Shown here: positions 1 to 64,000 of the stretch, one piece after another
How the letters are laid out: each line of letters opens with the position of its first letter
Position numbering within the stretch: position 1 is the first letter of the stretch
Assembly: GCA_030427245.1 (NCBI GenBank)
Contig: JAUHXA010000005.1
Coordinates: forward strand, 124,001-188,000
DNA length: 64,000 nt
Direction: 5' to 3'
From: Bacteroidia bacterium
GTDB lineage: Bacteria > Bacteroidota > Bacteroidia > Chitinophagales > UBA2359
Position numbers and translations under genes: made by a program
The notes under the pieces: model-generated
What the model was told of the DNA's origin: nothing
Database searches by the model: none
What the model saw: the letters and a program-made list of their open reading frames with translations, nothing else

Positions 1-1
1 C

Positions 2-280
2 CACGGTGTCGTGATAGGAAAAAGGTGTTTGATTGCCGCTCAGGTAGGTATTGCAGGGAAAACAACCATCGAGGATGAGGTGACGATTTGGGGACAAGCG
101 GGTATTTCTAAGGATTTAACCATTGGTAAAAAAGCGATAATTTCGGCCAAGTCGGGTGTATCGAAGTCTTTAGAAGGAGGTAAATGGTATTTTGGGATTC
201 CTGCAAGAGAAGGCAAAAAAGCTCACCGAGAATTGGCAGCCTTACGAATGTTACCCGATTTTTTGAAGCAAAGAAAATAA
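2..280 (+). CDS. lpxD: UDP-3-O-acylglucosamine N-acyltransferase, C-terminal part (cut by window start)
   Basis: LpxD adds the N-linked hydroxy-acyl chain to UDP-3-O-acyl-glucosamine in lipid A synthesis, in the cytoplasm. Only about the last 92 codons lie in the window. The reading frame is open to the left edge, so the gene begins upstream; the internal GTG at 11 is not a start. Visible are the last turns of a left-handed beta-helix with hexapeptide-type spacing (GKRCLIAAQVGIAG, IWGQAGISKDLTIGK), a loop reading GKWYFGIPARE, and a helical tail (HRELAALRMLPDFLK) typical of the trimeric LpxD C-terminus. The family is usually about 340 residues. The family call is secure from this end; the N-terminal domain cannot be inspected. 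Confidence 0.88.
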   Translation, partial: HGVVIGKRCLIAAQVGIAGKTTIEDEVTIWGQAGISKDLTIGKKAIISAKSGVSKSLEGGKWYFGIPAREGKKAHRELAALRMLPDFLKQRK

Positions 281-287
281 GTAATGT

Positions 288-295
288 TATCTTTG
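288..295 (+). promoter_or_regulatory. -7 promoter box for slyD
   Basis: TATCTTTG matches the Bacteroidota -7 consensus TAnnTTTG and lies just after the lpxD stop codon, 43 bases before the slyD start. The sequence shows the match; that it acts as a promoter is inference. Confidence 0.5.
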
Positions 296-338
296 CGGCC
301 TTTTTAATTTTCAGACGAATAAAAATAACAACAACCGC

Positions 339-839
339 ATGATTATCATGAAAAACAAAGCAGTTACCATTTCTTACGTTTTGAGAGATAGTGCTGGAAC
401 CTTAATCGAACAAACGACTCCCGACAATCCATTGGCCTTTCTATTTGGAGTTGGTGGAATGTTGCCCGATTTTGAAGCCAATTTATTGGGCATGCAACAA
501 AAGGAAACCTTTGACTTCCATATCAAAAGCGACCGAGCGTATGGAGAAGTCGACAAAAGTGCCGTCGTGGATTTACCCATCCAAACCTTTGTTTTTGATG
601 ATAAATTAGCAACAGAAATGTTGGTAGTCGGCAAAATGATTCCGATGCGAAACGACCAAAATCAACTGATTCACGGCAAGATCGTTGAGGTGAAAAAAGA
701 CACTGTAAAGATGGACTTCAATCATCCCTTAGCGGGAATAGATTTGCATTTTACAGGTGAAGTCTTGGAAGTACGAAATGCCACAGAAGACGAGCTCGCT
801 CACGGTCATGTACATGGTCCTGGCGGACATCATCACTAG
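339..839 (+). CDS. slyD: FKBP-type peptidyl-prolyl cis-trans isomerase, SlyD-like
   Basis: Predicted cytoplasmic prolyl isomerase/chaperone that speeds folding around proline and can bind Ni/Co/Zn ions. The 166-residue protein has the SlyD layout: a split FKBP domain (ISYVLRDSAGTLIEQT, then FLFGVGGMLPDFEANLLGM), an inserted-flap region around residues 70-125, return of the FKBP core (FNHPLAGIDLHFTGEVLEV), and a short His-rich tail ending GHVHGPGGHHH that resembles the metal-binding tail of SlyD. The start could be the ATG at 339 or the one three codons later at 348 (MKNKAV); the latter fits typical family N-termini equally well. A -7 box lies at 288-295. Its 3' end overlaps by four bases the convergent gene on the other strand. 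Confidence 0.9.
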   Translation: MIIMKNKAVTISYVLRDSAGTLIEQTTPDNPLAFLFGVGGMLPDFEANLLGMQQKETFDFHIKSDRAYGEVDKSAVVDLPIQTFVFDDKLATEMLVVGKMIPMRNDQNQLIHGKIVEVKKDTVKMDFNHPLAGIDLHFTGEVLEVRNATEDELAHGHVHGPGGHHH

Positions 840-1471
840 GAATTGTAGATATATATCTTTCCGATAATCGGTTTGCCACCCCTCAAAGCCAATTTCCAAT
901 AGTACAAACCCGAAGGGAAATTGTCTTTGGGGCGCAAATCTACTCGCAAGGAAGTCGTTCCAGCAGAGAGGCGTTCTTTTATCAGGCGTTTTTGATGGTT
1001 CTCCAAAGTGAAAATCAAGTCTTTATTGCTGCTTGTCTCCCATTCAAAATCAATATAGTCTTTTAGTATCAACTCATCTGCAATGGGTTTTCTGACCTTT
1101 AAAGGTGTAAAAGCTGCTGCCGAACTTCGATAAGCAAACTGTTCCTCAATCGCCTTTTCATACGTTGGATTCAAGATGGCCTCTGCCTTCAATTGAGCCA
1201 AAATTCGGTCAATATCGTCAAAACCCGCACCTATTGAATTATCGCTTAAATCGAAAAAAGGATGAGGGCCGTTGGTCTCATATTCCTCCTCCGCTATCAA
1301 GGTGTATAAGTCAATGATTTCTGCGCTTGCCCAAGGTGATTGTAGAACATGATTATAGATGTCGTCTGGCAATTCGTCCAACCTATTTAGGTGAATTGCC
1401 TCGGCATACAACATTCGCCCCAAGGTATTTAGCTCGCCGTATTCATCGAAATATGTTTGATTTGTTGTCAT
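836..1471 (-). CDS. Unknown cytoplasmic protein, possible degenerate anti-sigma-like N-terminus
   Basis: A 211-residue protein that I do not recognise. It has no signal peptide or membrane segment. The first 70 residues (LDELPDDIYNHVLQSPWASAEIIDLYTLIAEEE) have the helical rhythm of the short anti-sigma/zinc-finger domains that follow 'elpeei..Hi..C..C' in many Bacteroidota proteins, but the metal-binding Cys/His residues are absent. The C-terminal 70 residues look like beta strands and end in GLYYWKLALRGGKPIIGKIYIYN, a pattern close to the 'GLYYWKL...GKIYI' endings I associate with Bacteroidota hypothetical proteins. It is transcribed toward slyD with a four-base overlap of stop codons. Function is not assigned. 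Confidence 0.6.
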   Translation of the reverse strand: MTTNQTYFDEYGELNTLGRMLYAEAIHLNRLDELPDDIYNHVLQSPWASAEIIDLYTLIAEEEYETNGPHPFFDLSDNSIGAGFDDIDRILAQLKAEAILNPTYEKAIEEQFAYRSSAAAFTPLKVRKPIADELILKDYIDFEWETSSNKDLIFTLENHQKRLIKERLSAGTTSLRVDLRPKDNFPSGLYYWKLALRGGKPIIGKIYIYNS

Positions 1472-1598
1472 TTGTGAGTAGAATTTACGAATTCATAATA
1501 ATCGCTATGATTGAGGTTTTAAGAAAAATTAATTTCCGTCTTCTTACTGATGGTTTACTACTTTAGACGAAAACAACAAAGGTTTTCCGACAACTATT

Positions 1599-2564
1599 TT
1601 AAGATTTTAATTTATTTTCCAAATCTTTCATAATTGTTTCGGCGTGAATACGAGAATTTTCAATAAACCATTTGTTCGTTTTGTAGCCTCCACATACAAC
1701 CCCTGCTAGATAAACGCCCTCCACATTCGATTCTTGTGTTTGCTCGTTGTAAAATGGAGTTTTGTATTCATCTTCTTGAAATTCAACCCCCAACATTTCT
1801 AAAAAAGCAAAATTGGGTTTGTAACCTGTCATTGCCAACACAAAATCGTTTTCGAGTGTTATGGTGTCCTCAGGAGTTTTTACTTCAATGTGTTGAGGAT
1901 AAATTGCTGTTATCTGTGAATTGAAGTAAGCCTTAATTGTGCCTTCTTTGATGCGATTTTCGATATCGGGACGCACCCAATATTTCACCGTTGGTAAAAT
2001 ATTGTCCTCCAAAATGACCATTGTCACATCTGCTCCCTTTCGATAAGTTTCCAAAGCCACGTCAACTGCCGAGTTTGCTGCTCCAATCACTGCAATCTTT
2101 TGACCAAAATAGGGGTGAGGTTCTGTATAATAATGTCTCACTTTCGGCAAGTCTTCTCCTTCCACATTGATGAGATTTGGAATGTCGTAAAAACCCGTAG
2201 CTACCACAATTGCCTTTGAAGAATATTTGCCTTTTGAAGTCTCAATGTGAAAAACATCCGATTTTTTTTCAATGTTTTCTACCTTTTCATATAGATTCAC
2301 CTTCAATTTCCAACTCATTGCCACCCGCCTATAATACTCTAATGCCTCGGGACGAGTAGGTTTGGGAAGGTGAGAAATAAACGGAACACCTCCAATTTCT
2401 AACCTTTCGGAAGTCGAGAAAAAAGTCATATTGGAAGGGTAATTGTAAATCGAATTGACCAAAACACCTTTTTCTACAATCAGATACTCCAAACCCGCTT
2501 TCTGTGCTTCAATGCCACAAGCCAAACCTATTGGCCCAGCTCCTACAATCAATACGTCTAACAT
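1599..2564 (-). CDS. ypdA: YpdA family putative bacillithiol disulfide reductase
   Basis: FAD/NAD(P)-dependent pyridine nucleotide-disulfide oxidoreductase-like protein of the YpdA (Bdr) family, which in Firmicutes reduces bacillithiol disulfide with NADPH. The 321-residue protein begins with the FAD-binding Rossmann motif (VGAGPIGLACGIEAQ), has the central motif VVATGFYDIPN, and a second Rossmann nucleotide-binding motif (VIGAANSAVDVALE). Near the C-terminus is the FAD-contacting stretch GVYLAGVVCGGYKTNKWFIENSR; the Cys in it fits the conserved single Cys of the family. There is no CxxC pair as in thioredoxin reductase. Its presence suggests that bacillithiol is the low-molecular-weight thiol of this organism, which is inference. 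It is monocistronic; the next gene upstream is divergent. Confidence 0.87.
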   Translation of the reverse strand: MLDVLIVGAGPIGLACGIEAQKAGLEYLIVEKGVLVNSIYNYPSNMTFFSTSERLEIGGVPFISHLPKPTRPEALEYYRRVAMSWKLKVNLYEKVENIEKKSDVFHIETSKGKYSSKAIVVATGFYDIPNLINVEGEDLPKVRHYYTEPHPYFGQKIAVIGAANSAVDVALETYRKGADVTMVILEDNILPTVKYWVRPDIENRIKEGTIKAYFNSQITAIYPQHIEVKTPEDTITLENDFVLAMTGYKPNFAFLEMLGVEFQEDEYKTPFYNEQTQESNVEGVYLAGVVCGGYKTNKWFIENSRIHAETIMKDLENKLKS

Positions 2565-2648
2565 AATAGAATCAATTTACAAAATTTGTAACTTTATTTT
2601 TTAGTATTTCTTATTTCCACAAAATTAAAAAGGTAATGGTTTAAAAAT

Positions 2649-2656
2649 TACTTTTG
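2649..2656 (+). promoter_or_regulatory. -7 promoter box for the hydrolase/methyltransferase pair
   Basis: TACTTTTG fits TAnnTTTG and lies 33 bases before the ATG at 2689. No other strong box is seen between the divergent ypdA start and this gene. Confidence 0.45.
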
Positions 2657-2688
2657 CCGTAGATTTACGAAAAAATAAACAAGAACAC

Positions 2689-3489
2689 ATGGCTTTTTCC
2701 ATTCCTTTATTCGACTCTTTGGCACATCCGACTCTGACTTCTGAATGGCTACAAAAAAAATCAATAGATGCCAGTTTTGAAGCCTTACAGCGGGCTATGT
2801 CCGAATCCCACTTCAAAGCAGCTTGTGCCATCGGAATGGCAGGTATTGAAGGTTATGAACACACTGTTTTTTTGGAACAATGTCGACAATATAGTAATTT
2901 GATTCCAATTGCAGGCTATAAACCAAGTGCAACCCCTTTTATTAAAAAAGAAATAGCTGATATCGCTTCAATGGGTTTCAAAGGTATCAAAATTCATCCA
3001 AGATTCTCGAAATTAAACTTGGTCGGGCATGAACCGCTTTTGGTCAAGACTTTACAGGAAGCAGCAAAGCAAAACTTAGTGGTGTTTTGGTGCACCTATA
3101 TGCACTCACAATTGAAGAGTTACCCAAGTCAAGATCCTTTTTATGATTTGGTAAATATTTTGAGACAAAGCGTTGATACAAAAGTGATTTTGGTGCATGG
3201 CGGAGATGTACAGTTATTGAAGTATGCCGAATTAGTGCGGTTCAATGATAATTTACTTTTGGATTTATCACTCACCTTGCAGAAATACGAGGACAGCTCA
3301 GTGGATGCCGATTTGCAGTTTTTATTTCAACATTTTGACAGGAGAATTTGTGTGGGTTCTGATTTCCCAGAATTTACTTTGCAATACACTCGTGAGCGTT
3401 TTGAACGTTTTGCAGCCAACATTGTATTGGAAAAGCAGGAGAACATTGCTTGGAGAAATTTGAGTAACTTTTTGGAGGTAGAATTTTAA
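2689..3489 (+). CDS. Metal-dependent hydrolase, amidohydrolase/TatD-like TIM barrel
   Basis: A 266-residue cytoplasmic protein with the strand-end motifs of amidohydrolase-superfamily TIM barrels: an N-terminal FDSLAHP in place of the usual HxH strand, GFKGIKIHPRF around residue 100, VILVHGG about residue 168, and VGSDFPEF near residue 225, where Asp would be the metal-binding aspartate. The first strand lacks the second His of a canonical HxH motif, so the metal site is probably mononuclear or altered. Substrate cannot be read from the sequence. It is followed after 13 bases by a SAM methyltransferase gene, so the two are probably co-transcribed. Confidence 0.7.
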   Translation: MAFSIPLFDSLAHPTLTSEWLQKKSIDASFEALQRAMSESHFKAACAIGMAGIEGYEHTVFLEQCRQYSNLIPIAGYKPSATPFIKKEIADIASMGFKGIKIHPRFSKLNLVGHEPLLVKTLQEAAKQNLVVFWCTYMHSQLKSYPSQDPFYDLVNILRQSVDTKVILVHGGDVQLLKYAELVRFNDNLLLDLSLTLQKYEDSSVDADLQFLFQHFDRRICVGSDFPEFTLQYTRERFERFAANIVLEKQENIAWRNLSNFLEVEF

Positions 3490-3502
3490 ATTAACAACAA
3501 CA

Positions 3503-4351
3503 ATGCAAGAGTCAAAAGATACATACATTCACGGGACTTCGGAGGAAGAACAAAAGCGACTTTCTTTGCTCAACGATTTGTTGAATCAGTCCTGTTTGAA
3601 GGAGATGAAACTGGAGGGAGGAGAAAAAATATTAGACGTAGGAAGTGGTTTGGGGCAGTTCAGTAGAGCAATGGCAAAGGCAGTTGGAACGAAAGGAAAA
3701 GTTATTGGGATAGAGCGAGATGTAGAACAATTGAAATTGGCAAACATTCTGACTGAGCAAGCACAGGAAAATGATTTGGTGACTTTTCGACAAGGAGATG
3801 CGAATCATCTGCCGTTGAGCAAAGAGGAGTGGGGAACTTATGATCTTGTACATGCCAGATTTGTATTGGAGCATTTGACACATCCCGAAAAAGCCGTAGC
3901 TCAAATGGTGAAAGCGACAAAAACGGGAGGTCGGGTCATTGCCTCTGATGATGACCATGCGATTTTTAGAATCACTCCTGAACCGCCAGGATTTACAACC
4001 CTTTGGGAAGCCTACATGCGCTCCTACGACCGATTGGGAAACGACCCTTTTATTGGTCGACGGTTGGTGTCGCTACTTTACGAAGGAGGGGTGAGAAATA
4101 TCCGAAATACCATTCTGTTTTTTGGAGACTGTGCAGGCAATTCCACCTTTGAAGCCTATGCCGATAACATGATTGGAGTCATTGCAGGGGCAGGTGAATA
4201 CATGGTTTCTCAGTCTTTGATTCATCCCTATTCTTACCAAAAAAGCATGGAGGCACTGCAAGAATGGAAACAATTGCCCGATGCAGCATTGTGGTATGGA
4301 TTGTGTTGGGCTGAAGGGACAGTTGAAAGAAAATTAAATTCAAATTCTTGA
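3503..4351 (+). CDS. Class I SAM-dependent methyltransferase
   Basis: A 282-residue methyltransferase of the UbiE/Methyltransf_11/25 type. Motif I is ILDVGSGLGQFSRAMA (residues about 43-58) and motif II VIGIERD carries the acidic residue that would hold the SAM ribose. A motif-III/IV-like region reads YDLVHARFVLEHLTHPEKAV, followed by TKTGGRVIASDDD. The C-terminal 110 residues (TLWEAYMRSYDRLGNDPFIGRRL and after) form the family-specific cap. Substrate is unknown. It sits 13 bases after the amidohydrolase-like gene and upstream of the peroxiredoxin; co-transcription with the former is likely. Confidence 0.8.
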   Translation: MQESKDTYIHGTSEEEQKRLSLLNDLLNQSCLKEMKLEGGEKILDVGSGLGQFSRAMAKAVGTKGKVIGIERDVEQLKLANILTEQAQENDLVTFRQGDANHLPLSKEEWGTYDLVHARFVLEHLTHPEKAVAQMVKATKTGGRVIASDDDHAIFRITPEPPGFTTLWEAYMRSYDRLGNDPFIGRRLVSLLYEGGVRNIRNTILFFGDCAGNSTFEAYADNMIGVIAGAGEYMVSQSLIHPYSYQKSMEALQEWKQLPDAALWYGLCWAEGTVERKLNSNS

Positions 4352-4427
4352 AAACTCTTATCTATCATTTGATGTTGTAGGAGTGAAAAAATCGTTTAAT
4401 TTCTTAACAACCAAAATCATTATCACT

Positions 4428-5066
4428 ATGGCGATTAGATTAGGAGATATTGCTCCAAATTTCACTGCACAGACTTCAATGGGAGAAATCAATTTTCACG
4501 AATGGCTCGGTGATAGTTGGGGTTTGTTGTTCTCTCACCCAGCTGATTATACACCTGTTTGTACAACAGAATTGGGTAGAACGGCTGCTTTGAGCGGCGA
4601 ATTTCAAAAACGAAATGTCAAACCAATAGCGGTTAGTGTAGACCCATTGGGTAGTCACCACGATTGGATCAAGGACATCAATGAGACTCAAAATGTAACT
4701 GTTAACTTTCCATTGATTGCAGACGAAGATAGAAAAGTGGCAGAACTCTATGACATGATTCACCCGAATGCGGATGAAAAGGCAACGGTCAGAACCGTTT
4801 TTGTGATAGACCCCGACAAAAAAGTCAGGTTGACCTTAACGTATCCGCCAGCAACAGGTAGAAATTTTCTTGAAATTTTGCGGGTAATAGACAGCCTTCA
4901 GTTGACAACTTATCACAGTGTTGCAACACCTGCTGATTGGAAACATGGCGAAGATGTGGTAATTTCTCCCTCCATTGCTACGGAAGATATACCTGCTAGA
5001 TTCCCAAAAGGTCACAAAATTATCAAGCCTTATTTGAGAACTACGCCACAGCCTAATTTGGATTAG
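4428..5066 (+). CDS. 1-Cys peroxiredoxin (Prx6-type)
   Basis: Thiol peroxidase that reduces H2O2 and organic hydroperoxides. The 212-residue protein starts MAIRLGD; I chose the ATG at 4428 because the family N-terminus begins there and the 15 upstream codons look like leader. The peroxidatic Cys lies in the canonical context HPADYTPVCTTELG (about residues 37-50), and the catalytic Arg is in the TVRTVFVIDPDKKVRL stretch. This is the only Cys in the protein, and the C-terminal extension (PADWKHGEDVVISPSI...) is the Prx6-type arm, so it belongs to the 1-Cys class and needs an external thiol for recycling. The nearby bacillithiol-reductase-like ypdA is a possible functional partner, by inference. 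Confidence 0.93.
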   Translation: MAIRLGDIAPNFTAQTSMGEINFHEWLGDSWGLLFSHPADYTPVCTTELGRTAALSGEFQKRNVKPIAVSVDPLGSHHDWIKDINETQNVTVNFPLIADEDRKVAELYDMIHPNADEKATVRTVFVIDPDKKVRLTLTYPPATGRNFLEILRVIDSLQLTTYHSVATPADWKHGEDVVISPSIATEDIPARFPKGHKIIKPYLRTTPQPNLD

Positions 5067-5157
5067 AGGAGGAAGTTCGACTTCAAATTGTTCTTTCTAA
5101 TATTTTGAAGTTGAGCAACAAGTTAGCTGTTTACGCTAATATTTTCACAGTAAAACT

Positions 5158-5198
5158 AAAAAATCCTTGTAAGTATTTAATTTACAAGGATTTTTTTT
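5158..5198 (-). terminator. Intrinsic terminator shared by tRNA-Arg (minus) and peroxiredoxin (plus)
   Basis: Arms AATCCTTGTAA and TTACAAGGATT (about 12-15 bp including the A/T ends) enclose a nine-base loop. Runs of T follow on the plus strand (5191-5198), and a T run (A run on the plus strand, 5156-5163) follows on the minus strand, so it can act in both directions. It stands immediately 3' of the tRNA gene. Confidence 0.8.
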
Positions 5199-5208
5199 GT
5201 GGTGAAAG

Positions 5209-5282
5209 TGACCCCAGAAGGACTCGAACCCTCAACCTTCTGATCCGAAGTCAGACGCTCTATCCAGTTGAGCTATGGAGCC
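5209..5282 (-). tRNA. tRNA-Arg (anticodon TCG)
   Basis: On the minus strand a 74-nt cloverleaf can be folded: acceptor GGCTCCA pairs with TGGGGTC (with G-T pairs), D arm GCTC/GAGC, anticodon arm TCTGA/TCAGA with loop CTTCGGA giving anticodon TCG, T arm GAGGG/CCTTC with loop TTCGAGT, and discriminator A. CCA is not encoded. The anticodon reads CGA and probably other CGN codons. Confidence 0.95.
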
Positions 5283-5370
5283 ATGTAGTATATGGTGCTG
5301 CAAAAGTAGCAACAATTTCCCAACATTCCCAATCTTAAAAAAGTTTCTTAACCTAAGATTTTTTTGAATT

Positions 5371-5838
5371 TTACTCAATTTCTTCTACAATCAAGCCCAC
5401 TTCTACCACCAACGGAAATTGATTGTCGTCCATCGTTTGTGAAAACTCATATTGGTAAGTGCCTGCTTCTCCAAAGCCTTCAAAACCATTGTCCAAGGTT
5501 TGTTCAATATCCCATAAGTCTCCCATTCCCTCACCAATGTAGTTTCCCTCCTTATCCATCATTTGGATATTGATGTCCTTCGTCAAAACCTCGTTGGAAG
5601 GGCTGGTGCGTTTGACATTCACCTTCAAATGATCATAAAAATAACCTTCCACATAGCGAATCGCCAACCGAACATCCGCTTTTTGAATAGGTTTTTCCAT
5701 TTCTACCTTAAATATTACTACATTGTCTTTTTGCCATACATTGCTCGGAATGTCAATGAAATGTTTGTAAAGAGAAGGTTTACAGCCAGAAAAAGAAACA
5801 CCAATAACCACAAGAATCAATAGGAAGATATTTTTCAT
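5371..5838 (-). CDS. gldH: Gliding motility lipoprotein GldH
   Basis: GldH is one of the lipoproteins needed for gliding in Flavobacterium and is found in most T9SS-bearing Bacteroidota. The 155-residue protein has a lipoprotein signal (VVIGVSFSGC, Cys at residue 19) and then the family pattern: YKHFIDIPSNVWQKDNVVIF, a beta-rich core with RYVEGYFYDHLKVNV, a KDINIQMMDKEGNYIGEGMGDLWDIEQ region, and a hydrophobic C-terminal strand VVEVGLIVEEIE. Length matches the family. It is expected to sit in the periplasmic leaflet of the cell envelope. It precedes the membrane-protein gene in position but both are on the minus strand with gldH downstream (51-base gap). Confidence 0.85.
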   Translation of the reverse strand: MKNIFLLILVVIGVSFSGCKPSLYKHFIDIPSNVWQKDNVVIFKVEMEKPIQKADVRLAIRYVEGYFYDHLKVNVKRTSPSNEVLTKDINIQMMDKEGNYIGEGMGDLWDIEQTLDNGFEGFGEAGTYQYEFSQTMDDNQFPLVVEVGLIVEEIE

Positions 5839-5889
5839 TTGAATTTGATTTGCATTTTGTTTTGAGGTTGGTAATCAAAAAATGTAGCT

Positions 5890-6369
5890 CTAATAGTCAA
5901 TCCGCAAGGCCTGCGCCACATTTTTCATCAATGCCACCACCAACATACCCAAAACATAAAATACGCAAGTTGCGGCATACATCGTGCGGTACTCGTAGAG
6001 GTGAATAACTTTGACTTGAGAAATAAGTGAAGCTGCAAAGTACAAGATAATCGAAAGAACAACAAACAAAACAATGGATAGAAAAAAATATTTTACCCAA
6101 TTTTTAGGTATAAAAAAGCTGATAACTGCATTCAACCAAGCATAAAAGCCCAAAGCCGTACACCCCAAAAACCACGCTGTTTCTTCGTTTTCACTCAATA
6201 AATCTCCTATAAACATGACTGCTATGCCTATACCTAAGACCCACAAAGTCTGCATCAAAGGGCTTGTTTTCTTGAATACTTGATAAGATAGATATGTTTT
6301 TTGCATGAAAAAACTCAATAGAGCCATTTTAAGATAAAGAACGACCACTCGTTTTGAGCAAGCTAACAT
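5890..6369 (-). CDS. Unknown multi-pass inner membrane protein
   Basis: Up to 159 residues with four clear hydrophobic segments: about 41-57 (LWVLGIGIAVMFIGDLL), 66-90 (AWFLGCTALGFYAWLNAVISFFI), 93-116 (YFFLSIVLFVVLSIILYFAASLI) and 129-148 (AATCVFYVLGMLVVALM). The first 14 codons (MLACSKRVVVLYLK) look weak as an N-terminus, and the ATG at 6327 (MALLSFF) or the later MQKTYLSY could be the real start. No motif or family is recognised. It lies 51 bases upstream of gldH on the same strand, so co-transcription with gldH is possible, but a role in gliding is not supported by the sequence. Confidence 0.6.
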   Translation of the reverse strand: MLACSKRVVVLYLKMALLSFFMQKTYLSYQVFKKTSPLMQTLWVLGIGIAVMFIGDLLSENEETAWFLGCTALGFYAWLNAVISFFIPKNWVKYFFLSIVLFVVLSIILYFAASLISQVKVIHLYEYRTMYAATCVFYVLGMLVVALMKNVAQALRIDY

Positions 6370-6560
6370 AAAGAATGATAAATGACAAATATTGTTCTTG
6401 AAAAGTGCGTTTTAAAGCAGTATTATTATGTTCGATTTTATTTTGAGGCAAAAAAAAAATATTAAATTAGTCATTGGTGAAACATAATACACTCGCTCAT
6501 AAAAGTATTGTTTGAATTTGCCTAAATACACTGTAACAGAAATAATTTTAATTCTACGCT

Positions 6561-7118
6561 ATGATACAATTTCGCTTTTTTTCGTTTTGGATATGTGCCA
6601 TTCTGATAGGCACTGTATTAAGCTTCAATGCTTGTAAAGAGGATGTCGTTGAACCAGCACCTCCCATTGAAGAAGTGTTACCCAATGATGTCCGCTTTCA
6701 GTTGAGAGGGGGCTCTTTTGGAGAACAAAACATCGTTTTTGAAAAAACAGATGGAAGTATTTCCAAAACGGGCTACAACGAAGATACAGGGGCTACCCGA
6801 CTCTATACGCTCTCTCCCAGAAGCAATAGCAATCAAAACGACATCATTGACATTTACCTACCCTTTACGCCCACTCAAGGAGCAGGACAATACGTTTTGA
6901 AGCAAGTAGATCGTCAATCTAAGCTGGCAGATTTCAATATTTACATCAGCGGCACCAAACAAGTTTCCTTGCAAACCATTACGGTCGAAATAGAGGAATA
7001 TGGAGAAGTCGGTGGACGAATCAAAGGGCGATTTTTTGGACAAGGATTTGACGAAAGTATTGGAGCTACTCAGGTTATAATTAACTTTGGGGAGTTTGAT
7101 ATGCTGAGGACTTTTTAG
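6561..7118 (+). CDS. Secreted lipoprotein of unknown function
   Basis: A 185-residue protein with a signal peptide and a lipobox (GTVLSFNAC, Cys at residue 25) followed by an acidic, proline-rich linker (KEDVVEPAPPIEEVLP). The mature part is predicted beta-rich, with repeated short strands and the ending GRIKGRFFGQGFD...GATQVIINFGEFDMLR. That 'ikGrFfG...ItnGeFd' ending resembles small Bacteroidota lipoproteins described only as DUF6252-like or similar, but I cannot assign it firmly. It is expected to be membrane-anchored. It stands alone, followed by the R1 repeat. Confidence 0.65.
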   Translation: MIQFRFFSFWICAILIGTVLSFNACKEDVVEPAPPIEEVLPNDVRFQLRGGSFGEQNIVFEKTDGSISKTGYNEDTGATRLYTLSPRSNSNQNDIIDIYLPFTPTQGAGQYVLKQVDRQSKLADFNIYISGTKQVSLQTITVEIEEYGEVGGRIKGRFFGQGFDESIGATQVIINFGEFDMLRTF

Positions 7119-7166
7119 TGTTGAAATGCTATCTTAACAGATTTCGACACTCACTTATTATCCACA

Positions 7167-7291
7167 ATCATACTTGATGTAACCACAAGAGGCACAAAGA
7201 AAACAAAAGTAAAGAACTGAAAATTAATCATTTATTTTGCGTTCTTTTGATACTTTTGTGGTTCGAAAATTATATTGTACAGTAGTATGAT
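7167..7291 (-). repeat. R1 short inverted-repeat element, copy 1
   Basis: A 125-bp element whose reverse complement aligns along its length with 35174-35311. Ends are inverted: ATCATACTTGATGT at left, and TGTACAGTAGTATGAT at right. Sub-terminal arms AACCACAA... and ...TTGTGGTT are also inverted. It fills most of the gap between the 6561 lipoprotein and gntK, and on the plus strand carries TACTTTTG (7251-7258), a perfect TAnnTTTG box 54 bases before gntK. It has no coding capacity, so it is MITE-like. Confidence 0.75.
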
Positions 7292-7311
7292 TCACAATAT
7301 CACCTTATAAA

Positions 7312-7824
7312 ATGTCAAAACTGCTTGATTCACCTATCTGCTTTTTAATTATGGGAGTTTCGGGTTGTGGTAAAAGCACAATCGCTGCTCTCTTAGCTAA
7401 AAAATTGTCTCTTCCATTTTTGGAGGCAGACGATTTTCACCCCCTCGCCAACAAGGAAAAAATGGCAGCCAAAATCCCGCTTACCGATGAAGATCGCTTG
7501 CCCTGGCTGCAAAAACTAGGGGAAGAAATAAAGTCTAATCAGGAAATAGGCTTTGTGTTGGCTTGTTCAGCATTGAAGGAAAGCTATCGTCAATTACTTC
7601 AATCTGCCATTGATGAACCTCTCCAAATTGTTTTTCTTCATGGAAGTTTTGAACAGATTTTGCAGCGAATGAATGTACGGCAAAATCACTTTATGCCATC
7701 AGATTTATTAAAAAGCCAGTTCAAAGATTTGGAAATTCCCCAAAATGCCCTTAACATTGACATCCAAAAATCGCCTGCTGCAATTGTGGAGGAAATACTT
7801 CGACAAATCGAAAACTCAAATTGA
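7312..7824 (+). CDS. gntK: Gluconokinase, GntK/IdnK type
   Basis: Phosphorylates D-gluconate to 6-phosphogluconate with ATP in the cytoplasm. The 170-residue protein has the P-loop MGVSGCGKSTIAALLA (about residues 14-29), the substrate-site motif ADDFHPLANKEKMAAKIPLTDEDRLPWL, the ACSALKESYRQLL motif, and a late GSFEQILQRMNVRQNHFMPSDLLKSQF lid segment. Length and motifs match the family. It is the first gene of a gluconate operon (gap of 54 bases to gnd, 57 more to gntP). Its probable promoter lies within repeat R1. Confidence 0.93.
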   Translation: MSKLLDSPICFLIMGVSGCGKSTIAALLAKKLSLPFLEADDFHPLANKEKMAAKIPLTDEDRLPWLQKLGEEIKSNQEIGFVLACSALKESYRQLLQSAIDEPLQIVFLHGSFEQILQRMNVRQNHFMPSDLLKSQFKDLEIPQNALNIDIQKSPAAIVEEILRQIENSN

Positions 7825-7878
7825 ATTCCTCACTAAGTTTTCATATTTTTTTCGTCCAAAATCAATAAAACAATCAAA

Positions 7879-9285
7879 ATGCAACAAATAGGAGTGTTAG
7901 GCTTGGGAGTAATGGGTAAAAGTCTCGCCAAAAACCTCGCAAATAAGGGCTTCAAGGTAGCTGTTTACAATCTTCCATTGAAGGGAGAAGAACAAGTTGT
8001 GGCAAATTTTGCAGCACAAAATCCAAGTACATTTTTTTTTCCCGCAAAAGACATTCTTCAATTTGTTGAATCACTCGACCGTCCTCGAAAAATTCTACTG
8101 ATGGTCAAAAGTGGTGAACCAGTTGATTTGGTTATTGATTTATTACAGCCACATTTAGAAAAAGGAGACATTCTGATAGACGGCGGGAATTCTCACTTCA
8201 AGGACACAATAAAACGAGAAATTTCGCTGGCAAATCAAGGCCTTTATTATGTCGGAATGGGTGTTTCGGGAGGGGAGAAAGGAGCTTTAGAAGGACCTTC
8301 AATCATGCCTGCTGGAAAAAAAGAAGTGAAACCTTTGTTGTTGCCGATTTTGGAGAAAATAGCTGCAAAAACAGAGGAAGGAGAAGCTTGTGTGGATTGG
8401 ATAGGAGAGGACGGTTCGGGGCATTTTGTCAAGATGGTGCACAACGGCATCGAATATGCCGATATGCAAATTTGGGCAGAAACCTATACTATTTTGAAGC
8501 GATTGTTTGGAGGCAATCAAGCTACAATGGCGGAGTATTTGAAGGAATGGGAAGATACTTTGCACCACAGTTATTTACTCGAAATTACGCTGCAAATCCT
8601 TCGATATCAAGAAGACGGAAAAGACATATTGCCGCAAATATTGGATGTGGCAGGACACAAAGGAACGGGTTTGTGGACGGTCAAAGAAGCCTTGGAGTTG
8701 GGCGTGCCCATTCCAACGATTGCAGCAGCCATGAACAGCCGAATTACCTCTGCCCATCGCCCTTTGCGCCTTCGATTGGCAAAACAATGGCAGAAACCTA
8801 TTGTTCATCACTTTGACCCAGCAAGCATCCTTCAGTTATTGTCAGATGCTATTTTAGCCGCTCGATTGATCGCCCTTGCCGAGGGCTTTCATTTGCTTTC
8901 GGAAGCGAGCAAGAGCTATAACTGGAATTTGTCTTTGCCGAACATCGCCAAAATTTGGCGGGGAGGCTGCATCATTCGCTCCAAAATGTTGCTCGAAATA
9001 GTGACTGCTTTTGAAGCCGAAGAAAATATCAGCCACCTTTTTGAGTCTGCTTCTTTCGTTTCTTTACTTGCCTCCAAAATTCCCGCTTTACAAAAAGTGT
9101 TGCTATTATTGTCTGACCTTCGGTTGCCTTTCCCTGCCGTGACGGCTGCCTTGCAGTCTTACTATGCTTTGCACGAAGGCTACTCTTCTGTCAATTTGAT
9201 TCAAGCACAAAGGGATTGTTTTGGAGCGCATGGGTACAAAAAAGTGGAAGAAGGAGATAAGATTTGTCATTCCGAGTGGATGTGA
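7879..9285 (+). CDS. gnd: 6-phosphogluconate dehydrogenase (decarboxylating)
   Basis: Oxidises 6-phosphogluconate to ribulose-5-phosphate with CO2 release, giving NAD(P)H. The 468-residue protein has the N-terminal Rossmann motif GVLGLGVMGKSLAKNLANKG, the substrate loop DGGNSHFKDT, the signature GMGVSGGEKGALEGPSIMPAG, the catalytic Lys region GHFVKMVHNGIEYADMQ, and a helical C-terminal domain ending with AQRDCFGAHGYKKV. The residues after the first Rossmann strand are NLPLKGEE, without the usual NRT of NADP-specific enzymes, so cofactor preference cannot be read with certainty. It follows gntK and precedes gntP, forming a route from gluconate to pentose phosphate. Confidence 0.96.
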   Translation: MQQIGVLGLGVMGKSLAKNLANKGFKVAVYNLPLKGEEQVVANFAAQNPSTFFFPAKDILQFVESLDRPRKILLMVKSGEPVDLVIDLLQPHLEKGDILIDGGNSHFKDTIKREISLANQGLYYVGMGVSGGEKGALEGPSIMPAGKKEVKPLLLPILEKIAAKTEEGEACVDWIGEDGSGHFVKMVHNGIEYADMQIWAETYTILKRLFGGNQATMAEYLKEWEDTLHHSYLLEITLQILRYQEDGKDILPQILDVAGHKGTGLWTVKEALELGVPIPTIAAAMNSRITSAHRPLRLRLAKQWQKPIVHHFDPASILQLLSDAILAARLIALAEGFHLLSEASKSYNWNLSLPNIAKIWRGGCIIRSKMLLEIVTAFEAEENISHLFESASFVSLLASKIPALQKVLLLLSDLRLPFPAVTAALQSYYALHEGYSSVNLIQAQRDCFGAHGYKKVEEGDKICHSEWM

Positions 9286-9342
9286 AAGAATTTAGACGAG
9301 AGAGCAGAGATGCGAGTTACCAGTCACTAATCAACCAAACCA

Positions 9343-10695
9343 ATGGAATATACGTTACTTTTAGCCGTTTTGGGAGCAGTTGCCTTACTATTGTTTTTGA
9401 TATTGGCGTGTCGGATGCAAGCATTTTTGGCATTGTTAATCAGCAGTATAGCCGTTGGATTATTCACAGGGATGTCCTTTGAAGCCATTGTAGAAAACAT
9501 TCAAAAAGGAATGGGAGGTACATTGGGTTATGTGGCAACCGTCGTAGGAATTGGGGCAATTTTTGGAGCAATCTTGGAACACAGTGGTGCAACTCAACGA
9601 CTTTCTACCTATTTGTTGGAGAAATTTGGAGAGGAAAAAGCACCGATAGCTTTGTCAATTGCGGGTTTTTTGATAGCGATACCTGTGTTTTTTGATGTTG
9701 CCTTTGTGATATTGGTACCGATGCTCTATGCCCTCCAAAAAAAGACCCAAAAATCCCTGCTTTTTTTTGCGATTCCCTTATTAGCGAGTTTGGCTGTCAC
9801 CCATGCTTTCATACCGCCTACGCCCGGTCCGATAGCAGTGGCAGACATCATTGAAGTGCCTTTGGGTTGGGTGATTTTGATGGGGTTCATGGTCGGGATA
9901 CCCACAACTTTGGTGGCGGGAATTTTCTTCGGTAAGTACATTGCAGGGAAAATTCACATTGAAGTTCCCCAAACGATGGATGTTGCTTTTTCGGAAGACG
10001 ATGAAGGGAAAGAGGTCTCTATTGGCTTAATTTTCTTGTTGATATTGACTCCAATCGTGCTGATTCTCGGCAATACCTTGACGGATATGTTCTTGAAAAG
10101 TGAACGCATAGAAGCGGGATTTATGCCCGATTTAATCAAATTTTTGGGACATCCTTTTGTTGCACTCATTATCAGTACTTTATTGGCATTGTATTTTTTG
10201 GGAACAAGGCAAGGCTACAACCGACAAGAACTGCAAAACATCAGCACCAAAGCTTTGGCTCCTGCAGGTGTGATTATTTTGATTACAGGAGCTGGCGGAG
10301 TTTTCAAGCAAATGTTGATAGAAAGTGGGGCTGGAGTGATGATTGCCGAACAAATGATTGCCTACAACATACTGCCCCTTTTATTGGCTTTTTTGTTGGC
10401 ACTGATGGTGCGTGTCTTACAAGGTTCTGCGACGGTTGCGATGATTACCGCAGCAGGCATCATCGCCCCTGTTTTGGAAAACATGGTGGTCTCAGAGCCT
10501 CAATTGGCTTTAATTGTTTTGAGTATTGCGGCGGGTGCAAGTGGTTTTTCGCATGTCAATGACAGCGGTTTTTGGTTGGTCAATCAATACCTCGGACTGA
10601 CCGAAGCCCAAACTTTGAAGAGTTGGACGGTAATGACAGGAATTTTGGCTTTTACGGCTTTGGGGATTTTGTTTCTGTTGGGAATGTTGGTTTAA
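9343..10695 (+). CDS. gntP: Gluconate:H+ symporter, GntP family
   Basis: A 450-residue inner membrane permease with about 12-14 hydrophobic segments. Family motifs visible are the long first helices (LLLAVLGAVALLLFLILACR), FFDVAFVILVPMLYAL, HAFIPPTPGPIAVADII, and the C-terminal VRVLQGSATVAMITAAGII plus GASGFSHVNDSGFWLV; the last two contain the conserved polar residues inside the membrane. Placement directly after gntK and gnd supports gluconate (or a related sugar acid) as substrate. Its stop lies two bases from the stop of the convergent T9SS gene, with no terminator between. Confidence 0.94.
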   Translation: MEYTLLLAVLGAVALLLFLILACRMQAFLALLISSIAVGLFTGMSFEAIVENIQKGMGGTLGYVATVVGIGAIFGAILEHSGATQRLSTYLLEKFGEEKAPIALSIAGFLIAIPVFFDVAFVILVPMLYALQKKTQKSLLFFAIPLLASLAVTHAFIPPTPGPIAVADIIEVPLGWVILMGFMVGIPTTLVAGIFFGKYIAGKIHIEVPQTMDVAFSEDDEGKEVSIGLIFLLILTPIVLILGNTLTDMFLKSERIEAGFMPDLIKFLGHPFVALIISTLLALYFLGTRQGYNRQELQNISTKALAPAGVIILITGAGGVFKQMLIESGAGVMIAEQMIAYNILPLLLAFLLALMVRVLQGSATVAMITAAGIIAPVLENMVVSEPQLALIVLSIAAGASGFSHVNDSGFWLVNQYLGLTEAQTLKSWTVMTGILAFTALGILFLLGMLV

Positions 10696-10697
10696 GA

Positions 10698-13544
10698 TTA
10701 CCGCACAACCACCTTCTCCCAAACCTCGCCCAACTTCAACAAATACAAGCCTTTTTTCAATCCACTGCAATCTACTTCCGCTTTATTTGTATTTCCTTCA
10801 ATGCTTTGACGCAAAACCACTTGCCCCAAAGTATTCACCAACTCCAATTCCAAATTTTCCATCGAAGGATTGCCAAATTCTACAAACAGTTTATCGGAAG
10901 TAGGAATAGGATAGATATTTTGAATATACAATTTAGAAGGGCTTTGACGGTGCAAGCTGATTGTTCCCAAATAGCGTATTGTGGCATCCAAATCTGTTTG
11001 TGAGAGGCGATAATAAGTTGTACCCATTGGAGGTGATTTGTCTAAAAAGCTGTAAATCTGAGAGAAAGAAGTGGTGCCAATTCCCCGAATTTTCCCAATG
11101 ACTTCAAAATTTTTGCCATCCTCAGAACACTCTAATTGAAAATAATCGTTGTTGGCTTCGGAAGCTGTATTCCATTGCAGAAAATTCCCATCCTCCCTTA
11201 CCTTCCCTTCAAAAAATGTCAATTCAACAGGCAAAGTCGTTTTTAAGCAGTTTTGTACCATTGCAGTATTCGTTGCAATCGGTGCATTGAAGTCGAAGTA
11301 AATATGTGCTTGATTCCCAATCACCAAACCCTCCAGATTGTCGCTTTTTTGTCGAATTCGAAACGACACAAAGCCATGACTTTCAGGTTCATTGTTTAGG
11401 CTGTCCAACAAATTGATGTCGTCAAAAATCCACACCAAGACATTCGGTTGGTGAAATTCCAATTCGTAATTGTGACTGCTCGCTCCTCTATGAAAGCTCT
11501 CCAATTCAACCGATTCGGGCAAAGTGTCCATCACCATCACCCGATAAGCCGTATCATTTCCCGTATTCTGAAAACGAATCGTATAGTCCAACCAACCACT
11601 TTCGAACACACAATCCTCGCCTTCAATAGGCTGTTCGTATTCCACTTGTATGTCATTTGGGTCGTAAGAATTGGTGACATCCAGGCAAGTAATGGATTCG
11701 TCTATCGGACGTGCTTCTCCACAATGGTCATTCGGAAAAATGCGGGCTTCTACGCAAACTTGTTCATCAATTTGAGCATCGCAAGCCGTTTTATATTGCA
11801 GATAAATGCTCCGACATTTTCCCCAGTCCAAATCAGCAGGTTCAAAAACATAGAGTCCATTTTCTTGAGTGAAAGGTGTTTGACTGCTGATATTTTCGAG
11901 CAAAGGACTGATTTGTAATTCAATGCGAATATCCTCTGCATCCGTATTTCCATCATTGCAGTATTCAATCGCTAGTGTTGCTTCTTGACAGGCTCTTGCT
12001 CTCGAAATGCCTACATCTATGTTCATCAAATTGCAGGGAATAGATGGCTGCAAGGCAAAATTGATGTTTTCAATGGTTTGGTAAAGTGTATCAAAAGTGA
12101 CCGTATAGTTTTCTTCACAATTGGTTTCCCAAATATCGGGAGTGGTAGAAATGGAAATGTTGTAAGTGCCTGTGTCAACTACAAAACTGAATTCTCCAAA
12201 ATTGCTGCTGACTATTTCTTGAACACCATTATTCAATGATATAAAAGCGTTAGGAACAGCCCTTTCCAATACATCTAACTCACAGTTTGCTGTTTCGTCA
12301 GCATAAACTTTTCCTGCTATTACATTTTGGCAAGTGTGTCCTAATTTGTCAATTCTTTTAAGAAATATTTTTTGGTCGGAATTAGAATTGGAAAAAACGC
12401 CAGTAGTAATGTATCCTTCTTCCTTGACATTGGCTATATCAGTAGGAGTGTACTCAGGTGCATTGTGATTGTTAGTTGACAAGTAATTGCCTGCTAAATT
12501 TATAGGAGAAGTAAATAAAGAAGATTCATGTGGTTCGGTATAAAATGTATAGCTTTTATAACCAATACCCATAATGTTTCCATTGGTGTTTTCAACCATA
12601 TCTGTATTCAAATATGAAGACTGTTTATACATGTTTTGAAGCTCTCCATTTTCATCAATATTTAACAAAAGTGTTACTGAACTTGCATCATAACAATAAA
12701 GAGGAATGTGAATTAAGCTTAATAAATATTCATTGTTATTTTTATGAATAACATGGTTTATTCTAATTGAATTGGTTCCACAAAGACCTGGTTCATCTAT
12801 GTTGTAAAAGGATTTCCAAATGACTTGACCATTTCCGTCAATTTTTATCAAAGAGGGGAAATCTACATCAGATAACTCAACCCGTCCTGCTATAATATAC
12901 TGATTATTGTGATTTGTGTTATTAATTGAAATGCCACTTGTTGAATATTCAAAAGGGTCATTGGGGAATGTAATACCAGTATTATTTTGCCAAATAACCT
13001 CTCCACTTTGATTAATTTTTACAAAAAAAGCAGAATTTATAGTATAAGAAGGATAATTGGATAGATCAATTGACCCAAGTAGTATATAGTGACCATCATC
13101 GGTAGCAATTAAACTGCTACCAGAAGATTTTTCTATCAATGCTTTTTCCCAAATAGTTTCTCCAGATAAACTGATTTTAGCATAATACAATCTTTTAATA
13201 AAGGCTGTACCATTGTCTTCAATAGCAGTTCCCATTATCAGATATCCATCATTGCTAATTGTAGGAACAAAAGCAGAAATGCCATTTTTTTGATAACCTT
13301 CTGTATTGTATTGATTTCTCCAAAGTTCGTTTCCCAAAGGATCTGTCTTTAACAGCAAAACACTGTATCCTTCATTTTCCGTGTGTACTGTTGCCCCAAT
13401 AATATAGCCACCATCGATGCTTTGTTCAACGCAACAAACCGATCTTAAATCTTCAACATCATACAGTTCCGTGCAGAGTTGGGCTTGAATAGACATCGAG
13501 AAACAAAAGGTAAATAAACAAAAAATCAGTAGTCGTTTTTTCAT
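10698..13544 (-). CDS. T9SS-secreted protein with beta-propeller-like N-terminus and sorting domain
   Basis: A 948-residue exported protein. It has a signal peptide (residues 1-21, ending SIQAQ) and then about 370 residues of repeats with the pattern 'DGGYIIG...LLLKTDPLGNELW', which suggests a beta-propeller. A carboxypeptidase-regulatory-like domain follows (GKVYADETANCELDVLERAV...), then a DUF11-like region ending IYFDFNAPIATNTAMVQ, a FN3-like module (FLQWNTASEANNDYFQLE), and a C-terminal T9SS type A sorting domain (IYPIPTSDKLFVEF ... GLYLLKLGEVWEKVVVR). It is expected on the cell surface or outside the cell. The last 237 bases are nearly identical to those of the next T9SS gene. No enzymatic motif was seen; a structural or adhesive role is inference. 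Confidence 0.85.
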   Translation of the reverse strand: MKKRLLIFCLFTFCFSMSIQAQLCTELYDVEDLRSVCCVEQSIDGGYIIGATVHTENEGYSVLLLKTDPLGNELWRNQYNTEGYQKNGISAFVPTISNDGYLIMGTAIEDNGTAFIKRLYYAKISLSGETIWEKALIEKSSGSSLIATDDGHYILLGSIDLSNYPSYTINSAFFVKINQSGEVIWQNNTGITFPNDPFEYSTSGISINNTNHNNQYIIAGRVELSDVDFPSLIKIDGNGQVIWKSFYNIDEPGLCGTNSIRINHVIHKNNNEYLLSLIHIPLYCYDASSVTLLLNIDENGELQNMYKQSSYLNTDMVENTNGNIMGIGYKSYTFYTEPHESSLFTSPINLAGNYLSTNNHNAPEYTPTDIANVKEEGYITTGVFSNSNSDQKIFLKRIDKLGHTCQNVIAGKVYADETANCELDVLERAVPNAFISLNNGVQEIVSSNFGEFSFVVDTGTYNISISTTPDIWETNCEENYTVTFDTLYQTIENINFALQPSIPCNLMNIDVGISRARACQEATLAIEYCNDGNTDAEDIRIELQISPLLENISSQTPFTQENGLYVFEPADLDWGKCRSIYLQYKTACDAQIDEQVCVEARIFPNDHCGEARPIDESITCLDVTNSYDPNDIQVEYEQPIEGEDCVFESGWLDYTIRFQNTGNDTAYRVMVMDTLPESVELESFHRGASSHNYELEFHQPNVLVWIFDDINLLDSLNNEPESHGFVSFRIRQKSDNLEGLVIGNQAHIYFDFNAPIATNTAMVQNCLKTTLPVELTFFEGKVREDGNFLQWNTASEANNDYFQLECSEDGKNFEVIGKIRGIGTTSFSQIYSFLDKSPPMGTTYYRLSQTDLDATIRYLGTISLHRQSPSKLYIQNIYPIPTSDKLFVEFGNPSMENLELELVNTLGQVVLRQSIEGNTNKAEVDCSGLKKGLYLLKLGEVWEKVVVR

Positions 13545-13617
13545 AATACAAACGGTTTCGATAATTGAAAGAAATAGGTTTCTATATGGTTAACGCAAAA
13601 CTTGAAAAAGGTAAACT

Positions 13618-16600
13618 TTACCGCACCACCACCTTCTCCCAAACCTCGCCCAACTTCAACAAATACAAGCCTTTTTTCAATCTACTGCAATCTACTTCCG
13701 CTTTATTTATATTTCCTTCAATGCTTTGACGCAAAACCACTTGCCCCAAAGTATTCACCAACTCCAATTCCAAATTTCCCATCGAAGGATTGCCAAATTC
13801 TACAAACAGTTTATCGGAAGTAGGAATAGGATAGATATTTTGAATATACAATTTGGAAGGACTTTGACGATACAAGCTGATTGTTCCTAAGTAGCGAGTA
13901 GTTGCATCCAAATCCGTTTGAGAAAGGCGGTAGTAGCTGATTCCATTCGGTGCAAAGCGGTCTAAAAACGAGTAGGTTTGAGGTTTTGAACTTGTGCCTG
14001 CGCCACTGATGGTAGTGATTCTTTCAAAGTTTTTACCATCCGTAGAACGTTCCAGTGTATAAAAATCGTTGTTGGTTTCGGAGGCGGTGAACCATTGAAG
14101 CAAATGGCCATTTTCTTGTGCTTTTCCTTCAAAATCAATCAACTCAATCGGCAAAGTCACACAATCACCTATACCCGCAATTTCCCTAAAACACCCTTTG
14201 GCATCTGTCACCACAATGGAATAGGGCGTGCCTATCTCAATGGGGTCGGAAATAAAAACGGGCCATGTCGTAATTGCTTCCACACTACCTGAAAGAGAGT
14301 AGGGAGGAGTGCCCCCTTCAATGGTCAAGACAATTTCGTAAAATGTTTCCTCCTCAATACAAAACAACTGCTCAGTTACAGAAAGCGTATTGTTGGTCGG
14401 AGTCAAATCTTCAATCACCAAAGGCATTTCTACACAACTTTCGCAGTTATCGACTGCCGCCAATGTCACCAAAATCGGAAAACCCAAGACCTCCGCAACT
14501 TCAAAATTTTCGCTGATAAAAACGATTTGTCCTGCTTCAATCGGCGCATCGTAGAGCAAACTTCCAAAGAAAATATCCTCCTCATCCAAAACCCCATTGA
14601 AGTTCAGGTCCAAATAAAGGTCAACCAAAATGGTGTTTTCACTGTCTTGATTTCCGCTGTTTTCAATCGAAATGTTTATTTCAAATTCATTTTCACTTGC
14701 TGAACAGTCGACCGTTGCAGTTGCAGCCTCCAAAGAAATGGCTGCACCATTGGTTGGAATGTCAAAAAAGGCGTTGCCTTCATTCGTTTGAATTGCCAAA
14801 GCACAATCCTCGTTGTTTGCGCTGCAATTGGCATTTTGTACCTCTACCGTTTGGGCAATTAATTCGATGCTTTCACCCAAACAAGCAAAATTCTGATCAA
14901 CCATTACTTCAAAACTAAATAGGATGGAATCCAATGGATTGTCGCTGTATTGAATGGCAAAATCCAATTGTTCTCCCGTTGCAGTAGGCGAAAGGACAGG
15001 TTCTTCCACATTGCCGTTAGCGATTTGCAGAGAGTTGATGCTAAAGTTTAGATTTTCTGGCAAAAAGACGTAGCAATGGGCATCACTTTCTTGAATCACT
15101 TGGTTGTCAGTAGGAAAAATCAAGACTTCAATGGTTGTCGTACTATCGCAAGCCTGCAAAGACGAAGCGGAAACCTGCAATTTGGTGCTATAATCCGCAC
15201 TCGTATTTTGAATCAAAATCGGTGGCAGTATTTGGCTGAAACCATTGCCAAGTGCAGGTGCGCCACAAGGCAAATTTGCAAAAACACTCACCCGAATGTT
15301 GGAGCCCGCCACAAAATTGCAGTCTGTTGTAAAGCCCAAACGAATCTTTGCTTTGCGCTCATTGGCATTGCCGCTCAAGGCAAAACCGTTGATTCCCAAG
15401 GCTGCAATGTTTCCGCTTGGTGCTGTTTCAGAATCGGCAAGTCCCAAGTCAATAATCAACTGATTGCCTTCAATAGCAGCCGAAAATGGTCGAGGAGGTG
15501 TTCCCAAAGGATATTCAATCGTGGTTGAATCGGTCAGTATCAAACCCTGCAAAGGCGGCAAATCCAAGGCCAAAATGGGGTCGGTAATATTGGCAAGTTG
15601 TGCACTGTTGATGGTGAATTCATAGTACATTGTATCACAAAGTTCAGCCGTTTCATTTGGCGTTTGGACATCTAATTGTATTTCAGATGTTTTTGGGTTG
15701 ATGGTAACAGAACGCAAAGCTATGTCACATCTCATTTCATCCATGGAATTGGGATAAGCCACACAGTCCCAACTGTAAAAAACTTTCAAAATACTCGACT
15801 CAACGCAGTTGGTATAGGACAATTGTAGCTCTATGTCCAGACATTGAAGGGGCGTAAGGTCGCCCAATTGCAGGATTTGAAAACCATCGTCCGTAGTGGT
15901 CAATGTGCCAATGTTTGAACCAACAACGGTAATATCCGCTTCTTCGGCTTCAAACAATAAAAAGGCATTGTACATATCGAGTTGTCCCGTATTGTTGCAA
16001 AATTCCAATTGAGCTGTCACTTCTCCCGCCAGTCCATCAATGTTTGTGGTAGTCAAACCTGCACCAATTTGTGGTTTGAAGTATTCGGCAGGGTAGGTTT
16101 GTTGTAAAATCAAGTGGTTCCTACAGTTGGGGTCGGTGCTGTGATAGTTGTCTTCAATATAGAAAGTGGCTTCAATTTCATCGTCTCCTCGGCAATTTGC
16201 CCAAAAATCCAATTCAAAGTAGCCCGCAATCGTCTCATTTCCAGTTGTATCTTTCAAATAAGAAATGCGGTCGCCAATGGGCCAACTACCATCGTTCACA
16301 AAAGTATATTCGGTTTGTTCGGCTGCTACTTCAATCTTGAAAGGCTGTAAATAAAAGTCTTCAACATGGGGCAAATAGTTCATCCTTGCCGAACCTTCGA
16401 TGTATTCCAATGCAGTTGGAAAACGGAAAACTACGGAGTCGAAACGGAAAACAGGGCGGATTTCATTGGGGAAAAAGTCAGTCGTTGTTGGGCCATTTTG
16501 AAGAGTGTCAATATCATTTCCCCATTCGATGCTCAAAGTTTGGGCTTCACAAGCCGCAATTGTATAGGAGGAGTCGGGTAGTTCGGTTTTGTTTTGGTAC

Positions 16601-19023
16601 AATTGCATATTGGTAGAGGCAGAGGTGCAATGCAGCAAAATGGGTTCTTCCTCTGCGATGTCATCAGTATAGAACTGCAGGTTGAAGACAGAATTGAACA
16701 CAAAATCGTGGTTCAGTCCTTCTTCCAAGACCATAAAATCACCTTGTAAAAACAACGAATCTCCCTGTGAAAACTGCGTTGCATCCAGACCACAGGTCTC
16801 GAACAAATCACTGAGTGCAAAGTCCATTACTCGGGCAGTTTCATTTGCCACTTGAAAGAGCGCTAAGGCATCGGAGAGCGGGCAATCAAAATGGGCTTCT
16901 TGTTCGGAATCGTACCAGCGAAAATGACCACTTTCGGCCACCCATTCGAGGAGTTCGGTATCGGGATTTTGAAGTGCATAAAAAAGCCGAATGCGAATAT
17001 TTTCAAAGTCGGAAATAGGTTCTTCCACAAAACTTTGTGATTGGTAGCGAATCGTGTCACAAGCCAAAGCAAATAGAAGGCTTAGTGAATCTTCTATGGG
17101 ATTGACTTTTTCTTGTAGGTCAAAATCTTTCCAGCCAAAAGTTTGTCTTTTGATGAAAGAAGTGGACTCTATGAGGTTGGCACAGGTGTCGGGTAGGGGG
17201 TCTATTTGGGGAGCTATGGAGAAAAAGCCGCAGTCTATGGCTTCAAAACAGTCGCACCCCGTTTCACATTCGTATAAAAGGTCAAAATCAATTTGGTAAT
17301 TTTCGGGGTCTTCTTGCCCTATCCATATCAAGTCAAGGTTGATACAGTTTACACTAATTCCTTCAATGCCTGTTACTTCAATGGTGTCGTTTTGGAAAGT
17401 GACGGTGAGGGGTGTACCGTCTGTGAGATAAGCGTTGGGGAGGTCGGGTGAAAGTGCCAAACTGTCGGAAATACCTACGACCAATTTGGTTTGGTCGCTT
17501 GGGCAATTGAGATTTTGGTCAATATTGCTGCAAACTGTCAATGTGCCTATGTTGCCAACTTTGATTTTATTGGAGAGGCCAGCTTGTGGTATTTGATAGG
17601 AACGTTCTACGGTGAAATCGCTTTCTACGTCTTTTATATAGAGACTTGCGCCACAAAAATCGTTGTAGGCGATGCTGGAAATATCCGTTAAAATGCCCAC
17701 ATCACAAAAACAATCTTCAAAGCAAAAGAAATCTATCTCATAGCGAATGTGTAGGGTGTCATTGGGCAGTAAATCGTCGTAAAATCCATCTCCATCTGCA
17801 TCTATCAATCCTAAATTTGAATCTTGATTGCCTGCCAGATTGATGGCATATTTACCTGATTGATACATGCTTTTAGTATAGGGCACATCATTGACTAAGA
17901 TATTGGTGAAAACGCCTGCATTGATGGGGCAGGTGGGAGGCATGGTTTTGGAAAAATCCCATTCTAAGTTCACAAAAAGATTGATGATATAGCCCGGGTC
18001 GTTTTCGTTGGGTGTGCCTTCATTGATGACCAAAAATTCACCTTGTCCATTGGTGCAAGTGCCGGGGGAATTGTATTGAAGGGGTTCGATGCGGATTTGA
18101 GGCTCGTCTGTGCCTCCTTCAATGACTACATTTCCAGTAGTACCCGAAAAGGAGTTGCAGTCACTGTCATTGCAGCCCCAAAGAACATTGTGATGTGTTT
18201 CAATCAAAATGGTATTGCAGCTAAATGCTCGCAGTTCTTCAATAAGTTCGATGCTTTCGCCATCGTCAAAACAAGTATCGCCATTGCCTACTCCCAAAAA
18301 GATGTCGTTCAGGTTGGCAAAAACAGTGTCGCCAGAAAAGGTCAAAGGAATGGAATAAGTACCAAATCGAATCGCCTCGACTTCTAAGCCTTGTTCGGTA
18401 ATTACAAAATAGGTGACATCATCAGTGCAGGCAAAACCGCCATTGTTGAGGGTGATGTTTCGGAAGATTTTTTGACCCGATTCTCCTACAACTGGATTGG
18501 GCTGAAAAATGCTCAAACTGGCAAATTGAATGCCGTAATTCGCTGTTTGGTTGGCTATAACATTGTCATTTTGAGAGATGGTTATTTCCTCAGCAAATGT
18601 ACCTCCGATTTGGGCAAAATCTATAGCGCTGCAAGTGGCAGTGCGTTCAATTTCAAAGGTCAATGTTTGTCCTGTTTCCCAAGTTTCGTCATTGAGGTTT
18701 ATTATCTCCAATTGAAGTTCGGATGGTAGATTGAGGAGGATGTTAAGGTTCAGGTTGGCAGGGTTTTCCAAAATATTCAGCGAATTGTCGAAGTATTGGA
18801 TGCCTTCGGAAAACAAGATTTGCAGTTCAATAGAAGTGTTGATGTCTTCGGTTGGTGTCAAAGAAATGGTCAAAGGATTGGTTTCACCACATACATCGAG
18901 GTCGGTCGCAACGCTTTGTAGGTTGATTTGTGCGGAGAGGGAGGTAGTAAAAAGTAGCACAAAAAGGAATGAACAACAACTCTTAATAACAAAACGATGG
19001 GAGGAAAGTAGAAATAGTGGCAT
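13618..19023 (-). CDS. Giant T9SS-secreted, beta-rich surface protein
   Basis: An 1801-residue exported protein with a signal peptide (hydrophobic core SCCSFLFVLLFTTSLSAQ, ending at about residue 32). The body is Asp/Glu/Cys-rich and beta-strand rich, made of repeated Ig/DUF11-like stretches about gain or loss of 'CE...CDCFEAIDCGFF' cysteines, with no recognisable enzyme motif. A FN3-like module (LLQWFTASETNNDFYTLERS) precedes the C-terminal sorting domain (IYPIPTSDKLFVEF ... GLYLLKLGEVWEKVVVR), the signal for export by the PorSS machinery. The two T9SS genes are in tandem on the same strand, with 73 bases between them. The role (adhesin, gliding substrate, matrix) is inference. Long open frames on the opposite strand are shadows of its composition. 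Confidence 0.85.
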   Translation of the reverse strand: MPLFLLSSHRFVIKSCCSFLFVLLFTTSLSAQINLQSVATDLDVCGETNPLTISLTPTEDINTSIELQILFSEGIQYFDNSLNILENPANLNLNILLNLPSELQLEIINLNDETWETGQTLTFEIERTATCSAIDFAQIGGTFAEEITISQNDNVIANQTANYGIQFASLSIFQPNPVVGESGQKIFRNITLNNGGFACTDDVTYFVITEQGLEVEAIRFGTYSIPLTFSGDTVFANLNDIFLGVGNGDTCFDDGESIELIEELRAFSCNTILIETHHNVLWGCNDSDCNSFSGTTGNVVIEGGTDEPQIRIEPLQYNSPGTCTNGQGEFLVINEGTPNENDPGYIINLFVNLEWDFSKTMPPTCPINAGVFTNILVNDVPYTKSMYQSGKYAINLAGNQDSNLGLIDADGDGFYDDLLPNDTLHIRYEIDFFCFEDCFCDVGILTDISSIAYNDFCGASLYIKDVESDFTVERSYQIPQAGLSNKIKVGNIGTLTVCSNIDQNLNCPSDQTKLVVGISDSLALSPDLPNAYLTDGTPLTVTFQNDTIEVTGIEGISVNCINLDLIWIGQEDPENYQIDFDLLYECETGCDCFEAIDCGFFSIAPQIDPLPDTCANLIESTSFIKRQTFGWKDFDLQEKVNPIEDSLSLLFALACDTIRYQSQSFVEEPISDFENIRIRLFYALQNPDTELLEWVAESGHFRWYDSEQEAHFDCPLSDALALFQVANETARVMDFALSDLFETCGLDATQFSQGDSLFLQGDFMVLEEGLNHDFVFNSVFNLQFYTDDIAEEEPILLHCTSASTNMQLYQNKTELPDSSYTIAACEAQTLSIEWGNDIDTLQNGPTTTDFFPNEIRPVFRFDSVVFRFPTALEYIEGSARMNYLPHVEDFYLQPFKIEVAAEQTEYTFVNDGSWPIGDRISYLKDTTGNETIAGYFELDFWANCRGDDEIEATFYIEDNYHSTDPNCRNHLILQQTYPAEYFKPQIGAGLTTTNIDGLAGEVTAQLEFCNNTGQLDMYNAFLLFEAEEADITVVGSNIGTLTTTDDGFQILQLGDLTPLQCLDIELQLSYTNCVESSILKVFYSWDCVAYPNSMDEMRCDIALRSVTINPKTSEIQLDVQTPNETAELCDTMYYEFTINSAQLANITDPILALDLPPLQGLILTDSTTIEYPLGTPPRPFSAAIEGNQLIIDLGLADSETAPSGNIAALGINGFALSGNANERKAKIRLGFTTDCNFVAGSNIRVSVFANLPCGAPALGNGFSQILPPILIQNTSADYSTKLQVSASSLQACDSTTTIEVLIFPTDNQVIQESDAHCYVFLPENLNFSINSLQIANGNVEEPVLSPTATGEQLDFAIQYSDNPLDSILFSFEVMVDQNFACLGESIELIAQTVEVQNANCSANNEDCALAIQTNEGNAFFDIPTNGAAISLEAATATVDCSASENEFEINISIENSGNQDSENTILVDLYLDLNFNGVLDEEDIFFGSLLYDAPIEAGQIVFISENFEVAEVLGFPILVTLAAVDNCESCVEMPLVIEDLTPTNNTLSVTEQLFCIEEETFYEIVLTIEGGTPPYSLSGSVEAITTWPVFISDPIEIGTPYSIVVTDAKGCFREIAGIGDCVTLPIELIDFEGKAQENGHLLQWFTASETNNDFYTLERSTDGKNFERITTISGAGTSSKPQTYSFLDRFAPNGISYYRLSQTDLDATTRYLGTISLYRQSPSKLYIQNIYPIPTSDKLFVEFGNPSMGNLELELVNTLGQVVLRQSIEGNINKAEVDCSRLKKGLYLLKLGEVWEKVVVR

Positions 19024-19329
19024 AGAAGAAAGATTTTTTTATGATTGTATAAAACGTCTATGATTAAAAAATTATTAAAACACAAAGAGAAATGATTATT
19101 TAATTCATGGTAAGTTCCATCTGACCTTTAAAAAGAAAAAATAAACAGATGAATCAATGTATTGTCTTTCTGAAAGACTACCCAATATAGTGCTTCTGTT
19201 GCTTGGAAATAATTTTTTTTTACAAAAAGACCGAATCCTTCAACAATGTTTGTGTTATCGTGTTCTGCCTACATTAGTTTTGATGGTAAAACAAAATTCA
19301 TGGACTCTCGATGATTTCATTTGGTAGAG
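19024..19329. other. Intergenic region upstream of the MerR/B12 gene
   Basis: Non-coding and AT-rich between the divergent T9SS gene and the MerR-type gene. I see no hairpin with a T run, no tRNA and no convincing ORF. The operator palindromes begin at 19330. Confidence 0.4.
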
Positions 19330-19350
19330 CTTAGGTATCCGGTACCTAAG
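19330..19350. promoter_or_regulatory. Palindromic operator O1 upstream of the MerR/B12 regulator
   Basis: Inverted arms CTTAGGTA and TACCTAAG around the centre TCCGG. It shares the AGGTATCCG...TACCT core with the sites at 19392 and 45656. It is probably bound by the regulator encoded just downstream (inference). Confidence 0.55.
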
Positions 19351-19391
19351 TTCTGAAATTGTGATTTTGATTCGTCGATTCACTTCAAATC

Positions 19392-19408
19392 AAGGTATCC
19401 GATACCTT
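19392..19408. promoter_or_regulatory. Palindromic operator O2 overlapping the regulator's own promoter
   Basis: Perfect inverted repeat AAGGTATC-C-GATACCTT, 15 bases before the start codon. Its right arm reads TACCTTTA, seven of eight positions of the -7 box TAnnTTTG, so a bound protein would cover the promoter. The flank AAATC on the left is also shared with the site before tpiA. Confidence 0.65.
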
Positions 19409-19422
19409 TAATATGAACTACA

Positions 19423-20304
19423 ATGGCAAGTTATTCAATCAAGGAAATAGAACATCTTTCGGGGGTAAAAGCACATACGATTCGGATTTGGGAACAACGG
19501 TACAATGTGCTGGAACCGAAGCGCACAGATACAAATATTCGCTACTATACAGATGAGGATTTGAAATTGGTACTGAATATTGCATTGCTCAATAAGCAAG
19601 GGATAAGGATTGGGACGATTGCGAAGATGAAAAAAAATGAAATCATCAAGAAAGTACATTCTCTCAATAGTTTGGAGGCAAAATATGAACTACAAATCAA
19701 TGAGCTGATTACGACTATGATCGATCTCCATGAGGCAAAGTTTGAGAAAGTGATGTTGACCAATATTCTGCAATATGGTTTTGAAGATACGATGTTGAAG
19801 ATAGTGTATCCTTTTTTGGAGAAAATCGGCATCATGTGGATGACCGGAAATATCAATCCTGCACAAGAGCATTTTATCAGTAATTTGATTCGACAAAAAA
19901 TCATTGTAGCCATTGACGGTCAAGTACACAACGAAAAGTTGCCAAACAAACGTTATGTGCTGTTTTTACCTTCGGGAGAATTGCACGAACTTAGTTTGTT
20001 GTTCTTGAATTACTTGTTGAAGATTAGAAACAACAAAGTTACTTATTTGGGAGCAAGTGTACCGATAAAAGATTTACTGAGTATTGTGAAGCACTACAAG
20101 CCTGATTATGTTTTTACCATCATTACCTCTACGCCTTCCGCTAGCGATTTACCTGCATATATCAATGATCTCGCTGAAAAGTTGTACCCTGTGAAATTGT
20201 TGGTGTCTGGACAAAAAACAAAAGAAATTAAGATAAATTTACCTAAGAATGTACGTTTATTTGAAGGAATGGAAGAGATTTTGAAGTTTATAGGTGTGGT
20301 ATAG
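19423..20304 (+). CDS. MerR family regulator with B12-binding domain (CarH/LitR-like)
   Basis: A 293-residue transcription factor. Residues 1-75 are a MerR winged helix (YSIKEIEHLSGVKAHTIRIWEQRYNVLEPKRTDTNIRYYTDEDL). Residues 90-160 form the four-helix cap, with the W-x9-EH motif of adenosylcobalamin-binding CarH proteins intact (Trp139, Glu149-His150). Residues 178-293 are a B12-binding-type Rossmann domain (GELHELSLLFLNYLL; His188 in the place of the axial cobalt ligand; VTYLGASVPIKDLL). In CarH, darkness with B12 gives a DNA-bound tetramer and light breaks it; whether this protein senses light is inference. It is autoregulated if the palindromes at 19330 and 19392 are its operators. No carotenoid or photolyase gene is next to it. 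Confidence 0.87.
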   Translation: MASYSIKEIEHLSGVKAHTIRIWEQRYNVLEPKRTDTNIRYYTDEDLKLVLNIALLNKQGIRIGTIAKMKKNEIIKKVHSLNSLEAKYELQINELITTMIDLHEAKFEKVMLTNILQYGFEDTMLKIVYPFLEKIGIMWMTGNINPAQEHFISNLIRQKIIVAIDGQVHNEKLPNKRYVLFLPSGELHELSLLFLNYLLKIRNNKVTYLGASVPIKDLLSIVKHYKPDYVFTIITSTPSASDLPAYINDLAEKLYPVKLLVSGQKTKEIKINLPKNVRLFEGMEEILKFIGVV

Positions 20305-20313
20305 AGAAAACCT

Positions 20314-21306
20314 TCACTCCACAAAAACCGTATCTTCTACAAACCCTCCAAAAATGCCAACTCCTCCTTCAATGTTGTTATACACCCGAACAGCTTCTGC
20401 AAAAGGGTTTTCAGAGATTCTTGATTGTGAAACCGCAGAGCGTTTGTAGAGATATAGGTCGCGACTCATCGCCCCCACCATAAAATAGACTTCTCTCTCC
20501 GCTTCTACAAAAAAGCCTGTACTGGGGTCATAAACAGTTCCTTCCAAATCACTCTTTTTCAAATATACTTTAAGGCTTTTTCTTTCCCCCTCAAAAAGTT
20601 CGTCCCGAAAGGTAACAGACCAGTCGTGTTGAGGCCTCAGCAATCCTTCTAGTTCTAAATAATCATTCCCAAAACTACTTATTTCATCAAAGATAGGATC
20701 ATTGAAAGTGAATTCTGGGCGAATCCCATAATTAGAAGAATCTGTCTTTATCAAAATGCCAACATTCAAAAAGTAATAATTTTCTATATTCGCCTCGTCC
20801 TCAATATCTATAGTGAATTCAGCTTTTTCGACATCCTCCAAAGCGTCGTAGTAATTGTTGTCACTAAGATAGGCCTTCAAAACCTTCACACGTTTGGGGA
20901 TGTAGCTTTTTGCAGTGATTTTACCATATTCGGGCGAATGGATTTCGAGTTGATACTCCTTACCTGTTTCTATTCCAGTAGGCATGGACGTAATGTAAAT
21001 CCCATTTTTCCAATGGTCAAGGGTGAATTGATATTCTCCTTCCTCAAAAAAATCAACCGTAGCATCTTCAATACGCTCAAAATTTCCACTCTCATCCAAA
21101 ATATCGTTGCTTTTCACCAATACCAAATAGAAGCGATCGTACCACCCACGGTCCTCAAGATCGGGTTTAAAAGGAGCTAGAACCACTAAGTTGTCGCCAT
21201 GTTCACTCAAGTCCACTTCGACTACATTGCTAAAGTTTTCTTCTTCACAACTGACTAATATTGAAGTAAATAATGCTAAAAAAAAGAGAGGAAAAAATGA
21301 TTTCAT
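20314..21306 (-). CDS. DUF4249 family lipoprotein (second of two in the TonB-receptor operon)
   Basis: A 330-residue lipoprotein (signal TSILVSCEEE, Cys at residue 20) of the DUF4249 family, known as outer-membrane-associated partners of some TonB-dependent receptors in Bacteroidota. The mature protein is beta-rich with the family pattern: VVEVDLSEHGDNLVVLAPF at the start, 'ATVDFFEEGEYQFTL' in the first beta-sandwich, 'GKEYQLEIHSPEYGKITAKSYIPKRVKVLKAYLSDNNYYDA', and the C-terminal MVGAMSRDLYLYKRSAVSQ plus FAEAVRVYNNIEGGVGIFGG. It lies 53 bases downstream of a paralogue with the same features, and both follow a TonB receptor. A substrate-binding role at the cell surface is inference. Confidence 0.82.
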   Translation of the reverse strand: MKSFFPLFFLALFTSILVSCEEENFSNVVEVDLSEHGDNLVVLAPFKPDLEDRGWYDRFYLVLVKSNDILDESGNFERIEDATVDFFEEGEYQFTLDHWKNGIYITSMPTGIETGKEYQLEIHSPEYGKITAKSYIPKRVKVLKAYLSDNNYYDALEDVEKAEFTIDIEDEANIENYYFLNVGILIKTDSSNYGIRPEFTFNDPIFDEISSFGNDYLELEGLLRPQHDWSVTFRDELFEGERKSLKVYLKKSDLEGTVYDPSTGFFVEAEREVYFMVGAMSRDLYLYKRSAVSQSRISENPFAEAVRVYNNIEGGVGIFGGFVEDTVFVE

Positions 21307-21359
21307 TTGGTTGTTTTTTTAATTAATCCGCAGAGTTTTTAGACGTTGGACGAGGAGTG

Positions 21360-22352
21360 CTATTCTAAAATCATCGCCGTTTCCACATATCCCCCAAAAA
21401 TCCCTATTCCTCCCTCAATATTGCTATACACTCGAATCGGTTCGGCAAAAGGATTGTCCTCGTTCCAAGACTGCGACCTTGCAGAGCGTTTGTAGTTGTA
21501 AATATCACGACTCATTGCTCCAAAAACCAGTTGAATATCTCTTTGCAATTCTTCATATTCACCCGTATCAGGATTGTAAATAAAATCATACAAGTAGTAT
21601 TTGTCGAGATAAATTTTAACTATTTTGGTTTCTCCTTCAAAAATCAAATCTCGAAAAGTTGTAAAGCCATTGCAATAGTACTTAGTAGGAGATTCCTCCA
21701 CTTCAAAAAAATCATCGTTGTATTCATCTTCATCAAAAACGGGATCACTTGAACTAAAGCACATACTCCAGTAAGATGGCTCAATTATTCCATCATCTGC
21801 TGCCGAATTTACAGTCAAATAATAATAATTTTGAACATTCGGCTCATCTTTGATTTCAAAAGTAACCTCTATTTTTTCGGTTTCCTCTGAAGCATCGTAG
21901 TAATTTTCATTGCTAACATAAGCTTGCAATATTTGCGGTCTATTAGGAACATGACTTTCAGCGACCGTTTTTCCAAAATCAGGACTGTTAATCTCAATAC
22001 GATAGTCTTTGCCTACCTTCGGGCCTTTTCCAATAGGAGAGCCATAATGTCCATTCTCACCTTCAAACAAGGTGACAGAAAACTCTCCATCTTCAAAAAT
22101 ATCTACCGTAGCGTTGGAAATTGGCTTAAAATCAGAATTTTCATTTAATATGTCATTGCTTTTTACCAACCTTAATTGAAACCGATTCAAGTCAGAATCA
22201 GGAAAATCTGGCTGAAAAGGTGCCAAAACCACCAACTGATTTCCATATTCACTCAAGTCGACTTCAACGACTGTGCTAAAACTGTCCTCCTCGCAACTCG
22301 CCAAAATCAAGCTGCAAGTAATAAGGAATAAAAGAAAAATATTTTGTTTCAT
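21360..22352 (-). CDS. DUF4249 family lipoprotein (first of two in the TonB-receptor operon)
   Basis: A 330-residue paralogue of the next gene, with lipobox LILASCEED (Cys at about residue 20) and the same blocks: VVEVDLSEYGNQLVVLAPF, SNATVDIFEDGEFSVTL, GKDYRIEINSPDFGKTVAESHVPNRPQILQAYVSNENYYDA, FGAMSRDIYNYKRSARSQ and FAEPIRVYSNIEGGIGIFGGYVE. It looks like the product of a tandem duplication. The order on the minus strand is TonB receptor, this gene (gap 121), then the paralogue (gap 53), which fits an operon for uptake of one ligand. The leader in front of it contains the A/C-rich repeat described separately. Confidence 0.82.
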   Translation of the reverse strand: MKQNIFLLFLITCSLILASCEEDSFSTVVEVDLSEYGNQLVVLAPFQPDFPDSDLNRFQLRLVKSNDILNENSDFKPISNATVDIFEDGEFSVTLFEGENGHYGSPIGKGPKVGKDYRIEINSPDFGKTVAESHVPNRPQILQAYVSNENYYDASEETEKIEVTFEIKDEPNVQNYYYLTVNSAADDGIIEPSYWSMCFSSSDPVFDEDEYNDDFFEVEESPTKYYCNGFTTFRDLIFEGETKIVKIYLDKYYLYDFIYNPDTGEYEELQRDIQLVFGAMSRDIYNYKRSARSQSWNEDNPFAEPIRVYSNIEGGIGIFGGYVETAMILE

Positions 22353-22408
22353 TGTGTTTATGTTGATAGTTGTGTTTGGGTGTTTATGTGTTTGTGTTGA
22401 TAATTGGC
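22353..22408 (-). repeat. A/C-rich leader repeat (R3 family)
   Basis: On the minus strand, the 56 bases before the start codon contain two tandem copies of the string ATYATCAACAYAAACAC (one extended by ATAAACACCCAAACACAA). The same string occurs in front of the DUF4266 gene (34895-34935), and a shorter relative before the DUF3570 gene (about 35456-35480). Confidence 0.55.
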
Positions 22409-22473
22409 CTTCGTTTCTTTGTAATTATCACCTACTTCTCGCCCCTGTCTCCTGACCCCTCGCTCCTCACACC

Positions 22474-24849
22474 TCAAAAACTCCGATTCCAAGAAATTGA
22501 AGGCAGCACAGGAAAAATACTCACCTGCTTAAACACTTTCTTATCTGTCTCGTAATCGTAGTCTTGATACATAAAAAATGGATTCTTGCGATTGTAAGCA
22601 TTGTAAAGCCCAACATTCCAGCGTCTTTCACCCGTCTTTTTTTCTTTGATAAAGCTAAAGTTCAAATCCATGCGGTGGTAACTTGGCATCCGAAAATCAT
22701 TGCGGCTACCATAATACTGAATGTCGCCATAGCCCAAATTGCCCGCCCCATAAATCGAAGGCAAAGTCGCACGAGGATAATTCGCCACCGCCAAAGTCGT
22801 TGCATTGCCAGTGCCATAGACCCAATTTGCAGAAAATTCTACCCTGTCGCTCAAGCGGTGAATCATGGTGATAGCAATGTCGTGTCGGCGGTCGTAGCGA
22901 TAGGGAAATTTCTCGCCAAAATTGATTTCTTCAAACTCTCTATTACTCCACGAAAGCGTATAACCAATCCAGCCTGTCGTTTTACCCACTTTTTTCTGTA
23001 CCAAAAACTCCAAACCATACGCCTCGCCTTTGCCCGCTTCAATCTTCGATTGCCAATCCTTCGTACCATCCAAATAACTCGCCCCATCCTTATAGGCAAT
23101 CAAATTGTCCATGTTCTTATAATATCCTTCAATGCTTACTTCAAAATCATCCTTGAAAGTATGGGCCAAACCCAAAGCCACTTGATGCGACTCCTGCGGC
23201 TTCACCTTATCCGTAGCAGGTACCCACAAATCACTCGGCAAACTGAGGGCACTTGTACTCGAAAGTAGGTGAATGTATTGATTCATAAAAGTATAAGAAC
23301 CCTTCAAAGAAAGGTTGGGCTTCAATAAGTATCGGGCTGAAAGGCGAGGTTGAAGACTTGTGTAAAACTTGTCTTTCACCGAAAAACCCGACAAATGTAA
23401 ACCCACATTCGCCTTCAATTTGTCATTGATTTTCATATCATCTTCAATATAAGCTCCCAATTCTACCGCTTTCACAAAGTCGTCCTTCAAATTGATGTCA
23501 AATGGGATTTCGGATGCGTCTTCCACCTTGAACTGTTGCGCTCCCGGCTCAAAAGAATGATGAGTGCCATTCAGTCCAAACCGAATATAGTGATTGGGTG
23601 TAGGTAAATAATCAAAATCCAACTTCAATGCCCAATCTTGAATCCCCGAATAGTAGCGAGCCAACTCGTAAAAATCCTCTCCATCGTCCGATTTCTCTTC
23701 GTACTCACTTTTGATTTGCAGTCGGTAACGGCTGTGTGTCAGTGTCAAATTAGAAAACAGCTTAGGATTGATTACGTGATTCCAGCGAAGCATTGCAGTG
23801 AGGTTTCCCCAACCCAAATCACTGCTGTATTCATCACTATCTCCCCCAAAACTGTCTTTTTCTCGGTAGTAAAAATCATCATCCCCCGTATAAGCACTCA
23901 GATACAGGCGGTCTCTGTCCGAAAACTTGTAATTTACCTTTGAATTCAAGTCGTAAAAATAATAGCCCGTTTTGACATCGCCGTCCGATTCTGCACTGAT
24001 AAGCGGTTGTGCCAAAATGTCAATATACGTCCTTCGCCCCGAAACGATAAACGAAGATTTGTCTTTCACCAAAGGACCTTCAAGGGTCAATTTAGAAGAA
24101 ATCAAACCGACAGAGGCCGAACCGCCAAACCGTTTCGTATTGCCTTCTTTCATCCGAATATCTACTACCGATGATAAGCGTCCGCCGTATCTTGCAGGAA
24201 ATCCGCCTTTTATCAGTTCCACACTATTGATCGCATCGGGATTAAATACCGAAAAGAAGCCAAAAAGATGGGAAACATTGTAAACAGGCACTCCGTCCAA
24301 GAGAATCAAATTTTGGTCAGGCCCTCCACCTCTTACGTACAAACCGCTTGAGGCCTCCGAACCCGACTGAACGCCAGGCATCAATTGAAGTGCTTTGATG
24401 ATGTCAACTTCGCCCAAAAAAGTGGGCATGGATTTGATTTGTTGAATAGGAATCGTGACCGAACTCATTTGAGTGGTTTCTTGAATCGGTTCAGCCGTTT
24501 GTGAAGCCTTTACTTCCACTGTCTTCAATGTCACGCTTGCCTCCAGCGAAATATCTTTTTGAAGATTGGCACTGAGATTGATTTTTTCACTAAAAGTCTG
24601 ATAACCTACATACGAAATGGTCAAATCAATCGAATCGGCAGCAGGCAAGGTAATGCTATAAAAACCATAACTATTTGTGGTCGTTCCTGCAAATGTTTCT
24701 CCATCATAAACATTTGCTCCAATCAATTTTTCGCCCGTTTCGGCATCTTCAATATAGCCACTGATGGTGTATTTTTGTTGGGCAAAGGTATTGAAGGAAA
24801 AAAGAAAAGTTAGAAATAGTAAAATAGTCTGCGAGGTTATTTTTTTCAT
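22474..24849 (-). CDS. TonB-dependent outer membrane receptor with carboxypeptidase-like regulatory domain
   Basis: A 791-residue outer membrane protein: signal peptide (residues 1-23, ending NTFAQ), a CarboxypepD_reg-like beta-sandwich (YTISGYIEDAETGEKLIGAN... GFYSITLPAADSIDLTISYVGY), a plug domain (IPIQQIKSMPTFLGEVDIIKALQLMPGVQ; GLYVRGGGPDQNLILLDGVPVYN; ARYGGRLSSVVDIRM) and a 22-strand-type beta-barrel ending in an aromatic residue (SWNRSF). The layout is that of the shorter 'CarboxypepD-TonB' receptors, not SusC (no SusD nearby). It heads an operon with two DUF4249 lipoproteins. Substrate is unknown. It is energised by the ExbBD-TonB complex, a set of which is encoded at 58.2-60.5 kb (inference). 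Confidence 0.92.
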   Translation of the reverse strand: MKKITSQTILLFLTFLFSFNTFAQQKYTISGYIEDAETGEKLIGANVYDGETFAGTTTNSYGFYSITLPAADSIDLTISYVGYQTFSEKINLSANLQKDISLEASVTLKTVEVKASQTAEPIQETTQMSSVTIPIQQIKSMPTFLGEVDIIKALQLMPGVQSGSEASSGLYVRGGGPDQNLILLDGVPVYNVSHLFGFFSVFNPDAINSVELIKGGFPARYGGRLSSVVDIRMKEGNTKRFGGSASVGLISSKLTLEGPLVKDKSSFIVSGRRTYIDILAQPLISAESDGDVKTGYYFYDLNSKVNYKFSDRDRLYLSAYTGDDDFYYREKDSFGGDSDEYSSDLGWGNLTAMLRWNHVINPKLFSNLTLTHSRYRLQIKSEYEEKSDDGEDFYELARYYSGIQDWALKLDFDYLPTPNHYIRFGLNGTHHSFEPGAQQFKVEDASEIPFDINLKDDFVKAVELGAYIEDDMKINDKLKANVGLHLSGFSVKDKFYTSLQPRLSARYLLKPNLSLKGSYTFMNQYIHLLSSTSALSLPSDLWVPATDKVKPQESHQVALGLAHTFKDDFEVSIEGYYKNMDNLIAYKDGASYLDGTKDWQSKIEAGKGEAYGLEFLVQKKVGKTTGWIGYTLSWSNREFEEINFGEKFPYRYDRRHDIAITMIHRLSDRVEFSANWVYGTGNATTLAVANYPRATLPSIYGAGNLGYGDIQYYGSRNDFRMPSYHRMDLNFSFIKEKKTGERRWNVGLYNAYNRKNPFFMYQDYDYETDKKVFKQVSIFPVLPSISWNRSF

Positions 24850-24873
24850 AGGATAGCGTAAAAGTTTTAAGCT

Positions 24874-24975
24874 TTAGTAAAAAAGAAAAAATAACTCATC
24901 GACCAATATTCCCCTTTTGAAAGGGGATGGGGTATGTTAGCAAAAGAAAACGAGGAGTTATTTTTTTACCCTTAC
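24874..24975 (+). repeat. R2 short inverted-repeat element, copy A (102 bp)
   Basis: This 102-base block is identical, in reverse complement, to 58861-58962. Its inner ends AATAACTCATCG and CGAGGAGTTATT are inverted, and the core has the palindrome CCCCTTTTGAAAGGGG followed by ATGGGGTATGT. It lies between the divergent TonB receptor and ribF. The reading frame that runs through it into ribF is not thought to be translated. Confidence 0.85.
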
Positions 24976-25101
24976 TTAGTCGACAAACGACATTATTACT
25001 TAGAAGGTTGTTTGATTGCAATTTCAAAGGTAGGAGGACAGCGCCGATTTTCCCATTACATTTTTCGTTGGATATACCTATATTCGGTGAAGTATATTGT
25101 G

Positions 25102-25109
25102 TAGTTTTG
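25102..25109 (+). promoter_or_regulatory. -7 promoter box for ribF
   Basis: TAGTTTTG fits TAnnTTTG and is 24 bases before the ATG at 25134. This supports 25134, rather than an upstream in-frame ATG at 24927 inside repeat R2, as the ribF start. Confidence 0.6.
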
Positions 25110-25133
25110 AGGCTTTTTATACTGATTGAGTGT

Positions 25134-26054
25134 ATGCGTATTTTTAGAAACTTAGACAATTTGGCCTCCTTCAAAAATGCTGTTATTACCATCGGTACTT
25201 ATGATGGAGTGCACATGGGACATCAATCTATATTGAAGCGAATCAATGATTTAGCCCAAGACATAGAAGGAGAAAGTATATTGGTGACTTTTCATCCTCA
25301 TCCACGGATGATAGTAAACGATAAGCAGGTTTCATTGCTTTCTACCTTAGAAGAAAAATTTGATTTATTGGCAAAATATGGAGTTGATAATGTAGTAGTT
25401 GTACCTTTTACCCGAGATTTTTCGCAGCAATCACCACAAGCTTATATTGAAGATTTTTTGGTCAAAAATTTTCAACCCAAAAAGATTGTCATAGGTTACA
25501 ATCACCGATTTGGGAAAAACCGAGCGGGGGATATTCATTTATTACGAAAAATGGGCAAAAAACTGGATTTTGAAGTAGAAGAAATCTCTAAGCAATTGGT
25601 GGAGGACAATTCGGTAAGTTCGACTAAAATTAGACAAGCTTTGGAGCTGGGCGAGGTAGAAACGGCGGTGAATTTATTGGGACATCCATATTTATTGCAA
25701 GGTATTGTGGTGAAGGGCAATCAACTGGGGCGAAAAATAGGTTTTCCAACTGCCAATCTTTCGGTAGATAGTGAGTACAAACTCATACCCGAAAATGGAG
25801 TTTATGCAGTGAAAGTAAAGGTGCGAGAAGTTTGGCACAATGGTATGTTAAACATTGGTTTGCGCCCAACTGTTGCAGGGGATTCCAAAACTATTGAAAC
25901 AAATATCTTTGACTTTGAGGAGGATATTTATGGCGAAACAATTGTGCTTGATTTTCAACACCGTATTCGTCCCGAACAGAAATTTGTCAATTTGGATGCT
26001 TTGATTCGGCAATTGAAGAAGGACAAAGAACAGGTTGTGAAATTGTTGAAATAG
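25134..26054 (+). CDS. ribF: Bifunctional riboflavin kinase / FAD synthetase
   Basis: Converts riboflavin to FMN and FMN to FAD. The 306-residue protein has an N-terminal nucleotidyltransferase domain (VITIGTYDGVHMGHQSILKRI, the GxYDGVHxGH signature; TFHPHPRMIV; VIGYNHRFGKNRAGD; VSSTKIRQAL) and a C-terminal riboflavin kinase domain (GIVVKGNQLGRKIGFPTANL; ENGVYAVKVKV; MLNIGLRPTV; ETNIFDFEEDIYGE). The start at 25134 gives the usual family length of about 305-310; the in-frame extension to 24927 would add 69 unrelated codons that cover repeat R2. FAD made here would feed, among others, ApbE (33409). Confidence 0.95.
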   Translation: MRIFRNLDNLASFKNAVITIGTYDGVHMGHQSILKRINDLAQDIEGESILVTFHPHPRMIVNDKQVSLLSTLEEKFDLLAKYGVDNVVVVPFTRDFSQQSPQAYIEDFLVKNFQPKKIVIGYNHRFGKNRAGDIHLLRKMGKKLDFEVEEISKQLVEDNSVSSTKIRQALELGEVETAVNLLGHPYLLQGIVVKGNQLGRKIGFPTANLSVDSEYKLIPENGVYAVKVKVREVWHNGMLNIGLRPTVAGDSKTIETNIFDFEEDIYGETIVLDFQHRIRPEQKFVNLDALIRQLKKDKEQVVKLLK

Positions 26055-26139
26055 GAAAACTTATTAAACCTTCCTTTCACACAACCGTCTAATAGGCTTC
26101 ATGCGTTTATATTAACAAACCATAAACCTCTTAACAAAG

Positions 26140-26703
26140 ATGAAAAAATCAATGGCTTTCTTTTTTATATTGTTTGCTACTTCTTTTAGCTCTCTTTTCG
26201 CTCAGTTTGAGCCAGATGTGATGGCACAAGACTTGAGATTTGATGGAGTTTATGTAGCCTCTATGCAGGACGATTATGCGGCAACTTCCAATGGTGTGCA
26301 GCTGTATGTTCGTTTTTTTGAGGATGGAACGGTAGCGACTGCTTCTACTACGAATGCGCCCAGTGAAGTCATGAGATGGCTCTTCCCTGGCAACAATGCA
26401 CCAATGGCATTGGGTGTATTTGGCTACAAACCTAAAAGCGGCAAATTAAAATTTACAACAACATCGGCAGGTGGAAAGGTGAAATACAAAGGTGTGGTTA
26501 GCAATACTGGCGAATTATTGATGGTGATAAAAAGTAAGATTACCCGAACCAAATTCGAAAAAGCATTTCATTTTGTATCCGAAAACGATGTTATCAACGT
26601 GAACACTCCCAACCACTATATTGATGGGGCAAGTCCCAATAGTGGAAATGGTAGTACTTATCCACAAACAAGAACTCGGGTAAAGGTGAAACCAAGGAAC
26701 TAA
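26140..26703 (+). CDS. Secreted protein of unknown function
   Basis: A 187-residue protein with a clear signal peptide (residues 1-22, hydrophobic core MAFFFILFATSFSSLFAQ). The mature part has a domain of about 130 residues of predicted beta strands (FDGVYVASMQDDYAATSNGVQLYVRFFEDGTVATAST; SGKLKFTTTSAGGKVKYKGVV), then a Gly/Asn/Ser/Thr-rich tail ending in basic residues (TRTRVKVKPRN). Such an ending is not a T9SS sorting domain. The fold resembles small lipocalin-like or 'response to stress' type beta proteins, but I do not recognise a family. A terminator lies 32 bases after the stop. Confidence 0.6.
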   Translation: MKKSMAFFFILFATSFSSLFAQFEPDVMAQDLRFDGVYVASMQDDYAATSNGVQLYVRFFEDGTVATASTTNAPSEVMRWLFPGNNAPMALGVFGYKPKSGKLKFTTTSAGGKVKYKGVVSNTGELLMVIKSKITRTKFEKAFHFVSENDVINVNTPNHYIDGASPNSGNGSTYPQTRTRVKVKPRN

Positions 26704-26734
26704 GGAGTTCACTTTTTCAAAAAAATCTATACCC

Positions 26735-26774
26735 AAAAGAGGCTATCTAATTTTGTTAGATAGCCTCTTTTTTT
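26735..26774 (+). terminator. Intrinsic terminator after the 26140 gene
   Basis: Sixteen-base arms AAAAGAGGCTATCTAA and TTAGATAGCCTCTTTT around TTTTG, followed by a T tract. It also reads as a terminator on the opposite strand, but no gene ends there. Confidence 0.88.
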
Positions 26775-26847
26775 ATTCGAAACTGTGTAAATAGTGAAAA
26801 AAGAACTGTAAAACTATTATAAACATTCGTTTACAATGGTTCAACGA

Positions 26848-27012
26848 ACCCCGAGGTTTAGGGGCAGGCTTTAGCGACAATAGAAGCGGGTCGTTCAACC
26901 GTTGCCAAAATTGAAATTGTTGGCAAGGTTTCTCTCACAAGCAGAAACTTTGACAACGGTTACAGACCCCCAAGTTCTCGGAGCAGGCTTTGCCAACAGT
27001 TGAAGCGGTGAC
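26848..27012. repeat. Diverged direct repeat with hairpins in an otherwise empty spacer
   Basis: Two blocks near 26848 and 26965 share ACCCC..A.GTT...GGGGCAGGCTTT.GC.ACA.T.GAAGCGG (about 117 bases apart). Between them are inverted arms, AACCGTTGCCAAA with TTTGACAACGGTT, and GGTTCAACGA/TCGTTCAACC. No ORF is convincing. The 489-base spacer 26704-27192 otherwise holds the terminator and the promoter of the HTH-S24 gene. Confidence 0.5.
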
Positions 27013-27081
27013 AACAAAACCACACCTTCCCATAATTTCGAGAAAAATACTACTTTTTTTTGCTAAAATAATTCCATTTCG

Positions 27082-27089
27082 TAAATTTG
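27082..27089 (+). promoter_or_regulatory. -7 promoter box for the HTH-S24 regulator
   Basis: TAAATTTG is a perfect TAnnTTTG box, 103 bases before the start codon. It leaves a long leader that contains the palindrome at 27126-27147. Confidence 0.55.
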
Positions 27090-27125
27090 TTAGTATATTT
27101 ACAAGAGCAACAATGATTTACCAAT

Positions 27126-27147
27126 AAAATTAGTTAAAACTAATTTT
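27126..27147 (+). promoter_or_regulatory. Palindrome in the leader of the HTH-S24 regulator
   Basis: Perfect ten-base arms AAAATTAGTT and AACTAATTTT separated by AA, followed by more T (TTT to 27150). It may be an operator for autoregulation, or a weak RNA hairpin/attenuator. Both are inference. Confidence 0.5.
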
Positions 27148-27192
27148 TTTAGCGTAAAAAGAATTTTCATAGCAAAAATAAAAAATACGGTT

Positions 27193-28038
27193 ATGGCAGC
27201 GAGTATCATCAATGCAAACATCAAATTTATCCGCAAGCAAAAAAGCATGACGCAGCAGAGTTTTGCGGATTTAATTGGCATTAAGCGTTCTTCATTGGGA
27301 GCTTATGAAGAAGGACGTGCCAAGCCCAACTACGAAACGATTCAAACAATCGCCCGACAATTCAATATTTCGATTGATAAATTGCTCACCCAAGATTTGG
27401 CGAAAATCGCAGATGAAAGTGTCTTTGGCACAAGCGCCCATTCTGCTCCTCCATCAACTGCCTCTAATAATACGGCCGGATCTACAGATATTGAAGGAAA
27501 AAAACTGCGGGTATTGTCCATCACTGTGGATGAAAACGACAATGAAAACATTGAATTGGTCGCCGAAAAAGCAAGAGCAGGGTATTTGGATGGCTATGCT
27601 GACCCCGAATACATCGAAAAATTGTCGAAATTTCGTTTGCCATTTTTGCCACAAGGCACCTATCGAGCCTTCGAAATCAAAGGTGATTCCATGCTTCCTT
27701 TGCAGCCCGGTTCGGTTGTCGTTGGTGAGTATGTGGCAGATTGGACAGATGTGAAAGACAATGAGACTTACATTGTTGTGTCTCAAAACGAAGGGATTGT
27801 TTACAAAAGGGTCATCAACAACATTGATGCAAACAAAACCTTGATATTGAAGTCCGATAATGATACCTATCCTCCTTATCCGATTAGCATTGAAGACGTG
27901 GTCGAAATGTGGAATGCAAAGGCCTTTATTAGTAAAGATCCACCTTCTACCAATAGTGATACAACGCTTGAAAAATTGATGAGTACGGTGATTGATTTGC
28001 AGCAGGAGGTGATAAAGCTCAAGAATACCATTAAGTAG
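27193..28038 (+). CDS. HTH-XRE transcriptional regulator with S24 (LexA/CI-like) peptidase domain
   Basis: A 281-residue regulator. Residues 8-65 are an XRE helix-turn-helix (KFIRKQKSMTQQSFADLIGIKRSSLGAYEEGRAKPNYETIQ). Residues 66-105 are a Ser/Ala/Asn-rich linker. Residues 125-245 form the S24 latch and peptidase domain: AGYLDGYADPEYIEKL contains the Ala-Gly pair (129-130) in the cleavage-site position, the nucleophile Ser166 is in KGDSMLPL, and the base Lys205 is in VYKRVI. A short coiled coil ends the protein. It therefore has the parts of a self-cleaving repressor responsive to DNA damage or stress. It is followed after 21 bases by a vWA gene, probably in the same operon. It is not flanked by phage genes. 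Confidence 0.85.
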   Translation: MAASIINANIKFIRKQKSMTQQSFADLIGIKRSSLGAYEEGRAKPNYETIQTIARQFNISIDKLLTQDLAKIADESVFGTSAHSAPPSTASNNTAGSTDIEGKKLRVLSITVDENDNENIELVAEKARAGYLDGYADPEYIEKLSKFRLPFLPQGTYRAFEIKGDSMLPLQPGSVVVGEYVADWTDVKDNETYIVVSQNEGIVYKRVINNIDANKTLILKSDNDTYPPYPISIEDVVEMWNAKAFISKDPPSTNSDTTLEKLMSTVIDLQQEVIKLKNTIK

Positions 28039-28059
28039 GTTTTAATTTTTATCAGTGTT

Positions 28060-28731
28060 ATGAGTTATTTTGAAGAAGTAGAATCACCCGAAAATTACGA
28101 ACCTAAATGCCTTTGTGTATTGGTATTGGATGTGTCGGGTTCGATGACAGGAAGACCGATTGAGCAGTTGAACAGAGGATTGCAGACTTTTCACGAAGAG
28201 GTCATGCAAGATTTTGTGGCATCGAATCGCCTCGAAATTAGCATCATCATTTTCAGCAGTCAAGTACAGTGTATTCAAGAACCTATGCTGATTCCCAATG
28301 TGCAAATGCCAAAACTCACCACAGGCGGTACGACCAAAATGGCGGAGGCTATCCAAATGGCGATTGAACAAATCAATACCCGCAAGCAGTGGTACAAAAA
28401 CACGGGGCAAAAATACTATCGTCCCATGATTGTCTTGATGACGGATGGTGAACCCGACCGAAACCAAGATTTGGCAACTATCGGCAAATCTGTGCAAGAG
28501 GGAGTCAGTGGCAAACATTTTTCGTTTTATGCCATTGGTGTGCAGGGCTACAATCACCAAAAACTATCACAAATCTGCCCTTCTCACATGCCCCCTCTTC
28601 CGTTGGATGGCTACAAGTTTTCCGATTTCTTCAAGTGGTTGAGCAATAGTATTGGCACAATTACCAAATCTCGTCAGGGTGATGTGATTGCATTGCCGCC
28701 TGTCAGCGGATGGACGCAGACGGAAGTATAA
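28060..28731 (+). CDS. von Willebrand factor A domain protein (TerY/YegL-like)
   Basis: A 223-residue cytoplasmic vWA protein. The MIDAS motif is intact: DVSGSM (Asp-x-Ser-x-Ser) at about residue 24, a Thr in LTTGGTTKM, and the Asp in LMTDGEPD. The lack of any signal peptide or membrane segment fits the TerY/YegL subgroup, which in other bacteria works with kinases/phosphatases or AAA ATPases in stress and conflict systems. None of these partners is next to it here; the nearest MoxR ATPase is at 48.7 kb. Its only operon partner is the HTH-S24 regulator 21 bases upstream. The specific function is unknown. Confidence 0.82.
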   Translation: MSYFEEVESPENYEPKCLCVLVLDVSGSMTGRPIEQLNRGLQTFHEEVMQDFVASNRLEISIIIFSSQVQCIQEPMLIPNVQMPKLTTGGTTKMAEAIQMAIEQINTRKQWYKNTGQKYYRPMIVLMTDGEPDRNQDLATIGKSVQEGVSGKHFSFYAIGVQGYNHQKLSQICPSHMPPLPLDGYKFSDFFKWLSNSIGTITKSRQGDVIALPPVSGWTQTEV

Positions 28732-28775
28732 GAGGAAATTCAAGTTCAATACTTGTCTTTTGATTAAAATGTAAA

Positions 28776-29588
28776 TCATCTCTTTCTCCTACGTCCAACT
28801 CGATTGCGTCCACTTTTCAATCTCAAAAATAAATACACAAACGCCAATCCAATCAGTGCAGCCAAAGTCCAAAGCAGTGAATTGTCTTTTTTAGGTGAAT
28901 AATCAGAGTCTTGATTGTCTCGAGAATTTTTTTCCTCTTCGCTTAGTGTGTCTATCCCCTCATCAGAAATAATATCTTCCGTTTTGTCCATCTCTTGTTT
29001 TGACAAATCCTTTACCGCCGACATGGTAGAAACCAAAAGTGTATCTTTGGTATAACCCGTTTCGAAGCAAACTCCAAAGTATCGAAAAATGGTAAAAACC
29101 AAATCGGATTGCTCCAAATAATATTGTTCGGCCACTTCTATTGGTTTGTCTTTTTTGAAGCATTGCACGATATCGAATGAATGGTCGGCTACTTTCACTT
29201 TTGCAGGATAAAGTGTGTATTCAAATTGCATCACTGTATCGTTTACTTCAACAGGTGTTTGCCAATTGACTTTAAGCATTGAAGGAGTGATGACTTCTGT
29301 GTTTTCTAAAGGCTGCAAGGCAGAGGTAATAGCCTGACCATCATTGTCGTGGTATGCAGAGGCATCCTCATGTACTTCAATTTCTCCCGAACCCAATCGA
29401 AATGCCCACAATTGCGGAGGAAGTCCTTCTGCATCGTTTTTGTGTTGAAGAAATAAAACGGAGTTTTCTTGTTTGTTGAAGCCCAATATTTCCAGTATTT
29501 GAGGACCTCCAACGGTCGCAAAACTTTGGGAACAGAAAAAAGCCCCTATGAATAAACACAAAAGGCTTGCAAGGAATTGAGTTTTCAT
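28776..29588 (-). CDS. Exported protein with C-terminal membrane anchor, unknown function
   Basis: A 270-residue protein with an N-terminal signal peptide (LLCLFIGAFFCSQSFA, residues 9-25) and a single C-terminal membrane helix (LLWTLAALIGLAFVYLFLRL, about residues 236-256) followed by a very basic tail (KSGRNRVGRRRKR), so the intervening domain faces the periplasm. That domain has beta-rich segments (SVLFLQHKN; PQLWAFRLGSGEIEV; FEYTLYPAKVKV) and an Asp/Glu/Ser-rich stalk just before the helix. The 'hydrophobic helix plus basic tail' end looks like a sorting anchor, but no motif (LPxTG, PEP-CTERM) is present. It is convergent with the vWA gene and is not assigned to a family. Confidence 0.6.
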   Translation of the reverse strand: MKTQFLASLLCLFIGAFFCSQSFATVGGPQILEILGFNKQENSVLFLQHKNDAEGLPPQLWAFRLGSGEIEVHEDASAYHDNDGQAITSALQPLENTEVITPSMLKVNWQTPVEVNDTVMQFEYTLYPAKVKVADHSFDIVQCFKKDKPIEVAEQYYLEQSDLVFTIFRYFGVCFETGYTKDTLLVSTMSAVKDLSKQEMDKTEDIISDEGIDTLSEEEKNSRDNQDSDYSPKKDNSLLWTLAALIGLAFVYLFLRLKSGRNRVGRRRKR

Positions 29589-29819
29589 TTAGAAGAAATT
29601 AATTTGAATTATTCGATTTTGGTGCTAAAAACAACATCAAGATATAAAATTGAAGTGAACTCATCAAATATTCTTACAAAACAGCAGCAATAGATAGTTG
29701 ATCTGTCCTCATTAAAGCCGCAAATACTGCCACTGCAAAACCAATGTATCTGGAAGTTTTTGTTAACTTCTCCATCTAAATAATTTGTGGTATCATTGCC
29801 CAAACTAAAATGCAGACAA

Positions 29820-30227
29820 ATGAACCAACGAATTGCACAGATTGCTTTGGTGGTGAAAGACTACGATGAAGCAATAGAATTTTATACCCAAAAATTGAAT
29901 TTTACCCTTATTGAAGATACGGTGCTGAGTGATACCAAGCGATGGGTGGTCGTTTCACCTAAAGGAGAAAAAGGCTGCAATTTATTGTTGGCAAAAGCAA
30001 GTAATGAACGACAATTGGAGAGTGTTGGAAATCAGACGGGTGGAAGGGTTTTTCTTTTTATGTTTACCGATGATTTTTGGAGAGATTACCATTCGATGGT
30101 CGAAAAAGGTATTCGATTCATTCGCCCTCCACAAGAAGAAGTCTATGGAACTGTTGCCGTTTTTGAAGATTTATACGGCAATTTGTGGGACTTTATCCAG
30201 CCTTCAAGTGAAAATAGTGCTTCTTAG
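29820..30227 (+). CDS. VOC family (glyoxalase/bleomycin-resistance-like) protein
   Basis: A 135-residue protein with the two-module VOC fold: IAQIALVVKDYDEAIEFYTQKLNFTLIED (beta-alpha-beta), LLLAKASNE, VFLFMFTDDFWRDYHSMVEKGIRFIRPPQEEVYGTVAVFEDLYGNLWDFIQP. In the first strand the usual metal ligand His is Gln, while the last strand keeps the Glu (FEDLYGN), so metal binding may be altered. The start at 29820 is chosen since MNQRIAQIALVVKDY is the family N-terminus; an in-frame ATG-like codon further up would add 11 codons. Substrate unknown. It stands alone between a minus-strand gene and the MG2/plug gene. Confidence 0.8.
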   Translation: MNQRIAQIALVVKDYDEAIEFYTQKLNFTLIEDTVLSDTKRWVVVSPKGEKGCNLLLAKASNERQLESVGNQTGGRVFLFMFTDDFWRDYHSMVEKGIRFIRPPQEEVYGTVAVFEDLYGNLWDFIQPSSENSAS

Positions 30228-30260
30228 TTGGGCTCTCGGTTGTGGGTTGTGAAAATCGAG

Positions 30261-31967
30261 CTATTTTACTTCATAAAATATCTGTTGGGTCAAAATCTCT
30301 CCTTTGATGGTTTGAGCTACTACTTCTATTACAAACTGCCCTTTGTCGTGCCCATGCCGAAAAGAAAAATCACACTTGCCATCGTTGTCTGTCCTCAAAT
30401 CGGGATGCCAATAAACCAAAGGGTTAAAAAGCGGCAAACCCTCTTGTTCAAATGTTTGTTGAATCGGAAAATCGGGAATTGCCTGTGTGCCATTGACTGT
30501 GAATATATCTTCGTATTCTTCGGAAGGTACTTTGAGTTCTTTGGATTTGGTGCTGAGGTAAGCGATTCCTGAATTGCCCATTGCTCCAAAGTATTTTTGC
30601 AGGTCGGAATCATAAAAAAACAAATCCAAAGTTTCCATTTCGTTCACATCTATGGCAGCAATGAAATCAGAATTTCGGGTCAATTGTCCATCTACCACAA
30701 ATATCGGCAAACCACTGTGAAACACACGCTTACCAGGTGAAGGGTTGAACATTTTGAAGACATAAGTACCTTTTTTGGCTTTTCGGTATTTCAAAGCTGT
30801 TGAGACTTCCTTCAAAAAAACGGGAAGCGTGGGAAAATATTCAAAATCTGCAAATCGTATGGTTCGGTTAGGTAGGGGCTTTGAAGTTGTGTCAGAAACT
30901 ATGTTGGAGAAATCGGGGTTGGATTCAGTCGTTCCATATAGCTGATAGATTTTTTTTCGAAGACGACTTTGCTGTAAATAATTGATAATTGTAGAATTGT
31001 ATTCATTTGGAGTGTGAGCATCTGACTTCAAAAAAGAAGGTTCTTGCTGTTCTATTTTGATATCTTCGGGAATCAAACTCAAGAATTGAAGTGTTTTGAC
31101 TTCTTCAAAAAATGGCATTTCCAAAAGCAACTTCTGATTAGAATCTGTGGAAGGGTACAAAAACTCGTGGTCATCGGGTGAGAAAACACTGATAAGGTTG
31201 TTTTGTATAGGTTTTGCCGACTGATACCAAAAGTGAATTTTCTCGCTCAACTGTTGTGCGTTCACATTCCCTTCAAAATCAATTTTGAGATCGGAGTGAA
31301 TATCGGTCAAATCCCAATCACGAATGACCACTGATAGAGAAGCTTTTATTGGATTACCGTTTTTGTCTTTCACTTCAATAGTAGTGACTACCTTGTCCAA
31401 GGTCTTTACACTGGTGGACGCAATTTGTATTTGAAGTGAAGAATCGCTGTTCTTGAGGTTGGTCGAATGAGGAATAGACTTTTTATCTGACACAGGAGCT
31501 CCCGATTCTGACATTACCGTTTTATCTTCCAAATCATTGTAAATCGGGAGGTTTAGGTATGTCATTAATAACACATTTTCTTTGGTCAAAGTATTCATTC
31601 CCGAAACAGCCAATTGATATTTTCCCGTCTGCCAATCAAAGGGGATTTTGAAGTATCCATTAGCCGTAGTTTTGCCCTCTGTATTTACAAAAAACTGTTG
31701 ATGCACAGAATTTTCAGAATCAAACAAGCTGATTCGCAAAGCAACGGATTGACCTTGATAGGAGATAGGGAGATAAACCTTGAACCAAATATATTCACCC
31801 GTCACATAAAAAGACTTATCCAAATGTAGAAGCGATTGATTGGAGTCAAAAGAAGTTTGAGCGTTAGTTTGTTGAAGTACCAAAAAACTTAACAATAGGA
31901 AAAAAGCAAGTTGCTTCAGTTTGTTAAGAAGTAGACGGTAAGACCATTTTTTTATTATTCTTATCAT
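30261..31967 (-). CDS. MG2-like protein with carboxypeptidase/TonB-plug-like region, no barrel
   Basis: A 568-residue exported protein with a signal peptide (residues about 17-36, ending TNAQ). The first domain is of the macroglobulin MG2 type found in Bacteroidota envelope proteins (LLHLDKSFYVTGEYIWFKVYLPISYQGQSVALRISLFD; GYFKIPFDWQTGKYQLAV). Near residues 425-480 is a short stretch like the plug of TonB receptors (GLPIFVVDGQLTRNSDFIAAI ... FGAMGNSGIAYLSTKS), and the C-terminus is a MG-like strand set (GKCDFSFRHGHDKGQFVIEVVAQTIKGEI). It has no beta-barrel. It lies 36 bases after a DUF4249 gene on the same strand and is probably an envelope partner of it. Function is not known. Confidence 0.68.
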   Translation of the reverse strand: MIRIIKKWSYRLLLNKLKQLAFFLLLSFLVLQQTNAQTSFDSNQSLLHLDKSFYVTGEYIWFKVYLPISYQGQSVALRISLFDSENSVHQQFFVNTEGKTTANGYFKIPFDWQTGKYQLAVSGMNTLTKENVLLMTYLNLPIYNDLEDKTVMSESGAPVSDKKSIPHSTNLKNSDSSLQIQIASTSVKTLDKVVTTIEVKDKNGNPIKASLSVVIRDWDLTDIHSDLKIDFEGNVNAQQLSEKIHFWYQSAKPIQNNLISVFSPDDHEFLYPSTDSNQKLLLEMPFFEEVKTLQFLSLIPEDIKIEQQEPSFLKSDAHTPNEYNSTIINYLQQSRLRKKIYQLYGTTESNPDFSNIVSDTTSKPLPNRTIRFADFEYFPTLPVFLKEVSTALKYRKAKKGTYVFKMFNPSPGKRVFHSGLPIFVVDGQLTRNSDFIAAIDVNEMETLDLFFYDSDLQKYFGAMGNSGIAYLSTKSKELKVPSEEYEDIFTVNGTQAIPDFPIQQTFEQEGLPLFNPLVYWHPDLRTDNDGKCDFSFRHGHDKGQFVIEVVAQTIKGEILTQQIFYEVK

Positions 31968-32003
31968 TTTAATTTCTCATTTATTACCATTTGAACCTCC
32001 AGG

Positions 32004-33092
32004 CTATTCCCAATAATCTGGTTTCTCAAAAGAACTGTTCTCCCACAAAAGGCAGTCTTTGCATTGAGCAGGTGCATCCTCATAAGTTTGTGTGAATTCT
32101 CCACAGAGATGAAGCGGATAATTTACTTCCGAGGGAGGAATATACCGCCGCAATGTATCTCGCTCAACAGCATAAAAGTAGCCATAAATCACATTCTCAG
32201 TACGATTAAGGTTGGTAAAATTGCTCTCAATTTCACCGGCGGGAGTCTCAAAAAGCCCTCCACTTCTATCAGTCACTTGTGCCACTTGATTCCAATAATG
32301 GTATGCTCCTTCGCTCAAAGATTCTTGAAAAACAGTTAAGTAATAACCATAAACATAGCGGGAATTTAGAAATTCTTCCAAGACTGCAAACTGCTGCAAT
32401 TGTTCATCCTCTACCAAATTGCTGTCAAAAACAACCACTTTGTTTTCATTTAATTTTTCCTTGACATAGCACAAATCTCGTGGAGGAAAGGGAGGGATAT
32501 CCTCAGGCGGCTGCAAATCCCATACTTGATAAGCACCTTCAAAATTCCACTTCAAAAAAGGCCGTTCACCGTTAAAGGTAGTCAAATCGGTACTGACATG
32601 GTACTCCAAAAAATCAAAAGTCGCCTCGTCTTCAAATCTGTCCAAAACGACTCCTTTCTTGATTTCAAATCCAATGCTATTCATTGAAGGAGTGGGTAAA
32701 ATCGGCTCAAAAGTAGATACAATTTCGTCTCCTTCTTGTGTCAGCACATTTAATTGGTAGGACTGTCCCGTTTCTACAGAAAATTGAGGATCGTTTATTG
32801 GGATTTCTTCAAAATAAGAACTACTTCCCATCGTTTGTTTCAGCTCCAAAGTTTGCCCCAAATCATTCGTCAGGCGAACATTTTGGACATTGACTTCAAT
32901 GGGATTTATTGCATTTTCTCCTTGTAATGTGTTTATTTGATGGATTTGCACATGGATAGTAGATGGATTTCCTTTGGTCAATTTCGCTTGAACAACCAAG
33001 TTTCCATCATTTGAGTCGTCTGTGGCAAAGGATATTTCGTCTAAGCAGGAAGTAAATAGCAGTAAGCATATCAAAAATATTCTGATGTTCAT
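32004..33092 (-). CDS. DUF4249 family lipoprotein (third in the window)
   Basis: A 362-residue lipoprotein: signal LICLLLFTSC (Cys16) and then the DUF4249 pattern (NLVVQAKLTKGNPSTIHVQI; 'NVQNVRLTNDLGQTLEL'; FSVETGQSYQLNVLTQEGDEIVSTFEPILP; a C-terminal ... FGEFTQTYEDAPAQCKDCLLWENSSF, with Cys pair CKDC). The end with Cys residues and the RSGGLFETPAGEIESNF stretch match the longer DUF4249 type. It is upstream of the MG2/plug gene (36-base gap), a pairing also seen elsewhere in Bacteroidota without a receptor beside it. It differs from the pair at 20.3-22.4 kb in having the Cys-rich tail. Confidence 0.78.
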   Translation of the reverse strand: MNIRIFLICLLLFTSCLDEISFATDDSNDGNLVVQAKLTKGNPSTIHVQIHQINTLQGENAINPIEVNVQNVRLTNDLGQTLELKQTMGSSSYFEEIPINDPQFSVETGQSYQLNVLTQEGDEIVSTFEPILPTPSMNSIGFEIKKGVVLDRFEDEATFDFLEYHVSTDLTTFNGERPFLKWNFEGAYQVWDLQPPEDIPPFPPRDLCYVKEKLNENKVVVFDSNLVEDEQLQQFAVLEEFLNSRYVYGYYLTVFQESLSEGAYHYWNQVAQVTDRSGGLFETPAGEIESNFTNLNRTENVIYGYFYAVERDTLRRYIPPSEVNYPLHLCGEFTQTYEDAPAQCKDCLLWENSSFEKPDYWE

Positions 33093-33408
33093 GGGTTGTA
33101 GTTTATGTCCGTTGAAAGTAGCGGGGTTTTAAGCTGACAAAATAAGAAAATACTCACATTTTATACATAATCTGTTCTTATCTTACCTATTCAATTGCTG
33201 ATTTTGTCATTTAATGCAAAACTAATCATTTAATAATTAATCGTTTAACTTTAGATAAACATTGAGCTTTACAAACCAGGCTTTCTCCTCATACTGCAAT
33301 ATTTTCCCGTCATTCACGATATAGAATAGTAGCTTTGCAGCAACAAAACTAACTATTTTGAAGCTATAATGTTACCTTGTTCTAAACTCATTAATAACCT
33401 TTTTATCT
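33093..33408. other. 316-base divergent intergenic region with the promoter of the Trx-ApbE gene
   Basis: AT-rich, non-coding. It contains the -7 box at 33330 (own entry) and no hairpin terminator. The promoter of the DUF4249 gene on the minus strand must also lie here but I could not locate a good box. Confidence 0.4.
33330..33337 (+). promoter_or_regulatory. -7 promoter box for the Trx-ApbE fusion gene
   Basis: TAGCTTTG matches TAnnTTTG, 72 bases before the ATG at 33409. Confidence 0.5.
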
Positions 33409-34818
33409 ATGAAATTATTTGCAGTAAAATCCATTTTGTGTTTATTGCTGTCCCTCACTTTCTCTTTCAGCGTCACTTTTGCGGATGTCGAAAAAATACG
33501 TTGGCTTACCGATATTGAAGAAGCGAAACAAAAAGCCGAAGAGCACCAAATACCTATTTTGCTGGTCTTTTCAGGTTCCGATTGGTGCAAACCTTGCATG
33601 AAATTGAAGCAAGAAATACTGACAAGCGTTGAATTTGAAAAATACGCCTTCAAAAATTTGGTCTTGGTAGAATTGGATTTTCCTGCTCAAAAGAAGAACC
33701 GACTGAGCGATGAACAGACCAAGCACAATGAAGCTTTGGCGGAAAAATACAATACCAAAGGAGCATTTCCTTTGATGGTGGTGGTGAATCATTCTGAAAA
33801 AAAACTGGGTGAAATAGGTTACAAAAAAGACTATACTGTTGCGGATTACATCAATTATTTTTCAAGTTTTTCCAAACACAGTTTTAACCCGAAAACCCAA
33901 ACAAAGGTATTGAAGTTGATGGGTTCACGCTTTGAAGTGTCTGCTATTCACAACGATGTAGGATTGGCTTGGGAGGCGATAAATGCGGGAATCCAAGAAA
34001 TTACCCGCATCGAAAAACTCATTTCTTCTTGGGATGAAGCCTCCCAAACGAGTGAAATCAATCGAAATGCTGGCATTGAAGCAGTCAAGGTCGACAAGGA
34101 ATTGTACGATTTGATTCACCGTGCTTTGAAGGTATCGAAACTGACGGATGGAGCTTTTGACATCAGTTTTGCTTCAATGGAAAAGGTGTGGAAATTTGAT
34201 GGTTCGATGACGGAGTTGCCAAGCGAGGAAGCGATTGTGGCATCGGTCGCAAAGGTGAATTACCAAAACATTCTTTTGGATGCGGAGGCGCAAACGGTTT
34301 TTTTGAAGGAAAAAGGGATGCGTATTGGCTTTGGAGCAATTGGAAAAGGCTATGCGGCAAATCGTGCAAAGGCAATTATGCAAGAAATGGGCATTGACAA
34401 TGGATTGGTGAGCGCAGGCGGTGATTTGATTGGTTGGGGCGAACAAGAGGATGGTACTGAGTGGAAAATTGGCATTGCCGACCCAGAGGAAAAGGATAAG
34501 ATTTTTTCTTGGTTGAGCATTGTCAATCAAAGTGTTGTGACTTCTGGCAATTATGAAAAATTTGCTATGATTGACGGCAAACGTTATGCCCATATCATTG
34601 ACCCTCGCACTGGAATGCCTGTTATTGGTTTAAAAAGTGTGACGGTGATTTGTCCCGATGCGGAATTGGCGGATGCTTTGGCGACTTCGATTTTTGTGCT
34701 GGGCGAAAAGGCAGGTTTGGATTTGGTGAATCAATTGAAGGGCATTGAAGCTTTACTGGTGACGGACGAAAACGAAATCAAGACATCAGAGAATTTGGAC
34801 TTGAATTATTATAAATAG
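33409..34818 (+). CDS. Exported thioredoxin domain fused to ApbE-type FAD:protein FMN transferase
   Basis: A 469-residue fusion protein. Residues 1-25 are a signal peptide. Residues about 26-150 are a thioredoxin-like domain (FSGSDWCKPCMKLKQEI, active-site Cys60-x-x-Cys63; GAFPLMVVV). Residues about 165-460 are ApbE: SRFEVSAIHND, LISSWDEASQTSEINRNAG, GAFDISFASMEKVW, GFGAIGKGYAANRA, SAGGDLIGWG, and HIIDPRTGMPV carrying the Mg/FAD-site Asp-x-x-Thr-Gly. ApbE attaches FMN from FAD to Thr/Ser of target proteins outside the cytoplasm. It is therefore a periplasmic enzyme in which a disulfide reductase and a flavin transferase are one chain. DUF4266 and DUF3570 genes follow, probably co-regulated. 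Confidence 0.93.
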   Translation: MKLFAVKSILCLLLSLTFSFSVTFADVEKIRWLTDIEEAKQKAEEHQIPILLVFSGSDWCKPCMKLKQEILTSVEFEKYAFKNLVLVELDFPAQKKNRLSDEQTKHNEALAEKYNTKGAFPLMVVVNHSEKKLGEIGYKKDYTVADYINYFSSFSKHSFNPKTQTKVLKLMGSRFEVSAIHNDVGLAWEAINAGIQEITRIEKLISSWDEASQTSEINRNAGIEAVKVDKELYDLIHRALKVSKLTDGAFDISFASMEKVWKFDGSMTELPSEEAIVASVAKVNYQNILLDAEAQTVFLKEKGMRIGFGAIGKGYAANRAKAIMQEMGIDNGLVSAGGDLIGWGEQEDGTEWKIGIADPEEKDKIFSWLSIVNQSVVTSGNYEKFAMIDGKRYAHIIDPRTGMPVIGLKSVTVICPDAELADALATSIFVLGEKAGLDLVNQLKGIEALLVTDENEIKTSENLDLNYYK

Positions 34819-34820
34819 TT

Positions 34821-34922
34821 GTGTTTGAGTTGATAACTGTCTTTGGGTGTTTGTAGAGACGTTTTACTAAAACGTCTCTACAAACACAAAATGAACCCGA
34901 ACACAATTATCAACATAAACAC
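34821..34922 (+). repeat. Long inverted repeat with a 41-base perfect palindrome (R3 family hairpin)
   Basis: Centred on 34867. Perfect 20-base arms GTGTTTGTAGAGACGTTTTA (34847-34866) and its complement (34868-34887) around one base. Outer arms are imperfect: GTTGATAACTGT...TTGGGT against ACCCGAACACAATTATCAAC. It starts within a few bases of the Trx-ApbE stop codon and ends 20 bases before the DUF4266 start. No T tract follows, so it is not a classical terminator; it may stabilise or separate the transcripts. Confidence 0.7.
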
Positions 34923-34941
34923 CTAAATACAACCAAGAAGT

Positions 34942-35160
34942 ATGAAACTATTCAAAATTTGTTGTTTAAGCACGATTGCTTTTTTCTTCATGACCTCTTG
35001 CGTTTCCGTCAAAGAGTACCAAAAAATGTACCTCAATGATGAGGACATGAAATTGAGCAAACGCAAAATCGAAATGTACGAAACCAATTTTCAGACCTAT
35101 CGAGAAGGTGCTTCTGGTGCCAATGGCGGGAAAGTTGGTGGCGGATGTGGGTGTAATTGA
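34942..35160 (+). CDS. DUF4266 small lipoprotein with C-terminal Gly-Cys motif
   Basis: A 72-residue lipoprotein: signal peptide with lipobox (FFMTSC, Cys at residue 20), then a short charged helical segment (VKEYQKMYLNDEDMKLSKRKIEMYETNFQTY), and a tail ending GGKVGGGCGCN. The terminal Cys-Gly-Cys cluster, after four glycines, is the hallmark of DUF4266. Length matches the family. It lies between the Trx-ApbE gene (123 bases upstream, with a hairpin) and the DUF3570 gene. Known biology of this family: little beyond genomic association with ApbE and DUF3570, as far as I recall. The Cys pair is a possible metal or thiol ligand (inference). Confidence 0.88.
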   Translation: MKLFKICCLSTIAFFFMTSCVSVKEYQKMYLNDEDMKLSKRKIEMYETNFQTYREGASGANGGKVGGGCGCN

Positions 35161-35173
35161 TTTGGGGACTGGC

Positions 35174-35311
35174 TTCATACTACTGTACAAAATGATTTTT
35201 GAACCACAAAAGTCTCAAAAGGGCACAAAAGAGATGGTTGAGTTTCAGTTCTTTACTTTTGTTTTCTTTGTGCCTTTTGTGGTTGAATTAAAAATGTACA
35301 AGTAGTATGAA
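35174..35311 (+). repeat. R1 short inverted-repeat element, copy 2
   Basis: A 138-bp element in the 323-base gap between DUF4266 and DUF3570. Terminal inverted repeats TTCATACTACTGTACA and TGTACAAGTAGTATGAA are nearly perfect. Sub-terminal arms are GAACCACAAAAG and CTTTTGTGGTT. It aligns with the reverse complement of 7167-7291 over its length. On the plus strand it carries TACTTTTG (about 35254-35261), a possible -7 box for the DUF3570 gene. Confidence 0.85.
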
Positions 35312-35483
35312 TTGGTTACAAAATAAGATTGTTTTACCCTTCATTCCCATTATCTTTTCCTTCATTCCGGAGTAACCTTGCGGAGAACTGGACCATCACA
35401 TAATAAGCTCATACACAAGTGTATCCCAAAATCTCAATCACCTTCTTTCTTAATTCCAAACACATAAACACAATCCAAAATAA

Positions 35484-36734
35484 ATGCACAATAAAACACA
35501 AGCTCTCCAACCTTTCTATGCTTTTTTGGCATTGTTTCTAAGCACTTTTACGCTCTTTGCCCAAAGCACACCCGACCCAACAATAGACCAAACCTCCACC
35601 GAAATAGACGCTCCGACCAAAGAATTGGAGGAGGCAGAAATGAATATTTTGTTCAGCTATTACGATCAAGACGGCAATCATTCACCCGTCACAGGAGGCA
35701 CAGGAACGGAGGCATTGCAGGACTATACTTCAACCATTATCATTAATTTGCCGCTGAATGTGAAAAACAAAATAGACATCACGGCGGGTTTTGATTTCTA
35801 TTCCTCTGCTTCAACCGACAATATTGACACCCATGTTTCGTCTGCATCGAGCAGCGATTCGAGGGTTTACTTCAATGTAGGTTATACCCGATTGGTACCA
35901 GAAAAGAACAGAAGTTTTGGGATAATGATTGGTGGGTCAAACGAATACGATGTGACTTCTATACAAGGTGGACTGAATTTTAGTCAAGCCTCGAAAGACA
36001 ACAACCGAGAAATCAGCCTTGCGGCACAAGCCTTTATTGACAATTGGACATTCTATTATCCCTCCGAACTGCGGGGACAAGGGAAATTACTCCCTACCAA
36101 TGTTCGCCAATCTTACAACTTGTCGGCTACCTATTCGCAAGTTGTTAACAAACGGATGCAAGTGGCTTTCAATCCCGAAGTAGTGTATCAGTCAGGGCTA
36201 TTGTCAACGCCTTTTCACCGAGTCTTTTTTGCAGAACAAACCCAAGCCAAAGTCGAACAATTGCCGAGTTCTCGCCTCAAAATTCCATTGGGTGTGCGAA
36301 TGAATTATTACCTGTCTGACAAAATTTTGCTGCGCTCTTATTACCGCTTTTATACCGATGATTGGGGCATCACAGGACACACCGCAAGCATAGAAATCCC
36401 CTTCAAAATCAACCGTTTCTTTTCCATCTATCCACACTACCGCTACTATACCCAAACGGCTGCCGACTACTTCCGACCCTTCAAAGAACACAGCCTTTCC
36501 GAAACTTTTTATACTTCGGATTACGACCTTTCGGCATTTAGCAGTCAGCAATATGGAGTTGGTCTTCACTATTCTCCTGTCAATGGAATTGGACGCATGA
36601 AGATGCTCAAATTGGGTAAAAAACCTGCCAACGTATTGTTGTTCAAAAGCATAGATTTGCGGGGTGCGCTGTACGATAGAAGTGATGGATTGAAGGCTTG
36701 GTTGATTAGCTTGGATATGGGTTTTACTTTTTAG
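35484..36734 (+). CDS. DUF3570 outer membrane beta-barrel protein
   Basis: A 416-residue predicted outer membrane protein with a signal peptide (residues 1-27, ending LFAQ). After a Thr/Glu-rich linker comes the family's N-terminal motif near residues 64-82 (SPVTGGTGTEALQDY), followed by amphipathic strands with aromatic girdles (KNKIDITAGFDFYSS; SRVYFNVGYTRLVP; MQVAFNPEVVYQSG; KILLRSYYRFYTDDWG; FSIYPHYRYYTQT) and an aromatic C-terminal residue (LDMGFTF), typical of barrels inserted by BAM. It belongs with the DUF4266 and ApbE genes upstream. The MITE-like R1 lies between. It overlaps by 11 bases the convergent zinc-finger gene. What it transports or holds is unknown. Confidence 0.87.
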   Translation: MHNKTQALQPFYAFLALFLSTFTLFAQSTPDPTIDQTSTEIDAPTKELEEAEMNILFSYYDQDGNHSPVTGGTGTEALQDYTSTIIINLPLNVKNKIDITAGFDFYSSASTDNIDTHVSSASSSDSRVYFNVGYTRLVPEKNRSFGIMIGGSNEYDVTSIQGGLNFSQASKDNNREISLAAQAFIDNWTFYYPSELRGQGKLLPTNVRQSYNLSATYSQVVNKRMQVAFNPEVVYQSGLLSTPFHRVFFAEQTQAKVEQLPSSRLKIPLGVRMNYYLSDKILLRSYYRFYTDDWGITGHTASIEIPFKINRFFSIYPHYRYYTQTAADYFRPFKEHSLSETFYTSDYDLSAFSSQQYGVGLHYSPVNGIGRMKMLKLGKKPANVLLFKSIDLRGALYDRSDGLKAWLISLDMGFTF

Positions 36735-37398
36735 CAACAGTGAAAACTCCATCTCGCTCGGTATCAATAGAACCTCCAGTATATCCACAAGTACCCATTC
36801 GTGGAGAATTGACCACAGGAAGTTGTGCGTATTCTGCATCTTCACAAGTTTCTTCGTGCTTTTCCATACAGTCCTCGCAGAAAAAAGCCTCTTCATATCC
36901 TAAGTGAACAGAACATATATCACTAGCAGGTTCTTTGCCACAACTTTGACAATAGATTTCCAAAGGTTCATTGCGTGAGAGTAAGACAATGGCTTGTTTT
37001 TCCTTCAAAAAATGCTCGCCAATTACCTTGATGGTCAGCTCGGTAGTAGAGCCAAAATCGTATTCATATTTGGTTTTGAAGCCTTTTGAAAAATATTCTT
37101 TTACTTTACGGCTTTTGCCAATTTCACTGCCCCAGTTTCCAAATTGGCTCATGTGACCACAACATTCCAGCCAGATTTGACGCAAAAAACCGTCTAATTT
37201 ACTAAAATTTGCATCGCCTGAAATCAACAATTGAAGAAACATAATATCGGCTTCTACCCGAATGTGAAAATATTGTTTGCTTCCCGTTCCTTCGACTGCC
37301 ATTTTCTTCAAATGTGTCTCCAAATGCCGACTGATACCTGCTTTGCTGGAGACTTTATTGCAGTAATAACACTTGCCTTCTGATTTTAATTTTGCCAT
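36724..37398 (-). CDS. pRiA4b ORF-3-like domain protein with Cys-rich ends
   Basis: A 224-residue protein. Residues 4-32 hold a small zinc-finger-like segment (CYYCNKVSSKAGISRHLETH). Residues 43-130 match the pRiA4b ORF-3-like pattern (HIRVEADIMFLQLLISGDANFSKLDGFLRQIWLECCGHMSQF ... GFKTKYEYDFGSTTELTIKVIGEH). Residues 148-205 hold a second Cys-rich region (CQSCGKEPASDICSVH; AFFCEDCMEKHEETCED) that could bind one or two Zn. This combination is common in Bacteroidota. Function is unknown; a nucleic-acid or protein-binding role is inference. It is convergent with the DUF3570 gene and overlaps its stop by 11 bases. Confidence 0.7.
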   Translation of the reverse strand: MAKLKSEGKCYYCNKVSSKAGISRHLETHLKKMAVEGTGSKQYFHIRVEADIMFLQLLISGDANFSKLDGFLRQIWLECCGHMSQFGNWGSEIGKSRKVKEYFSKGFKTKYEYDFGSTTELTIKVIGEHFLKEKQAIVLLSRNEPLEIYCQSCGKEPASDICSVHLGYEEAFFCEDCMEKHEETCEDAEYAQLPVVNSPRMGTCGYTGGSIDTERDGVFTVAKK

Positions 37399-37427
37399 GA
37401 TTTGTTGTTTTTAGATTGATTACAAAG

Positions 37428-38894
37428 TTATAAATCTGACAACAATGTTCTCAACCATTGTTGCCCATAAAAAACACTGGCAGCGTTCACTTGTTTTTTC
37501 CAACGCTTCAAATCTCGTTTCGTTTTTTTGTGAATAATTTCCATATCTTCAATGAAAGCTTGATAGGTATCTATGTTTGCCATTAATAACTTTATCAGTT
37601 TACGCAAGAAATTGATAAACATGCGATAAGATGCCACTTTGTTGGCGGCAATCTTGTCTTTTTGGTCGAAAATGTACTTGGTAAAACTGTTCAAAAAATT
37701 CTCTAAGACCTCCAATTCCTTCAATTCAAAATAACTTTTTGCCAACAGCAATTTCTCCCCCAATTTGTAATACACATCCGAACTATTACTCTCCAAAAGC
37801 AAATCCAAGACCTGTTCGTATTCTTTTTTGGCAAAATGTAAATTGGCGAGATTCAACAAATAGGCATCTTGACGAAAAGCAACGGGAACAATTGTAGCTT
37901 GATGTTCTTCAATAAAATCGGCTGCCCAATCGAACTTCTGCAATGCCAAAGCGACTGTCACCACATTTTTGAAAACGCTATGGTGCAAAGGTGTTTGCTT
38001 GCCCAATATTCCCCGCTTCAACTGTTGACTATACAACTCAAAAAGCTCTTCGTAATATTCGTCAATGGGAAAAATGCGCTTCACCGAATTTTCTAAGTAG
38101 GTGTAAAATGCCCTAATTTCGTAGGGATTGAACTGCTCACCATATTTCTCCAATAATGATTTAAAACGCTCATAATGATTGTATTTCTCAGGGTGCAGTT
38201 TCAATAACAATGCCTGCCGATACAAAGCAATCGCTGGAAGGTGCTGCCATTCGCTTGCTTCCAAAAAAGCAAAAATTTCCTCTTTCAAAGCATAATCGTA
38301 CTCAATTTTTACGATTTGTTGGCGGTTCAACATCTGGCTCCAATGCTGCAATTTCTGCAAGAGGTAATAGATATCCAAAGCATCAGTCATTGCTTGCAGA
38401 TTGATGTCGCCCGTTCTATCATCCCTTTGGCTTTGGAAATTCGCCAACGTTTTTTCCATCAAAAATTGACGCTCATAATATGCCACATCTTTTTCGGGTG
38501 TTTTATCTTGTTGCTTCTGAAGTCGTTGATAAGTGCTTTCAAAATGTTTGGGTAGAGAAAGATGTTGGTAAATTTGGAGTAGCTGCAATTGGGTTTTGTC
38601 CTTGTCTTGACTGAGGTATTCATGTACTAAGAATTTTTCTACGAGCTTGAACAACTCAGAATTGAGGCGGTTGAGTTTGGGTTTGTTCATTTTTTGATGC
38701 GGAAAAACGGCTGCAAAGGCTGTTTCTGTCGAGCAGTGTTTTTCGTCAAAAGTAGGGTAGTGGGTTTTGAGATAGTAAAAAAGCGACAGTATTTGTTGGT
38801 TTTCATTGAAGTAGGGAGATTGTAGAAACTGCTCTAACTTTTTGATTTCATGTGCGTTGAATTTTTGTAGTAGTGTTATTAATTTTTCGTGCAT
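37428..38894 (-). CDS. Large all-helical protein, TPR-like, unknown function
   Basis: I place the start at the ATG at 38894 (MHEKLITLLQKFNAHEIKKLEQFLQSPYFN), which gives 488 residues; an upstream in-frame ATG adds 56 codons of leader with low-quality composition and would run into the next gene's start. The sequence is almost all helix with repeating hydrophobic patterns (LFYYLKTHYPTF; ALYRQALLLKLHPEKYNHYERFKSLLEKYGEQF; ANLHFAKKEYEQVLDLLLES), so solenoid-like repeats are likely. There are no enzyme motifs and no membrane segments. It is widespread in this bacterial group by my memory, with no described role. It is divergent from the T9SS gene at 39061. Confidence 0.65.
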   Translation of the reverse strand: MHEKLITLLQKFNAHEIKKLEQFLQSPYFNENQQILSLFYYLKTHYPTFDEKHCSTETAFAAVFPHQKMNKPKLNRLNSELFKLVEKFLVHEYLSQDKDKTQLQLLQIYQHLSLPKHFESTYQRLQKQQDKTPEKDVAYYERQFLMEKTLANFQSQRDDRTGDINLQAMTDALDIYYLLQKLQHWSQMLNRQQIVKIEYDYALKEEIFAFLEASEWQHLPAIALYRQALLLKLHPEKYNHYERFKSLLEKYGEQFNPYEIRAFYTYLENSVKRIFPIDEYYEELFELYSQQLKRGILGKQTPLHHSVFKNVVTVALALQKFDWAADFIEEHQATIVPVAFRQDAYLLNLANLHFAKKEYEQVLDLLLESNSSDVYYKLGEKLLLAKSYFELKELEVLENFLNSFTKYIFDQKDKIAANKVASYRMFINFLRKLIKLLMANIDTYQAFIEDMEIIHKKTKRDLKRWKKQVNAASVFYGQQWLRTLLSDL

Positions 38895-39060
38895 GGAGGC
38901 TGGTTTTTTTACCTTCAAAACCAATCTTGGCAATAGAATGTTTTGATTGAACACGGAGACACAAAGGCAAGGAGGGTTTTCTGCACTTGGTTTGGAATAG
39001 AACGGAGAGGTGCGGAGATGGAGAGATTTTTTTGAAAACAGGTAAACCAAAAATAAAATC

Positions 39061-40146
39061 ATGAAAAACTACCTCCATATCAACATTGCATTATTACTCA
39101 CAATGTTTACATACAATTCCAATTTTGCAGTTGCCCAAACCGAACCTACTTGCGAAGCTGCAAATATTCAACTGCTGTTTTACAACCACAATGATGGAAA
39201 TACAACGATTGGTTTGGGCGTGAGTTTTGAGGAAAATACGGTGAATTACCAAATAGTGCATGAATATGTGATTGGTGAAGAAACGATTGTGGAAATCTTA
39301 CCTGCTGATGATTTGGAAATCGTATTGAATCTCGACCCACTCGTTTTGTACCATCAATTCACCGTTGAAAGTTTTTGCAGCAATGAATTGCAACAAATTG
39401 GGGCATCTTTGGTACTGGATTTCTCTGACTCAGACATTGACTTAGCTTGTCCCATTCCTACCAATTTTGTCGTAGAATCTCTCACCAACGACAACATCAT
39501 CTTGACATGGCAGCCCATTGAAGAGGCTGAATCTTATACCATAACCTATCAACCTGAATTAGGCAATCCCATCGAATTTACCACTCCTGAAACCTTTTTC
39601 AAAATTCCCTTGCAAGCCGTTTGCACCCATACTTTCCAACTCTCCACCAATTGCAGCGACAAAAAACAGTCTTTGTTGAGCAAAAGTGCCATTAGTCAGA
39701 TTACAGTCGTGACGGTAGATGATGTGAAAAAAGACATTCAAACTTGCTGTGAAACATTTTGGACGGACGTACAAAATGCCCACCGATTGTTGTGTACGGC
39801 GCATGGTGATTTTGGCTCAAACAAAGTTGATTTTATAAATGTGCATATCAGCATTATTCCCATAGATAGCTGTTTTACAGATGCAATTGAAGTGAATCTG
39901 ACTGCAATGGAAGTGAATATCTATCCCAACCCATTTGCAGAATATTTGGTCATTGAAGGAAAAAATAGGCCTTTTGAAGAAAGCGTTTTGCATATTTTCA
40001 ATGCCAAAGGTGAACTCCTTTTACAGCAAAATCTATCTACTCCCATCCTTCAATTAGAAACGTATCAATTGCCACAAGGCATTTATTTCTACCAATTGAA
40101 GCAAAAACAGCAAAAAATAAGCGTAGGAAAATTGGTCAAATATTGA
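39061..40146 (+). CDS. T9SS-secreted protein with FN3-like domain
   Basis: A 361-residue exported protein: signal peptide (ending NFAVAQ, residue about 26), an N-terminal beta domain (about 30-140), a FN3 domain (CPIPTNFVVESLTNDNIILTWQPIEEAESYTITYQPE, about 141-225), and the C-terminal T9SS type A sorting domain (VNIYPNPFAEYLVIEG ... LLLQQNLSTPILQLETYQLPQGIYFYQLKQKQQKISVGKLVKY). The YPNP motif and the closing 'GIYFYQL...GKLVK' are standard. There is no enzyme motif; it probably works as a surface or matrix protein. It is upstream of a lipoprotein gene in the same orientation, 283 bases away, so not clearly in its operon. Confidence 0.85.
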   Translation: MKNYLHINIALLLTMFTYNSNFAVAQTEPTCEAANIQLLFYNHNDGNTTIGLGVSFEENTVNYQIVHEYVIGEETIVEILPADDLEIVLNLDPLVLYHQFTVESFCSNELQQIGASLVLDFSDSDIDLACPIPTNFVVESLTNDNIILTWQPIEEAESYTITYQPELGNPIEFTTPETFFKIPLQAVCTHTFQLSTNCSDKKQSLLSKSAISQITVVTVDDVKKDIQTCCETFWTDVQNAHRLLCTAHGDFGSNKVDFINVHISIIPIDSCFTDAIEVNLTAMEVNIYPNPFAEYLVIEGKNRPFEESVLHIFNAKGELLLQQNLSTPILQLETYQLPQGIYFYQLKQKQQKISVGKLVKY

Positions 40147-40429
40147 AGCTTGTCCGATTATCGCTTTTTTAGGTAATCAAAAACGCCTCTTTTTGATGTC
40201 TTTATTACAGTAAAATCTTGATTTTCAATAAAAACACCTTCCTTTCAAGCTTCCGATTCTGTCACCTAAAAGTAATAGGCTTTGGGCGGCAATGACGATA
40301 TATTTGTCATTGTTAGCGAAACATTAAGTTTTGGAGGATAGAACAGAGGGGAGGAAAGCGGGATTCTCGCTTCTCACTTCCGACTTCTCGCCTCCAAACA
40401 AATTATTAAACCTCAAAACCTTTTGACAG

Positions 40430-41620
40430 ATGAAACAAGTAACATTTTGTGAAAAACGTAAAAACACCTTTTCTGCAATTCATTTCCTCCAACGAGTTTT
40501 ATTCTTCTGTTTGGTAGCCTTGATTGGATTGAGCAGTTGTGAAAAAGACCCTACTCCCGAGCCTCAGCCTGAACCCGAAAAAACCGAAGAAAAGAAATCC
40601 TTGGTGGTTTTGGATTGGCCCAAAGCTTTGGAAGATTGTATTACCGATGCCGAAAAAAAAGGTCTCAAAGATGGCACTACATCTTGGTGGAAAGTATGGG
40701 ATGATATGAAGAAACGATGCCCTGATGTAGAAAACGTTGACAATGGTGCAGAATTGGTCAGATTGGCAAGATGGGGAGACAATGCAGCTTTGGTGTCGAG
40801 TAAACACGATTTGAAGGCTGAACTCTGTAAGTTTGCCGATGATGATAAATGTTGTATTGATACCCTAACGATTATGGGGCACGGCTCCAGTGGTTTGATT
40901 ACCGTAGGAGGTGGACAACAAGCTCCTGAATGTAAGTACATCAATGGGAATACAGAAGATTGGATGTCGGTTTTGGAGGATAAAATGAAGGCTGCCTTGT
41001 GCGATAGTGCGGTGATTTTCTTGAATGGCTGCAATGTGGGAAGCGGCGAAAAAGGATTGAAGAAAATGCAGTTTATTGCTGATGCTTTTGACGTGACAGT
41101 GATTGCACCTACTCGAACAGGAACTGCGGGGGAAGATTTGGAGGATTATGAAAGTGATTCTTTGAGAGTGGTAAAACCTGGTGATACTTCAACGGATAAT
41201 GTCTCGGAAGAGGAAACCGACCAGAAAGCAGCTGGGAAAATCAAGGGAAAAATGAAGCCCAGTAGCGAAAAACCATTGAAGAACAAGATCGTAGGTTTAG
41301 GGGTTTACCCAATTAATTACGATGCAATTCCTTCTTTGAGCCAAGGTTTTACATTGCCCATTAATGACCCTGCATTTTTGGAGATCGTGAGTTTTGAAGC
41401 CATCAATGGAGAATTGTCGGTCATAGAGGAAGAAGGTTTAACCAGAGTAGCTTCAACTATTTGGATTGTGGCTTATGAAGATGGTAGTTTTGAAGTTGCC
41501 AAAACCATTTTCAGCAATCACCTTTTCACCAAAAGTACGCCCGAAGGCAATATCTATTTCCAAGTCAATGATTTTGGACGGCAATTGATTCAACAAGCCA
41601 TAGAAATGTCGGTGAATTAA
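40430..41620 (+). CDS. Lipoprotein with DUF4347-like His/Cys (clan CD-type) domain
   Basis: A 396-residue lipoprotein (signal with lipobox LIGLSSC, Cys37, and a Pro/Glu-rich linker EPQPEPEKTEEKK). The core at about residues 58-240 shows DTLTIMGHGSSGLITVGG (His151), then AVIFLNGCNVGSGEKGLKKMQFIADAF (Cys201), then VTVIAPTRTGTAGEDL. The 'HGs.G' and 'l.GCNVg.GekG' pair follows DUF4347 and the His-Cys dyad order of caspase/gingipain-type (clan CD) peptidases. Whether it cleaves anything is unknown. The C-terminal 150 residues (YPINYDAIPSLSQGFTLPINDP... to the end) form a separate beta-rich domain. It stands alone, with a terminator 24 bases after it. Confidence 0.7.
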   Translation: MKQVTFCEKRKNTFSAIHFLQRVLFFCLVALIGLSSCEKDPTPEPQPEPEKTEEKKSLVVLDWPKALEDCITDAEKKGLKDGTTSWWKVWDDMKKRCPDVENVDNGAELVRLARWGDNAALVSSKHDLKAELCKFADDDKCCIDTLTIMGHGSSGLITVGGGQQAPECKYINGNTEDWMSVLEDKMKAALCDSAVIFLNGCNVGSGEKGLKKMQFIADAFDVTVIAPTRTGTAGEDLEDYESDSLRVVKPGDTSTDNVSEEETDQKAAGKIKGKMKPSSEKPLKNKIVGLGVYPINYDAIPSLSQGFTLPINDPAFLEIVSFEAINGELSVIEEEGLTRVASTIWIVAYEDGSFEVAKTIFSNHLFTKSTPEGNIYFQVNDFGRQLIQQAIEMSVN

Positions 41621-41644
41621 CTGTTAGTAAATTTACTTGATTCT

Positions 41645-41690
41645 AAAAAACTCCCAAAGTGAACAAGTCACTTTGGGAGTTTTTTTTTTT
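41645..41690 (+). terminator. Intrinsic terminator after the DUF4347-like lipoprotein
   Basis: Arms AAAACTCCCAAAGTGA and TCACTTTGGGAGTTTT around ACAAG, followed by a run of twelve T. Convergent mtaB (minus) starts far to the right, so it serves the plus-strand gene, but A/T-rich ends allow function on the minus strand too. Confidence 0.9.
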
Positions 41691-41760
41691 GCCAAAACAA
41701 GAATAGTCTTTAGAATTATTGTTATTCGTATTTTTACCATAAGCTTTTGGTATAAAACCT

Positions 41761-43110
41761 TCAATATTTGGCTACTTCAATTTCAACAGAACCTTCCAAG
41801 CTAATTTTTTTCAATTCGGCTATTTTAATATCATTTACCAAACTTTCATCGAAAGGCACTTCAATCTTCACATAATTGTCTGTGAAACCGTGCATCATGG
41901 TGCCTTGTTTTTCTCCTTCAAATAATACTGGGCGAATCGTTCCCAGATGCTGTTCATAAAAATGTCGACGTTTTTTTTCGGACAATATCCGCAGCATCTG
42001 ACTGCGTTCTCGGCGAACACTCAATGGAACGACAGGAGAAAGACTCAAAGCGTGTGTATCGGCTCTTTCGGAATAGGTAAAAACGTGTAGGTAAGAAATG
42101 TCTAAGTCGTTTAGGAAGTGATAAGTATCCAAAAAATCTTCGTGGCTCTCGCTTGGAAAACCCACAATTACATCCACTCCAATACAGGCATGAGGCATCA
42201 GTTGTTTGATTTGTTTGACTCTATCTGTATACAATTCTCGTTTGTAGCGGCGGCGCATAGCCTTTAATATTTTATTGCTACCCGACTGTAAAGGAATGTG
42301 AAAATGTGGCATGAATCGTTTGGACTGAGCGACAAATTCGATGGTTTCGTTGGTCAACAAGTTGGGCTCGATTGATGAAATGCGGAAACGTGAAATAGGC
42401 ACATTTTCTAAGGCTTTCACCAAATCCAAAAAGGTCACTTCCTTGTCCGTTCCATCGTTCAACCTGCGGCCATAATCTCCAATATTCACACCCGTCAAAA
42501 CAATTTCTTGAACGCCCATTGCTGCAATTTTGTGGGCATTATTGACCACATTTTCGATGCTGTCACTTCGACTTTTACCACGAGCAAGCGGAATCGTACA
42601 AAAAGCACACTTGTAATCACAACCGTCTTGTACTTTTAGGAAAGAACGAGTACGTTCACCTACTGAGTAAGCATCGACAAAAAAGTTGGCGGCTTCAATT
42701 TCGCAAGAAATAAACTGTCCTTTTTTTTGTTTGGTGAGGTTGTCGAGGTGTTCGACAATATTGAACTTTTCGGCAGCGCCCAAAACCAAATCCACGCCAG
42801 GAATTTCGGATATTTCTTTGGGTTTCAATTGAGCATAGCAACCCACAACAACGATGTAGGCATTGGGTGAGTGCTTCAATGCTTGTCGAATCACCTTGCG
42901 ACACTTTTTGTCAGCATTATCGGTGACAGAACAGGTATTGATGACATAAACATCCACCTCTTTTGCTTTAAAAAAATCAACTGTTTGGAAACCACCTTTT
43001 TCCATCAAACGACTGATACCCGAAGTTTCAGAGTAGTTCAGTTTGCAGCCCAAAGTGTAAAATGCTACTTGTTTGGTGCTGATTATTGCAGTATTTGTTG
43101 AAGTATTCAC
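41761..43110 (-). CDS. mtaB: tRNA t6A37 methylthiotransferase
   Basis: Radical SAM enzyme that converts t6A37 to ms2t6A in tRNA. The N-terminal UPF0004 domain (VAFYTLGCKLNYSETSGI; VINTCSVTDNADKKCR) holds the second 4Fe-4S cluster, and the radical SAM motif is CDYKCAFCTIPLARG (CxxxCxxC). The TRAM-like C-terminus ends YVKIEVPFDESLVNDIKIAELKKISLEGSVEI. I place the start at a GTG (43110), since the upstream ATG at 43155 would add a leader of MGIFFLFQYFPIFAP that overlaps the -7 box TATCTTTG at 43116-43123; that promoter makes a leaderless or near-leaderless GTG start probable. The protein starts about 14 residues earlier than the conserved KQVAFYTLGCKLN. Confidence 0.9.
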   Translation of the reverse strand: MNTSTNTAIISTKQVAFYTLGCKLNYSETSGISRLMEKGGFQTVDFFKAKEVDVYVINTCSVTDNADKKCRKVIRQALKHSPNAYIVVVGCYAQLKPKEISEIPGVDLVLGAAEKFNIVEHLDNLTKQKKGQFISCEIEAANFFVDAYSVGERTRSFLKVQDGCDYKCAFCTIPLARGKSRSDSIENVVNNAHKIAAMGVQEIVLTGVNIGDYGRRLNDGTDKEVTFLDLVKALENVPISRFRISSIEPNLLTNETIEFVAQSKRFMPHFHIPLQSGSNKILKAMRRRYKRELYTDRVKQIKQLMPHACIGVDVIVGFPSESHEDFLDTYHFLNDLDISYLHVFTYSERADTHALSLSPVVPLSVRRERSQMLRILSEKKRRHFYEQHLGTIRPVLFEGEKQGTMMHGFTDNYVKIEVPFDESLVNDIKIAELKKISLEGSVEIEVAKY

Positions 43111-43115
43111 AGGCG

Positions 43116-43123
43116 CAAAGATA
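43116..43123 (-). promoter_or_regulatory. -7 promoter box for mtaB
   Basis: TATCTTTG on the minus strand, five bases before the GTG at 43110. A TTTCAAT stretch upstream may supply the -33 element. This box lies inside the longer candidate reading frame. Confidence 0.5.
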
Positions 43124-43221
43124 GGGAAATATTGAAAGAGGAAAAAAATGCCCAAAATACTCCATTATTTCTTCAACAACGGGAATATTTTGAGCATTTA
43201 ATTTAATCGTATCTGCTCTAT

Positions 43222-43692
43222 TTACACCATTTTGTCAGCACATACAGAGCTGGCAAAGGCATTTGGTTTGGCTTTGAAGGCAAAACCCATACCCAAGATG
43301 TATCCCATAGCCTCTTTCAAAGCCACGTTAGATTCAAATTGTGGGTTGGTGTTGATGTCGGCGTGTACTTCCAAATCAATGTCGTAGGCATCGAATAGAT
43401 CGCAGAGGCTGTAAGCAATTTCGATAGACATAGCTACTTCCAACAGCATACGCTCCTTGATAGACGTTTGCTGATTTCTGCTTTCATTGTGAATGAACAT
43501 AAAGCCACCTCTTTTTTCTCGCAAGAAAACGATGACCGTAGCAAACTCAACTGTTCCGCCTCGTACTTGTGAGTCAGAACCGATGCAGACTTTTAGCTTA
43601 TTGCCTGCCTTTTTTTCTCTGATAATTGTTTGTTCAACAGTTTGTTTTAGTTCCAGAATTGGCTCACCATTGAATCTTCTCCATTTTTTCAT
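43222..43692 (-). CDS. Ribonuclease H-like YkuK family protein (DUF458)
   Basis: A 156-residue protein of the YkuK/DUF458 family, with RNase H-like fold. Visible features: a basic start (MKKWRRFNGEPILELKQTVEQTI), a first strand VCIGSDSQVRGGTVEFATVIVFL with Asp/Ser in the position of the first catalytic carboxylate, RNQQTSIKERMLLEVAMSIEIA on the central helix (Glu), and LEVHADINTNPQFESNVALKEAMGYILGMGF with Asp. Enzyme activity has not been shown for the family to my knowledge. The start at 43692 (ATG) is preferred over the TTG three codons upstream. It follows mtaB in minus-strand order (upstream of it) with 111 bases between, so an operon is uncertain. Confidence 0.82.
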   Translation of the reverse strand: MKKWRRFNGEPILELKQTVEQTIIREKKAGNKLKVCIGSDSQVRGGTVEFATVIVFLREKRGGFMFIHNESRNQQTSIKERMLLEVAMSIEIAYSLCDLFDAYDIDLEVHADINTNPQFESNVALKEAMGYILGMGFAFKAKPNAFASSVCADKMV

Positions 43693-43898
43693 GATTAACA
43701 ATAGATTTTGATTATTACACTCAATATTAAGTTCAAATACAAATATTAGACTGTCTCCTATGTTTGTATTTGAATTTTAGGTGAAAAGTGGGTGCAAAAT
43801 CATTTATTAAAATCCAACACTTCAAGTGCTTTCAAGTCAATAAGGTATTTTTTATCAAAATAATTCCCTTAATACTCGAAATAATGATTTTTTTTGTA

Positions 43899-43906
43899 AA
43901 TTTGCG
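43899..43906 (+). promoter_or_regulatory. -7 promoter box for the L31 gene
   Basis: TAAATTTG is a perfect TAnnTTTG box, 28 bases before the rpmE start, with a long T run upstream that could supply the -33 region. Confidence 0.6.
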
Positions 43907-43933
43907 GCTCGAAAAAATAAAAAACAATATAAA

Positions 43934-44194
43934 ATGAATAAAGAGATACATCCAAAAAATTATCGGTTTGTTGTCTTCAAAGACTTTTCTTGCGATCATT
44001 CTTTCTTGTCACGTTCTACCATTGAGACTAAAGATACAATTGTTTGGGAAGATGGCAAAGAATACCCATTGGTGAAGTTAGAAATCTCCAGTGCTTCGCA
44101 TCCTTTTTTCACTGGTCAAATGAAATTTATTGATACGGCTGGTCGAATTGAGAAGTTCCAGAAAAAATACGCAAAATTCAAGAAGAAGGCATAA
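43934..44194 (+). CDS. rpmE2: 50S ribosomal protein L31, type B
   Basis: An 86-residue large-subunit ribosomal protein. The N-terminus [24 protein letters not shown], the middle [34 protein letters not shown] and the basic tail ([13 protein letters not shown]) are of the type B pattern (no CxxC zinc ribbon; the single Cys in SCDHS is not a Zn pair). The length matches type B. Strong promoter and terminator flank it, so it is a single-gene unit. Its stop is 49 bases before the terminator. Confidence 0.95.
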
Positions 44195-44240
44195 TAGAGT
44201 ATTAATTATACTCTTTTGTATGAAAATTATATGCATTTTC

Positions 44241-44273
44241 AAAAAAGCCTCGATTTTACATCGAGGCTTTTTA
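44241..44273 (+). terminator. Intrinsic terminator after rpmE
   Basis: Arms AAAAGCCTCGAT and ATCGAGGCTTTT around TTTAC, ending in TTTTT. Confidence 0.9.
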
Positions 44274-44367
44274 CTTATAATTAACTGCTGTATAAGTCCG
44301 ACAGATTGATATTCAACTTTTAATAAAAAGATAACATTCTCTTCACCTTTTTCGGTAGATACTGCTC

Positions 44368-45576
44368 ATGAGTAATTATATATTATTTGACGACGCTACT
44401 CGCAGACATCTTCTTCCCCTCACTTTTACCCGACCTATTGCAGATTTGCGAATTGGGATACAGACGATTCGACAAAAGTGGCAAAGCGCATTAAATCAAT
44501 CTACTTCTACGCTGACTGCTCCTTATTTGCAGGCTTTGTTTCCGATGAATTGGGCGAAAAACAAAACAAATGTTTTCATCAATTCTTCGATTTTACCCAA
44601 CAAAATATTGGTTAAACAAATTCAAAACCTGGGTATCAATGAGGCAATAGTTGAAGGAAAAATGATTATCGCTGCAAAAAGCGACAAGTCACATCCGCAT
44701 ATTCTACACAAAAGCACCAACGAACAAATACCTTTAATTACGAATTATTCGACTCATTCTCCTAAAACAACTTACCGAAAACTCAATCATGTATGGGATT
44801 TGTTTCTATACAATGCCGAGGCTATTCAAGTTGATTTTGAGGAACTTACCCACAACCAAAACAGCACGATACCAAGCGCAACCAATACGCTGATTAATCA
44901 AAACCAAATTTTTATTGCGGAAGGGGCGAGCGTTCAAGGGGCTTTTTTAAATGCAACGGATGGTCCTATTTACATCGGCAAAAATGCAACTGTGATGGAG
45001 GGAAGTTTGATTCGTGGGCCTTTTGCGCTATGTGATTATGGAGTAGTGAAAATGGGCGCAAAGATATATGGCGGCACTACTATTGGTCCTTATGCAAAAG
45101 TTGGTGGCGAAGTCAGTAATTCGGTGATATGGGGATATTCTAATAAAGGACATGATGGTTTTTTGGGAAATTCGGTCATAGGAGCGTGGTGCAATTTGGG
45201 AGCTGATACCAACAGTTCTAATCTGAAAAACAACTACAGTAAAGTCAAAGTTTGGAACTATTCGGAAGAAGGCTTTGTGACATCTAATCAGCAGTTCTGC
45301 GGCTTGATTATGGGAGATCATTCCAAAAGTGGAATCAATACGATGTTCAATACAGGAACAGTTGTCGGTGCTGCTGCAAATATTTTTGGAAGTAATTTTC
45401 CTCCCAAATTTGTTCCTTCTTTTTCTTGGGGTGGCGGTGAAGGACTTACTACTCACAAAATCGAAAAAGCCATTGATACGGCTCGTAGGATGTATGCTCG
45501 TAGAAACTTACAGTTTTCAACATTGGAGGAAGATATTTTGAAAACGATTTTTGAACAGACGGCTTTTTTGAGGTGA
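44368..45576 (+). CDS. GlmU-family putative sugar nucleotidyltransferase
   Basis: A 402-residue protein with the two-part GlmU-like design seen in Bacteroidota: an N-terminal region of the nucleotidyltransferase type (YILFDDATRRHLLPLTFTRPIADLRIGIQTIRQKW, with the 'LPLTFTRPIADLRIG' motif), and from about residue 180 a left-handed beta-helix of hexapeptide repeats (IFIAEGASVQGAFLNATDGPIYIGKNATVMEGSLIRG; GAKIYGGTTIGPYAKVGGEVSNSVIWGYSNKGHDGFLGNSVIGAWCNLGADTNSSNLKNNYS), then GLIMGDHSKSGINTMFNTGTVVG. The canonical GlmU pyrophosphorylase loop is absent, so it may not make UDP-GlcNAc. It precedes tpiA, with 127 bases between, including a regulator site. Confidence 0.87.
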   Translation: MSNYILFDDATRRHLLPLTFTRPIADLRIGIQTIRQKWQSALNQSTSTLTAPYLQALFPMNWAKNKTNVFINSSILPNKILVKQIQNLGINEAIVEGKMIIAAKSDKSHPHILHKSTNEQIPLITNYSTHSPKTTYRKLNHVWDLFLYNAEAIQVDFEELTHNQNSTIPSATNTLINQNQIFIAEGASVQGAFLNATDGPIYIGKNATVMEGSLIRGPFALCDYGVVKMGAKIYGGTTIGPYAKVGGEVSNSVIWGYSNKGHDGFLGNSVIGAWCNLGADTNSSNLKNNYSKVKVWNYSEEGFVTSNQQFCGLIMGDHSKSGINTMFNTGTVVGAAANIFGSNFPPKFVPSFSWGGGEGLTTHKIEKAIDTARRMYARRNLQFSTLEEDILKTIFEQTAFLR

Positions 45577-45655
45577 TAATGAAGGTAGGTATCGGGTGAC
45601 TCAAATCTTTAGATTTTAATTTTGGAATATTAAAACATATTTTTTCATGCAAATC

Positions 45656-45672
45656 AAGGTATCTGATACCTT
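45656..45672. promoter_or_regulatory. Palindromic site upstream of tpiA matching the MerR/B12 operators
   Basis: Perfect inverted repeat AAGGTATC-T-GATACCTT preceded by AAATC, 31 bases before the tpiA start. It differs from the site at 19392 only at the central base, and the flanking bases are shared too. The right arm reads TACCTTTT, close to a -7 box. Confidence 0.65.
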
Positions 45673-45703
45673 TTTGCAACCATTAATAAAGATAAATAGA
45701 ACT

Positions 45704-46465
45704 ATGAGAGCAAAAATAGTAGCAGGTAACTGGAAAATGAACAAAACGGCTCAGGAAGCCTTAACATTGACTCAAGAAATCATTGAAGGACTAAAAAATG
45801 TAGAATTAGGGGCTAACAAACAAGTAATCGTTTGCCCACCTTCTTTGTATTTGAGTTCTGTGAAAAATACTACAGAAAATTCAAAATTGCAGGTGGGGGC
45901 ACAAAATTGCCACCAAAATGATTTTGGTGCTTATACGGGTGAAATTTCAGTTCCAATGCTGCAATCCTTGGATATACCGTATGTTATACTGGGGCATTCT
46001 GAGAGAAGGACTTATTTTGGAGAAACAGATGAACAGATAAAAGAAAAAGTGGATAAGGTATTGGCATACGATTTGAAGGTAATTTATTGTTGTGGAGAAT
46101 TATTAGCTGTTCGTGAAACGGGAGCTTACTTCGATTTGGTCAAACAGCAAATTTCTACAGCCCTGTTCCATCTTACTCCTACTCAACTACAAAATGTGGT
46201 GATTGCCTATGAGCCTGTATGGGCTATTGGTACGGGCGTAACAGCAAGTCCTGAGCAAGCTGAGGAAATGCATGCTCACATTCGCCACTTAATTGCAGAA
46301 CAATACAATCAAGAAATTGCTGATCAAATGACTATTTTGTATGGCGGAAGTTGTAAGCCTTCAAATGCTGCATCCCTTTTTTCAAAGCCCAATGTAGATG
46401 GGGGGTTGATAGGAGGCGCCGCTCTCAAAGCAGATAGTTTTTTAGGAATTATCGCTTGTATGTAG
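45704..46465 (+). CDS. tpiA: Triosephosphate isomerase
   Basis: Interconverts DHAP and G3P in glycolysis and gluconeogenesis. The 253-residue protein starts MRAKIVAGNWKMNKT (start at 45704; 19 codons of upstream in-frame sequence are leader). Signatures are AGNWKMN (Lys12-type), LGHSERRTYFGE (catalytic His), AYEPVWAIGTGVTAS (catalytic Glu) and ILYGGSCKPSNAASLF (phosphate loop). Family length is as usual. The palindrome at 45656-45672 lies in its promoter region and suggests regulation by the MerR/B12 protein at 19423. Confidence 0.97.
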   Translation: MRAKIVAGNWKMNKTAQEALTLTQEIIEGLKNVELGANKQVIVCPPSLYLSSVKNTTENSKLQVGAQNCHQNDFGAYTGEISVPMLQSLDIPYVILGHSERRTYFGETDEQIKEKVDKVLAYDLKVIYCCGELLAVRETGAYFDLVKQQISTALFHLTPTQLQNVVIAYEPVWAIGTGVTASPEQAEEMHAHIRHLIAEQYNQEIADQMTILYGGSCKPSNAASLFSKPNVDGGLIGGAALKADSFLGIIACM

Positions 46466-46640
46466 CAGAATTTAGATGCTATTCGTCAGCAAATAGGCAA
46501 TATTTGAGTCTTTGACAATCCACTTTTGAGATAATTAACTATATTACGCCCGAACTGCTAAACATTCTGTTAATATGGTGGTCTAAAGATTAAAAGCAAA
46601 GCCAAAACAAAATTATTGAACTGAACTAAACAGTAAGATC

Positions 46641-46982
46641 ATGAAATACCAAATAAATGTTGTCGAACACGCCCTAATTATCTCCTTTGAAGGAAACCTA
46701 ATGGATAAAGAACAGTTGGTTGATTTGACCAACGAACTTGATTTATATGTCGAAGAAGGCATCAACCTTTTTGTGGTAAATGTTGCTCAATTAAAACATA
46801 TCAACAGTACAGGACTTTCTGTATTGCTCACTTTACTAACCAAAGCCCGCAATTCGGGAGGTGAATTGATTCTTGCAGGTATTCCCAAGCACCTTAATAA
46901 GTTGTTGATTATTACCAAATTGAATTCTATTTTCACAATTGTAGATAGTGTAGAAGACGGAATCGAAGCATTGGTGGTGTAA
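46641..46982 (+). CDS. STAS domain anti-anti-sigma-type protein
   Basis: A 113-residue single-domain protein of the SpoIIAA/RsbV type (STAS fold): strand YQINVVEHALIISFEGNLM, helix DLTNELDLYVEEGI, strand NLFVVNVAQLKHINSTGLSVLLTLLTKARNSGGELILAGI. The switch segment INSTGLSVL has the Ser in the position phosphorylated by anti-sigma kinases. No partner kinase or sigma factor gene is adjacent, so its regulon is unknown. It stands in a single-gene unit between tpiA and purA. Confidence 0.88.
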   Translation: MKYQINVVEHALIISFEGNLMDKEQLVDLTNELDLYVEEGINLFVVNVAQLKHINSTGLSVLLTLLTKARNSGGELILAGIPKHLNKLLIITKLNSIFTIVDSVEDGIEALVV

Positions 46983-47089
46983 AATGATGGCGTGTAGTAA
47001 GTTGAATGACTCTACAATCGTCTAAAAATTTGGCACTTAAAATATTGTATGTAGACAATGTAATGGTATGTAATGCAATTCAATAAAAT

Positions 47090-47123
47090 AAACCCTTGTT
47101 ATTTACAAAAATAGCAAGGGTTT
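47090..47123 (+). terminator. Hairpin between the STAS gene and purA (weak terminator)
   Basis: Arms AAACCCTTGTTATTT and AATAGCAAGGGTTT (one mismatch) enclose about five bases. The following sequence is TGTTCAATC without a good T run, so termination is uncertain. Confidence 0.5.
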
Positions 47124-47258
47124 GTTCAATCTATTAACTGGATTCTAAGAAATCCTTCAAGCTCCAATAAATCCTTAACCCAAAATTAACCTCCTTCCGT
47201 TTTAATATACCCCACAATTTCCCTAACTTCACCTTTTACCAAAAACAATGTAATAATT

Positions 47259-48548
47259 ATGTCAGTAGATGTATTGTTAGGTCTTCAATGGGGAGACGAG
47301 GGAAAAGGGAAAATAGTGGATTACCTTGCGAACAATTATGATTTAATTGCACGATTTCAAGGAGGTGCAAATGCGGGACATACGCTATATATAGACGGAA
47401 AAAAAATCGTCTTGCACAATATTCCTTCTGGCGTATTCCACAAACGCCCCCTCAATTTGATTGGTAATGGTATGGTTATAGACCCCGTTGCCTTCAAAAA
47501 AGAAGTAGAGCAAATAACGGCTTTCGGCACAGATGTTCGCCAAAAATTAGTTCTATCCAAAAAAGCACACCTTACCATACCAACCCACAAAATTCTAGAT
47601 GCTGCCTCAGAAGCTGCTAAAGGAAAAGCTAAAATCGGTTCAACTTTGAGAGGGATTTCGCCAACTTACATGGACAAAATCGGTCGAAATGGTTTGAGAA
47701 TTGGCGATATCACCTTGCCCGATTTTGAAGAACGTTATCAAAAGTTGAAGGCAAAACACGAACAACTGTTGTCGAGACTCTACGATTTTGAGTATGATTT
47801 AGAAGAAATGGAAGCTGAATGGAGAGAAGGGATTGAAGTTATGCGTTCTTTTAAATTAGTAGAAGGAGAATACTTTGTGAACCAATTTTTGAAGGAAGGA
47901 AAAGAAGTTTTGGCAGAAGGCGCACAAGGCAGTATGTTGGATATAGATTTTGGGACTTACCCCTATGTCACTTCTTCCAATACGATTACAGCAGGAGTCT
48001 GCAATGGTTTGGGAGTGGCTCCACAGCACATTAAAGAAGTTATCGGGATTACCAAAGCCTACTGTACTAGAGTTGGCGCAGGGCCTTTTCCCTCTGAATT
48101 AGAAAACGAAAAAGGCGAAGAAATTCGTAGAATAGGAGGGGAGTTTGGTGCGACAACAGGTCGACCTCGCCGTTGTGGGTGGATAGATTTACCAGCCCTT
48201 CAATACGCAATTATGCTCAATGGCGTAACCAAAGTGGTGATGACCAAAGTAGATATTTTGTCGGAATTCGAAAGCATTGAAGTTTGTGAGACTTACAAAG
48301 TAGATGACAAAATTCAAAATCATCTACCCTATGACCTCACAAAACACAAAATCATTCCTATTTATCGAGTTTTTGAAGGTTGGCAGTCGAGTTTGGACAA
48401 TTTAGAAACTTTTGACCAACTGCCTTCAAAACTTCAAACGTATATTCAATACATTGAAGAACAATTGGGGGCTCCTGTAGATATTTTATCAACAGGACCA
48501 GAACGGAATCAATTGGTATTTAAGGTAGTGGAAGAAGTTATTGCTTAG
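47259..48548 (+). CDS. purA: Adenylosuccinate synthetase
   Basis: Converts IMP, aspartate and GTP to adenylosuccinate, the first step from IMP to AMP. The 429-residue protein has the P-loop-like GLQWGDEGKGKIVDYL at the N-terminus, GGANAGHTLYIDGKKIVLHNIPSG, IGSTLRGISPTYMDKIGRNGLR, and the late GAQGSMLDIDFGTYPYVTSSNT plus GGEFGATTGRPRRCGWIDLPALQYA signatures. Length is near the usual 430. The sequence downstream is followed by a MoxR-type ATPase after 114 bases. It appears to be a standard housekeeping gene. Confidence 0.97.
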   Translation: MSVDVLLGLQWGDEGKGKIVDYLANNYDLIARFQGGANAGHTLYIDGKKIVLHNIPSGVFHKRPLNLIGNGMVIDPVAFKKEVEQITAFGTDVRQKLVLSKKAHLTIPTHKILDAASEAAKGKAKIGSTLRGISPTYMDKIGRNGLRIGDITLPDFEERYQKLKAKHEQLLSRLYDFEYDLEEMEAEWREGIEVMRSFKLVEGEYFVNQFLKEGKEVLAEGAQGSMLDIDFGTYPYVTSSNTITAGVCNGLGVAPQHIKEVIGITKAYCTRVGAGPFPSELENEKGEEIRRIGGEFGATTGRPRRCGWIDLPALQYAIMLNGVTKVVMTKVDILSEFESIEVCETYKVDDKIQNHLPYDLTKHKIIPIYRVFEGWQSSLDNLETFDQLPSKLQTYIQYIEEQLGAPVDILSTGPERNQLVFKVVEEVIA

Positions 48549-48662
48549 GTAGCTGTATTGTTCTATTGCTGAATTGCTAAACGGCTCAACATCATATTAA
48601 AAATGTAGTGCCAAATAGTGATTGTGAAACAATAAGAGAATACAACAATAAATCAATCTATA

Positions 48663-49577
48663 ATGTCTAATTTTCAACTCTACAACAACAAAGGGCAAAC
48701 ACTGACCGAACGCAGCCTCGAACTGCCACCCTATTCCAAAATCGAAGGGATTGATGCGCCGAAAGGTTACATCGCTTCTCAGCCTTTGACAGATGCAGTG
48801 AATGTGGCATTGGCATTGGGGCAGCCTTTGTTGCTGACAGGAGAACCAGGCACAGGCAAAACCCAATTGGCGAGCAGCATTGCACACCAATTGGGTTTGC
48901 CCTTGTTGAAGTTTTATACCAAAACGACTTCAACGGCAAAAGACTTGTTCTATAGATATGATTCACTGCGGCATTTTCACGATGCTCAGTTAAAGGATAA
49001 AAAAGAAGTGGATACCAATGAATACATCGAGTTGAATGCTTTGGGACAGGCGATTGTCAATTCAGCAGATATGCGTTCGGTTGTGTTGATTGACGAAATA
49101 GACAAAGCCCCTCGCGATTTTCCAAATGATGTTTTGTACGAACTGGAAAACATGGCGTTCAAGATTCGAGAAACAGGAATGCAATACGCTACAAGGGAAG
49201 CAAATCGCCCGATTGTCATCATTACAAGTAACTCCGAAAAAAACTTACCTGATGCTTTTTTGCGACGTTGTATTTTTTACCACATTCCCTTTCCTGCTAC
49301 TGCTTTGTTGAAGCAAATTGTAAACAGCCGAGTGGCATTGAAAGAAGATTTTAGAAACGACATGTTGGATGCTGCGATTGAGCATTTTGAAGACTTGAGA
49401 GCCAAAAAACTTCGCAAAAAACCTGCTACTGCAGAATTGCTTTCATGGATTCATGTTTTGAATACCCTCAATATTCGTCCCAACTCAGATATTCCTGCTG
49501 AAATCAATCAACTCAAAATGACTTACACCATTTTGGCAAAAAATCAAGATGATTTGGAAGTGATGCGAGGTGATTGA
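48663..49577 (+). CDS. MoxR-type AAA+ ATPase
   Basis: A 304-residue AAA+ ATPase of the MoxR/dynein-like class. Walker A is GEPGTGKTQLASS (about residues 60-72), Walker B VVLIDEIDKA (about 140-149), sensor 1 VIITSNSEKNLPDAFLRRC, and the C-terminal lid has KLRKKPATAELLSWIHVL. The N-terminal 40 residues (LYNNKGQTLTERSLELPPYSKIEGIDAPKGYIASQPL) are not typical of MoxR and may bind a partner. MoxR proteins usually have a neighbouring vWA gene; here none is adjacent (the nearest is at 28060). It could act as a folding/assembly ATPase (inference). Confidence 0.85.
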   Translation: MSNFQLYNNKGQTLTERSLELPPYSKIEGIDAPKGYIASQPLTDAVNVALALGQPLLLTGEPGTGKTQLASSIAHQLGLPLLKFYTKTTSTAKDLFYRYDSLRHFHDAQLKDKKEVDTNEYIELNALGQAIVNSADMRSVVLIDEIDKAPRDFPNDVLYELENMAFKIRETGMQYATREANRPIVIITSNSEKNLPDAFLRRCIFYHIPFPATALLKQIVNSRVALKEDFRNDMLDAAIEHFEDLRAKKLRKKPATAELLSWIHVLNTLNIRPNSDIPAEINQLKMTYTILAKNQDDLEVMRGD

Positions 49578-49689
49578 ACTTTTTTGGAGTTGGCTGTGAG
49601 AGATTGTATAAAAGCATACTGAAAGTGTATGATGATAAACGGAATATAAATCCTTTACCATCATACAACTTTGTTATTACACAATTTTA

Positions 49690-50061
49690 TTAGGATTGTT
49701 TAGCATTGATACACATAGTTGTATGTGGGACAAGCTTCAATCTTCTTTTGTCAATCAATTCGCCTGTCACTACACAAACGCCGTAAGTTTTATTCGCAAT
49801 CCGTCTCAAAGCATGTTCCAAACTGCGAATAAACTTTTGTTGTCTTTCCATAATTTGACTCAAATATTCCCGCTCACTATGAGTTGATCCGCTTTCAAAA
49901 TCGCCCAATTTAGAAGGATCGTTTTCCTCGTTCAATTCTATCAATTGCTCTTTGGCGTAAATCAATTCTTCTCTAGCTTTCTCAATTTTTGCCTCAATGA
50001 TTTCTTTAAATTCTGCTAAATCAGCATCACTGTAACGTACAAATTTTTTGTTGTTCTCCAT
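49690..50061 (-). CDS. DksA/TraR-type regulator with degenerate zinc finger
   Basis: A 123-residue protein with the DksA/TraR layout: N-terminal coiled coil (FKEIIEAKIEKAREELIYAKEQLIEL ... LSQIMERQQKFIRSLEHALRRI) with an acidic tip (NEENDPSKLGDFES), then a compact C-terminal region (NKTYGVCVVTGELIDKRRLKLVPHTTMCINAKQ). In the Zn-finger only one Cys of each pair is seen (GVCVVTG and TTMCINA), so the usual four-Cys site is incomplete, as in many Bacteroidota members. It would bind RNA polymerase secondary channel. No phage context. Confidence 0.82.
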   Translation of the reverse strand: MENNKKFVRYSDADLAEFKEIIEAKIEKAREELIYAKEQLIELNEENDPSKLGDFESGSTHSEREYLSQIMERQQKFIRSLEHALRRIANKTYGVCVVTGELIDKRRLKLVPHTTMCINAKQS

Positions 50062-50312
50062 TGTTTATTTAGGATTATGTTTTGTTTGATAATTGGTTTA
50101 TAGGTTATGGTGCATAAAAAAGTAAGTAAAAAATTTTGCCTTACTCACAGAATGATATTATAGACTATTTATTGTGTTTTGGTCACAATTTTTATACCTA
50201 AAAAAAACATCCTTTTTTTTCAATAAAAATAGTGACCGATCTCAAAATCGGTGTCTATAATTCAAATTCAAAACAACGGCTTGTATTACTTAAACTCAAA
50301 TACTTTACAACT

Positions 50313-50756
50313 ATGCAATACGGAGAAGAAAATTATTACGACAAAGAAGAATTGGAGCAATACAATATTCACGCTCCTGCTACAAGTGTTAGTCAGAAAT
50401 ATGAAGAAGATGATTACGACTATATGGATGATGAGAATACAGATACTACTTCTGATTCCGAAGTCCTTATACCTTCAATGGACACAGTAGAAGAAGTGTT
50501 TGTCTCTACCAATGAAACCTGTTTTGAGGTGCATATTGCGGTGAAGAATATCGCAAAGAAAAACATCCGAATCAACACAGATAAGCACAATCTAAATGTT
50601 AACATCACTCCAAAAGCAGGAATGAAAGGTTTGGCTGGGTTTAGTCATGCGTTCCGACTTCCTCTAAATGCCAATGCTAGAAGTGTCTCGACAAGATATA
50701 GTAAAGGGTACTTGGTGGTGAGTGTACAGTTGAAAAAAGGAGAACATAGAATTTAG
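50313..50756 (+). CDS. Small heat-shock (Hsp20/alpha-crystallin-like) domain protein
   Basis: A 147-residue protein, with a start at 50313 (MQYGEENYYDKEELEQYNIH) preferred over an in-frame ATG 27 codons earlier. The N-terminal half is acidic and Tyr-rich (KYEEDDYDYMDDENTD). The C-terminal 80 residues fit the alpha-crystallin beta-sandwich (TCFEVHIAVKNIAKKNIRINTDKHNLNVNITPK; FSHAFRLPLNANARSVSTRYSKGYLVVSVQLKKGE). Such proteins are usually ATP-independent chaperones; the N-terminal acidic region is unlike canonical IbpA, and the A/B-loop motifs are weak. The call is therefore moderate. Confidence 0.7.
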   Translation: MQYGEENYYDKEELEQYNIHAPATSVSQKYEEDDYDYMDDENTDTTSDSEVLIPSMDTVEEVFVSTNETCFEVHIAVKNIAKKNIRINTDKHNLNVNITPKAGMKGLAGFSHAFRLPLNANARSVSTRYSKGYLVVSVQLKKGEHRI

Positions 50757-50823
50757 GGGTTTACAATTGATGAGATAGTATTTTTCATATTTTCTCCATT
50801 TGCATGGACTGCAAATTAATGAA

Positions 50824-50886
50824 AAAAAAAGCCGCCTTTGAATCAAGTGTCAATTAAACACATATTCAAAGGCGGCTTTTTTATTT
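50824..50886. terminator. Bidirectional terminator between the Hsp20-like and T9SS genes
   Basis: Arms AAAAAGCCGCCTTTGAAT and ATTCAAAGGCGGCTTTTT with an 18-base loop, T-rich on both sides (ends with TTTTTTATTTTTT on the plus strand, AAAAAAAAA at left = T run on the minus strand). It stops both convergent genes (stops at 50756 and 50896). Confidence 0.92.
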
Positions 50887-50895
50887 TTTAAAATT

Positions 50896-53800
50896 TTATT
50901 CTACCACTACCTTCCGTACCTGTTGTCCATATTCTGTCTGCATTCGTACAAAATACAATCCACTTGAAATGGTCTCTACATCCCATTCAAATTCGTGAAC
51001 CCCATTTTGAAGTTCACCTTGCTGCAATGTTTTTACCCTCCGTCCACTGATATCCAAAACCTCCAAAAGAGTGAGACCACTTTTCGGTAAGTATACTTCA
51101 ATATGGCTCGTATTTCCCTTCTGCAAGAAATTAGGCCTAATATCCATTTGCAGCAGATTCGGCAAGTTGATAGGGTCAATATCGTCCAGGATACAGTCAG
51201 GAACTTCAATAGCTGGAAAAAGCATCTCCCCACAACCTTCATTTGATACATTGAAAGGGAGTGTGATGTCCATGCTTCCTGCCGGTAAGTCGCTTATAGT
51301 AGAAGGAGTAACCACATCGTTTTGACAAACAGGAACAACTACATAGCTACAAACTCCATCCGCATTTTCGACCAAATCTACCATAGGAGCTTGAGGAGCA
51401 GGATACAAATTCACGATATGTGTACCTCCTGCAATTTCCACACTGCCATCTACTTGACAACCAATCGTTAGATTGAAAATCACCGCTTGGGCATTGCAGC
51501 CATCGCCACTGTAAATCAACGGATCAGAAGGATTTGGGAACCAATTGATAGTCGCTCTTTCAGCTAAGTCCACACTTGACAAAATGGTTTCATCACTCGG
51601 CACATTTGGAGAGTCACCATCACAAAGACTTTCAGTGGTATTGAAGACACCTGCGCTTGTGGGACATATAGCTGGGCAAGCAGGAATGGTAACATCAAAG
51701 AAAGTCAAGCCAGTACAGGCTTCATTGGTCACTTTGATGATTTGTACCAATTCGCCAGAACCTGCAACTTGGTCTTCAATAACAGCAGGATCCATAATGT
51801 CGTTTTCACAATTCGGAATCAGTTCATAACGACAAACTTCTGTGGCAGAAATCAAATTGACTGTTGGAGCTTGTGGACTGGGATATAGAAAAACGGTGTG
51901 TGTACCACCATTAAGAACAATATCCAAATTATCAGAGCAACGAATTCTTAATTCAAAGTCCAGTCGTTGAGGAGTACAGCCATCACCTTCATAAACCAAA
52001 GGCACGATGGGATTGATTGACCATTCGATAATCGCATTGGTTGGGTCGTCCAGACTCGCCAATATATCTCCATCACTTGGCACATTTGCCAAACCCATTT
52101 CACAGATACTTTCCGAGCCATTGAAGTCACCTATGCTTGAAGGACAGATAGGAACGATTTCGGGACAATCAGGAACTGGAACATTGTCAAAAGTCAATTC
52201 AGAACAACCTTCATTTGCTACTGTAAAACTTTCAGTTGCACCTGTAGTGCCAGGATTTTGGTCGCTGATGATGGAAGGAGTAACCATATCATTGGGGCAG
52301 TTGGGAACAACAGTATAACTGCAAATTTCGGGATTGCTAAATACAATGGAAGGAGCTTCTGGAATGGGATAAATAGTCACGCTGAATGTGCCTGCTTCAA
52401 TGCTCACCGATTCGTCTTCACTACAAAGAATGGTCAAGGTGAGTTCAACAGTTTGCGGCTCACAGCCATCCCCACTATATACCAAAGGTGCACTTGGATC
52501 AGTCGACCAAACGATAACCGCATTGGTCGCGTCATCCAAGCTATTGAGAATCGTTTCGTCATTGGGAACAGTTGGTCTATCACCATCACAAACATCCTCA
52601 CTTGCAGAAAAATCTCCTACCATAGTTGGGCATTGAGGTAGAGGATTACAAGCATCTTCACTTTCCGCCAAGAATTGAATTTGCACCGTTTCGCCCCAAT
52701 CAAAACAGTTGTCGTCCAAAGTAAAATTGTTGGTGCCTTCGTCAAAATGGATGTAGGTAACAGGCGTAAACCACAGCATAGAAACACCAAAGTCATAAGG
52801 GTCTAAACCAGAAGAAGTTCCGATGACCGTAGTAGCGAAGTTTGCACCATTTCCAGGAATGGCAGCACCCGTAAATCCCTCGCCTTCAAAAGGAGAACCG
52901 TCACCAGGATTGCTCGTAGAAATTACCCAACCCACTACAGGATTGTCGCCTTCATTGACACCCAAATCCAATGTTGCAGCATTGACACTTAGTTCATGAT
53001 TTTCTTCGACACACAGAGCAACGGTCAATTCCAAATTGTCCGCTACTTCTACATTGGCATCGCAGGGAGGAGGACAATCTCCTTCACCATCCGCCAAAAA
53101 ACTGACTGTAACGGCTTCTCCCCAATCAAAACAATCTTGGTCTAAAAATAAAGGGGGAGTGGCATTCGAATCAAAATTGATGAAGGTTATTGGCACAAAA
53201 CTAATAGCATCAACATTGAAGCCAAATGGGTCTAAACCATTACTTGTGCCAGTGATGGTTATACCTGTTGTTGTTGCATCACCTGCAATCAACCCACCTG
53301 TATAATTGGGATCATCAAAAGGGTTTCCTTCTGCTGCTACACCCGTAATAATGGCCCATCCAACAACAGGATTATCACCCGCATCATTTCCAAAATCCAC
53401 CGTATTGACATCTGCCAAAAGCATCACACTTTCATCCGAACAGAGGCTAATGTCTTCAATTTGGTCGCTTAAATCCACATTTGCTGTACAATCAGTCGGG
53501 CAATCTCCTATTCCATTGGCTAAGAAATCAATTTGAACTGCTGTTCCCCAATCAAAACACTCAAAATCAAGAGTGAAAGCTTGTGCTTCGGCATCATAAT
53601 CAACGAAGGTAATGGGTGAAACCCAAATAGTGGACACACCCAATTCGTAAGGGTCTAATCCGTCAACTGTTCCTTCAATAGTGGTAATAGTTGTAGTAGG
53701 ATTTCCTGCCAATACAATATCTGTATATCCTTCTGCCAATAACGGAGAAGCATCTCCAGGGTTTGTTGTGCTGATGCCCCATCCAACCACAGGATTTTCA

Positions 53801-54555
53801 CCCACTCCAGGTCCAAAACTCAAAGTCGTTACATCTGCCACCAAACTGAGACCTTCATCCGAACAAAGCTCTACCATTGTAGGAGCATTAGGGACCAACT
53901 CTACATTTGCAGGAGAATTGGTGACCGTAGGTAAAATATCTAATTCATTGAAGGTTCCTTGATTGTGGCGAGGCGTGTCGTCATTTTTATTAACTTCCGT
54001 AAAGTCTGCACCAAAAGCCAATTGAGTACTTTCTGTATCATCAACTATTTCAAAACAAACCAAACCAATACTTCGCCAATTGCTACCAACAGTCGGACAG
54101 CCTTGATTCGGTAATTCCATAATTGCAGTTACATTTGCCTCCCCTGTGAAGTTATCCGCAAAAAAAGCAGGTTCCATATAGGCTGCATTTCCTCCCGCAC
54201 ACACATTTGTATGATTGAAGTTGATGGATTGATAAGTCGGATTGCTTATTGAGTTGTTATTGAATGTGAAGTAAAAAGTATAAGAACCAATCGAAAAACT
54301 CTCTACATCCGAAGCCGATTTTATTTGCATCTGCACACAATAGTCCACATTGGTAGAACCGCATCCTGGTACAAATTCTTCAAATCGAAGGTCGTAAGTG
54401 CCTACTTCAACAGGAGTCTGAGCCAACAGTTGAGGGGCTAAAAATCCGCCAAAAACCATTGCAAATACGATTTGTAAAAACGAAAAACGCAAGTATCGAA
54501 AAAGGTAAGATGGTATGGAAGCCTTTGAAAAGGAAAAGGTAGAACTGTAATTCAT
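50896..54555 (-). CDS. T9SS-secreted modular surface protein with repeated domains
   Basis: A 1219-residue exported protein. Signal peptide (residues about 22-46, ending PQLLAQ), an N-terminal domain (50-210), then three A-type modules (about 228-356, 368-498, 511-640) with the strings 'NPVVGW', 'GLDPY/F', 'CFDWG...FLA.G..DC', and three B-type modules (about 641-1125, each about 160 residues) with 'CP...GDF..SE..CD...P..P.D..IL.S.D', 'Y.GDGC', 'LYP.P.AP'. The last 70 residues are the sorting domain (IEVYLPKSGLTLLEVLDISGRRVKTL ... GLYFVRMQTEYGQQVRKVVVE). It contains many Asp/Glu, fitting Ca-binding Ig/cadherin-like folds (inference). No catalytic motif was seen. Confidence 0.87.
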   Translation of the reverse strand: MNYSSTFSFSKASIPSYLFRYLRFSFLQIVFAMVFGGFLAPQLLAQTPVEVGTYDLRFEEFVPGCGSTNVDYCVQMQIKSASDVESFSIGSYTFYFTFNNNSISNPTYQSINFNHTNVCAGGNAAYMEPAFFADNFTGEANVTAIMELPNQGCPTVGSNWRSIGLVCFEIVDDTESTQLAFGADFTEVNKNDDTPRHNQGTFNELDILPTVTNSPANVELVPNAPTMVELCSDEGLSLVADVTTLSFGPGVGENPVVGWGISTTNPGDASPLLAEGYTDIVLAGNPTTTITTIEGTVDGLDPYELGVSTIWVSPITFVDYDAEAQAFTLDFECFDWGTAVQIDFLANGIGDCPTDCTANVDLSDQIEDISLCSDESVMLLADVNTVDFGNDAGDNPVVGWAIITGVAAEGNPFDDPNYTGGLIAGDATTTGITITGTSNGLDPFGFNVDAISFVPITFINFDSNATPPLFLDQDCFDWGEAVTVSFLADGEGDCPPPCDANVEVADNLELTVALCVEENHELSVNAATLDLGVNEGDNPVVGWVISTSNPGDGSPFEGEGFTGAAIPGNGANFATTVIGTSSGLDPYDFGVSMLWFTPVTYIHFDEGTNNFTLDDNCFDWGETVQIQFLAESEDACNPLPQCPTMVGDFSASEDVCDGDRPTVPNDETILNSLDDATNAVIVWSTDPSAPLVYSGDGCEPQTVELTLTILCSEDESVSIEAGTFSVTIYPIPEAPSIVFSNPEICSYTVVPNCPNDMVTPSIISDQNPGTTGATESFTVANEGCSELTFDNVPVPDCPEIVPICPSSIGDFNGSESICEMGLANVPSDGDILASLDDPTNAIIEWSINPIVPLVYEGDGCTPQRLDFELRIRCSDNLDIVLNGGTHTVFLYPSPQAPTVNLISATEVCRYELIPNCENDIMDPAVIEDQVAGSGELVQIIKVTNEACTGLTFFDVTIPACPAICPTSAGVFNTTESLCDGDSPNVPSDETILSSVDLAERATINWFPNPSDPLIYSGDGCNAQAVIFNLTIGCQVDGSVEIAGGTHIVNLYPAPQAPMVDLVENADGVCSYVVVPVCQNDVVTPSTISDLPAGSMDITLPFNVSNEGCGEMLFPAIEVPDCILDDIDPINLPNLLQMDIRPNFLQKGNTSHIEVYLPKSGLTLLEVLDISGRRVKTLQQGELQNGVHEFEWDVETISSGLYFVRMQTEYGQQVRKVVVE
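51181..52635 (-). repeat. Three tandem B modules in the T9SS gene
   Basis: Three copies of about 480 bases encode modules starting with CP(T/S), each with the strings Y(S/E)GDGC and LYP(I/S/A)P(E/Q)AP. They follow the A modules directly; boundaries are approximate. Confidence 0.7.
52636..53874 (-). repeat. Three tandem A modules in the T9SS gene
   Basis: Three copies of about 390 bases (53488-53874, 53062-53454, 52636-53025) encode the A-type modules with the shared strings NPVVGW and CFDWG, with moderate divergence at DNA level. Confidence 0.7.
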
Positions 54556-54726
54556 ATTTTGCGGTATTTGAAGAAAGTATTTGGAAATGACAAAGTGATA
54601 TTAAGATTTTTTAGGTCTTAACACAATTTTTTATCCTGTTCTCATTGATATATCTTGTGATGAAATAAAAGGTAACTGAACCAAAAATGAACGATATAAA
54701 CTCACTCAGGTTTATAAATTTGCCAA

Positions 54727-56382
54727 TTATTCTTTCCACTTCAAATAAGTCTGAATCAGACCGTTTGTAGAAGAATCGTGTTGGTCAATTTTTTTATCAG
54801 ATTTCAGTTCATTCAAAATCTTATTCGCCAGTTTTTTACCCAATTCTACACCCCATTGATCGAAACTAAAGACATTGTAAACAACTCCTTGAACAAAAAT
54901 TTTGTGTTCATACAAAGCTATCAGGCTGCCCAGGTTTTGAGGTGTGATTTTTTTGATTAAAATAGAATTGGTCGGGTGATTTCCTTCAAAAACCTTGAAA
55001 GGGGTGAGTTTTTTGATTTCGGCTGCCGACATATTCGCTTCCTTCAATTCTTTCACAACAGTTGCTTCGTCTTTGCCACACATCAATGCTTCTGTCTGTG
55101 CAAAAAAGTTGGACAATAGTTTTTCGTGATGATCCCCTTCAGGATTGTGACTTTGAGCAGGCGCAATGAAATCACAGGGAATCAACTTTGTACCTTGATG
55201 AATCAATTGGTAAAAAGCATGTTGCCCATTCGTTCCAGGTTCGCCCCACAAGATTTGCCCCGTTTGATAATTCACACGCTTACCGCTTCGGTCAATGGAT
55301 TTGCCGTTGCTTTCCATGTCAACTTGCTGAAAATGAGCTGCAAAACGATGTAAATATTGGTCGTAAGGCAAAATAGCGTATGTTTCAGCCCCAAAAAAAT
55401 TGTTGTACCACACACCCAGCATAGCCAAGATGACTGGCAAGTTTTCTCCAAAAGGTGTGTGTCGAAAGTGTTCATCCATTTGGTGTGCGCCCTCCAACAA
55501 TTCTTCAAAACGCTCGAAACCAATGCTGCAGGCGATGGACAATCCGATAGCAGACCAAAGTGAATAGCGTCCACCGACCCAATCCCAAAAGGCGAACATA
55601 TTGTCTGTATTGATGCCAAATTCACCCACCGATTTTTTGTTGGTCGAAACAGCCACAAAATGTTTGGCAATGGCCTTCAAATCACTGCTTGATTCTCTCA
55701 AGAACCAAAGTCGAGCGGTATTGGCGTTGGTCATCGTTTCTTGAGTCGTAAAAGTCTTAGAAGCAATGATGAAAAGTGTGGATTCGTGGTTCAAATTTTT
55801 TAGAGTTTCGACCATATGTGTACCGTCTACATTCGATACAAAATGCACCTTCAAATCAGGATGTTGGTAATGCTTCAATGCCTCTACGACCATCAACGGG
55901 CCTAAATCAGAACCTCCAATGCCAATATTAACAATGTCCGTAATGCGTTTGTTGGTACATCCTCGCCATCTACCATCTCGAACCTTATCCGTAAAGGATT
56001 TCATTTGCTGCAATACCTCGTTGATAGCAGGCATCACATCCTCGCCATTCACTTCAACGGGACTGTTTTTTCGATTTCGTAAAGCAGTATGCAGGACAGC
56101 TCGACCTTCTGTTTCGTTGATAATTTGGCCTGTAAACATTTGCTCAATAGAATCTTTTAGATGGAGTTCTTTGGCTAGAGCATTGAACAAATGAAGCGTA
56201 TCAACAGTGATGTGGTTTTTGGAGTAGTCGAACAAAAAGTCTTGCCATTTAATCGAAAAATCATCAAACCTTTTGGAGTCTGCGATGAATAAGTCGTGAA
56301 TATTCAAATCTTTTATTTGGTCATAATGAGCCTGTAGTTTCTTCCAAGTTTTGGTTCGAGTAGGGTCTTTTTTTTGAAGCAT
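54727..56382 (-). CDS. pgi: Glucose-6-phosphate isomerase
   Basis: Interconverts glucose-6-phosphate and fructose-6-phosphate. The 551-residue protein has the family blocks: [19 protein letters not shown] (about 153-171), [32 protein letters not shown], the signature region [24 protein letters not shown], and the second signature [18 protein letters not shown] with catalytic residues (Glu, His), then [19 protein letters not shown]. Length matches the longer PGI type. It is convergent to no gene; the T9SS gene lies 171 bases downstream on the same strand. It completes the upper glycolytic link with gnd and tpiA. Confidence 0.97.
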
Positions 56383-56538
56383 GGTATGTAAATTGATAAT
56401 TGTATATTTGGTAATAAAAGCGAAAAATACTACTTTATTGAAAAAATTGTATTTTTTTTGTACTATTTTTCTTCAATGATATGAATACAAGTAGAATGGA
56501 TTTTATTCTGTTCACCAAAATAATAAATAAAAAACTCT

Positions 56539-57468
56539 ATGCGAATTGTTTTTATGGGTACGCCTGACTTTGCCGTACCATCCTTGGATATTTTACTTCA
56601 AAATGGCTACGATATAGTCGGTGTGATTACTGCGACTGATAAAAGGGCAGGAAGAGGGAATAAGTTGCAGCAATCGGCGGTAAAAAAATATGCCTTGGAA
56701 AAAGGCTTGAATATTTTGCAGCCCAAAAATCTGAAAAATGCGGACTTTCAAGCAGAATTGGCTGCATTGAAGGCGGAACTACAAGTAGTTGTGGCTTTTA
56801 GGATGTTGCCTGCTGCTGTTTTTGAAATGCCACCCAAAGGAACTATTAATTTACATGGTTCGTTGCTACCGCAGTATCGTGGTGCTGCCCCTATCAATTG
56901 GGCGGTCATCAATGGTGAAACAGAATCAGGAGTAACCACTTTTTTTATTGAACAGAAAATTGATACAGGTGAAATCATTTACCAAGCCAAAGTGCCGATT
57001 GCAGAAACGGATACTGCGGGAGATTTGCACGATGCCTTGCAGGAAGTGGGGGCGAAACTGCTTTTGAAAACGGTGAATGCGATTCGAGACGGAAACCATC
57101 CTAAAACAAAACAAATCCTTGAAGGTGAACCCAAAAAAGCTCCAAAAATCTTCAAAGAGCATTGTGAAATCAATTGGCAACAGCCGACAGAAACGATTTA
57201 CAACTTCATACGAGGTATGAGCCCTTATCCTACTGCTTTTGCATATTTAGACGGCAAGTCATTGAAGATATTTAGTAGTGCCAAAATTATTGGAGAGCAT
57301 GACTATGAGGCAGGTATTTGGGTTTCGGATGGTAAAACATTTTTGCGAGCAGCTACTACAGACGGTTTCATTGATTTGAAGGAAATTCAATTGCAGGGTA
57401 AAAAACGAATGATGGTGGATGCTTTTTTGAGAGGATATCACTTAGGGGATGATTGTGTAAAAGTGTAA
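56539..57468 (+). CDS. fmt: Methionyl-tRNA formyltransferase
   Basis: Formylates Met-tRNA(fMet) for translation initiation. The 309-residue protein has MRIVFMGTPDFAVPSLDIL at the start, the 10-formyl-THF-binding/catalytic segment INLHGSLLPQYRGAAPINWAVINGETESGVTTFFIEQKIDTGEI (with the Asn-His-Asp type residues of the family: N, H and D visible), and the C-terminal OB-fold-like domain (PTAFAYLDGKSLKIFSSAKI). Length is normal. It is divergent from pgi. Confidence 0.96.
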   Translation: MRIVFMGTPDFAVPSLDILLQNGYDIVGVITATDKRAGRGNKLQQSAVKKYALEKGLNILQPKNLKNADFQAELAALKAELQVVVAFRMLPAAVFEMPPKGTINLHGSLLPQYRGAAPINWAVINGETESGVTTFFIEQKIDTGEIIYQAKVPIAETDTAGDLHDALQEVGAKLLLKTVNAIRDGNHPKTKQILEGEPKKAPKIFKEHCEINWQQPTETIYNFIRGMSPYPTAFAYLDGKSLKIFSSAKIIGEHDYEAGIWVSDGKTFLRAATTDGFIDLKEIQLQGKKRMMVDAFLRGYHLGDDCVKV

Positions 57469-57540
57469 TGTAAGCATAATACTAAAATAAGATTCTCTGT
57501 TTCAAAATCCTACAACCCTGGAATTATTATAATGGCATAA

Positions 57541-58029
57541 ATGAAACTATTTGCAATTGTTATTTTATTGGTTTCCTCATCGGCACTTCTGGCCTCCTTT
57601 TATTCGATGCGTGCATTGAAGAAAATGGGCTTATTAAATAAGGAGTACTGGAAGCACAAAGGTTTGAAAAACAGTTTCGCTTACCTGCTTTGGGTGTCTT
57701 TGTGGCTGGGTAGTGTGGGCTTGTTGATGAAGGAAACTTGGGGAAAATTGTTGGTTGAGATTGGCTTGGTGATGTTCATTTTGTTTGTCGTGATTCAAGG
57801 AATCTTCAAAATCATAGGGTTGTTGAAAGTGGGATTTGCCACACAGGAAACAACAATAGATGTAGAAGAGGACATGGAGTATGAACACAATGAAAATAAG
57901 GGAGTTGAGGATCCTTTTATGAAGAACTACATCATCAAAGGCATTGTGGTCAGTGTGATAATGATGGTTTTGTTGGGGGGCTTGGCTTATTGGGCTTTGA
58001 TATTTTTGCAGAGTTTTACCCAGCTTTAA
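57541..58029 (+). CDS. Unknown inner membrane protein
   Basis: A 162-residue protein with four hydrophobic segments: about 1-22 (LFAIVILLVSSSALLASFYSM), 46-63 (FAYLLWVSLWLGSVGLLM), 70-95 (LLVEIGLVMFILFVVIQGIFKIIGLL) and 131-157 (IIKGIVVSVIMMVLLGGLAYWALIFL), with a hydrophilic acidic loop (TIDVEEDMEYEHNENKG) between the last two. No family is recognised. It lies 72 bases after fmt and 151 bases before exbB, with all on the plus strand, but an operon is not evident. Confidence 0.55.
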   Translation: MKLFAIVILLVSSSALLASFYSMRALKKMGLLNKEYWKHKGLKNSFAYLLWVSLWLGSVGLLMKETWGKLLVEIGLVMFILFVVIQGIFKIIGLLKVGFATQETTIDVEEDMEYEHNENKGVEDPFMKNYIIKGIVVSVIMMVLLGGLAYWALIFLQSFTQL

Positions 58030-58180
58030 ACCTCAAACACATTTTAATATTCTAAAAAATAATCTTCTTTGACAATCTAATACCATGAAAAAGAGTTTTA
58101 AATTTGTCAAACCGATGCAAAATTTTGTATCTTTCAACCATTTATAACTACGAAAACCTTTTAAACACATAACTAATCCG

Positions 58181-58864
58181 ATGATTAACAGCCTTTTATT
58201 GCAAGCAACGACCAATGCTGCAGACGCAGCCGAAACTGTTCAAGAAATACCTGTATTGGAGCTATTGATGGAAGGGGGCATTTTTATGTATATCCTACTT
58301 GCACTTTCTGTTATAGCAATATACATATTTATCGAAAGATACTTCATCATTGTTTCTGCCTCAAAAGTGGATAGAGACTTTATGACCCGTATTCGTGAAC
58401 ACATGCTGAACAGCAACATTCGAGCAGCAGCAGATCTTTGTCAACAGACCGATACGCCTACCTCAAGAATGGTAGAAAAAGGAATCCGCCGAATAGGCAA
58501 GCCTTTGCGTAACATTGAAGTAGCAATCGAAAATGTAGGAAAATTGGAATTGCTTCGCCTCGAAAAACGATTGGCCGGTTTGGCTACGATTGCTGGAGCA
58601 GCTCCAATGATTGGATTTTTGGGAACAGTAGTCGGTATGATTCGTGCTTTCTTCCAAATTTCTACGGCTTCTAATAATGTAGATCCTGGTGCTTTAGCGG
58701 GTGGTATTTACCAAGCTCTGGTGACGACTGCCGCAGGTTTGGCGATTGGAATTGTGGCTTTTATCGGCTACAATGTCTTGGTCGCAATGGTACAGAAGGT
58801 AATCTACAAAATGGAAGCAACAACAATTGAATTTGTGGATTTGCTGCAAGAACCTGCTAAGTAA
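58181..58864 (+). CDS. exbB: Biopolymer transport protein ExbB (MotA/TolQ/ExbB family)
   Basis: Proton-channel subunit of the Ton energising complex. The 227-residue protein has a first membrane helix (GGIFMYILLALSVIAIYIFIERYF, about residues 28-52), a cytoplasmic loop (KVDRDFMTRIREHM ... NVGKLELLRLEKRLAGLATIAG), and two further helices (APMIGFLGTVVGMIRAFFQI; GALAGGIYQALVTTAAGLAIGIVAFIGYNVLV), with the family motif GLxGTVxGM-like. It begins an exbB-exbD-tonB cluster. Repeat R2 starts at its stop codon, so the exbD gap (171 bases) is unusually filled. Confidence 0.94.
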   Translation: MINSLLLQATTNAADAAETVQEIPVLELLMEGGIFMYILLALSVIAIYIFIERYFIIVSASKVDRDFMTRIREHMLNSNIRAAADLCQQTDTPTSRMVEKGIRRIGKPLRNIEVAIENVGKLELLRLEKRLAGLATIAGAAPMIGFLGTVVGMIRAFFQISTASNNVDPGALAGGIYQALVTTAAGLAIGIVAFIGYNVLVAMVQKVIYKMEATTIEFVDLLQEPAK

Positions 58865-58962
58865 GGGTAAAAAAATAACTCCTCGTTTTCTTTTGCTAAC
58901 ATACCCCATCCCCTTTCAAAAGGGGAATATTGGTCGATGAGTTATTTTTTCTTTTTTACTAA
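58861..58962 (-). repeat. R2 short inverted-repeat element, copy B (102 bp)
   Basis: Identical over 102 bases, in reverse complement, to 24874-24975. It overlaps the last bases of exbB (stop TAA at 58862-58864 is part of the element) and lies between exbB and exbD. As it has hairpin potential, it may affect exbD expression. Confidence 0.85.
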
Positions 58963-59035
58963 GTAAGAAGTCAGAATTGAGAAGCGAGAAATAGGACTTC
59001 AATACTTTTATCAATACCTAAAATCAAAAAGTCAA

Positions 59036-59443
59036 ATGGGACTTCAATCCAGTAATAAAATCAATCCGAATTTCAGTATGTCGTCTTTGACGGACATCAT
59101 ATTTCTATTGCTTATTTTCTTCATGCTCACCTCAACCTTTGTCACACCAAACGGCTTGAATTTGCTGTTGCCGAGTTCCAATAGTCAGACGATGGTACAG
59201 GGAAAAGTTTCGGTGTCTATCACCCAAAACTTAGAGTATTATGTAGGGCAAGAACAGGTGACTTTTGACGACTTGAAAGGAGCTATTCAGGCAGCATTGG
59301 CAGAAATGGACGACCCAAAAAATACAACTGTGGTTTTGAATGCCGAAAAAACGGTGCCGATTGACGAGGTCGTTCAAATCATGAATATTGCCAATGAAAT
59401 GAATGTGAGAATGTTGTTGGCGACCAACCCAACGGAAGAGTAG
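59036..59443 (+). CDS. exbD: Biopolymer transport protein ExbD
   Basis: A 135-residue single-helix protein of the ExbD/TolR family. Residues about 15-37 form the membrane helix (SSLTDIIFLLLIFFMLTSTFV), with Asp in SLTDIIF being the conserved proton-carrying Asp. The periplasmic domain (NLLLPSSNSQTMVQGKVSVSITQNLEYYVGQEQVTFDDLKGAIQAAL) is of the ExbD/TolR fold. The ATG at 59036 gives a short basic N-terminus (MGLQSSNKINPNF). It lies after exbB and R2, and 146 bases before the tonB-like gene. Confidence 0.93.
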   Translation: MGLQSSNKINPNFSMSSLTDIIFLLLIFFMLTSTFVTPNGLNLLLPSSNSQTMVQGKVSVSITQNLEYYVGQEQVTFDDLKGAIQAALAEMDDPKNTTVVLNAEKTVPIDEVVQIMNIANEMNVRMLLATNPTEE

Positions 59444-59589
59444 TTTTGGAGGTGAGAAAAGAGATGTGGAAAACGGGATAGGTGTTACAAAATATTTGAC
59501 AATACATTTTTTTATCTATGCTTTAGACACCAAAAACTACTTTATCCGCATCTATTAAAGTGAAAGCGAAAATAAAAAAAACTTAAACC

Positions 59590-60543
59590 ATGAGTCAAAA
59601 TTATTTGAATCAAAATAAAGACGGCGTTTCTGCCAAAGGAGTGATAGGCACAACTATTATTCACGCCTTATTGCTATTGTTATTCTTTTACTTAACCCTC
59701 AGTGCAGTTGCCCCCAAACCTGAGCATCAGGGATTGTTAATCAATTTTGGCAATGCCGATCAAGGCTTTGGAGAAGAACAACCTACGACAGAAGCACCTC
59801 CTGTAGTTGAGGAAGAAACGGCAGCAGAGGAAGTAGAGGAATCTACGCCCGAACCACAAGAGCCTGAGAAACAAACTCCAAAACCGATAGCAGAGAACAA
59901 AACGCAAACGGCTAAAAACACAGATGCTCCAGCGCTCCCCGAAAAGGACTTAAACAAGAAAACCGATCCTAAAAAGACAGAAACCAAGAAGCCTGTCACC
60001 AAACCTAAAAAACCTGTGGAGAAAAAACCCACTCCTGTCAAACCCAAACCTACACCTGATAAACCCAAAGCAGAAAAACCTGTCACCAAACCTACTGAAC
60101 CAGTAGAAAAGGAGCCTGATATAAATACGGATGCTTTATTCAAAGGCAGTAAAAACAATTCGGGAGGGCAAGGAACAAGCGGTTCTAAAGACGAAGATTT
60201 GGGTTCAAAAATGGGAGATGTAAAAATCACACCCAATACAGGAGATACGCCAGCGGGAGTAGGAAAAGGCGGTGTTGGATTCAGCCTTTCTGGTCGTAGA
60301 GCCTTGTCACTTCCAAAGCCCCAAGACGACTCACAAGAAGTTGGTAAGGTGGTGATTTCCATAAAAGTAGATAGGAATGGAAATGTTATCGAAGCTACTT
60401 ATACCTCAGCAGGTTCGACCACAGCTAATGCCAATCTTCGCCGCAAAGCGATTGAAGCCGCCAAAAATTCAAAATTCAATATGTCATTGGATGCACCTGA
60501 GATTCAATCGGGCTCGATTTCTTACACTTATAGTGTTAGATAA
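59590..60543 (+). CDS. tonB: TonB-like energy transducer
   Basis: A 317-residue protein: a membrane helix at about 18-38 (GVIGTTIIHALLLLLFFYLTLSAV), a short periplasmic segment, a Pro/Lys/Glu/Thr-rich linker of about 110 residues (EEQPTTEAPPVVEEETAAEE ... KPKKPVEKKPTPVKPKPTPD), and a C-terminal TonB-type domain (VGKVVISIKVDRNGNVIEATYTSAGSTTANANLRRKAIEAAKNSKFN). A Gly-rich segment (GSKNNSGGQGTSGS) lies between the linker and the domain. With exbB and exbD it makes the complex that would drive outer-membrane receptors such as that at 22474. It has the usual order of a Bacteroidota exbB-exbD-tonB operon. Confidence 0.92.
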   Translation: MSQNYLNQNKDGVSAKGVIGTTIIHALLLLLFFYLTLSAVAPKPEHQGLLINFGNADQGFGEEQPTTEAPPVVEEETAAEEVEESTPEPQEPEKQTPKPIAENKTQTAKNTDAPALPEKDLNKKTDPKKTETKKPVTKPKKPVEKKPTPVKPKPTPDKPKAEKPVTKPTEPVEKEPDINTDALFKGSKNNSGGQGTSGSKDEDLGSKMGDVKITPNTGDTPAGVGKGGVGFSLSGRRALSLPKPQDDSQEVGKVVISIKVDRNGNVIEATYTSAGSTTANANLRRKAIEAAKNSKFNMSLDAPEIQSGSISYTYSVR

Positions 60544-60642
60544 TCTGAGACTTAACGACTTCAATTGGACAGATATAAATTGAAATGCAACTTACTCACC
60601 AATTTCATTTCAATCAAGGTATTTCTAATTAGTGTTTATTAC

Positions 60643-61431
60643 ATGAAAAAAACATCCCTTTTTCTCCAACTAATCCTAGCCTGCAATTTTTTACAGGCAC
60701 AAATCCAACTCTTGCCACCCGAAGAGTTGTTTGCCAATACCTATGCTGTTGTAGTAGGAGTCGCAGATTATCCCTCTGGAGCATTGAACTTTACAGACGA
60801 CGATGCCTACAAGTTTTATGGACATTTGAGGAGTGTAGCGGGTTATAGTGTACCCGACGAAAACATTATTTTACTGATGAATAGAGAAGCCACTAAAGCC
60901 AATATGGTAGCAGCTTTAGAGGCCGTAGTCAAAGCTGCAAAATCTACCGATCGCATTATTTTTTACTTTGCAGGACATGGCGCAAAGGAAGGATTGCTGC
61001 CGATTGATCACAACAACCTAACTAACTTATTGGAGTTTTGGGAGGTCAAAACCATTTTAAAGAAAAGTCCTTCTCAAAACAAAACCTGTATTATAGATGC
61101 TTGTCATGCAGGAGCATTGGGCAGTTCTTGGTACATAGGAATAGTTTCCGATCTATTATATGGTTATGTGGACAGCGGAATTGCTTTGTTTTTGGCCAGT
61201 ACGATGGCACAAACTTCAAAAGAATCTTCATCAGTGAGGCAGGGATATTTTACTTATTATCTGCTGCAAGGAATGAAAGGCGGAGCAGACTATAATCAAG
61301 ACAAAGCGATTACTTTGGGAGAAATACATCACTATGTACTTGGGAAGGTATCAGAAGCTACCAATCAAACACAAACCCCCATTTTAGCAGGAGATTACAA
61401 TACAAACAAGATACTAAGGATTTTACCTTAG
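60643..61431 (+). CDS. Exported caspase-like (peptidase C14 type) protein
   Basis: A 262-residue protein with a signal peptide (residues 1-20, MKKTSLFLQLILACNFLQAQ); the start at 60643 is preferred to an upstream in-frame ATG that adds 26 codons. The caspase fold is evident: TYAVVVGVADYPSGALNFTDDDAYKFYGHL (first strand and Asp-rich loop), TDRIIFYFAGHGAKEGLLPID (catalytic His112), KTCIIDACHAGALGSSW (catalytic Cys154), GIALFLASTMAQTSKESS, and GYFTYYLLQGMKGGADYNQD. His/Cys are in caspase order, so it should be an active metacaspase-type protease. It lies 99 bases after tonB, in the same direction. Its periplasmic or extracellular target is unknown. Confidence 0.85.
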   Translation: MKKTSLFLQLILACNFLQAQIQLLPPEELFANTYAVVVGVADYPSGALNFTDDDAYKFYGHLRSVAGYSVPDENIILLMNREATKANMVAALEAVVKAAKSTDRIIFYFAGHGAKEGLLPIDHNNLTNLLEFWEVKTILKKSPSQNKTCIIDACHAGALGSSWYIGIVSDLLYGYVDSGIALFLASTMAQTSKESSSVRQGYFTYYLLQGMKGGADYNQDKAITLGEIHHYVLGKVSEATNQTQTPILAGDYNTNKILRILP

Positions 61432-61464
61432 TTAGCAAAAAGAAAAATGCTCCTCATTTAACCC

Positions 61465-61505
61465 AAAAAGCAATGTCTCTTCAAGAAGGCATTGCTTTTT
61501 GTTTT
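61465..61505 (+). terminator. Terminator after the caspase-like gene
   Basis: Arms AAAAAGCAATG and CATTGCTTTTT around a 13-base loop, with TTTTAATTTTTT following. It lies within the 327-base gap 61432-61758, of which R2 copy C takes another 84. Confidence 0.75.
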
Positions 61506-61606
61506 AATTTTTTATACGCAAAATAAAACAATCGTTCTCTATTTGACATTTAATAGTTGAAAGAATGTAACTATTTTAATATTTTCAAATCATGCTAAAT
61601 AACGTT

Positions 61607-61690
61607 AATAAAACAACTTTCTGACCTATACTCCTCTTTTAGAAAGGGCTGGGGTAGGTCGGTTTTTTAAAAACAGAAAGTTATTTTATT
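61607..61690 (+). repeat. R2 element, copy C (diverged)
   Basis: An 84-bp element with inverted ends AATAAAACAACTTTCTG and CAGAAAGTTATTTTATT (16 of 17 match) and an R2-type core (GACCTATACTCCTCTTTTAG, then AAAGGGCTGGGGTAGGTC). It lies upstream of arsR. Confidence 0.75.
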
Positions 61691-61758
61691 GCAAGCTTGA
61701 ATTTTGGAAATTAGGGAACACTTTCATTTTATTTTTACTTCAATTTTGATTCAAACCT

Positions 61759-62058
61759 ATGATAGTACGAGACGTACAAAAACTGGAAAAGATTGCTTTT
61801 ATTCTGAAAACCATTGCCCATCCTGTTCGACTGCAAATCGTAGAAGTGTTGGAAATATATGGCGATTTATCGGTCAGTGAAATTTGTGAAAAATTAAAAA
61901 CAGAACAATCCCTTACCTCACATCACCTCTCCAATATGAAATTGAAAGGAATTCTTAGCTCTCAAAAGGAAGGTAGAAAGGTGATTTACAGCCTAAAAGA
62001 AAAGTCTGTCCTACAAATCCTCAACTGTTTGGACGACTGCAACTGCAATATGGGGTGA
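61759..62058 (+). CDS. ArsR family transcriptional regulator with Cys-rich end
   Basis: A 99-residue winged-helix protein: KIAFILKTIAHPVRLQIVEVLEIYGDLSVSEICEKLKTEQSLTSHHLSNMKLKGILSSQKEGRKVIYSLK. The helix-turn-helix (LSVSEICEKLKTEQSLTSHHLSNMK) and the wing (KEGRKVIYSLK) are typical. The C-terminus NCLDDCNCNMG has three Cys (90, 94, 96), a potential metal or redox sensor site, with Cys43 in the HTH near it. It is an orphan: no metal exporter or arsenate gene is adjacent. It lies between two copies of repeat R2 and before the pnt operon. Confidence 0.87.
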   Translation: MIVRDVQKLEKIAFILKTIAHPVRLQIVEVLEIYGDLSVSEICEKLKTEQSLTSHHLSNMKLKGILSSQKEGRKVIYSLKEKSVLQILNCLDDCNCNMG

Positions 62059-62087
62059 CCAAAGTAATAAACATTTTCTGAAATACG

Positions 62088-62120
62088 AAAGCTGTAAGTT
62101 TGTAAATCTTACAGCTTTTT
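62088..62120 (+). terminator. Terminator after arsR
   Basis: Arms AAAGCTGTAAG and CTTACAGCTTT around TTTGTAAAT, followed by TTTCTATTTTT. Confidence 0.85.
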
Positions 62121-62147
62121 CTATTTTTAGACCTCCTTAGTAACTTC

Positions 62148-62230
62148 AATAAAATAAGTTCCCGACCTACAATTCCCACTTTGAAGGGGGAGAGAGGGAT
62201 GTAGTAGAAAAAACGGGAAGTTATTTTATG
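62148..62230 (+). repeat. R2 element, copy D (diverged)
   Basis: An 83-bp element with inverted ends AATAAAATAAGTTCCCG and CGGGAAGTTATTTTATG (15 of 17 match), with the R2-type core (GACCTACAATTCCCACTTTG, AAGGGGGAGAGAGGGATGT). It is in the same orientation as copy C, 46 bases before the pntAA start. Confidence 0.75.
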
Positions 62231-62276
62231 GGTAATCCTTAACTATTTTTCATCACCAATAATTTATCATCTATCT

Positions 62277-63353
62277 ATGATAATCGGCATACTCAAAGAA
62301 ACAAACGATACTCGTGTGGCACTTGTGCCAGAAGTGGCGAAAAAACTGATAGAAAAAGAAAAGGTAAAAGTGTGGGTCGAAAATGGGGCAGGAGCAGGAG
62401 GTTCTTTCAGTGATACAGACTATCAAACTGTTGGGGTAACCACCAAAAGTCGAACTGAAATACTTCAACAGGCGGATTTGATGGCCACCATTCACCCCAT
62501 ACCCAATAGCGAACTTTCAAACTGCAAAGCTCAAGCGGTGGTCATTTCTATGTTTCAACCTTTCTTTGAGAAAACAATTGGAGAAGAATTGAAGGGCATG
62601 AATTTGCGAGGCTTTAGTTTCGATATGATACCCCGAACCACCCTTGCACAATCCATGGATGTCCTTTCTTCAATGGCATCTATTGCAGGCTATCGAGCAG
62701 TATTGGCAGCCGCCAATCATTTTCCCTCTTATTTTCCGATGCTGATTACCGCAGCAGGAAGCATACCTCCCGCCAAAGTATTGATTTTGGGGGCAGGAGT
62801 TGCTGGACTACAAGCAATTGCTACCGCCAAACGCTTAGGCGCAAGGGTAGAAGCCTTTGATGTACGAACTGCTGCAAAAGAGGAAGTCGAAAGTTTGGGC
62901 GCAAAATTCATTGAAGTAGAAGGAGCTAAAGACGACAAAGCTGCAGGCGGTTATGCTGTGGAACAAACCGAAGAATACAAACGCAGACAGCGAGAATTGG
63001 TGCATGAACGTGCAATGCGTGCTGACATCATCATCACAACAGCGCAACTTCGGGGGCGAAAAGCTCCCATATTAGTGGAAGAACGCACCGTTGAAGGAAT
63101 GAAAAAAGGCTCTGTTATTGTGGATTTGGCAGCTTCAACAGGCGGCAATTGTGCTTTGACTCAAAACAACAAAATCATCAATCACAAGGGGGTAACCATC
63201 ATTGGGGATTCCAATTTACCCGCACAAATGCCCATTGACGCAAGTTTGCTGTTCTCCAACAATTTTTACAACTACGTGAAATTGATGATCAAAGAAGGCG
63301 AATTGCATCTGGACTTTGAAGATGAAATTATAGCCAAGAGTTATATTTGTTAA
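62277..63353 (+). CDS. pntAA: NAD(P) transhydrogenase alpha subunit, part 1 (soluble NAD-binding domain)
   Basis: A 358-residue protein of the alanine dehydrogenase/PntA N-terminal fold. Features: MIIGILKETNDTRVALVPEVAKKL (start), DVLSSMASIAGYRAVLAAANHF, the NAD-binding VLILGAGVAGLQAIATAKRLGARVEAFDVRTAAKEEVESLGAKF, and GSVIVDLAASTGGNCALTQ. It binds NAD(H) on the cytoplasmic face and passes hydride to NADP bound by PntB. As in other three-gene versions, the membrane part is coded by a separate following gene (47 bases later). Confidence 0.94.
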   Translation: MIIGILKETNDTRVALVPEVAKKLIEKEKVKVWVENGAGAGGSFSDTDYQTVGVTTKSRTEILQQADLMATIHPIPNSELSNCKAQAVVISMFQPFFEKTIGEELKGMNLRGFSFDMIPRTTLAQSMDVLSSMASIAGYRAVLAAANHFPSYFPMLITAAGSIPPAKVLILGAGVAGLQAIATAKRLGARVEAFDVRTAAKEEVESLGAKFIEVEGAKDDKAAGGYAVEQTEEYKRRQRELVHERAMRADIIITTAQLRGRKAPILVEERTVEGMKKGSVIVDLAASTGGNCALTQNNKIINHKGVTIIGDSNLPAQMPIDASLLFSNNFYNYVKLMIKEGELHLDFEDEIIAKSYIC

Positions 63354-63400
63354 GATAATCTGACATCTTGCCCCTGACACCTCAAAAAACAATTTAAAAA

Positions 63401-63712
63401 ATGAATATACTTCAATTTTTTTCAGAAAACATGCTCATGATATACTTGGTGGTCTTCACCATCTTTCTTGGGTGGGAATTGATTTCCAAAGTTCCAAGTG
63501 TTTTGCATACGCCCTTGATGTCGGGAGCCAATGCGATTAGTGGCGTGGTCATTATTGGAGCAATCCTATTGATACGGACTGCTGACCCGAGTGATTACTT
63601 TACCTTGGTCATTGCCACAATTGGGGTGATTTTGGGAACTGTCAATGTGATGGGCGGTTTCTCGGTGACAAATCGAATGTTGGAAATGTTTAGTAAAAAG
63701 AAAAAGAAATAA
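63401..63712 (+). CDS. pntAB: NAD(P) transhydrogenase alpha subunit, part 2 (membrane domain)
   Basis: A 103-residue membrane protein with three to four helices (MLMIYLVVFTIFLGWELISKV; VVIIGAILLIRTADPS; YFTLVIATIGVILGTVNVMGGF) and a Lys-rich tail (MLEMFSKKKKK). This is the typical C-terminal membrane part of PntA as a separate subunit: PSVLHTPLMSGANAISGVVIIG and GTVNVMGGFSVTNRMLEMF. It completes the proton channel with the beta subunit, whose start is four bases after this stop. Confidence 0.94.
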   Translation: MNILQFFSENMLMIYLVVFTIFLGWELISKVPSVLHTPLMSGANAISGVVIIGAILLIRTADPSDYFTLVIATIGVILGTVNVMGGFSVTNRMLEMFSKKKKK

Positions 63713-63716
63713 GACA

Positions 63717-64000
63717 ATGGAAAACATAAAAGTACTATTCGACATAGGATATTTGATTGCGGCAGTAGGATTCATTGTGGGCTTGCGAGGATTAAGTGCA
63801 CCTGCTACCGCTCGAAACGGAAACCTGATGGCAGGAGCAGCCATGATATTTGCCGTGCTATTGACCTTATTTACTCCAATAGAAGGGACTCCCAATCCTT
63901 CCAACAATTACTTGTGGATTTTTGTCGGTTTGGCAATAGGCACAGGAATTGGCTTATTGTATGCGACAAGAGTAGCGATGACTGCAATGCCTGAATTGGT
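63717..64000 (+). CDS. pntB: NAD(P) transhydrogenase beta subunit, N-terminal part (cut by window end)
   Basis: Only the first 94 codons are present; the gene continues past the right edge. The reading frame (MENIKVLFDIGYLIAAVGFI, GLRGLSAPATARNGNLMAGA, LLTLFTPIEG, GTGIGLLYATRVAMTAMPEL) shows three membrane helices and the 'GLRGLSAPATARNGN' and 'VAMTAMPELV' motifs of PntB. The ATG at 63717 lies four bases after the pntAB stop, so the three genes are one operon. The NADP-binding domain is not visible here. Confidence 0.93.
   Translation, partial: MENIKVLFDIGYLIAAVGFIVGLRGLSAPATARNGNLMAGAAMIFAVLLTLFTPIEGTPNPSNNYLWIFVGLAIGTGIGLLYATRVAMTAMPEL

Follow-up and report, generated by a model that had tools for sequence, protein, structure and literature searches.

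Gene content of the locus

The window analysed here, a 64,000-nt stretch of a Bacteroidia bacterium contig, carries three tandem genes on the forward strand between positions 33409 and 36734. The three proteins originally predicted at this location are real, as all open reading frames and their coordinates matched exactly and the domains were confirmed by Pfam. The first gene (33409..34818, +) encodes a 469-aa protein with a signal peptide, a Thioredoxin_7 domain (PF13899; aa 31-126, 46.8 bits vs. a cut-off of 27) and a full-length ApbE domain (PF02424; aa 171-450, 4.3e-85), suggesting a periplasmic FAD:protein FMN transferase joined to a thioredoxin domain. The predicted joining of a Cys60-x-x-Cys63 thioredoxin to an ApbE bearing DPRTG was borne out; the thioredoxin active site is Cys60-Lys-Pro-Cys63 (CKPC, aa 60-63; 33586..33597, +), with a CxxC found in every surveyed thioredoxin partner, and the ApbE catalytic segment (H-I-I-)DPRTG (aa 398-402; 34600..34614, +) was placed by alignment with solved ApbE, the nearest structure being 7esa (1e-46). 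The nearest solved relative of the thioredoxin half is Chlamydia DsbH (PDB 2ju5, 1.4e-16), although the window protein differs from these DsbH-type periplasmic thioredoxins in missing the curated NCBIfam DisulfRedDsbH equivalog cut-off (92.7 vs. 190 bits) and in being fused to ApbE. Among all surveyed loci, this rare fusion was found only in the window and in L115, a locus of a Flavobacteriales MAG. A palindromic dispersed repeat with 27-nt arms (34840..34894, no strand assigned), the core of which occurs at 16 sites across the genome, lies between this gene and the next and has no part in the mechanism. Promoter and terminator scans gave signals no better than those in shuffles.

The second gene (34942..35160, +) encodes a DUF4266 lipoprotein (Pfam, 2.5e-19) that, as claimed, is 72 residues long and ends in GGGCGCN. 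A Cys aligns with its lipobox Cys20 (34999..35001, +) in 96 of 98 close homologues. The possibility that most homologues have lost the tail Cys pair was checked, and the C-terminal Cys69-Gly70-Cys71 (35146..35154, +) proved invariant in DUF4266 proteins (117/117). Downstream of the signal peptide, DUF4266 is predicted to be disordered and to form a tether. A scan of viral contigs gave no DUF4266 match. At one other locus (L154), a cytochrome had been considered as a substitute for DUF4266; this reading was dropped because the ORF/HMM step had overlooked a CGCG-tailed DUF4266 ORF there. The third gene (35484..36734, +) encodes a 416-aa DUF3570 protein (PF12094, 3.3e-32), a predicted ApbE substrate. 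A search for multihaem cytochromes found no CxxCH within the three window proteins.

Conservation of the gene set

The three genes represent an electron-transfer system that is known in bacteria but has received little study. Meheust 2021 (eLife) reported that ApbE modifies DUF3570 at two Ser and that a thioredoxin, a CxC-tailed DUF4266 and sometimes DsbD are found in the same clusters (PMC8238504). The view that DUF4266 and DUF3570 lack an established function is therefore outdated, as their association and DUF3570 flavinylation were published in 2021. All system components are present in the window, i.e., ApbE, a DUF3570 with two [S/T]GA[S/T]-like acceptor motifs, a Thioredoxin_7-like (PF13899) partner and a DUF4266 with a C-terminal CxC. 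Co-occurrence had been set beforehand as a test of the original prediction, and all four domains (Trx, ApbE, DUF4266 and DUF3570) were found together in 93 of the 101 close loci, with identical order and strand in nearly all of them, a recurrence beyond chance. Together with the barrel prediction, this recurring gene set supports the claim of an extracytoplasmic redox system.

Nqr and Rnf require ApbE in many bacteria, and a second ApbE is encoded in the window genome; both points could favour an explanation in which the window ApbE serves another substrate (e.g., an Nqr subunit) and stands in tandem with DUF3570 incidentally. This is highly improbable, since the second ApbE could itself serve other substrates, the association recurs in 93/101 loci and a homologous DUF3570 has been experimentally flavinylated (PMC8238504).

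In several Chlorobi-type loci, an AhpC-TSA/Redoxin-family thioredoxin-fold protein is encoded directly upstream of DUF4266 and DsbD is encoded downstream of ApbE; the former is a non-orthologous replacement that preserves the thiol donor. From this locus survey, the proposed reduction of the Cys-Gly-Cys tail by thioredoxin is plausible. No ORF examined between 28 and 42 kb of the window encodes DsbD, and two DsbD (DsbD_TM) genes are located elsewhere in the genome; 316 published clusters are also without adjacent DsbD, which is thus accessory (PMC8238504). Some Chlorobi-type loci carry DUF3570 and ApbE without DUF4266, which counts against the explanation favoured below. A solo DUF3570 without DUF4266 is also encoded elsewhere in the window genome, and the barrel may therefore work without the tail.

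Neighbouring genes

A Rieske lipoprotein flanks the cluster in 19/100 loci; it was not supported as an obligate component, as its subfamily is also found in genomes without DUF3570. Rieske/PepSY-like lipoproteins are among the cluster neighbours, and cytochromes were found only in some distant clusters (e.g., L149). VIT1 is present in 15/100 loci, 14 of them with VIT1 on the same strand (close relatives among the genomes were not corrected for), and lies ≤10 kb from DUF3570 in 8 of 19 genomes at about one copy each, kinship among genomes being ignored; the latter count speaks for the explanation favoured below. The VIT1 and RND enrichment estimates likewise ignore kinship, and several of the genomes are close relatives. 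No metal gene adjoins the window locus, which, like the lack of a neighbouring DsbD, speaks against that explanation. The repeated presence of Rieske, VIT1 and CusA-type genes nearby adds to what has been published on the system.

These neighbours bear on an explanation in which the DUF4266 CGC would be a Cu/Fe ligand that gives metal to or takes metal from the barrel, the whole being a metal uptake or detoxification device in which thioredoxin keeps the thiols free and the flavins govern the redox state of the metal. The presence of VIT1 in 15/100 loci, mostly on the same strand, would fit such a device, as would the L040 cluster, which continues into genes for a CopR/CusR-like regulator, a sensor kinase, a CusA/CzcA RND protein, CusB and VIT1. 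We nevertheless consider it unlikely, since most loci are without metal genes and thiol exchange better explains both the invariant terminal CGC, which comes without a conserved His, and the retention of a thioredoxin partner even from an unrelated family. The original proposal of a metal or cofactor bound to the DUF4266 tail is possible but found no direct support, and a dithiol shuttle is the better fit.

Predicted flavinylation sites in DUF3570

The original view that neither partner has the usual flavinylation motif, so that the target would be elsewhere or a new Thr-rich motif would be used, was not supported; it had overlooked two SSAS motifs inside DUF3570, the Ser residues of which are the most likely acceptors. 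Alignment of homologues places predicted site 1 at D104-F-Y-S-S-A-S110 (35793..35813, +), with FMN on Ser110, and predicted site 2 at S119-S-A-S122 (35838..35849, +), with FMN on Ser122. Residues 107-110 and 119-122 (SSAS in both cases) align with the two SGAS motifs found in Chlorobi-type proteins; it is for this class that flavinylation was shown experimentally (PMC8238504). The window motifs are not literal SGAS; Gly is replaced by Ser, as it is at site 1 in 87/98 homologues. Ala109 and Ser110 are invariant (98/98) and Ser122 is kept in 96/98. The ApbE of C. luteolum flavinylates the DUF3570 of that organism, and loss of the modification requires replacing the Ser of both motifs (PMC8238504). 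DUF3570 of the window very probably carries FMN on Ser110 and Ser122. The C. luteolum protein was modified despite being mostly insoluble (PMC8238504), and a folded barrel therefore seems unnecessary for flavinylation.

The Thr-rich segment SPVTGGTGTEALQDY (DUF3570 aa 67-81; 35682..35726, +), a strand 1/loop 1 motif, had been put forward as a candidate new flavinylation motif. It was rejected as a flavin acceptor because its Thr residues vary and because proteins of the Chlorobi-type branch lack it or have a divergent form; Glu or Gln takes the place of Thr70 in 14/85, and Thr73 is kept in only 6/85. SPVTGGTGTEALQDY is a branch-specific extracellular loop 1 and no flavin site.

Predicted fold and topology of DUF3570

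The AlphaFold model of DUF3570 is a 16-strand outer-membrane beta-barrel (pLDDT 90.6) that aligns N-to-C with the BamA, PgaA, OmpG and FadL barrels, which supports the predicted role of DUF3570 as the outer-membrane station. Foldseek/VIA matched generic barrels (BamA, PgaA, BcsC, OmpG and FadL), which are uninformative on function. Strand positions and side-chain facing were taken from the DSSP string and hydropathy, and topology was assigned to this single-chain model, without FMN or partner, from strand parity and general barrel rules. By strand parity, both flavin sites fall in extracellular loop 2, on the same side as 37 of the 45 most conserved positions. Conservation of inward-facing residues rises from 2.19 in the periplasmic third to 3.06 in the extracellular third and that of outward-facing residues is flat, near 1.92; loops total 96 residues on the odd side vs. 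47 on the even side. From the model, the flavins probably lie at the cell-surface end of the barrel.

The same proteins and FMN sites could alternatively keep their electrons in the periplasm, with the flavins low in the barrel or touching periplasmic partners and with periplasmic metals, disulfides or an outer-membrane protein as targets, so that no transfer outside would occur. Thioredoxin and DsbD are periplasmic/inner-membrane reductants, solo DUF3570 and the Rieske/PepSY-like neighbours would fit periplasmic partners, and the published study gives no location (PMC8238504). Strand parity, loop lengths, the hydrophobic belt and conservation, however, place the sites at the extracellular end, and we regard a purely periplasmic system as rather unlikely, if the most serious of the alternatives.

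Proposed electron path

In the favoured explanation, the ApbE half of the fusion would act in the periplasm, attaching FMN to Ser110 and Ser122 before the barrel precursor has folded. On insertion into the outer membrane, DUF3570 would form a 16-strand barrel whose extracellular mouth holds both flavins. DUF4266 would be lipid-anchored in the outer membrane as a flexible tether, its terminal Cys-Gly-Cys acting as a shuttle disulfide. DsbD, encoded elsewhere in the genome, would reduce the thioredoxin domain, which would in turn reduce the Cys-Gly-Cys pair; the pair would pass two electrons to the DUF3570 flavins, plausibly with the tail extending into the barrel lumen, and the flavins would pass them to an acceptor at the cell surface. 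The most likely path would thus run from DsbD through thioredoxin, the CGC tail and FMN to an outside acceptor. Transfer from tail to flavin has a somewhat better than even chance, whereas passage of the tail through the lumen is a tentative suggestion; Fe(III) or another metal is the favoured acceptor, at a little under even chance.

Reverse flow would have the flavins oxidise the CGC dithiol as in an Erv-like thiol oxidase, such that disulfides are made and electrons from periplasmic thiols are exported to an outside acceptor. A CXC shuttle beside a flavin is indeed the Erv2 layout; yet two components belong with the reducing pathway, namely the thioredoxin, which resembles the reductase DsbH, and the DsbD encoded in the Chlorobi operons, and Pfam found no Erv/ALR FAD domain in any of the three window proteins, making this direction quite improbable.

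Using the observed gene set, conserved sites and predicted fold, and flavinylation from the literature on a homologue, we give about equal weight for and against the joint explanation that the locus belongs, as a Bacteroidota representative, to the published ApbE/DUF3570/DUF4266/thioredoxin flavinylation system and operates by this mechanism. A complete haem-free trans-outer-membrane conduit, with surface FMNs, a CGC tail in the barrel, DsbD/thioredoxin donors, an extracellular metal acceptor and, in some lineages, a Rieske lipoprotein, is possible but, taken as a whole, less likely than not. If the flavins are at the outer face and fed by a thiol tail, electrons would move across the outer membrane without cytochromes; such a conduit would occur widely among Bacteroidota and Chlorobi-type bacteria, and it would account for the repeated association with genes for iron and heavy metals. 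The proposal now comes down to two serines, two cysteines and one loop.

Comparison with known systems

The closest relatives are the published "DsbD systems" (PMC8238504), which share the four domains, the CxC tail and two DUF3570 flavinylation motifs, and of which 316 clusters have no adjacent DsbD, like the window; the window differs in that Trx and ApbE are fused and in that its motifs are SSAS rather than SGAS. In its main text, that study mentions neither a barrel structure or topology for DUF3570 nor a Rieske partner. A Shewanella case involving DsbD and an extracellular disulfide (PMC10986466) was considered as an earlier example of electron export through DsbD but was set aside because DsbD there acts via cytochrome maturation. 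In Erv2, a CXC shuttle disulfide on a flexible C-terminal tail feeds the flavin centre (PMC4019985, PMC3509050), which speaks for the proposed shuttle. The Erv2/ALR sulfhydryl oxidases (PMC4019985) thus resemble the proposed tail and flavin arrangement, but the domain is unrelated, the FAD is non-covalent and in the same protein, and electrons flow opposite to the direction proposed here. No sequence relation was found between the window system and the porin-cytochrome conduits (MtrAB/MtrC, Pcc; PMC7198977, PMC4245776), which likewise combine an outer-membrane barrel with redox cofactors for electron exit. Those barrels have 26 strands vs. 16 in DUF3570, and in the system proposed here the barrel itself would carry FMN, with a thiol lipoprotein replacing the multihaem cytochrome.

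Genes of the cluster

Re-examination confirmed the three open reading frames of the original prediction as described. The first (33409-34818) encodes a thioredoxin (Trx)-ApbE fusion with a signal peptide, in which a Thioredoxin_7 domain (aa 31-126, active site Cys60-Lys-Pro-Cys63; nearest solved structure Chlamydia DsbH 2ju5, 1.4e-16) precedes a complete ApbE domain (aa 171-450, DPRTG at 398-402; nearest solved structure 7esa, 1e-46). The second (34942-35160) encodes a DUF4266 lipoprotein with the C-terminus GGGCGCN and the third (35484-36734) a DUF3570 protein. The palindrome GTAGAGACGTTTTACTAAAACGTCTCTAC at window 34840-34894 is one of 16 genomic copies of a dispersed element and has inserted between two genes that, in relatives, overlap or lie almost end to end. 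A second inverted repeat with 21-nt arms (35199-35287), between the DUF4266 and DUF3570 genes, may likewise be a dispersed element.

The same genome carries one DUF4266, two ApbE, two DsbD and two DUF3570 genes. The second DUF3570 gene (L033:9124-10383, minus strand; G000:C18:66782-67744) stands alone, without Trx, ApbE or DUF4266, and retains both flavin motifs, TSAS and SSAS; its product would be an orphan substrate needing ApbE in trans.

Conservation of the cluster

The proposed partnership of these families was borne out among 101 close loci, of which GTDB genomes contributed 80 and class-level relatives 19, the other two being the window and the solo copy. Trx, ApbE, DUF4266 and DUF3570 occur together in 93 of these, a figure that describes this branch since the sample is weighted to close relatives; several of the departing loci are contig ends. 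Nearly all four-domain loci have the order Trx, ApbE, DUF4266, DUF3570 on a single strand. The Cys pair of the DUF4266 tail is likewise conserved: CGC followed by Asn or Gly forms the C-terminus of all 117 proteins of this family, and every surveyed Trx partner has a CxxC. Among the surveyed loci, the Trx-ApbE fusion was found only in the window and in a Flavobacteriales MAG (L115).

Several loci of the other, Chlorobi-type DUF3570 branch are ordered Trx, DUF4266, DUF3570, ApbE, DsbD; the thioredoxin examined among them belongs to the AhpC-TSA/Redoxin class. A thioredoxin-fold partner beside DUF4266 has therefore been kept despite a change of family, which argues that the thiol chemistry of this partner is what matters.

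Predicted flavin acceptor sites and topology of DUF3570

While the original prediction recognized no flavinylation motif, alignment with Chlorobi-type proteins revealed two in DUF3570: the columns reading DSVSGAS...VSGAS in that branch read DFYSSAS...VSSAS in the window protein. Ala109 and Ser110 never vary among 98 homologues (20-54% identity); 96 of these retain Ser122, and 82 have Asp at position 104, which aligns with the Asp of the flavinylation tag D-x-x-[S/T]-G-A-[S/T] (PMC12052999). The Bacteroidota consensus is relaxed, with SSAS, TSAS or ASAS at candidate site 1 and SSAS, SGAS, SSPS or SSDS at candidate site 2. Chlorobi-type genomes (e.g., G197, G141 and G177) carry several DUF3570 copies each, up to nine among the matches listed, some of which are pieces of one protein; this suggests an expansion of flavin barrels.

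The AlphaFold model of DUF3570 is a 16-strand barrel (mean pLDDT 90.6), and VIA-align matches run from N- to C-terminus along the barrels of BamA, PgaA, BcsC and OmpG. With both ends periplasmic, as in these barrels, the loops following odd strands are extracellular; they hold 96 residues versus 47 on the opposite side. Strands on the extracellular side reach past the hydrophobic belt: outward hydropathy, 1.51 and 1.36 for the lower two thirds, drops to -0.92 in the upper third. Extracellular loop 2, together with its borders, contains both predicted flavin sites. Conservation follows the same axis. The extracellular side holds 37 of the 45 most conserved positions; for inward-facing residues the conservation value climbs from 2.19 (periplasmic end) to 3.06 (extracellular end), against a steady value of about 1.92 for outward-facing ones. 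At its outer mouth the ligand-free model shows a conserved polar site, lined by E154, S159, D186, R264, R288, Y290, D292, R320 and Q324, that would be a natural home for two FMNs. Since insertion of the barrel follows its exit from the periplasm, flavinylation would have to come first, which fits a published homologue that was modified although mostly insoluble (PMC8238504).

A putative electron path

Past its signal peptide DUF4266 is predicted to be disordered (tail pLDDT below 50), with about 50 residues between lipid anchor and CGC; extended, this tail is long enough to cross a membrane barrel, and it may reach through the lumen. Erv2 offers a precedent: its flexible C-terminal tail bears a CXC shuttle disulfide that feeds electrons to a flavin centre (PMC4019985, PMC3509050). 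This likeness, together with the disordered tether, makes a dithiol shuttle linking Trx with FMN the most economical reading of the DUF4266 tail. Electrons would pass from Trx to the CGC tail and on to FMN, and on this model the cluster may act as a conduit.

Two kinds of cluster neighbour point to metals as what is reduced. Among 19 genomes with about one VIT1 gene each, 8 (one with a broken copy) have it no more than 10 kb from DUF3570, in several different arrangements. Overall, VIT1 borders the cluster in 15 of 100 loci and shares its strand in 14 of them. In some Flavobacteria-like loci the cluster runs on into metal genes, as at L040:10488-19203, where one strand encodes a CopR/CusR-like regulator and a sensor kinase (each with a heavy-metal type as best NCBIfam match, scoring under the curated cut-off), a CusA/CzcA-OEP fusion (RND pump), CusB and VIT1 (372 aa). 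In 19 of 100 loci the cluster is bordered by the gene for a small Tat-type Rieske lipoprotein, in each case on the same strand; the Rieske family itself has no fixed link to DUF3570. A more distant cluster, L149, has an 11-CxxCH multihaem cytochrome lipoprotein upstream.

The only VIT1 gene of the window's own genome (G000:C20:117531-118163) is on the same contig as the window DUF3570, about 42 kb away. At another locus of this genome (L139:9469-9876 and 10081-11085; G000:C179), a homologue of the Tat-type Rieske [2Fe-2S] lipoprotein lies beside a four-repeat PepSY-like lipoprotein; in L058 and L098 this pair is found next to DUF3570. Distant clusters also encode a Tat protein between DUF3570 and ApbE, the L148 member being NusG domain II by Pfam (Tat and cytochrome entries: L148:7656-8360, L149:5955-7133 and 9224-9880, L154:7713-8384). 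At L153:5763-9445, directly 5' of DUF4266 and DUF3570, lies the gene for a lipoprotein of 757 aa that combines a hydrazine-synthase-alpha-like domain with two CxxCH motifs.

Comparison with the published system

In outline, this real and conserved system is already published. Meheust et al. (2021, eLife, PMC8238504) identified DUF3570 as an ApbE substrate; the C. luteolum protein was flavinylated, and only replacement of both motif serines abolished this. In the clusters they described, DUF3570 is accompanied by ApbE, a thioredoxin of PF13899, a DUF4266 protein whose C-terminal CxC is conserved and, in some cases, DsbD; they suggested a hybrid thiol/flavin electron path with a possible role in iron via VIT1. 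The words 'barrel' and 'Rieske' are absent from their main text, and a 2024 paper on flavinylated proteins analysed other flavinylated folds, DUF3570 not being named. New here are the two candidate serines in the Bacteroidota branch, the predicted outer-membrane barrel with its flavins placed extracellularly, the interpretation of the CGC tail by analogy with Erv2, and the neighbouring Rieske and heavy-metal genes. Without an adjacent DsbD, the window cluster resembles 316 published clusters (PMC8238504); it is distinguished by its unusual Trx-ApbE fusion.
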